Positions 1 to 22,039 of a DNA stretch of 22,039 nucleotides are shown in pieces. A program made the translations under genes and the position numbers. Each line of letters begins with the position of its first letter. Within the stretch, counting starts at the first letter, position 1. The notes under the pieces are model-generated. The model saw nothing but the letters and a program-made list of their open reading frames with translations, was not told where the DNA came from and did no database searches. The stretch is from a virus. The DNA is taken from IMG/VR virus record IMGVR_UViG_3300018080_000642, positions 1 through 22,039 of that record. One strand, written 5' to 3'.

Positions 1-268
1 ATTTATAATTTTTAGGGCGTCTAAGAGATTTTCCATTAATTATACCGCCTTTTTTGTAACCAAGATCATTCATTTCATCACGGAACTTTGCACGAACTGC
101 TCTATCCATGCTAGAAGGTCCACGTGAAACAGTTCTTTCTCTACGCGCACCAGATGATTTTGGGTCAGCATATTTAACTTTTGTTACTGTTTTTCCAGTA
201 CGTGTGTTTGTTTTAGTTTTGATTACATTTCCTTCAGGATCTGTAACTTTTGTTCTTTTCTTTGCCAT
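1..268 (-). CDS. Basic hypothetical protein, C-terminus outside window
   Basis: An open frame of 89 codons runs from an ATG at 268 to the window edge without a stop, so the protein is incomplete. It starts MAKKRTKVTDPEG and is very rich in Lys, Arg and Thr, with few hydrophobic residues (later segments read SSGARRERTVSRG and RPKNYK). There is no signal peptide or membrane segment. The start lies 11 nt after the stop of the 337-aa gene, so the two are probably cotranscribed in the late head block. A small basic protein here could be a DNA-binding or virion-internal component, but this is inference from charge and position only. I do not recognise the family. Confidence 0.7.
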   Translation of the reverse strand, partial: MAKKRTKVTDPEGNVIKTKTNTRTGKTVTKVKYADPKSSGARRERTVSRGPSSMDRAVRAKFRDEMNDLGYKKGGIINGKSLRRPKNYK

Positions 269-279
269 GATAATAAGTT

Positions 280-1293
280 TTATTCATTCCAGTGGCCTTC
301 AATCTTATTAGTCAAGTCTCCTAAAATATCTTCATGTAGTGGATTCTTAAGGAATTCAACCACATCTGAAGTATTTCTACCCATCATTGAGCCAGAAGAT
401 GCATGATAAATATAACCATCGGGCTTATTAATAATATACTTAAAAAATATGGAATCTTTAACAATTGCTTTAATTTTTAATGTTTCCATACTAGCTTTAC
501 AAGCTTCTAAGAATCCTTTAGCTGCACGCTCTTTATTCCCTTCAGTTCCCTCACCATTAATGTGAGCATCCATACTGTCATATAGAACATCTAGAGGTGT
601 GTGCTTTTTATATTGTACACTTGCTACATCTACAGCTTTTGCTACGTAGAATAGTTTAGTGCTACTCTTATCATAAAGTTTTTGTAACTCTGCAAGTGCT
701 TTGTTACGAAGCTTTTTGTATTCTGTTCTAGCACCAGCTGTTTCTTCAGCTTTGTCTAGATAAAATTTTGGTGGAACAGCTCTAGATCTAGCTTCATCAT
801 ATGATCTTGATACAATAGAAAATCCTCCTGCCTCAATTGCATAAAGTTTAATTCTATCAAAAGGATCTGTTGGATCTAAAAATACTGGTTCATTACCACA
901 AGATAATGAGATTCTATTCCAGAATTCTGCATTATCAGGCTTTAATAGTTTTACCTTATTCCAGAAATCAGGATCTTCTAAATCTGTAATTACATTAGAA
1001 GCCAATTCTTTTTCTAGCTCAGCTACTGCTTCTCTAATGTGTTTAATTTTAGATTCTTGTTCTTCTTTAGGAAGTTTCTTAATCTCTGGTGAAAATTCAT
1101 TTAGACCAGTTAGGTAATAGATTACTCCATTCTTTTCAATACATGCTAACTGCTCATGATGTTTAACTCCGTCAAATAGTGAGAGACCATATGTCTCAAG
1201 ACCCATGTTTGATACTGAAGCATCAAAGTAAGGTTTAATTGCAACTGGAGAAGTTTTTGTACTTTTTGTTTCTACAACTGTTAAATTTTTCAT
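280..1293 (-). CDS. Probable virion structural protein downstream of MCP, 337 aa
   Basis: The first gene after the major capsid gene, separated from it by a strong terminator. The product is soluble, mixed alpha/beta, with no signal peptide or membrane helix. It has a charged, probably helical part (about residues 75-110, rich in E and K) and a second helical part around 185-215. In crAss-like phages the genes just after MCP often encode virion components such as capsid auxiliary or head-tail connector proteins, so a structural role is likely, but no motif identifies which one. The ATG at 1293 is preceded by AAAACCAACA, an element shared with two other gene starts here. It has its own leader, so it may be transcribed separately or by read-through from MCP. 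Confidence 0.6.
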   Translation of the reverse strand: MKNLTVVETKSTKTSPVAIKPYFDASVSNMGLETYGLSLFDGVKHHEQLACIEKNGVIYYLTGLNEFSPEIKKLPKEEQESKIKHIREAVAELEKELASNVITDLEDPDFWNKVKLLKPDNAEFWNRISLSCGNEPVFLDPTDPFDRIKLYAIEAGGFSIVSRSYDEARSRAVPPKFYLDKAEETAGARTEYKKLRNKALAELQKLYDKSSTKLFYVAKAVDVASVQYKKHTPLDVLYDSMDAHINGEGTEGNKERAAKGFLEACKASMETLKIKAIVKDSIFFKYIINKPDGYIYHASSGSMMGRNTSDVVEFLKNPLHEDILGDLTNKIEGHWNE

Positions 1294-1296
1294 TTT

Positions 1297-1306
1297 TGTT
1301 GGTTTT
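1297..1306 (-). promoter_or_regulatory. AAAACCAACA leader element before the 337-aa gene
   Basis: On the minus strand AAAACCAACA sits 3 nt before the ATG at 1293. The same ten bases occur 4 nt before the scaffold ATG (4276) and 3 nt before the ATG at 18427. It is not a Shine-Dalgarno sequence. It may act as a translation leader, or it may simply be an A/C-rich unstructured leader. Confidence 0.4.
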
Positions 1307-1317
1307 GATTATTGGTT

Positions 1318-1353
1318 AAAAAAAGAAGAGGAGGGACTTAGCCCTCCCCTCTT
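1318..1353 (-). terminator. Intrinsic terminator after the major capsid gene
   Basis: On the minus strand AAGAGG(GG)AGGG pairs with CCCTCCTCTT around a 6-nt loop (1326-1353), with a two-G bulge, and is followed by a seven-T run (1318-1324). It starts 11 nt after the MCP stop codon. It should end most transcription after MCP and lower expression of the 337-aa gene relative to MCP. Confidence 0.8.
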
Positions 1354-1364
1354 TATTATTCTTA

Positions 1365-2984
1365 TTAGAATGATCCTCCTGTAATAGGGTTTCTCATTAC
1401 AATTTTCAGAACTTTAGTTGGGTCTTTTACCCAAATAGCTGGCATTGTCTGAGACATCATTACACGGTATCCATTGAACTGTCCAGAAGAAGCAAATCCT
1501 TGTGAACGTCCCATGTAATCCATAGTACCATTCTGATACCACCACTTAAGTTGATTATCCCAAGATAGTTTCAACAAGTAGATGTTATCATTAGTATTAT
1601 CAGTGATGTCAAAGATAATGAATGAATAAGATGATAATGGGAATCCATCAATGATTGGGTTCTCAATATCATTTGTATGAACATTGTCAAATGCTGGGTT
1701 CAATACAAACTTAACATTAGCCAAGAATGGAATAACGTAAGATGTATAAGCAAATCCAAAGTTCAAGTCCATTCCTTTACCAGTGATAGCGCCAATGTCA
1801 GCAGCCTGAACTACAAGACCTGAAGCAACTGCCTCACGCTTGATAGCTTCATTTACCATACGCATACCACCCATACCAGTTTGAACAACTAGTGAACGCT
1901 GTGGATCTGGACCTTGGAATTCAACTTTACCATTGAAGAAGTTGTAGATTTCTCCACGGAACAAGTCAAGGTTAAAGTTGTTTTTGTTGTATACTCTCTT
2001 GAATGAGTTATCCAACTGTTTCCAAAGACCTACAGACAATCTTACATCATCTGGACCATCCTGACGTACTCTACCACCATGACCCCACATAAGGTAAGTC
2101 TCAATGTCAGTAGCAATTTTTGTCAAGTGAGCAGCTTCTAGGTTTGTAAGGAATGTACGAGAAAGATCACCATTGTCAAATGCTTTTTTGACTTTGTCTT
2201 TACCCATAACTTTTACCATATCCTCTAGTGAAGATACAGAAGGGTTCATCATATTTTGGTCATGAGTTCTCCAGATCTCAGTTACAGGAACTGTACCATC
2301 TGCGTTCATACCACCTTTGATCATAAGATCTGCACGGCTAGAAATGCTATAGTGAACGTGAGCTTCTGCACCACCTACATAGTTATAGAATTCACGGAAT
2401 CCTGTCTTTGTAGTAATGTCTGAGAAACGCTCCCCATACTCTCCACGTGCTGAACCTTTACGGAACAACTTAGTACCATTAGCAAGAAACTTGCTTTCTA
2501 GATACTTGTAGTTATCATTGTTAACAAGTTGTACAGTATAGATGAAACCATCTCCTACAGGAAGAATGTCATCCTGAGTAATGTACATCTCAACACCATT
2601 ATACTTATCATAAGTAATGATGTCTCCGTGACCAAATTCACGCTTGTTAATTTTGATTTTGAAAGTAGTACCATCTACTCCCTTATACACGTTATTAGGT
2701 TCAATGTCTTCTAGGATATAAGGAAGATCTACAGATACTGGAGTCTGCCACTTATATTCACCACGAGCATTGTCAACCATGATAACATTTTTTCCACCAA
2801 AGCTAGACATTTGATAAAGAGGCATTTCAACCTTTTGAGACATAGCCCAAAGATCTACAGGACCCAAATCCATTGGATCAGCATCTTTCAACATGTTTTG
2901 CAAGTGGTAAGAATCTACGTGTGAGCTTGCATTGTAAGCTGTATCCCGTAGAAAGATACCATTGTTTAAAACTGGAGTTGCCAT
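1365..2984 (-). CDS. Major capsid protein, crAss-like (HK97 fold)
   Basis: 539 aa, within the size expected for crAss-like major capsid proteins (about 490-540 aa). The N-terminal part (MATPVLNNGIFLRD) and segments such as FGHGDIITYD and VVQTGMGGMRMVNEA fit my recollection of this family; the HK97 fold is family knowledge, not seen directly. Position supports the call: it follows portal and a scaffold-like gene and is followed at once by a strong terminator, as expected for the most highly expressed head gene. The 35-nt leader is AT-only in long stretches, with repeated AAATAA units and no Shine-Dalgarno site, typical of Bacteroidota expression. It forms the icosahedral shell. Codon use is even and there is no frame disruption. 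Confidence 0.9.
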   Translation of the reverse strand: MATPVLNNGIFLRDTAYNASSHVDSYHLQNMLKDADPMDLGPVDLWAMSQKVEMPLYQMSSFGGKNVIMVDNARGEYKWQTPVSVDLPYILEDIEPNNVYKGVDGTTFKIKINKREFGHGDIITYDKYNGVEMYITQDDILPVGDGFIYTVQLVNNDNYKYLESKFLANGTKLFRKGSARGEYGERFSDITTKTGFREFYNYVGGAEAHVHYSISSRADLMIKGGMNADGTVPVTEIWRTHDQNMMNPSVSSLEDMVKVMGKDKVKKAFDNGDLSRTFLTNLEAAHLTKIATDIETYLMWGHGGRVRQDGPDDVRLSVGLWKQLDNSFKRVYNKNNFNLDLFRGEIYNFFNGKVEFQGPDPQRSLVVQTGMGGMRMVNEAIKREAVASGLVVQAADIGAITGKGMDLNFGFAYTSYVIPFLANVKFVLNPAFDNVHTNDIENPIIDGFPLSSYSFIIFDITDNTNDNIYLLKLSWDNQLKWWYQNGTMDYMGRSQGFASSGQFNGYRVMMSQTMPAIWVKDPTKVLKIVMRNPITGGSF

Positions 2985-3019
2985 TTGTTATTTGTTATTT
3001 ATTTATTTACTTGTGTTAA

Positions 3020-4276
3020 TTAAAACCTTTTAAATATGTTTCCTTTATTACGGGAAACAGTTCTTTTTTGTGTTGTTCTTTTTGCATTTTGTACAGCTTC
3101 TTCTTGAGGAGCAGATGAAGAAATTTTTCTTTGCTGCTCTGTCTTCAAGCTTCTTACTGTCTTAGCTACTTGTTCTTTAGCTCCTGCGCTTTGGATTTTA
3201 TTCTTATAACCATCCGGGTCAGATAATAACCAAAGTGCTTCTGCAATCAGATCATGTCTTGGTTCAACAAACTGATACTTTTCAAGCAAGTGTCCTAGTA
3301 AGTTTGTTGGCTTACCTGACATACTAGGATAAGCTGGTTGAACTAAACCTGAGTAAAGCATGTTCTGAGTTTTTCTATCAAGTTTTACACCAGATAACTC
3401 ACCTGTAGAAAGTGTATTATATACATTATCTGTATATGCTTTTGCTGCTTGCTCTTGTTGTTGCTTTCTATGTTCTTGCTCAGCAAGCTGTCGTGCAACA
3501 ATAGATTCTTGCATTTTATCCAACTTAGGCTTGAACTGATTAGCTTTTTGCTCAAGTTTACCAAGGTCTGCCCAATCTTCAATTTCTGCTTCTATTTCTT
3601 CTACAGTACCAAAGTTAGTTGCTCTTAGATATTGTCTTGCAATTTCTGCTTGATCTTGCTCATTTGCAGGATCAAGTTCAACTACTTCTTCTACAGAAGC
3701 TAAAGTTCTGAATAAACTTTTCAGATCTTGTCCTCCATCAGCAACATACTTTGCAGCAACTTGTAGCTCTTGAGGCAGTGATTGAAAAAACTCTTGAGGT
3801 ACTGACTCTCTTACTTTACTTTCTCTTTCTTGAAAGTTTGCTTCAAAGAGTTCTCTAAAATCAGCAGCTGTATAATCCTCTAATGGTTTGTCATCATCAA
3901 AAGGCATTAGTGTACCTTCTTCAATCATTTTGGTTGCTAAATCCATTAGACCACTTTTATCTAATCTTGGTCTACCTACAGTAGAAGCTTCCTCTTCTTC
4001 TGTAATCATTTGATCTAGCTCAGCAATTGCTTCATTAACTTCCTCAGTATTAGGAGCTGTTTCTTCTTCTGCATTTACTGTTTGCTCAGGTTCTTCAGTT
4101 TTGTCAAGGAACGAAGTGTCTACAATGTTGTCATTTTTAAACATTGAGTTGTCTTTAGTTTCTTCTTCTTGTTCTGGCAACATTACATTATCCGCACCAG
4201 AAAGACTAAAGAGCTCATCAATATTTACATCTACCTGCTCTACCGTTGTAGAGTCTTGTATCTCTTTATCACTCAT
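3020..4276 (-). CDS. Probable head scaffolding protein, 418 aa
   Basis: It lies between portal and MCP, the usual place for a scaffold gene. The N-terminal ~110 residues are strongly acidic (runs such as QEEETKDNS and EEEEAS) and look disordered. A Gln/Lys/Glu-rich coiled coil follows at about 230-285. The last ~30 residues are basic and end KGNIFKRF. An acidic, helical protein with a basic C-terminal tail fits phage scaffolds of the P22 type, whose basic C-terminus binds coat protein. No sequence motif proves this, so the role rests on position and composition. An internal virion protein is the main alternative. The ATG at 4276 is preceded by the AAAACCAACA leader, and a 105-nt gap to portal may contain a promoter. 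Confidence 0.6.
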   Translation of the reverse strand: MSDKEIQDSTTVEQVDVNIDELFSLSGADNVMLPEQEEETKDNSMFKNDNIVDTSFLDKTEEPEQTVNAEEETAPNTEEVNEAIAELDQMITEEEEASTVGRPRLDKSGLMDLATKMIEEGTLMPFDDDKPLEDYTAADFRELFEANFQERESKVRESVPQEFFQSLPQELQVAAKYVADGGQDLKSLFRTLASVEEVVELDPANEQDQAEIARQYLRATNFGTVEEIEAEIEDWADLGKLEQKANQFKPKLDKMQESIVARQLAEQEHRKQQQEQAAKAYTDNVYNTLSTGELSGVKLDRKTQNMLYSGLVQPAYPSMSGKPTNLLGHLLEKYQFVEPRHDLIAEALWLLSDPDGYKNKIQSAGAKEQVAKTVRSLKTEQQRKISSSAPQEEAVQNAKRTTQKRTVSRNKGNIFKRF

Positions 4277-4280
4277 TTTA

Positions 4281-4290
4281 TGTTGGTTTT
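4281..4290 (-). promoter_or_regulatory. AAAACCAACA leader element before the scaffold gene
   Basis: Minus-strand AAAACCAACA, 4 nt before the ATG at 4276; identical to the elements before 1293 and 18427. Confidence 0.4.
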
Positions 4291-4304
4291 GTTAATTACT
4301 TAGT

Positions 4305-4341
4305 TTAATATAAGAATAATTATATGAATAAACTTCAAAAA
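4305..4341 (-). promoter_or_regulatory. Weak candidate promoter for scaffold-MCP
   Basis: In the 105-nt gap between portal and scaffold the minus strand has TTTTTG (4336-4341) and, 23 nt later, TATATTAA (4305-4312). This loosely fits the Bacteroidota pattern of TTTG about 19-21 nt before TAnnTTTG. The spacing is long and the -7 box imperfect, so this is tentative. A promoter here would let scaffold and MCP be expressed above the packaging genes. Confidence 0.25.
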
Positions 4342-4381
4342 TTTAAATTGAATAAGTTAATTTTCAGCACTATATGGCTAA

Positions 4382-7126
4382 CTATTCATCTCCTTTTTTG
4401 CCCATATCATATTTATTCTTGTTTTCTCTAGCAATTTGAAGCTGTTTATCTGCTATTTCTCTCTGAGCTTGTATCTTTTCTCTCTCAATTTGATTCTTTT
4501 GAGATTGCATACTTATCTTATTAGCTTCCTTTTGTCTATTTAAACTAGTTTGTTCTTGATATTGTTCTGTTTGACGGATTTCTTTCATAGCATCCTGGTA
4601 GTCAGATTGCTGATTTTCATTTAAATCCATCATAGAACCATAACCTGCAGCTCTGATTTCTGCAATAAGGATATCTTTTTGTCTATCTTTTTCTTTCTCA
4701 GCAGCTTCACTATCTCTCTTAAGCTTTTCTTCTTCAGCTTTAGCTTTGATCATCTGCTCCTGCATTTGCTGTTGCTGTTGCATTTCAGCTTGCTTTTGCT
4801 GTTGAATCTTTTCTTCAGATACCTTAAGAGTTTGATTAAGGTCAGCAATTGAGTCAGATTGGATAATCTTACCTAAGTCATATATAGTAGCTCCGGTAGT
4901 ATTATTATTAAGTGCTAATGATTTAAGCTGTTCTAAGATAGCTCTGTTGTTAGCAGTAGTTGTAGCAAATATATTTAAGTCTCTGAGTAATAAATCAGTA
5001 CCATTAATCTCAAAGTTTACTTTTTCATCTGCTGTAGTTACATACGTTAAACGTGCACTTGGTTTAGTGCTGTGATAATATTGTGCTAAGTCTGTACGCA
5101 TTTGGTGTACTCTTGGCATAAGATAATCACAGTGCTGTATAAAGTATGTTTCTGTTTGTGCATAAGAAGCATTTACTGCTTGCTCAACTCCTGTAGCTGT
5201 TTGTTGAGAAAGCTGTTGTCCCATTCTTTGTGGGTTAACACCAATTACTTCATAAGCTTGCTGTTTAAAATAATTAGCAAGTTGTATTCTAGACATCAAA
5301 CGGTTTGTTTGTTCTAAGTCTAGTTTTTGGAAATGTTGGAAGTTTAATGCATTCTCTGTATTTGTGATAGATGTATCAAGAGGAAGCATTTGGAAATCCT
5401 TCATTGCAACATATGCTTTTGCCAAATTACCCTTACCCCAGTCTTCTCCTAAAGAATGACGAGGTAAGGTATTTTGGTCTAATAGAATAACTGTGCCGAG
5501 TTCATCTACTAATATATCTGCAATTTGATTATTTACAATGTTATATCCTATCTGGAAAGGCTTCATTAGATCTACTAAAGCTGTAGACTTAGTATTTCTA
5601 TCTGAGAATATAGATCCTTCTACAGGAAGTTTACATCCATACAAAGAATTATCTCCTTTAAATTGGAACTTAAGAGGCCCAATGTGGTTCTTGTCTATAC
5701 CAAGATATATAGGGGAGAATCCTCCAGGATTATTCATTCCCCAGAATGATGGTACATTAGGTCCTATTTTTAAACCACCCCATACTTCATTAATCCAAAT
5801 CCAATCTATGTGTTCTCCATAGACTAAGTTTTCTGAAGTTCTGTTCTTAAACAGTCTAGTATCATAAATAGGCGTGTCTGTAACTTTGTAATCTTCTGTT
5901 ACTATCTCTGTAATTACTTCACCATTTTCAGCAATCTTTGTTAAGTGCCCTACTTTACGCTGAGACTTCCAATATGCTGTTGTTACACGTAAGAGATATG
6001 CAGTACCTGTATCTGAGTAATCTTCATTTTGAGCTAAGATGTCTGTAACTACATCTCCTCCTTCTAATACAGACCCTGACATCATAGATGTATATTGTCT
6101 GTATGCTAGTGACGGACTGTTAGTATTCCACTCATGTGATTTAGTAGCATCATAGAATGAACCATCATTTTGCAAACCACCAATATTATATCCTGCTGAT
6201 CTAATAGGATAGATTGCTTCTAGAGCCTCTAGTTGCTCTTCAGTCATTAAGTAACCATACTTATCAATAACATCTGCTACTGTAAGCATATCTGTTTTAC
6301 CAATCCAGTTACCTTGTGAAGTATATCTAGCATCTGGTGACTTATGATAGAATGTAAGAGCTGGATTCCAAAGTTCTACTTCATAGTCATCCTCCATCAT
6401 GCGGAAATGCCAAAACTCTCTATCTGTAATAAGCATATCTCTGAAAGCTCTTTCTTCTAGCTCTTCTAGTCTGAATCTTTCAGTATCTACTTTATGTTGG
6501 TGTGAAGCCCATTGCTCCACCATTGATCTATAATCTTTTTTATAGAACTGTTCTATTTGAGGAAGAGTCTTAAGATTATCAGGACTCATTTGTTGTTGAG
6601 CTTCCGGAGAATTAGGATCTAATCCTTGCTCAAGAAGAGCTGCCATTATTTTTGTTTGAGCATCAGCAAGTAACACTTCTTCTACATCAGCTCTTTTTTG
6701 CTCAAGCATTTCATTGTAAGAGAATTCATCAACAGCTCTATAAGTTAATCTAGTTGATCTCTTAGCAAATTCAGCAGTAAGTACATTAATAACATTTGGT
6801 ACAATTGGATAGAACTTTAATTCTAAAGCTGACTCATCTTCTTTTGTTAAAGTTTCTATAATATCTCTGTACTCATTATCATCTTCAATGATATAATCTG
6901 TCTTGTCAATGATCCCCTTTGCAAGCTTATAGTTTTTCATAAACCTGCGGGAGTTTCTTTTAAGTTGTTTTAAACCATTCCACTCTAGCCAATCCAAGTT
7001 CCATGCTGCCCACTCATCATCTTTATCTTTCTTAGGTATAAACTGCAGAGGCTGAGTTATAGAACCCATTCTGTTTTGTTTAACCTTAGCTCCGTTTTTG
7101 AGCTGCATTGCATTATATACCTGCAT
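4382..7126 (-). CDS. Portal protein, crAss-like
   Basis: 914 aa, directly downstream of the large terminase with a 1-nt gap, as in other tailed-phage packaging modules. The body is mixed alpha/beta with the long helices expected of a portal. The last ~145 residues are a Gln/Lys/Glu-rich coiled coil (for example QQQKQAEMQQQQQMQ), which would form an extended barrel or a head-internal extension. The portal dodecamer forms the unique capsid vertex, docks TerL during packaging and holds the tail. The size is large even for podovirus-like portals, mainly through this C-terminal extension. The gene ends with TAG, and reading through it would soon meet TAG and TGA, so TAG is a true stop. The call rests on position, size and overall resemblance. 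Confidence 0.85.
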   Translation of the reverse strand: MQVYNAMQLKNGAKVKQNRMGSITQPLQFIPKKDKDDEWAAWNLDWLEWNGLKQLKRNSRRFMKNYKLAKGIIDKTDYIIEDDNEYRDIIETLTKEDESALELKFYPIVPNVINVLTAEFAKRSTRLTYRAVDEFSYNEMLEQKRADVEEVLLADAQTKIMAALLEQGLDPNSPEAQQQMSPDNLKTLPQIEQFYKKDYRSMVEQWASHQHKVDTERFRLEELEERAFRDMLITDREFWHFRMMEDDYEVELWNPALTFYHKSPDARYTSQGNWIGKTDMLTVADVIDKYGYLMTEEQLEALEAIYPIRSAGYNIGGLQNDGSFYDATKSHEWNTNSPSLAYRQYTSMMSGSVLEGGDVVTDILAQNEDYSDTGTAYLLRVTTAYWKSQRKVGHLTKIAENGEVITEIVTEDYKVTDTPIYDTRLFKNRTSENLVYGEHIDWIWINEVWGGLKIGPNVPSFWGMNNPGGFSPIYLGIDKNHIGPLKFQFKGDNSLYGCKLPVEGSIFSDRNTKSTALVDLMKPFQIGYNIVNNQIADILVDELGTVILLDQNTLPRHSLGEDWGKGNLAKAYVAMKDFQMLPLDTSITNTENALNFQHFQKLDLEQTNRLMSRIQLANYFKQQAYEVIGVNPQRMGQQLSQQTATGVEQAVNASYAQTETYFIQHCDYLMPRVHQMRTDLAQYYHSTKPSARLTYVTTADEKVNFEINGTDLLLRDLNIFATTTANNRAILEQLKSLALNNNTTGATIYDLGKIIQSDSIADLNQTLKVSEEKIQQQKQAEMQQQQQMQEQMIKAKAEEEKLKRDSEAAEKEKDRQKDILIAEIRAAGYGSMMDLNENQQSDYQDAMKEIRQTEQYQEQTSLNRQKEANKISMQSQKNQIEREKIQAQREIADKQLQIARENKNKYDMGKKGDE

Positions 7127-7127
7127 A

Positions 7128-9329
7128 TTACTTTAAATTTTTAAATGGAGAACGTCTAAACTTTTTCCCATTAACAGTTCTACCCCTTCCTAAATTACGA
7201 AAAGGGTTATGAGATAATTTATATAAATTTTCTGACTTTTGCAACTTTTTAGCACTGTCATCCATGATATGTTTTTTCTTATAACCTCTATTAGAACTTT
7301 GTATTCTAACAAAGGCAACAAGTGCTGCAAAGGATACTAAGCGGTCAACATTGACTCCTTCTGCATATTCTCTCATTTCTATGAGAAGCATTGGGTCAGG
7401 AATCCTTTCAATACCGTATACTGTTTTTACTATTGTACCATCAGGTTTAGTTACTTGATCTATCTCTTCTTTAGTATATTCAATAGCATAAGATAAAAGA
7501 TGGTCTTTAAATAATCTACCTGTGTTTTTCCAACCATATTCCTGGAATACATTGGTATTAGACTTAAGATCCTTCAGGAACATTATCTGATCTTTTGGCA
7601 CTAGATACTTTTGTTTCTTTCTAGAAATCATATACTGTATGAAGAGAGATATGTTATTTTCTATAACTGTCCATGCGTTATACCACTCTATAATCATTTC
7701 TAGTCTCTGATGTGTTTTAGTTATATCATCAAATCTTCCACACCAAGCTGCTACAATCCTATCTCTTTCAATATAATTTTCTGTCTCTGTACCATTTGTC
7801 TTTGTGACTTCAACAGGTGCCTTTATTACATATATAGAACATAATGATTCTGAGGTAGTTGTTTTTCCTTCTGAAACAGGGTCAATAGATGCATAATACA
7901 TTCCAAACTCTGGATCCTTAACAGGTCTTTCCCAAACAACTATAGAACCTGTTTTATCTTCTTGCTTTTTATTTACAGGAAAATCTGATATAGGCAGTTT
8001 ATTTGTTTCTCTACCTATTACTTTACCATTCTCATTTCTTTGCAAGTCTATGAATTCATACCCATAGTCTTTCTCTGCAATTCTTCTTTCTTGAGCTGCT
8101 ATTAAATGTGTAGGGAATACAGATACTGATCTATGATCAAAGGCTTCCTTAATGTTTCTTGGGTGCTGTGAAATCCTTAGCTGATAGTCTTCAGGAGATA
8201 ATTCTTTTTTCCATTTAGCAAATTGTTCTTCTAGAGCTTTCAGTGCTTCTTCTACTTGAGAGTTACCATACTCATCAATATATGGAGGCATTGACCACTG
8301 TTCAGGAATAAAAAGACCTGACATACCTATAGTACCTTTACCATCTAAAAGATTTGTTTCTACTGGAAAGATATCCTTTGCTAAAGGATTAAGTATCATA
8401 TCTTTCAAAGGAAGACACTGTGATAAATCCCCTACTGAACCTGCTGCTATAAAAACTCCTGTAGTAACCAACCCTGATCTCATTGCAGGACGCATATACT
8501 CATATGTCTGATCCATCTTTGGTGCAATACCAGCCTCCTCATGGAAGAAGTATTTAACAGGACCCCCTACACCATTTGTAGGATCTTTCTCAAATGACAT
8601 ACCTTGTATAGTACCTTTAAGACCTACTTCAGTCTTTCTACCACCCTTTCTAACTTCAATCTTTTGCTGCCACATTAAAACCTTTTGAGGGTTCATTGGT
8701 CTATACCAAGCAGTATGTTCATTAAGAAAAGCACCATACTCATCTAAGAATTTCCAAGAACCTTTCTCATTGATATAGTCTTTTAAACTAGCTCCAAGTT
8801 TTAAAGTAACTCCGGGCTCAAACCATTGCTGATTAATAAGCTTTGCTATGTGAAAATAAGAAGAAGCAATCTGTCTTTTCTTTAGTATTGCTACATGCTT
8901 GTAATTTAACTCAGCTAAAAACTCATAGAGTGCCATGTGATACTGAGCATCTCTGATATCAGCAAATCCAAACTTCTGTATTTCTTTGTTAAAGATTGGT
9001 AAGAAGTTTAACCACATATAATACTCACGGGTTAAATACCATACCTTACTACCTTTTTTGTAAAGTACACCTTTCCTACATTTTTGTTTTTGATCATCCC
9101 AATAGTTAATATAATCTTTAGACCTAAGAGGATGCTCACAATAGTAACCCAGATCATTAAATTTTTTAGCTTGAGATATAAACTCTTCTGTTGTTTCATC
9201 AAATTCATATTGACCAGGTTCTTTAAAATAGTTAGCTAAATATTCAGCAAACTCCTCTCTTGTTTCAAAAGAAGTTTCTGTCCAGACACCATTGTCCCAA
9301 GTAGGTATATTTTGCCAAATATCACTCAT
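7128..9329 (-). CDS. terL: Terminase large subunit
   Basis: 733 aa, an ATPase-nuclease motor that packages DNA into the head. The ATPase part has a Walker-A-like region at 147-158 (AILKKRQIASSY), a Walker B with the catalytic acidic pair at 259-265 (KYFFHEE) and a motif III-like AAGSVGD at 295-301. The Walker A is unusual because the normal GK[ST] is replaced by a Gln-Ile-Ala-Ser-Ser stretch, with Lys150/Lys151/Arg152 just before it. The C-terminal RNase H-like nuclease shows acidic candidates Asp483 (YASIDP), Glu557 (VIENN) and Asp609 (LFKDH). It overlaps the preceding gene by one base (TAATG) and leads directly into portal. Confidence 0.9.
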   Translation of the reverse strand: MSDIWQNIPTWDNGVWTETSFETREEFAEYLANYFKEPGQYEFDETTEEFISQAKKFNDLGYYCEHPLRSKDYINYWDDQKQKCRKGVLYKKGSKVWYLTREYYMWLNFLPIFNKEIQKFGFADIRDAQYHMALYEFLAELNYKHVAILKKRQIASSYFHIAKLINQQWFEPGVTLKLGASLKDYINEKGSWKFLDEYGAFLNEHTAWYRPMNPQKVLMWQQKIEVRKGGRKTEVGLKGTIQGMSFEKDPTNGVGGPVKYFFHEEAGIAPKMDQTYEYMRPAMRSGLVTTGVFIAAGSVGDLSQCLPLKDMILNPLAKDIFPVETNLLDGKGTIGMSGLFIPEQWSMPPYIDEYGNSQVEEALKALEEQFAKWKKELSPEDYQLRISQHPRNIKEAFDHRSVSVFPTHLIAAQERRIAEKDYGYEFIDLQRNENGKVIGRETNKLPISDFPVNKKQEDKTGSIVVWERPVKDPEFGMYYASIDPVSEGKTTTSESLCSIYVIKAPVEVTKTNGTETENYIERDRIVAAWCGRFDDITKTHQRLEMIIEWYNAWTVIENNISLFIQYMISRKKQKYLVPKDQIMFLKDLKSNTNVFQEYGWKNTGRLFKDHLLSYAIEYTKEEIDQVTKPDGTIVKTVYGIERIPDPMLLIEMREYAEGVNVDRLVSFAALVAFVRIQSSNRGYKKKHIMDDSAKKLQKSENLYKLSHNPFRNLGRGRTVNGKKFRRSPFKNLK

Positions 9330-9844
9330 TATTGATCATATGCTAATCCTTGACCACCTCTTACTTTGCTTTGCTGCTCTTCTTGCAAATCTTTATAAGC
9401 ACCTTTAAAAGACTTTCTGATACTATCAAAATCTTTTACCATAGCTCTTACTTGATTTATGTTACCGTCTTTACCATCAGTAATTTGCACAGTAGACATA
9501 TACTTAGCTATTTTATCTAAAGCTTTCTTGATTCCTTCATAAGCTCTAGATGTTGGTGTCTCATACATTCTTCTACAAAAAGCTAGTGCTGTAAAGATAT
9601 CATCATCTTCCACACTAAACTCTGCTTGTATCTCTCTTAGTATAATATCCTCTTTGTCTATTTCAGGTGTATGAAAAAACGGATTACTGTCAGGATCAGG
9701 ACATGTCATATAGAACAAATACTTATAAATACTTAAGTAGTCTTCTGGATAGTTATCCATAATATCTTTTAAAGACTTTAAAGTATAGCAATGCTCTGTA
9801 GGAACTATTGCTCCATTTTGTATATCAAAAAGTTTAATTATCAT
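9329..9844 (-). CDS. Small protein just upstream of TerL; small terminase candidate
   Basis: 171 aa, mostly helical by composition, with an acidic middle (about residues 75-85) and a C-terminal helix containing RKSFKGAYKDLQEEQQSK. Its stop overlaps the TerL start by one base, and its start overlaps the nuclease gene by 4 nt, so translation is coupled. Position and size fit a small terminase subunit, which recognises phage DNA and regulates TerL. I cannot see a clear DNA-binding helix-turn-helix, so the role is inferred from gene order. Another packaging accessory role is possible. Confidence 0.45.
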   Translation of the reverse strand: MIIKLFDIQNGAIVPTEHCYTLKSLKDIMDNYPEDYLSIYKYLFYMTCPDPDSNPFFHTPEIDKEDIILREIQAEFSVEDDDIFTALAFCRRMYETPTSRAYEGIKKALDKIAKYMSTVQITDGKDGNINQVRAMVKDFDSIRKSFKGAYKDLQEEQQSKVRGGQGLAYDQ

Positions 9845-10674
9845 TTTTTCTTAAGTTTATTTTTATTATCTCGCAACCAACTGATTATATTAATAACTTC
9901 ATCTTTTAGATAAGGTACCGCAATTGGTATAACTTCTTTTACTACAGGATCTCCATTCTCATTATATTTAGTTATTGGGTATCCATACTCATTCTTAGCT
10001 TCTTCTTCAAACTTTACATGATGGATAAACATTTTACCTGGTTCTAACTTAGGATTATGTTTTATCATCATATACATATAAATACTTAGCTGTAAAGAAT
10101 AATGATAGAAATTACAGTCATCTAGATGATTTAAGGGAGCACTCATTTTTTCTGAAATACCCTCCCAGTTTTTATAAGATTCTGTTTTTATTTCCTTATT
10201 TGTTTTATAATCAATGATATGTATTTTACCATTAACTACTTCTATAAGGTCTGCTTGTCCACAGATTCCTGCAGATTTTAGATATACTAAATGTTCCGGG
10301 TAAATACCATCTGTAAGTTTTTGAGAAGGAGCTATCTTTAAACCATCCTTCATTATAGGTGATACAACTGGTACAGGGATACCTTCTTTTTCTATTGATG
10401 CTAAAGAGCATATGTCAGCTTCTCTTTGGTTGTGATAATAGGTACCTAAGCTCATTGCTCTTTCAGATTCACTGTTCCAGATTTCTTTAATCTTTTCTGG
10501 ATCTATATTGAACCATTTAGACTTCTTAGCTTTAGAAACTTTCTTAGCTACCTTATCTGCATCAAAAGGTTTCTTAAAGTTTGAAACCAATGTAGTCACA
10601 CTAATCCATTGGATATTTTCTTCAGGGTTAATGCTTTTATAACTATGATCCTCATCATTAAATACTATACTCAT
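9841..10674 (-). CDS. PD-(D/E)XK nuclease, RecB/Cas4-like
   Basis: 277 aa with the full motif series of the RecB/Cas4-type PD-(D/E)XK nucleases: GTYYH at 77-81 (His81), GQAD at 139-142 (Asp142), IDYKTNK at 154-160 (Asp155 and Lys157, the D-x-K core) and QLSIY at 195-199 (Gln195, Tyr199). All catalytic residues are present, so it should be an active metal-dependent DNase. A nuclease of this fold is a regular member of crAss-like genomes and here lies directly before the terminase genes, so roles in DNA processing for packaging, recombination or host DNA breakdown are possible. The gene overlaps its neighbours at both ends by 4 nt (ATGA). Confidence 0.85.
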   Translation of the reverse strand: MSIVFNDEDHSYKSINPEENIQWISVTTLVSNFKKPFDADKVAKKVSKAKKSKWFNIDPEKIKEIWNSESERAMSLGTYYHNQREADICSLASIEKEGIPVPVVSPIMKDGLKIAPSQKLTDGIYPEHLVYLKSAGICGQADLIEVVNGKIHIIDYKTNKEIKTESYKNWEGISEKMSAPLNHLDDCNFYHYSLQLSIYMYMMIKHNPKLEPGKMFIHHVKFEEEAKNEYGYPITKYNENGDPVVKEVIPIAVPYLKDEVINIISWLRDNKNKLKKK

Positions 10675-10961
10675 AATTCTTCTAGTTTATCTTCATCTTC
10701 TTCACTAATAACTGCTTTCCATTTACCTAATGGACACTCAGAAGAAAGTGATCTTGTTTTAAAAGATAAAGAACAACCACATTCATTACAGCAAGGAGCT
10801 GTGCCTGGTACTGCACATTTATCTCCTTTGCTACCACAAGAATTACAAATACTGTATCTGTCTTTGGAAACTTCTTCTACAAATTCATTTTTAATAGCAG
10901 CATTTTTAATGCCTTCCATGATTTGCTTTCTGTTTTTCCATATGTCACTTAGTCTTGTCAT
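10671..10961 (-). CDS. Cysteine-rich zinc-ribbon-like protein, 96 aa
   Basis: Eight cysteines lie between residues 39 and 76: CNSCG (39-43), Cys49, the CC at 57-58, CGC after Asn-Glu (61-63) and Cys76 in the segment ECPLGKW. The spacing fits one or two zinc sites. The segment CPLGKW recalls a small zinc-ribbon family (I think of DUF6171) but I cannot confirm this. The N-terminal ~30 residues are helical and the C-terminus is acidic. It overlaps the IHF-like gene by 17 nt and the nuclease gene by 4 nt, so it belongs to the same translation unit. The function is unknown; a nucleic-acid or protein adaptor is plausible. Confidence 0.7.
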   Translation of the reverse strand: MTRLSDIWKNRKQIMEGIKNAAIKNEFVEEVSKDRYSICNSCGSKGDKCAVPGTAPCCNECGCSLSFKTRSLSSECPLGKWKAVISEEDEDKLEEL

Positions 10962-11307
10962 TTTTGAATTGATCTTTGCGTTCTTCTTCTTTAAGTATAA
11001 GCTCGTGTAAATTTGTAAGTGCTTTAAGTTTTTCTTCTATAGTCTTTTTGTTGTGGTACCCTTTCAATGTTGCTGTGCTATGATTAGGTAAATTCTTAGT
11101 GTATTTTTCAATTGTTTTTTCAATCTTAAGTTTTCTAGCTACAAAGTGTCCTAAACCTAATACATTTATTCTTGGATGTTTTAAACCTGATAAGTTTTCT
11201 CTTAAATCTTTATAGGTAAAATCTACAATCTTCTCTATCAAAGATTCTGAAACATCTAATTCTTCTGCTAGTTCTTTATACAGTTCCCGTGCTTTCTTTG
11301 GAATCAT
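10945..11307 (-). CDS. IHF/HU-like DNA-bending protein
   Basis: 120 aa. The arrangement is HU/IHF-like: an N-terminal helical pair (about 1-45), then a beta region with INVLGLGHFVARK (47-59), which matches the conserved glycine/phenylalanine turn of the family (usually G-x-G-x-F), and a basic strand/arm region (KLKIEKTIEKY). The C-terminal ~35 residues are a charged helix not found in cellular HU. crAss-like phages are known to carry IHF-type subunits near packaging genes. Probable roles are bending phage DNA for packaging, replication or transcription. It overlaps the preceding gene by 32 nt with no later ATG near the start, so 11307 is the best start. Confidence 0.7.
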   Translation of the reverse strand: MIPKKARELYKELAEELDVSESLIEKIVDFTYKDLRENLSGLKHPRINVLGLGHFVARKLKIEKTIEKYTKNLPNHSTATLKGYHNKKTIEEKLKALTNLHELILKEEERKDQFKNDKTK

Positions 11308-11665
11308 GCGCTAAAAACTTAAAATCTAATAATATTGTGCCTTCGGTCTGTACTTTTATTGCGGGATTTAATGTAATCACCTTTTTATTATCAGAGTCTT
11401 TAACTACTAAGTCTTTTTTAATTGCTTTGTTTATACAGTTTCTTACTGTTTGAGGAGACTTAAATATCCAAGATTCCTCTGAAGAAGCATCATAACAAAA
11501 ACTTGTTAACTCAACTGGTTCATTAAAGCTTAATAATGTAAGGCAATTTAAGTCAGAATCACTCACTGTTATACGGTTAATATAACAGTGAGTAAGTATC
11601 TGATATTTAACCAAATCCCATTTAGGCATCTGCACCTGTTTCTTAACTTGGTTAACTAAAGCCAT
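11276..11665 (-). CDS. Possible winged-helix protein, 129 aa
   Basis: A soluble protein with helical segments followed by a pattern that looks like a winged helix: FKSPQTVRNCINKAIKKDLV (a recognition-helix-like stretch) followed by two strands, VKDSDNKKVITLNP and VQTEGTILLDF. It sits between the first gene of the late operon and the IHF-like gene and overlaps the latter by 32 nt. A DNA-binding or replication/packaging role is possible but not shown. I do not recognise the family, though similar small genes neighbour IHF genes in crAss-like phages as I recall them. Confidence 0.6.
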   Translation of the reverse strand: MALVNQVKKQVQMPKWDLVKYQILTHCYINRITVSDSDLNCLTLLSFNEPVELTSFCYDASSEESWIFKSPQTVRNCINKAIKKDLVVKDSDNKKVITLNPAIKVQTEGTILLDFKFLAHDSKESTGTV

Positions 11666-11667
11666 AA

Positions 11668-11961
11668 CTATCCTTTTTTAAGTTTACGCCCTTTTGGTTC
11701 AGGAGCATTCTTAGGTTTAGGCATTGGTTTGCTTTGAGGCTGATCCATCTCTTCTTCCTCCATTTCTGGAGATTGCATCATCATAGCAAACTGCATTTGG
11801 TAATTAGCTCTTCTAAATCTTTGCTCTTCAATGTCTGACAACATTTTTTCATACTCATGCTGAGCTTTTAGATAAGGCATTGATTCTTCATAGAACTTAA
11901 GCATCTCATCCTTACGTGCTTTTAATTCCTCTTCCGTAAGGTTTTCTTGTTGGTTTTCCAT
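11668..11961 (-). CDS. First gene of the packaging/head operon, 97 aa, unknown
   Basis: A charged protein: an N-terminal helix rich in Glu/Lys (1-60), a Met-rich stretch (NYQMQFAMMMQ), an acidic EMEEEEMD segment and a Pro/Lys-rich basic tail ending KGRKLKKG. There is no membrane segment. It has a convincing promoter (TATATTTG at 11983-11990) 21 nt before its ATG and a terminator of the previous operon just beyond that, so it opens the late packaging block. It ends with TAG. The helical, charged make-up suggests an adaptor or virion-associated protein; the function is unknown. Confidence 0.7.
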   Translation of the reverse strand: MENQQENLTEEELKARKDEMLKFYEESMPYLKAQHEYEKMLSDIEEQRFRRANYQMQFAMMMQSPEMEEEEMDQPQSKPMPKPKNAPEPKGRKLKKG

Positions 11962-11982
11962 AATGTTTTATTTATGTTTACT

Positions 11983-11990
11983 CAAATATA
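11983..11990 (-). promoter_or_regulatory. Candidate late-operon promoter (TATATTTG)
   Basis: Minus-strand TATATTTG is an exact match to the Bacteroidota -7 box TAnnTTTG and lies 21 nt before the ATG at 11961. A weak -33 partner (GTTTAC, about 12008-12013) lies near the expected distance. The terminator of the upstream unit ends about 25 nt before the box, so this gap is a clean transcription-unit border. Confidence 0.55.
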
Positions 11991-12015
11991 CAAAAAAAGT
12001 TTAAACTGTAAACAT

Positions 12016-12055
12016 TTAAAAACAAAAAGCTTGAGTACATTATATACCCAAGCTT
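12016..12055 (-). terminator. Intrinsic terminator after the fibre/lysis unit
   Basis: Minus strand: an 11-bp stem AAGCTTGGGTA / TACTCAAGCTT (12027-12055, one G-T wobble) with a 7-nt loop, followed by TTTTTGTTTTTTAAA. It lies 22 nt after the stop of the 52-aa gene and closes the unit carrying the fibre and lysis genes. Confidence 0.75.
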
Positions 12056-12076
12056 AAATAAAAGCACGTTCGGAAG

Positions 12077-12235
12077 TTATCTGCTTTTAATAGTAAAGTT
12101 CATAAAAGTTAATAGATAGAACTTTCTTGATATGTCTGCTTCTATACCAAAGATATCAAAGAATCCTATTCTTAATTTAAATATGAATTTGTCCCACTGT
12201 TTATTTTTTACCTTCCAGTTATTTCTAAATTTCAT
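12077..12235 (-). CDS. Small protein after the amidase, 52 aa
   Basis: The ATG at 12235 comes one base after the amidase stop (TAA-A-ATG), the same spacing seen at several other gene pairs here, which supports real translation. The product starts MKFRNNWKVKN and contains IFKLRIGFFDIFGIEAD and FYLLTFMNF. It is basic and aromatic-rich, with a moderately hydrophobic middle but no clean membrane helix. It ends with TAA at 12077-12079, 22 nt before the operon terminator hairpin. It may be a small lysis accessory or membrane-associated peptide, from position only. I do not recognise it. Confidence 0.55.
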   Translation of the reverse strand: MKFRNNWKVKNKQWDKFIFKLRIGFFDIFGIEADISRKFYLLTFMNFTIKSR

Positions 12236-12236
12236 T

Positions 12237-12881
12237 TTACAAAGTTTTTAACATTTCTATTAGCTCAGGTTGAGGATGACAGTCAGACTTATCTGATCTG
12301 TAGCTTACATGTGTGTATACTCCTGGCTTCCCTGATAGAGCTGCTGAGTTTAAATCCCAAATGTGCTCGTCATAGTCTAGAGGAATATTATACCTCTCAT
12401 TCCAAAATACAAGCAGTTGTCTAACTGATTCTATCTGAGCATCTGTATACTTCTCAAATGCTTTGTATCCTCTAAAACCTTCAGGGTACTCTTGAACATT
12501 GTCTACTTCTTTACCTGCCCAAGACACCCACTTGTCTCCTTTCTTCTTAAGACCTCCCCATGAGTCTATCTCTATACCTATAGACTCCATATCATTTCTT
12601 CTATATCTTAATCCTAAAGAAAGGTGGTCATCACCATTCTCTCCTAGATGGTATGCCCAATACTTAGATGAGAATGCCTGATGGATTGTGCCATCTCTAC
12701 CTATAAGTATACAGGTTCCAATTCTCTTACCATCCTTTAGCCACCAATTGATATCACCATTTACACCATCACCTGATGCTGTATGATGCAAGACTATCTG
12801 CTTCTTGTCATAGACAACTCTCTTATAGTCCTTCTCTGTAAAATCATGTTGAACAATTTTACTTAGGTCTAGTTTTTCCAT
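12237..12881 (-). CDS. N-acetylmuramoyl-L-alanine amidase endolysin (Amidase_2)
   Basis: 214 aa, the size of a single-domain amidase with no extra cell-wall-binding domain. Zinc-ligand and catalytic signatures of the T7-lysozyme/PGRP fold are visible: VLHHTAS at 30-36 (His32/His33), GIEID at 102-106, and THVSYRSDKSDCHP at 190-203 (His191, Lys198, Cys201). It cleaves the amide bond between N-acetylmuramic acid and L-alanine in peptidoglycan. There is no signal peptide, so it should depend on the holin encoded two genes upstream to reach the wall. Its start overlaps the spanin gene by 13 nt. Catalytic residues appear intact. Confidence 0.9.
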   Translation of the reverse strand: MEKLDLSKIVQHDFTEKDYKRVVYDKKQIVLHHTASGDGVNGDINWWLKDGKRIGTCILIGRDGTIHQAFSSKYWAYHLGENGDDHLSLGLRYRRNDMESIGIEIDSWGGLKKKGDKWVSWAGKEVDNVQEYPEGFRGYKAFEKYTDAQIESVRQLLVFWNERYNIPLDYDEHIWDLNSAALSGKPGVYTHVSYRSDKSDCHPQPELIEMLKTL

Positions 12882-13339
12882 GGTTTAATTTTTATCAGTT
12901 GGAATATTACAATTCCTACAGCTATGAGAACTAGCAGCCACATAAGATTCTTTATTGATTCGCCTAACTTTTGCCAAAATGACTTTTCTTTCTCATAGTA
13001 GTGTACAGGAATCTCTACCTCTCTTACCACCTCAATAGTATCAGCAGCACATTCTGCATTTACTTTTATAGTACCATAAACTTTCCAAAGCTTTACTTTC
13101 AGCCGTTCTTTCTCAATTACTACCGTATCACGTAAGTATTTTTCTAGGAATGCTGTATCCTTTTCTACCTTTGGAACAACAACCTTTACCGTATCTATCC
13201 TAGTAATTGTATCTGTCTGTATAAGCTCAGGATGTTTAGTGACCAATCTAGTAAATCTTCTCTGTGGAGAACAGCTAGTTACTGCTACTAATAAGATTAG
13301 TGATATCCCTACAGCCAGAAGTTTTAGAAGATCTTTCAT
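12869..13339 (-). CDS. Probable unimolecular spanin (lipoprotein plus C-terminal TM)
   Basis: 156 aa with an N-terminal lipoprotein signal: a basic start, hydrophobic core 7-20 and lipobox VTSC with Cys23. The body (about 30-120) is rich in beta and coiled segments with many Val/Lys/Glu. A single hydrophobic helix follows at about 131-150 (NLMWLLVLIAVGIVIFQLIK) and a short basic tail ends KPWKN. An outer-membrane lipid anchor plus an inner-membrane helix in one chain is the defining topology of a u-spanin, which fuses the two membranes at lysis. After Cys23 the sequence is basic, so no surface-export acidic signal is seen. It lies between holin and amidase with overlapping starts, which fits strongly. 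Confidence 0.7.
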   Translation of the reverse strand: MKDLLKLLAVGISLILLVAVTSCSPQRRFTRLVTKHPELIQTDTITRIDTVKVVVPKVEKDTAFLEKYLRDTVVIEKERLKVKLWKVYGTIKVNAECAADTIEVVREVEIPVHYYEKEKSFWQKLGESIKNLMWLLVLIAVGIVIFQLIKIKPWKN

Positions 13340-13830
13340 TTTTTAATTCCTTTTAAGAAGTTTACATTATCTGCGATAACTCTTTTAATTTTAGCTACCG
13401 TAACATAAACTGATTTAAGCACATTATTTCCTGAAATATCTACCCAGTTCTCATTAATAGATCCAAGTTCAATAAGTGAAAAGATGATTAATAAACCATT
13501 TGTCAATAAAGCTTTTGTCATAAAGCTTATTTCTAAACCTAGATAAGTAATTCCTTTACAAATAAACGGTGTTAAGAAAAAGTAGTCAATTGGAAATAAA
13601 GCTAATGCTAAAATAAAGTATCCTGCTGATTTGTATATATATCCGTGACGTAACATTTTAGATTGGAATACATCAAAGTATTTTCTTTCTTCACGGTTAG
13701 CCAACTTTTTAAGTGAGATTAATTTTACTAACGTATCTAGTAAAATCATACCCATAAGCACTATAATAGAAAGTTCTATTGGAGAAAATATTGCTAATGA
13801 GCTAAGTATAAGGGCTCCTATTTTTTTCAT
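13336..13830 (-). CDS. Holin, phage_holin_4-like
   Basis: I place the start at the ATG at 13830 (164 aa; MKKIGALILSS). A longer reading from a GTG at 13911 adds a 27-residue segment I do not trust. Three to four hydrophobic stretches are visible: about 1-30 (IFSPIELSIIVLMGMILLD), 60-85 and 95-120 (LLTNGLLIIFSLIELGSI). The pattern SPIELSIIVLMGMILLDT and the helix before NENW resemble the phage_holin_4 family common in Bacteroidota phages. It should form inner-membrane holes that time lysis and release the amidase. It overlaps the spanin gene by 4 nt (ATGA). Confidence 0.75.
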   Translation of the reverse strand: MKKIGALILSSLAIFSPIELSIIVLMGMILLDTLVKLISLKKLANREERKYFDVFQSKMLRHGYIYKSAGYFILALALFPIDYFFLTPFICKGITYLGLEISFMTKALLTNGLLIIFSLIELGSINENWVDISGNNVLKSVYVTVAKIKRVIADNVNFLKGIKK

Positions 13831-13913
13831 TTTAATTTCAAATAATATAATATATAATAAAAGGTTGCTTGCATAAGGAAGCTTAAATAACTCTTTAGGA
13901 AATTTAATCACCC

Positions 13914-13932
13914 TTTAGTATAATATACTAAA
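13914..13932. repeat. 8-bp inverted repeat upstream of the holin gene
   Basis: TTTAGTAT-AAT-ATACTAAA forms perfect 8-bp arms in the ~130-nt gap between the 208-aa fibre gene and the holin ATG. There is no T-run after it, so it is a weak terminator at best. It may be an operator or an RNA hairpin that tunes lysis gene expression. Confidence 0.4.
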
Positions 13933-13963
13933 ATTATTTGATTTTAGTTGCTTCTAAACTAGT

Positions 13964-14590
13964 TTAAAATGTTTTTATCAGAGTTAAAACATCTGACACA
14001 ATAGTATTAGCAGCATTGTTACTTCCCCATTGCGCTGTGATCTCAAGAGTATTTGATACAGTTGTATCAAAGTTTGTAGTTTCAAGAGTGTTAAATCCAG
14101 AACCATCATAGTTTAGATTTGAACTTCTTACATATACAAACTGACCATTAGATAAAATTTGTGCAACTCCTGCACCACCAATTTGACGGATGACAAAGTC
14201 AGCCTCAATTTCCCAGAAATCATTAGTGGTAGCATTAAGAGTCATGGTACCTGTATCGGCCAAAACAATACCATTAGTTTTAATTCTAATTCTTAAGTCT
14301 TCACCGTTAGCACAAGATATGTGACCACCTGCTTTTAAATGAAATGAATCAGCAACAGTGAATCCATCAGCTGGAACTGAAAGCTGTCCAACACCTGTTC
14401 CAATTATAGAACCTTCAGTAGTTGTAGCAGCTACAGGAGTACTAGTTTGAGTCTGAGAGAATAGACCATAATTGTGCGGAGTATTTTCCATAGCCTCTGC
14501 AATAGCAGTCATGCCTTTTAATACTCTATGTTCAAAGTCAAAGTTTGAACCTTTATCTCCATGTTTTGGGTTACCGTTACCTAAGCTCAT
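13964..14590 (-). CDS. Phage fibre/appendage protein with N-terminal anchor motif, 208 aa
   Basis: The N-terminus is a compact motif, SLGNGNPKHGDKGSNFDFE, followed by a short helix (RVLKGMTAIAEAM); such N-termini occur on virion fibre proteins of Bacteroidota phages as I recall. The rest (about 45-208) is a beta-rich, Gly/Thr/Asn-rich domain like a trimeric fibre or receptor-binding shaft (GTGVGQLSVPADGFTVADSF). The probable role is a head or tail fibre with the N-terminus docked to the virion. It starts by a one-base TAATG overlap with a 34-aa gene carrying the same N-terminal motif. It is the last appendage gene before the lysis genes. Confidence 0.65.
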   Translation of the reverse strand: MSLGNGNPKHGDKGSNFDFEHRVLKGMTAIAEAMENTPHNYGLFSQTQTSTPVAATTTEGSIIGTGVGQLSVPADGFTVADSFHLKAGGHISCANGEDLRIRIKTNGIVLADTGTMTLNATTNDFWEIEADFVIRQIGGAGVAQILSNGQFVYVRSSNLNYDGSGFNTLETTNFDTTVSNTLEITAQWGSNNAANTIVSDVLTLIKTF

Positions 14591-14694
14591 TACACTGCTT
14601 TTTTAATTCTTTCTAAAAGTTTAAGCACAGCAAGTTGGAACTTATAATTAGATCCTTTATTACCGTGCTTACTATTTTTATTTCCTAGTCCCAT
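14590..14694 (-). CDS. 34-aa mini-protein made of the fibre anchor motif
   Basis: An ATG at 14694 opens a complete 34-codon frame ending in TAA at 14590-14592. The first 19 residues, MGLGNKNSKHGNKGSNYKF, align without gaps to the start of the 208-aa fibre (MSLGNGNPKHGDKGSNFDF). The following helix (VLKLLERI) aligns to its VLKGMTAI. After that the mini-protein ends, where the fibre continues into its beta domain. TAATG overlap couples it to the fibre gene. It may compete for or cap the same virion socket, or be a remnant of a fibre gene that lost its distal domain. Clear paralogy makes chance coding unlikely. Confidence 0.6.
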   Translation of the reverse strand: MGLGNKNSKHGNKGSNYKFQLAVLKLLERIKKAV

Positions 14695-14699
14695 TCTTA

Positions 14700-14999
14700 T
14701 TAAATAAGCGCTGCAAATTCAGCAATTAAATCTTTATTTTCTTGGGAAAGATCTTCATAAACAAATGTTTCTGGATCATCTCCTGGTTCTACACCAGTAA
14801 ATTCTAAGATATCAATTGTTTCAGGATATCCTGTGATAGTACTTATTACTTGAGTAGAAAATGTAGAATAAAAATTATCATATGTAGTCTTGTCTTCAGT
14901 TGAAAGACTATCATAAGCTACATCAAAAGGATATCCGTTCTTCATACCTTTTGTACTTTTTGCAGAACCTTCTACATAGAACGTTTTAACTATTATCAT
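14700..14999 (-). CDS. Hypothetical protein between fibre genes, 99 aa
   Basis: An acidic protein starting MIIVKTFYVEGSAKS, with helical segments rich in Asp/Glu/Thr (DSLSTEDKTTYDNFYS) and an acidic Pro-containing stretch (VEPGDDPETFVYEDLS) before a C-terminal helix. No signal peptide or membrane helix. It starts 2 nt after the beta-helix fibre gene and ends 5 nt before the 34-aa gene. Position suggests a fibre chaperone, adaptor or small appendage subunit, but no motif supports a choice. Confidence 0.6.
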   Translation of the reverse strand: MIIVKTFYVEGSAKSTKGMKNGYPFDVAYDSLSTEDKTTYDNFYSTFSTQVISTITGYPETIDILEFTGVEPGDDPETFVYEDLSQENKDLIAEFAALI

Positions 15000-15001
15000 G
15001 A

Positions 15002-16420
15002 TTATATAATTTTATTTACTTGCAATAAAGGTTCATTTACAAAACCTGAAGCATAGCTGTTTACAAATCCTGGATCAAGATTTTGAGTTGACCAAGTATT
15101 TTTAAGACCTGCTTGGAATGGTGCACCTTTTGTATTAATAAAATAACTTGATGCACTAGCGCCTACACCTTGAGCATTTACATCATTAGTATAAATTTCA
15201 GTACTAATATCTGCCATGCTAATTATGTGAGTGTTTGCAGTCATTAAGATTTCATAGTCTTTTAAATATACAGTTGTTCCAGCACCTGTTGTACTTCCTA
15301 CACTTACTGTTGATCTTCCATTTTCAAATGATGCAACATTTTCTGTTTGGCTCTGGTCAAATAATCTTCCGTTTGGAAGATACATATCTCCCTGAACTAC
15401 TACTGTACCTCCTCTTGTAGCCATACGTACACCAAACAATAAATAATCTGCTTTTGCTCTACCATTAAATTGAAGTCTTGGAGGAGAATCACCTAAATGA
15501 AAAACAATAACTCCTGCTATACTAGTTAAACTACCAACTACTTCACTATAAAAGTTACCGTTAATTGTTATATCTTCATAACCTGTAATATCATAAGAGA
15601 CAAACAACTGTTTATAAGCTCCGACATTCCCGGCAAAACCTCCATCTTTCAAGACCATATTAGGACAGTTGATAGTTAATTTTCCTGTTCCTCTTGAAGC
15701 AATAAGAGAATAAAAACCAGAAAGCTTTTTTCTAATATTGATTGTTCCACTTATATTACCGTAAGGTCCTATAACATTAGCATTAGCAGAATAAGAATCA
15801 ATTTCATTTCCTATTATAGTGACTGTAGATTCATCATTTTGAGCAACAGACGCGTAAATATAAAGGTCCCTACTATTTCCGCCTGTAGTTCTAATAGTAT
15901 CAAATTCAAATACTAAGTCGGTGTAATAAATATCATTATTTATTAAATAGAATACTGGAAAGTCTCCTACAAAATTAGCATTTCCGTACCATTTCCAGTT
16001 ACTAATTTGACCGGTTCCTGCAGGTGCTGTAATACCTCCATCTGTAAATAATACTCCTTGTGCAGAATAATATGTATGATTAGAAGCTACAGTAACTGTC
16101 TCTGTATAAGTTCCTGGAAGCAAATAGAAGTTTGTTGCTCCAGCAGTTGTAGCAGCAGCAATTGTTTTATATGGTAAGTTACCATCTCCTATAGTACCTG
16201 TTGTATCATCACCTGTCTGAGGATCAATAACTGCTGTACGCAATAAATCCCAAGATCCAAAGTAAGATTTTAAATCTCCTAAGCGTGTAGCTACAGGTTT
16301 GTAACCTCCTTCAAAGGTTCTATCTTTTGTTCCTAAAGCTACTAAATCTGTATCTTCAGGCGTGCTCTTATATCTCTTCTTAGCAAGTATGCTAAAAAAG
16401 TTAGTTAAATTATTTAACAT
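15002..16420 (-). CDS. Beta-helix fibre or tailspike-like protein, 472 aa
   Basis: An N-terminal part (1-65) that could be a virion-binding domain is followed from about 67 by DPQTGDDTTGTIGDGNLPYK and TIAAATTAGATNFYLLPGTY. The pattern Gly-Asp ... Gly ... Pro-Tyr-Lys-Thr-Ile then a Leu-x-Pro-Gly-x-Tyr turn marks the start of right-handed parallel beta-helix domains found in tailspikes and fibres. The remainder has the short Gly/Asn-rich strand repeats of such a helix (GNANFVGDF, YGNISGTINI). I see no clear catalytic set, so binding rather than enzymatic cleavage is the safer reading. It is likely a receptor-binding or capsule-directed appendage. Confidence 0.7.
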   Translation of the reverse strand: MLNNLTNFFSILAKKRYKSTPEDTDLVALGTKDRTFEGGYKPVATRLGDLKSYFGSWDLLRTAVIDPQTGDDTTGTIGDGNLPYKTIAAATTAGATNFYLLPGTYTETVTVASNHTYYSAQGVLFTDGGITAPAGTGQISNWKWYGNANFVGDFPVFYLINNDIYYTDLVFEFDTIRTTGGNSRDLYIYASVAQNDESTVTIIGNEIDSYSANANVIGPYGNISGTINIRKKLSGFYSLIASRGTGKLTINCPNMVLKDGGFAGNVGAYKQLFVSYDITGYEDITINGNFYSEVVGSLTSIAGVIVFHLGDSPPRLQFNGRAKADYLLFGVRMATRGGTVVVQGDMYLPNGRLFDQSQTENVASFENGRSTVSVGSTTGAGTTVYLKDYEILMTANTHIISMADISTEIYTNDVNAQGVGASASSYFINTKGAPFQAGLKNTWSTQNLDPGFVNSYASGFVNEPLLQVNKII

Positions 16421-16432
16421 ATCTTAAGTAAA

Positions 16433-16672
16433 TTAAACTACTACCATTACAATACCTGCTGCATTAAGTGGTGCAGCTCCAGTACCATCTGTAGAATAAA
16501 AATCTCCTGGTACTAATCCTCCTGCTACTGCCGCTGCGTTATCAGCATATACATTTTCTGCAGCTTGATTAAGTTTGTTTACTAGTTCATTAAGGTGTCC
16601 GAAACGTGCTAATGTTGCATCAGCATCTTTTTTCAAAAACTTGTCTGGTGAACTTGGAATAAATTTGTTCAT
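16433..16672 (-). CDS. Small fibre-associated protein, 79 aa
   Basis: The first gene of the appendage unit, following a promoter candidate at 16704-16736. The N-terminal half is helical (FGHLNELVNKLNQAAENVY). The C-terminal half is DNAAAVAGGLVPGDFYST followed by a short Ala/Val-rich strand. The segment A-x-x-GGL-x-x-GD-x-Y resembles a C-terminal motif I recall on other phage fibre proteins. It may be a fibre cap, linker or attachment protein. It lies 12 nt before the beta-helix gene and is therefore probably made with it. Confidence 0.6.
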   Translation of the reverse strand: MNKFIPSSPDKFLKKDADATLARFGHLNELVNKLNQAAENVYADNAAAVAGGLVPGDFYSTDGTGAAPLNAAGIVMVVV

Positions 16673-16703
16673 GATTATAATTTTAATAACAATACTATAC
16701 TAT

Positions 16704-16736
16704 ATAATATAGGAAAAAGATTTATATAAAACAAAA
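16704..16736 (-). promoter_or_regulatory. Candidate promoter of the fibre/lysis unit
   Basis: Minus strand TTTTG (16732-16736), 20-nt spacer, then TATATTAT (16704-16711), 31 nt before the ATG at 16672. The spacing fits the Bacteroidota promoter pattern though the -7 box is not perfect. The -33 box overlaps the T-run of the preceding terminator. Confidence 0.45.
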
Positions 16737-16765
16737 AAATCCCCAGGATTACTCCCAGGGATTTT
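16732..16765 (-). terminator. Strong intrinsic terminator after the DUF3310 gene
   Basis: A 30-nt hairpin (16736-16765): AAAATCCCTGGGA pairs with TCCTGGGGATTTT over 13 positions (two G-T wobbles) around a GTAA loop, followed by TTT and GTTTT. It lies 33 nt after the DUF3310 stop and separates the accessory block from the fibre/lysis block. Confidence 0.85.
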
Positions 16766-16797
16766 AACTATGAAAAAAATCAAAGAAGATTGAGAAT

Positions 16798-17022
16798 TTA
16801 TGTGGAGATAGAATCAATCCTCCGTTCCAAATATACTAAAGCTTTTTGTAAATCTTCCTTTTTTGTAGAAATATTTTTCTTTCCGGCTCTAGCTACATAC
16901 TTAATTACGTTACCTAGATAAAAATCTTTGTCCAGATCCCATGCTTCAAGTACATTAAAGACCTCATATGTAGAATCTTTTCCGCCATAGTGGTCAGGTC
17001 TTATGTTATTTGTCTGTGACAT
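16798..17022 (-). CDS. DUF3310 family protein
   Basis: I start at the ATG at 17022 (74 aa; MSQTNNIRPDHYGG), with ATGs at 17028 and 17040 as alternatives that would lengthen the overlap with the previous gene. The motifs of DUF3310 are clear: RPDHYGG, YEVFNVLEAW, and YLGNVIKYVARAGKK followed by EDLQKALVYLERRI. This family is common in phages, often called nucleotide-kinase-like, but its activity is not established. It is the last gene of the accessory unit and is followed by a strong terminator. The recognition is confident; the biochemical role is not. Confidence 0.85.
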   Translation of the reverse strand: MSQTNNIRPDHYGGKDSTYEVFNVLEAWDLDKDFYLGNVIKYVARAGKKNISTKKEDLQKALVYLERRIDSIST

Positions 17023-17299
17023 GCTCATAAGTTTTTTCAAATATCTTTTCTTGACAAGGATAGAACTCTCCTTCTACACCTTTAATTATATAAGAATCTA
17101 ATGGAGCTATCATATTACCCTCAAGTGTCTTAATAATCAAATCCCAAGTCTTTTCATTTACATAAAAATTACTTGTACCTTTTGGCTCAAAATAATTCTC
17201 TGAATCCTTGTGACCTAAAAAGCTAAACATCTCTTGAAGATTGTCACCCTTCCACTGAAGAGCTTGGATAACAACAGGTTTCTTTCTATAAAAAGCCAT
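17006..17299 (-). CDS. Conserved phage protein, 97 aa
   Basis: Starts MAFYRKKPVVIQALQW and ends with GVEGEFYPCQEKIFEKTYEHV. The pattern of an N-terminal RKKPVVI-x-A-x-x-W strand, a central TLEG segment, and a C-terminal GE-F-YPC-x-x-x-IFEKTYE is one I recall as a widespread short family in phages and prophages of unknown function. The whole family-typical length is present. It starts 2 nt after the GroES-like gene stop and overlaps the DUF3310 gene by 17 nt. No catalytic residues can be named. Confidence 0.7.
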   Translation of the reverse strand: MAFYRKKPVVIQALQWKGDNLQEMFSFLGHKDSENYFEPKGTSNFYVNEKTWDLIIKTLEGNMIAPLDSYIIKGVEGEFYPCQEKIFEKTYEHVTDK

Positions 17300-17301
17300 A
17301 A

Positions 17302-17574
17302 TTACCAGATTATTGCAATATCACGCTCATTAATTAAAAACATTACAGAGTCATTAATACGTACTTTCTCCGCACTACTTAGTGCAAACTCATGTACATA
17401 AACATTATCTCCTTCTGTAACATCTTCAACTGCAGTTCCAACAGCATATACTTCCAGTACACCAAGCTTACTAGCATACTCATTACGTAATTGAGCTTCT
17501 GTTTCTTCAGTAAGTTCAATACCTGTATTTTTTAATTCTGGTGCCTTAAGAAGCACTCTTGTTCCGCGAAGCAT
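17302..17574 (-). CDS. GroES-like co-chaperonin
   Basis: Start chosen at the ATG at 17574 (90 aa), one base after the upstream stop (TGA-A-ATG); an ATG at 17592 would add six residues. The GroES layout is visible: RGTRVLLKAP (first strand), a variable loop with NTGIEL where GroES has its GroEL-binding mobile loop and GG-I-V/I-L, LEVYAVGTAV and VTEGDNVYVHEF (GroES: vVavG... VkvGDkVlf), and the C-terminal INERDIAIIW (GroES: ESDILAIV). Length matches GroES (~97 aa). It would cap the host GroEL to fold phage proteins such as capsid or fibre proteins, as T4 gp31 does. No phage GroEL is seen here. Confidence 0.7.
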   Translation of the reverse strand: MLRGTRVLLKAPELKNTGIELTEETEAQLRNEYASKLGVLEVYAVGTAVEDVTEGDNVYVHEFALSSAEKVRINDSVMFLINERDIAIIW

Positions 17575-17575
17575 T

Positions 17576-17839
17576 TCAAATCCCTTCTCCATTTTCTGTA
17601 TAGTGTTTATATGTTAATACTTTTTCTACTGCTGAGGATGCATTAATAATCTGGCTTGTTGCATTGTCAAACAACAAACTCTTAATAGGTGATCTATTAT
17701 CCTCATAGTTTTTTCTCATTATCTCTGCAACTTCTGCAAATAGATGCTTAATCTTTTCTACATCATTTGAAGGTGGATAGCTTACGTCCACTTGCAAGAG
17801 ATCTTCTCCAAAGCTTGGTACTTTTGTCTCCTTTATCAT
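17576..17839 (-). CDS. Small helical protein, possible Acb2/Tad1-type nucleotide sponge
   Basis: Start chosen at the ATG at 17839 (87 aa), one base after the previous stop (TAA-A-ATG); an ATG at 17869 would add ten residues. After a short N-terminus comes VSYPPSNDVEKIKHLFAEVA, a long first helix, a break at DNRSP, then a second helix KSLLFDNATSQIINASSAVEK. A Pro-initiated helical hairpin of this length with small residues (Ala/Asn/Ser) in the second helix resembles the Acb2/Tad1 hairpin domain, whose members bind cyclic nucleotide signals of CBASS and Thoeris. This is resemblance in layout only; the key binding residues cannot be confirmed by eye. Otherwise it is a hypothetical helical protein. 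Confidence 0.4.
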   Translation of the reverse strand: MIKETKVPSFGEDLLQVDVSYPPSNDVEKIKHLFAEVAEIMRKNYEDNRSPIKSLLFDNATSQIINASSAVEKVLTYKHYTENGEGI

Positions 17840-17840
17840 T

Positions 17841-18221
17841 TTATTTGTTTTTACTATAGAATATTTCAAAAGCTGTTGATCTTATTATTGCTATCAAAGC
17901 AGTAATAATAAAACTTAACCAGAACCCCTCAAAGACTCTAGTCAATATTATAAACAACGCTATATCTAGTGCTCTGTTTCTAAACCACTTCATAAGGTGC
18001 CATCCATCTGTTAAGAATACAAATACTGTTGTACTACCTGGAAACTTAGGTCCGAACTTGGGACAACCATCTTTCCATTTATTCATCCAAGAAAACTTTG
18101 GATTCCAAAACTGCTGATTGCATTTTTTAAAAATACTTTCATCAATCTTAAATTGAAGAACATCCATAGCTCCCTCAAAGATTCCATAAAAGACAAACAG
18201 TATAAGAACTACTCCTATCAT
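17841..18221 (-). CDS. Membrane protein, 126 aa, conserved-looking
   Basis: An N-terminal membrane helix (about 1-18), a soluble middle containing FWNPKFSWMNKWKDGCPKFG and FPGSTTVFVFLTDGWHLMKW, and hydrophobic C-terminal stretches (about 85-118). The middle segment, with Asn-Pro-x-x-Ser-Trp and FPGS-T-x-FVFLTD-x-WH, is one I recall from unnamed Bacteroidota membrane proteins, so it may be acquired from a host. It overlaps the preceding membrane-protein gene by 4 nt (ATGA). Function unknown; a role at the host envelope, such as superinfection exclusion, is only a guess. Confidence 0.65.
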   Translation of the reverse strand: MIGVVLILFVFYGIFEGAMDVLQFKIDESIFKKCNQQFWNPKFSWMNKWKDGCPKFGPKFPGSTTVFVFLTDGWHLMKWFRNRALDIALFIILTRVFEGFWLSFIITALIAIIRSTAFEIFYSKNK

Positions 18222-18427
18222 ACATTCTTAATAAAGAAATACAAACTTCCTGACAAAGCATACAGTAATATCAACTGCAGAATGATAGCTAACCACTCTA
18301 CTCCATCTCCCCATAGTTGCATAAAAGCAGATATTCCCCCCATAGGTATGTGAAATCCAATATTAAATGCTAGAGTGATGAGCACAAGCAAACCTTTAAA
18401 GGCGCGTGTTTCTGTCCAATGATTCAT
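18218..18427 (-). CDS. Small two-helix membrane protein, 69 aa
   Basis: I start at the ATG at 18427 (MNHWTETRAFK), which follows the AAAACCAACA leader; a longer reading from a TTG at 18472 would run through the promoter. Two membrane helices are visible at about 12-31 and 44-66, separated by a Gly-rich loop (PMGGISAFMQLWGDG). It is the first gene of the accessory block and overlaps the next membrane protein by 4 nt, so the two may act together in the inner membrane. Not recognised. Confidence 0.65.
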   Translation of the reverse strand: MNHWTETRAFKGLLVLITLAFNIGFHIPMGGISAFMQLWGDGVEWLAIILQLILLYALSGSLYFFIKNV

Positions 18428-18430
18428 AAT

Positions 18431-18440
18431 TGTTGGTTTT
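18431..18440 (-). promoter_or_regulatory. AAAACCAACA leader element of the accessory block
   Basis: Minus-strand AAAACCAACA, 3 nt before the ATG at 18427; the third copy of the element also found at 1297-1306 and 4281-4290. Confidence 0.4.
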
Positions 18441-18443
18441 CGG

Positions 18444-18474
18444 CTAATATACAAATATTCTTTTAAACACAAAA
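18444..18474 (-). promoter_or_regulatory. Candidate promoter of the accessory block
   Basis: Minus strand TTTTG (18470-18474), 18-nt spacer, TATATTAG (18444-18451), 16 nt before the ATG at 18427. Fits the Bacteroidota spacing reasonably. The -33 box lies in the 3' arm of the hairpin ending the previous unit, as also seen at 16732. Confidence 0.4.
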
Positions 18475-18501
18475 GGGAGCTTACTTAAAAACCCCCTTTT
18501 G
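18470..18501 (-). terminator. Hairpin terminator after the glycan cassette
   Basis: Minus strand CAAAAGGG pairs with CCCTTTTG around a long loop, extendable by a G-T and a G-C pair. The following T content (TGTTTAAAAG) is weak, so termination may be partial. It lies 25 nt after the acyltransferase stop. Confidence 0.5.
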
Positions 18502-18526
18502 CATCAATTAACCTAATTTAAACAAC

Positions 18527-19090
18527 TTAAAGTTCTTCAAATATAATGTTTTTTTCTAAATCTTTAAGTTTTTCAGATCTTTGTTTTAGAACTTTTGCAG
18601 GAGAGCCAACTAAAATAGAATACTGTTTGAAGCTTTTAGTAATCAAACAATTTGCACCAGCAGCTACTCCTTCATGCAGATGGACTCCTGGTAATATTAC
18701 AGTACTTGCTCCAATAACTACATGCTTATCTAAAGTAACTGCTTTTGATATAGTGTTTCTAAATTTATCTGGAACCGTTGGATTAGTTAAGTAGTTTCCA
18801 GAGTAGTCAGCTGTAGATGAATATATAGAAACTCTAGAGGATAAGCCAGAAAAGTCTTTTAGCACTATTCTTTCAGCTCCGATAAGCAAACAGTAGCAAG
18901 CAATATGTACATAACAACCAATACTAATACCTCCGGTTCCAGCAGATAATATACAGAAATCATCTATTCTTACATTATCACCTATTTCAATATTACCTGG
19001 ATTATATATACTAGTCTTCTTAGATATAAGGACATTTTTACCATAAGACTTAAGACCTAAACTTTCTAGTTCAGTAGAATTATAATACAT
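18527..19090 (-). CDS. Hexapeptide-repeat acyltransferase (LbH fold)
   Basis: 187 aa with the [LIV]-G-x-x hexapeptide pattern of left-handed beta-helix acyltransferases: IEIGDNVRIDDFCIL, ISIGCYVHIACYCLL, then a loop and VVIGASTVILPGVHLHEGVA, ending with the typical GSPAKVLKQRS motif. Such enzymes transfer acetyl or related groups from acyl-CoA to sugars or sugar nucleotides, usually as trimers. It directly follows a DegT-type aminotransferase gene with an 11-nt overlap, the pairing seen in N-acetylated amino-sugar pathways (aminotransferase then N-acetyltransferase, as in dTDP-Fuc3NAc synthesis). The substrate is unknown. Last gene of the cassette. Confidence 0.85.
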   Translation of the reverse strand: MYYNSTELESLGLKSYGKNVLISKKTSIYNPGNIEIGDNVRIDDFCILSAGTGGISIGCYVHIACYCLLIGAERIVLKDFSGLSSRVSIYSSTADYSGNYLTNPTVPDKFRNTISKAVTLDKHVVIGASTVILPGVHLHEGVAAGANCLITKSFKQYSILVGSPAKVLKQRSEKLKDLEKNIIFEEL

Positions 19091-19694
19091 AAATAGGATA
19101 TTTTGATAAGTCTGGATAAGATAGCTCTATATCTGGGTTCTGCTTCTTACTTCCGTCTTGATTATAAAATTGGGCCATTTGTTGTATGCCTCTAGTAGCT
19201 AGTTCAGGAATCATATAAAAGTTCCAGCCTAGCATATCAAAGTTATCATCATGGTAAGAGCATTCATTTCTTCCACTAAACCTAGCTCTTTTAAACCACT
19301 CATATGCTGCATGATCATCAGTAAGTATAGCTCCTCCTTTAGATAGTTTCAAATGTTTATAAGCCCCAGTAAAAGATAAACACATATGTGTTCCTGGTAT
19401 ATACATATCTGCAGTAAATCTTAGTGCAGAGTCCCAGACCTTTGTTGGTTTCAATTGATAGGCTCCTTGAAAACCACCCTCTATAAACTTTACTTTTCCA
19501 CCAGCATGAATAATCTCACAAGGAACTGATGGATATGTTCTTGATGGTATAGAAACTTCTATATCTTTAATACCCTCATACATTAACCCTAAAAATAAAG
19601 CATTACTCAAGCTATCTATACAGATCACATAAGGAGCCCCTGTATATTCTGAAAGTATTTTTTCAAACTCTTTGGTTGTATTGTGTGGATTCAT
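19080..19694 (-). CDS. Shortened DegT/DnrJ/EryC1/StrS-type sugar aminotransferase
   Basis: 204 aa against about 370 for the family. The N-terminal large domain matches: FEKILSEYTGAPYVICIDSL (family FE..FA.Y.G...av...SgT.AL), VWDSALRF at 87-93 (PLP-ring Asp88 equivalent), SFTGAYKHLKLSKGGAI at 107-122 with Lys113 in the place of the PLP Schiff-base lysine (family S-F...K-N-L...GEGG), and MLGWNFYMIPELATRGIQQM at 154-173 (family LG.N.RM...QAA.G..QL). It then ends after a short tail, without the C-terminal domain. The stop is a true TAA, with the next gene overlapping, so this is a compact phage form rather than a frameshift. It should make amino-sugar nucleotides if active. Confidence 0.8.
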   Translation of the reverse strand: MNPHNTTKEFEKILSEYTGAPYVICIDSLSNALFLGLMYEGIKDIEVSIPSRTYPSVPCEIIHAGGKVKFIEGGFQGAYQLKPTKVWDSALRFTADMYIPGTHMCLSFTGAYKHLKLSKGGAILTDDHAAYEWFKRARFSGRNECSYHDDNFDMLGWNFYMIPELATRGIQQMAQFYNQDGSKKQNPDIELSYPDLSKYPIYVL

Positions 19695-20335
19695 TACTTA
19701 AGTTTTGTCAGCTTTTTTGTTTCACCATCATATATATCACCTGCAGTATCAGGAGGAAGACCTCCTAAGTACTCAATAAAATGATCTTTGCTGTAAAATC
19801 TTTTAGGATAATGAAACATGGTAAAATGATATCTGCACCATCTAACTTCTCCTGGTGGATTTACTGTATGGGCTCCTAGTGTATAATTAATTTCACCTAT
19901 AGACTTTCTAAACATAAGAGACTTACAATACCAAGGGTGTAATCTACCATAAGTAAACTCTCTAGGATCGGAACTATCAGTTCCTACCATGTTGTAACCT
20001 TTAAACTTTATCACATCATAATCTTCTATTGAAGCTAAGTCCGCTAAACTAATATTTATCAATTCATCTTGATCAACAACTATTATCCACTCAGCTTCAG
20101 AATTTTTCCAAGAGTTATTTCTAATATCATTTACTGAAATAGCTTTAGGTTCCTCAAAATCACAATCTATAACTTCACATCCCCTACTCCTACAGTAGTC
20201 TCCAGTCTCATCAGTAGAATTATCATTAAAAATATTTATCCTACATCCAGGAAACCTTTCCTGATAATGATCTAAAAACATAGGCAGTATATGCATGCCA
20301 TTATACGCTGGAACAAAAATCTCTACTTTATTCAT
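19694..20335 (-). CDS. Family 2 glycosyltransferase
   Basis: 213 aa from the ATG at 20335 (MNKVEIFVPAYNG); an ATG two codons upstream is also possible, and longer readings only overlap the upstream gene. GT-A family 2 features: IFVPAYNG (nucleotide-binding start), IFNDNSTDET at 35-44 (family v.DD.STD.T), and VVDQDEL at 86-92 with the D-x-D-type metal site (Asp88, Asp90). The C-terminal part has RYHFTMFHYPKRF, like the HY motif of Glyco_tranf_2_4-type enzymes. It would transfer a sugar from a nucleotide donor to a host glycan, phage protein or DNA base. TAATG overlap links it to the aminotransferase gene. Confidence 0.85.
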   Translation of the reverse strand: MNKVEIFVPAYNGMHILPMFLDHYQERFPGCRINIFNDNSTDETGDYCRSRGCEVIDCDFEEPKAISVNDIRNNSWKNSEAEWIIVVDQDELINISLADLASIEDYDVIKFKGYNMVGTDSSDPREFTYGRLHPWYCKSLMFRKSIGEINYTLGAHTVNPPGEVRWCRYHFTMFHYPKRFYSKDHFIEYLGGLPPDTAGDIYDGETKKLTKLK

Positions 20336-20960
20336 TGTCATAAAACATTCTGTTAGAATTTTCTGTATGCCACTTTTCATGAAGCTCTGAGTTAAACTCA
20401 TCCTTATTAACCAAATAATCTGGTCTTTCAGGAAACTCCTCTGTGACAAAACTTGGCTCATACCATCTCACCCTATTATTAGGCTGTACAGCAATCTGTC
20501 CATTATCCAACAATATTATATGATGACTTTTATGCTCCATAGGATCCTCGGACAATGTGATATCACAATTCATATCATTACTCCCCCAATTAATTGTACT
20601 ATGATATTCCCCCGGATACCATTTATGATCTTTCATATAAACATCAACTCTTGAGCTACTTAAATAACCCAACTTAATAACAGTAAAATTATAAGAGAAA
20701 CAATTCCACAATTGCAAATAATGAAAAGGTAAATCAGTTTCTGGCAACTCTGGTTTAGTCAACAAAGCATGAGGTGGAAGCTTATCACGCAATACACCGT
20801 TATCAAGTAGAACCTGAAACAACAAATTGCTATCTGGCATACACCTAACTGAAACTATTACTGCAGGACTAAACTCACCGTGCCCTTTCTTACCTTGATA
20901 CATATACTCATTCCGCACAAAAACTTTCATGGGAAAGAAGTTACTTTCTATATAAGCCAT
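20328..20960 (-). CDS. Unknown conserved-looking protein at the head of the glycan cassette, 210 aa
   Basis: Start taken at the ATG at 20960 (MAYIESNFFPMK), since the longer reading uses a TTG at 20975 inside the TATATTTG box. The protein is soluble and beta-rich: an N-terminal part with FSPAVIVSVRCMPDS and VLLDNGVLRDKLP, and a C-terminal part with HIILLDNGQIAVQPNNRVRW followed by EPSFVTEEFPERPDY. The -LDNG- segment repeats (about 59 and 152), perhaps two related small domains. I recall similar proteins in marine phages without function. It overlaps the glycosyltransferase start by 8 nt, so a partner role in the same pathway is plausible. Confidence 0.6.
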   Translation of the reverse strand: MAYIESNFFPMKVFVRNEYMYQGKKGHGEFSPAVIVSVRCMPDSNLLFQVLLDNGVLRDKLPPHALLTKPELPETDLPFHYLQLWNCFSYNFTVIKLGYLSSSRVDVYMKDHKWYPGEYHSTINWGSNDMNCDITLSEDPMEHKSHHIILLDNGQIAVQPNNRVRWYEPSFVTEEFPERPDYLVNKDEFNSELHEKWHTENSNRMFYDNE

Positions 20961-20964
20961 ACCA

Positions 20965-20997
20965 CAAATATACAATTAACTTCCACACCCTACACAA
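20965..20997 (-). promoter_or_regulatory. Possible promoter before the glycan cassette
   Basis: Minus strand TATATTTG (20965-20972) matches TAnnTTTG exactly and lies 4 nt before the ATG at 20960, with TTG (20995-20997) about 22 nt upstream. A transcript would be nearly leaderless, so this may be chance. It overlaps the end of the 55-aa gene. Confidence 0.3.
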
Positions 20998-21143
20998 TCA
21001 ATATGACTATCTGTAGGTTTAACACCATTAACCTTCATTTGAAGATTATGGATCTTATCCTTTATCTCCATATCCTGAAACATATCACCAGTAAGCTGAC
21101 TCTCCAACTCCTCTATCTCCTTTAACAACTCTTTCTTATCCAT
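20976..21143 (-). CDS. 55-aa CxxC-tailed protein, first leftward gene
   Basis: A complete frame from the ATG at 21143 to TAA at 20976-20978. The N-terminal ~40 residues form a charged helix or coiled coil (KKELLKEIEELESQL), and the C-terminus ends with HIDCVGCGS, one CxxC that could bind zinc by pairing between two chains. It is the first gene left of the divergent junction and lies 15 nt before the 210-aa gene. The same C-terminal form is one I recall from other Bacteroidota phage peptides. Function unknown; a small dimeric zinc-binding adaptor is possible. Confidence 0.65.
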   Translation of the reverse strand: MDKKELLKEIEELESQLTGDMFQDMEIKDKIHNLQMKVNGVKPTDSHIDCVGCGS

Positions 21144-21177
21144 AATAAAACATTTTGATTAGAATACAATTTACAAA

Positions 21178-21202
21178 TTTGCGGGGACACATCCCAAGCA
21201 AA
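21178..21202. repeat. Imperfect hairpin upstream of the leftward genes
   Basis: TTTGC and GCAAA enclose a GGGG...TCCC pairing with a small bulge. It lies about 35 nt upstream of the ATG at 21143, in the 208-nt divergent gap (21144-21351). It could be a leader structure or a protein-binding site. Confidence 0.35.
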
Positions 21203-21259
21203 ATGAATTTAGGGGTAAATAAAAATAGTAAGTTAGAGATTCTGTTGGGTCCTATGCTA

Positions 21260-21277
21260 AAAAGCCCCCGGGCTTTT
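21260..21277. terminator. Perfect hairpin AAAAGCCC-CC-GGGCTTTT, possibly bidirectional
   Basis: Perfect 8-bp arms with A- and T-rich flanks on both sides, so it could terminate in either direction (TTTTCTT on the plus strand, TTTTT on the minus strand). It is oddly placed in a divergent gap, where no gene is seen ending. Confidence 0.55.
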
Positions 21278-21304
21278 CTTCATCAGGGGTACCCCCTTAT
21301 GAAG
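21278..21304. repeat. 27-nt inverted repeat with GGGGTACCCC core
   Basis: CTTCAT and ATGAAG arms flank AGGGG/CCCCT, with one mismatch on each side of the arms and a GGGGTACCCC core. It abuts the preceding hairpin and ends 10 nt before the first CTAACCCTT element. Candidate operator or origin-associated structure. Confidence 0.5.
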
Positions 21305-21313
21305 CTAAAGAGA

Positions 21314-21328
21314 CTAACCCTTTTATAA
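21314..21328 (+). promoter_or_regulatory. CTAACCCTT element 1
   Basis: CTAACCCTTTTATAA, starting 38 nt before the ATG at 21352. Identical over 15 nt to element 3 and over the first 9 nt to element 2. Probable early promoter or leader element. Confidence 0.55.
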
Positions 21329-21351
21329 CTATAAATATAAAATTTATAGCT

Positions 21352-21570
21352 ATGAAAAGAATTAGAGTTTACTACGCAAACATCTGTGATCACAAAGGCA
21401 AGCCTGTGTTCTCTACAAAAGTTTATGCAAGCAACAGACAAGCTGCTGCAGTTGCATTGAATCTTATAGATAAGATTCCTCCTGCAATGTCCTTTAGCAT
21501 CCACTTCAGAGAAGTGACTACCAAAGAAATAGCTGAGCTCCTTAACGGAGTTCAGCATTTTTTTTCCTAA
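21352..21570 (+). CDS. Small rightward protein, 72 aa, unknown
   Basis: Starts MKRIRVYYANICDHKGKP, with two probable beta strands, then a helix (SNRQAAAVALNLIDKIP) and a last strand before a C-terminal helix (TTKEIAELLNGV), an alpha/beta layout like small adaptor proteins. Preferred over the overlapping minus-strand frame because it has an ATG, the shared upstream element at fixed distance, and a terminator on the same strand. The terminator hairpin lies within the last codons, and the stop TAA at 21568-21570 is part of the next CTAACCC element. Function unknown; its position suggests early expression. Confidence 0.6.
   Translation: MKRIRVYYANICDHKGKPVFSTKVYASNRQAAAVALNLIDKIPPAMSFSIHFREVTTKEIAELLNGVQHFFS
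21532..21565 (+). terminator. Intrinsic terminator inside the end of the 72-aa gene
   Basis: GCTGAGCTCC pairs with GGAGTTCAGC over 10 positions (one G-T wobble) around TTAAC (21532-21556), followed by an eight-T run at 21558-21565. The stop codon of the gene is at 21568-21570, after the T-run, so RNA ending within the T-run would lack it. Confidence 0.75.
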
Positions 21571-21579
21571 CCCTTATAT
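21567..21579 (+). promoter_or_regulatory. CTAACCCTT element 2
   Basis: CTAACCCTTATAT, starting exactly 38 nt before the ATG at 21605, the same distance as element 1. It contains the stop codon of the 72-aa gene and follows its terminator directly. Confidence 0.5.
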
Positions 21580-21604
21580 TAATGAAAATTCAAAATTTTA
21601 CATT

Positions 21605-21739
21605 ATGAAAAATAAATCTAATGCATTGAGAATAGCAAAGGCTAATCACAAGAAGAATGGTGCACTTCTACCTGAGAGACAAAGACTAGCTTTGAAACTC
21701 ATGAAGAAGTTTCCAAAAGTAACTTTAGAACTAAAGTAA
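21605..21739 (+). CDS. Small basic protein, 44 aa
   Basis: A complete 44-codon frame: MKNKSNALRIAKANHKKNG, then LLPERQRLALKLMKKFPKV and LELK before TAA. It is strongly basic and helical, so a nucleic-acid-binding or host-protein-binding peptide is plausible. It has its own CTAACCCTT element upstream and its own terminator downstream. The last codons and the stop fall in a 17-bp tandem duplication. Function unknown. Confidence 0.6.
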   Translation: MKNKSNALRIAKANHKKNGALLPERQRLALKLMKKFPKVTLELK

Positions 21740-21752
21740 CTTTAGGACTAAA
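21719..21752 (+). repeat. 17-bp tandem duplication at the end of the 44-aa gene
   Basis: GTAACTTTAGAACTAAA (21719-21735) is followed directly by GTAACTTTAGGACTAAA (21736-21752), one mismatch, then GTAA. Each unit contains the palindrome CTTTAG-NN-CTAAAG. The stop codon of the 44-aa gene (21737-21739) lies in the second copy. Confidence 0.8.
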
Positions 21753-21759
21753 GTAAAAG

Positions 21760-21786
21760 AGGGCTTAGGCCCTTTTTCTTTTTTTT
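21760..21786 (+). terminator. Intrinsic terminator after the 44-aa gene
   Basis: AGGGC-TTAG-GCCCT stem-loop (21760-21773) followed by TTTTCTTTTTTTT. It sits 20 nt after the stop codon. Confidence 0.8.
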
Positions 21787-21801
21787 GCTAACAAAAAAAG
21801 G

Positions 21802-21816
21802 CTAACCCTTTTATAA
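21802..21816 (+). promoter_or_regulatory. CTAACCCTT element 3
   Basis: CTAACCCTTTTATAA, identical to element 1, starting 33 nt before the ATG at 21835 and 15 nt after the preceding terminator. Confidence 0.55.
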
Positions 21817-21834
21817 ACGCAAAATAAATTTGCT

Positions 21835-22039
21835 ATGAAAAAAGAAAAAATTAAAACTCTTGAAATCAAGATTTTTAAATCTAAGAATGACAATGTATCC
21901 AGCTGGGGATACCTTATCAAAGACATAAACTCTGACAAGTTCTATGTCAAGCACAAGAAATATCTTACAAAGATATTTGGCAAGAAGCCTTTTGACACTA
22001 TCTATAAGATAGACGCCAAAGTCTTCAAGAATGAGAAAG
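21835..22039 (+). CDS. Small rightward protein, cut by window end
   Basis: At least 68 residues from the ATG at 21835 with no stop before the window edge. It starts MKKEKIKTLEIKIFKSKND, is Lys-rich, and continues with beta-strand and aromatic segments (WGYLIKDINSDKFYVKHKKY, IYKIDAKVFKNEK). It has the same upstream element as the two preceding genes. Not recognised; probably an early protein of the same set. Confidence 0.6.
   Translation, partial: MKKEKIKTLEIKIFKSKNDNVSSWGYLIKDINSDKFYVKHKKYLTKIFGKKPFDTIYKIDAKVFKNEK

Follow-up and report, generated by a model that had tools for sequence, protein, structure and literature searches.

Arrays of short oriented elements in environmental crAss-like phages: probable early promoters for the virion RNA polymerase

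The three small genes at the right end of an environmental virus contig are each preceded by the same short sequence, CTAACCCTT, and comparable arrays, whose 2-12 elements are specific to the lineage, are found in some 20 environmental crAss-like phages related at genus level. These elements are most probably phage-specific early promoters that are read by the virion RNA polymerase (vRNAP) of the phage, each opening a self-contained unit. The initial annotation, made from the sequence of the contig, had suggested a phage-specific early promoter, and this suggestion is strongly supported by the arrays, which are oriented, come after terminators, open the early half of the genome, also stand in front of non-coding units and do not occur elsewhere. 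On balance, we also favour the view that the arrays are the promoters of crAss-like vRNAPs, and that polymerase and promoter set switch together, as mutually distinct pairs in otherwise near-identical phages.

According to the model that we propose, each CTAACCCTT would be a short directional phage promoter, and an early unit would run from this promoter through a leader, in which an AT-rich hairpin is frequent, and a single small gene or small RNA to an intrinsic terminator. The reader would be the phage's own giant vRNAP, injected with the DNA, and the host enzyme would not be used. A 5' core of about 7 nt (CTAACCC in the contig studied here) would be the part that sets specificity, changing with the polymerase, and the ACT that most lineages share, some 10 nt further on, probably adjoins the transcription start. 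The vRNAP locus, ~40 kb away, may recombine or diverge rapidly, with the core changing to match in all 2-12 early promoters. Some of the promoters would drive tiny structured RNAs, and the last one would be followed at once by a hairpin terminator.

Elements and units in the window

The window analysed here is the entire 22,039-base virus record IMGVR_UViG_3300018080_000642. Its leftward genes include those for the head of a crAss-like phage, with PHROG matches for MCP, portal and terminase (phrog_11589, phrog_6547 and phrog_6681), and the best tblastn matches of its terminase are to Crassvirales, at 23-27% identity. A nucleotide search of public phages gave no near relative, and the bacterial genome contigs searched gave no relative and hence no host. 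At the right end lie three small rightward genes, beyond a divergence region which is the point where the array starts in all relatives (Table 1). Neither the three small proteins nor the vRNAP core described below matched a family in Pfam or PHROGs, and an Rfam search of the window returned nothing.

Three exact copies of CTAACCCTT are present in the window, at 21314, 21567 and 21802, all on the + strand. The distances given in the initial annotation, 38, 38 and 33 nt before the ATGs at 21352, 21605 and 21835, were confirmed, as was the identity of elements 1 and 3 over 15 nt (CTAACCCTTTTATAA), and no leftward gene has CTAACCCTT upstream of it, as had also been seen. The three small genes that it described are indeed headed by elements, the third of them running off the end of the window. 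In shuffled windows the mean count of CTAACCCTT is 0.26, and 0 of 100 shuffles reach three copies. With one mismatch allowed the total in the window is not above chance, and in 34 of 300 shuffles some GC-containing 9-mer occurs three times within 600 nt. Taken by itself, the triple repeat in the window is therefore a statistically weak, suggestive signal; it is the relatives that make the observation certain.

The strong terminators previously ascribed to the first two genes are hairpins with T tails (21532-21556 and 21756-21777), and the region holds four terminator-like hairpins against 0.5 expected. Of these, the unit 1 hairpin is particularly strong (-18.1 kcal/mol, z -6.4). As it falls within gene 1, and the stop codon of that gene within element 2, a transcript stopping at the unit 1 terminator would lack the gene 1 stop codon; the same layout as in the window (21532-21570) is found in the close relative L004. 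An AAATTT stretch had been noted near the ATG in each leader, and it proves to be the 3' arm of an AT-rich hairpin in all three. Across the arrays such leader hairpins are strongest in the first units (mean z -1.8 vs -0.06 for other units). In G031, G032, G040, G041, G049, G054, G052 and the window, the first unit tends to have its AT-rich hairpin directly in front of the ATG or extending over it.

Table 1. Features at the right end of the window (positions in the 22,039-base record)
Feature	Position	Strand	Description
Divergence region	21144..21313	.	separates leftward structural (late) half from rightward early half
Candidate promoter element 1	21314..21328	+	CTAACCCTTTTATAA, core CTAACCC, heads unit 1; identical in L004
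Leader 1 AT-rich hairpin	21324..21354	+	CTATAAAT...ATTTATAG, ends at start codon; fold z -4.9
Small gene 1	21352..21570	+	72 aa, no known family; stop codon within element 2
Intrinsic terminator, unit 1	21532..21564	+	10 bp stem, T8 tail; overlaps gene 1 3' end
Candidate promoter element 2	21567..21581	+	CTAACCCTTATATTA, heads unit 2; starts at most 3 nt from the T tail of the preceding terminator
Leader 2 AT-rich hairpin	21580..21605	+	fold z -2.2
Small gene 2	21605..21739	+	44 aa, no known family
Intrinsic terminator, unit 2	21756..21786	+	hairpin with T tail
Candidate promoter element 3	21802..21816	+	CTAACCCTTTTATAA, heads unit 3
Leader 3 AT-rich hairpin	21819..21833	+	GCAAA...TTTGC; fold z -3.5
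Small gene 3	21835..22039	+	at least 68 aa, continues past record end

A search of viral contigs with the exact 15-mer CTAACCCTTTTATAA returned 101 stretches, mainly chance single matches, and recovered L004, a contig that is 95-96% identical to the window and reaches further. L004 has eight consecutive CTAACCCT elements on one strand, the early one (CTAACCCTTTTATAA, CTAACCCTTATATTA, CTAACCCTGTTATTA and others), most of which come straight after T-rich or terminator sequence. Seven of the eight head small genes and the last heads a hairpin without a clear gene. The homologue of small gene 1 in L199/L004 is 86% identical. The units behave as cassettes, since L004 has one complete extra unit between units 2 and 3 of the window. 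At 13928-14100 of its reverse strand (locus 317-489), beyond the last element and hairpin, L004 has non-coding DNA with many ACTAAATACT-type repeats, possibly a replication origin, and AGTAATTAGT-type words similarly come after the last element in G040, G041, G049 and G054. Elsewhere in the window, positions 18545-20328 hold a cassette of hexapeptide acyltransferase-like, aminotransferase-like and glycosyltransferase-like genes, named by eye from the ORF sequences. This cassette looks recently gained or lost, as it is missing in L004 despite flanks that are 95-96% identical.

Arrays in relatives and the virion RNA polymerase

The genus-level relatives are ~75% identical in their structural genes, and CTAACCCTT is missing from the array position. 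In the first 20 relatives it gave scattered chance matches, a seeming refutation which was overturned once the core of each relative had been found. The cores were found via unbiased word counts on the early strand, and the words come after terminators, about 30-54 nt before an ATG, in the first 3-4 kb past the divergence of the genome halves. Two divergent halves, late and early, are recognised by strand runs in G001, G003-G005, G008 and others. The core of the window, CTAACCC, is that of G031, G032, G040, G041, G049 and G054. The other cores are ACATCTT (G001, 12 copies), ACAGCTT (G002, G011, G012 and G038), ATAACTTT (G003), CCAACTC (G004), ACCATTTT (G005, G010 and G015, with the near-identical CCATTTT in G008), CTAGCCC (G016), ACCTCTT (G020), TTCAGCTC (G026), TATTTTT (G029) and ATAACCTA (G052).

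In most lineages ACT follows ~10 nt after the start of the core, exactly so in 107 of 142 elements, and T-rich sequence from terminator tails occupies the 20 nt upstream in 107 of the 142 vs a background of 12%. When whole records were searched, the matches that fell within the lineage's own array were 31 of 32 for CCATTTTWTAACT, 4 of 4 for CCAACTCANAACT and 13 of 13 for CTAACCCNNNACT. An element-pattern search of all viral contigs added 16 new contigs, 14 of which have 3-6 sense and 0 antisense copies within 3 kb. The initial annotation had proposed a motif search in relatives, with random positions and strands as the outcome that would speak against a promoter; what the relatives have instead is a directional motif confined to the earliest gene block, a position which points to early timing. 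G042 and G043, which have the same vRNAP class and no pattern matches, were considered as counterexamples and dismissed, the array region being absent from both records.

A giant virion protein that bears EIVAKSGADFDVDKLTTF or a variant of this motif is encoded in the relatives, and a profile of its core matches the crystal structure 6vr4, the RNA polymerase of the crAss-like phage phi14:2 (E=5.4e-21). This giant vRNAP, with its DxDxD motif (SGADFDVDKL), was found in the relatives only. The window record does not contain one, and the vRNAP of the window's own lineage was not found; it is predicted to belong to the CTAACCC class (G031/G032/G040/G041/G049/G054).

A virion RNA polymerase as the reader had been put forward in the initial annotation, and is supported by the core covarying with the vRNAP and not with the terminase or the DNA polymerase. 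The identity matrices of vRNAP and terminase are strongly discordant. In 16 genomes, sampled partly by vRNAP similarity and with cores anchored by hand or eye, the partial rank correlation of motif with vRNAP given terminase is 0.51 (p=5e-5), and that of motif with terminase given vRNAP is -0.10. A stricter, offset-tolerant motif test against vRNAP gives a weaker correlation (0.26, p=0.008), and with DNA polymerase as the control the value for vRNAP is 0.32 (p=0.005) and the reverse -0.20. The core is common to the nearest vRNAP neighbour in 10 of 10 genomes, vs 6 of 10 by terminase, and nearest neighbours agree in core in 7 of 7 cases by vRNAP vs 5 of 7 by DNA polymerase.

The terminases of G040, G041 and G049 are nearest to those of G001, G038 and G002 (85-89%). 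Their vRNAPs are 61-82% identical to the G031/G032/G054 class vs 37-40% to G001/G002/G038, and they carry CTAACCC, the core of that class. G004 and G005 are 100% identical in MCP, 97% in portal and 92% in DNA polymerase; their vRNAPs are 73% identical in the core region and 56% over a larger N-terminal part, and their promoter cores differ. G010, with the same core as G005, has a vRNAP core 97% identical to that of G005. G038 was picked solely for the similarity of its vRNAP to that of G002, and the predicted ACAGCTT array was found. At moderate vRNAP identity the core can be the same, as in G002/G012 (55%), yet G002 and G029, at 56%, differ. Covariation with the core extends to ORF2205 and ORF1099, two virion proteins encoded beside the vRNAP, and is not seen for ORF978. 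The reader could therefore be the vRNAP plus a partner, or a partner could be the specificity factor.

The last point bears on a different reading, in which the elements are early promoters read by the host RNA polymerase with a host sigma, or through some specificity factor, distinct from the vRNAP, that the phage encodes or its virion carries. Besides the covariation of ORF1099 and ORF2205, the bacterial appearance of the terminators and an annotated sigma-like gene in the related gut phage cr10_1 would fit such a reading. A fixed host sigma, however, would not explain why cores differ between phages that are 90-100% identical in structural and replication genes, and the element has no TTTG...TAnnTTTG architecture. 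The Bacteroidetes sigma consensus (TTTG near -33, TAnnTTTG near -7) is absent from it. The host-type TAnnTTTG boxes which had been described for the other strand occur in the window at chance frequency (30 vs 30.6 expected), one copy being situated 2 nt before an ATG. We therefore consider a host sigma or another factor an unlikely explanation, and recognition by the vRNAP the probable one.

Non-coding units and the level of action

After the last element, members of the CTAACCC class have a hairpin and a T tract. This hairpin covaries: 7 of 9 pairs are altered on both sides, and the covariation exceeds that in all 500 shuffles and all slid controls. In G002, G008 and G010 one element heads an RNA of ~150 nt which opens with a stem like ATTGATAGAG...CTCTATCAAT. 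Element-headed copies of this non-coding RNA, with the 5' hairpin and a terminator, were located at L253 13445-13600, L259 (reverse strand) 6584-6730 and G008 early strand 602-760, and Rfam gave no significant match for the G010 array or for the G010/L253 copy. Since some units opened by these elements are non-coding and have a covarying hairpin downstream, the elements would act in transcription and not in translation. The hairpins of the non-coding units start 17-25 nt past the start of the core, which suggests that transcription starts between core and hairpin, i.e. near the ACT.

A leader recognised at translation, the other option raised in the initial annotation, would recruit ribosomes or protect the mRNA from within the 5' UTR of the small genes. 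The fairly constant distance between element and ATG (median ACT-to-ATG distance 26 nt) and the AT-rich hairpin immediately 5' of the ATG in the window leaders are in keeping with this. Such a leader should always stand before an open reading frame, however, and it fails as a general explanation, as several elements precede non-coding RNAs with covarying hairpins. The elements also start directly after terminator tails, and the leader hairpin is not general, given its weakness beyond the first units. A role in translation is thus very improbable. Least probable of all are operator sites where a phage regulator binds over unrelated promoters, or a functionless dispersed repeat: cassette duplication can yield short shared words in tandem units, and L004 has one extra unit, but the element is non-palindromic, strictly oriented and identically placed in every unit, the downstream genes are unrelated, and all copies in a genome switch with the vRNAP.

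If the elements are vRNAP promoters, their roughly ten distinct cores, each with its own polymerase variant, would allow direct tests of recognition, and the pairing of core and polymerase points to vRNAP regions that may set specificity. With the promoter family, sequence would suffice to annotate early units and small RNAs, and the separate polymerase-promoter pairs may serve laboratory use. It would also represent a coordinated change of a polymerase gene and a promoter array that lie tens of kilobases apart.

Comparison with known transcription systems

The literature searched, with the phi14:2 polymerase paper outside its scope, contained no paper on the promoters or start-site choice of crAss-like vRNAPs, so that no promoter family would have been proposed for the polymerases of these phages before this one. 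Coliphage N4 injects a giant polymerase that uses a handful of early promoters; these contain a conserved hairpin, and the N4 vRNAP is related to that of T7. The crAss-like element differs in having no internal hairpin, as the element itself does not pair and hairpins lie downstream in the leaders, and the polymerase is of the unrelated two-barrel type. The transcription programme of crAss-like phages has nevertheless been likened to that of N4 (PMC10136315). Bacteroidetes promoters (TTTG / TAnnTTTG) are likewise AT-rich with short leaders, but their consensus is absent here, and the core is lineage-specific and tracks the phage polymerase.

The early timing is taken over from crAss001 (PMC8375218) and phi14:2 (PMC10136315). 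Both share with the phages described here the polymerase family (6vr4 for phi14:2) and the arrangement in which early genes open the half opposite the structural genes. They differ in the array, since the same scan found no comparable one in crAss001, phi14:2 or gut phage cr10_1; these are three better-known members of the Crassvirales, and the system is thus described only for the present environmental lineage. The early region of crAss001 (MH675552 96176-96750) has four TTACTTCAA words, spaced ~90-240 nt apart, beside tRNA-like sequence, and its TACTTCAA repeats are also located near tRNA-like sequence.

The Thermus phage P23-45 has a virion RNAP, gp96, and AT-rich pre-early promoters (PMC10770324). 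Its pre-early motif was mapped by ONT-cappable-seq and ChIP-seq, and is missing in relatives without that vRNAP (PMC10770324). The likeness lies in a two-barrel virion RNAP, a dedicated upstream motif, and the confinement of the motif to relatives with that vRNAP. The motif, host and phage type are different, and the promoters were mapped there, whereas the evidence here is purely comparative. In the crAss-like phages, the core additionally switches between close relatives.
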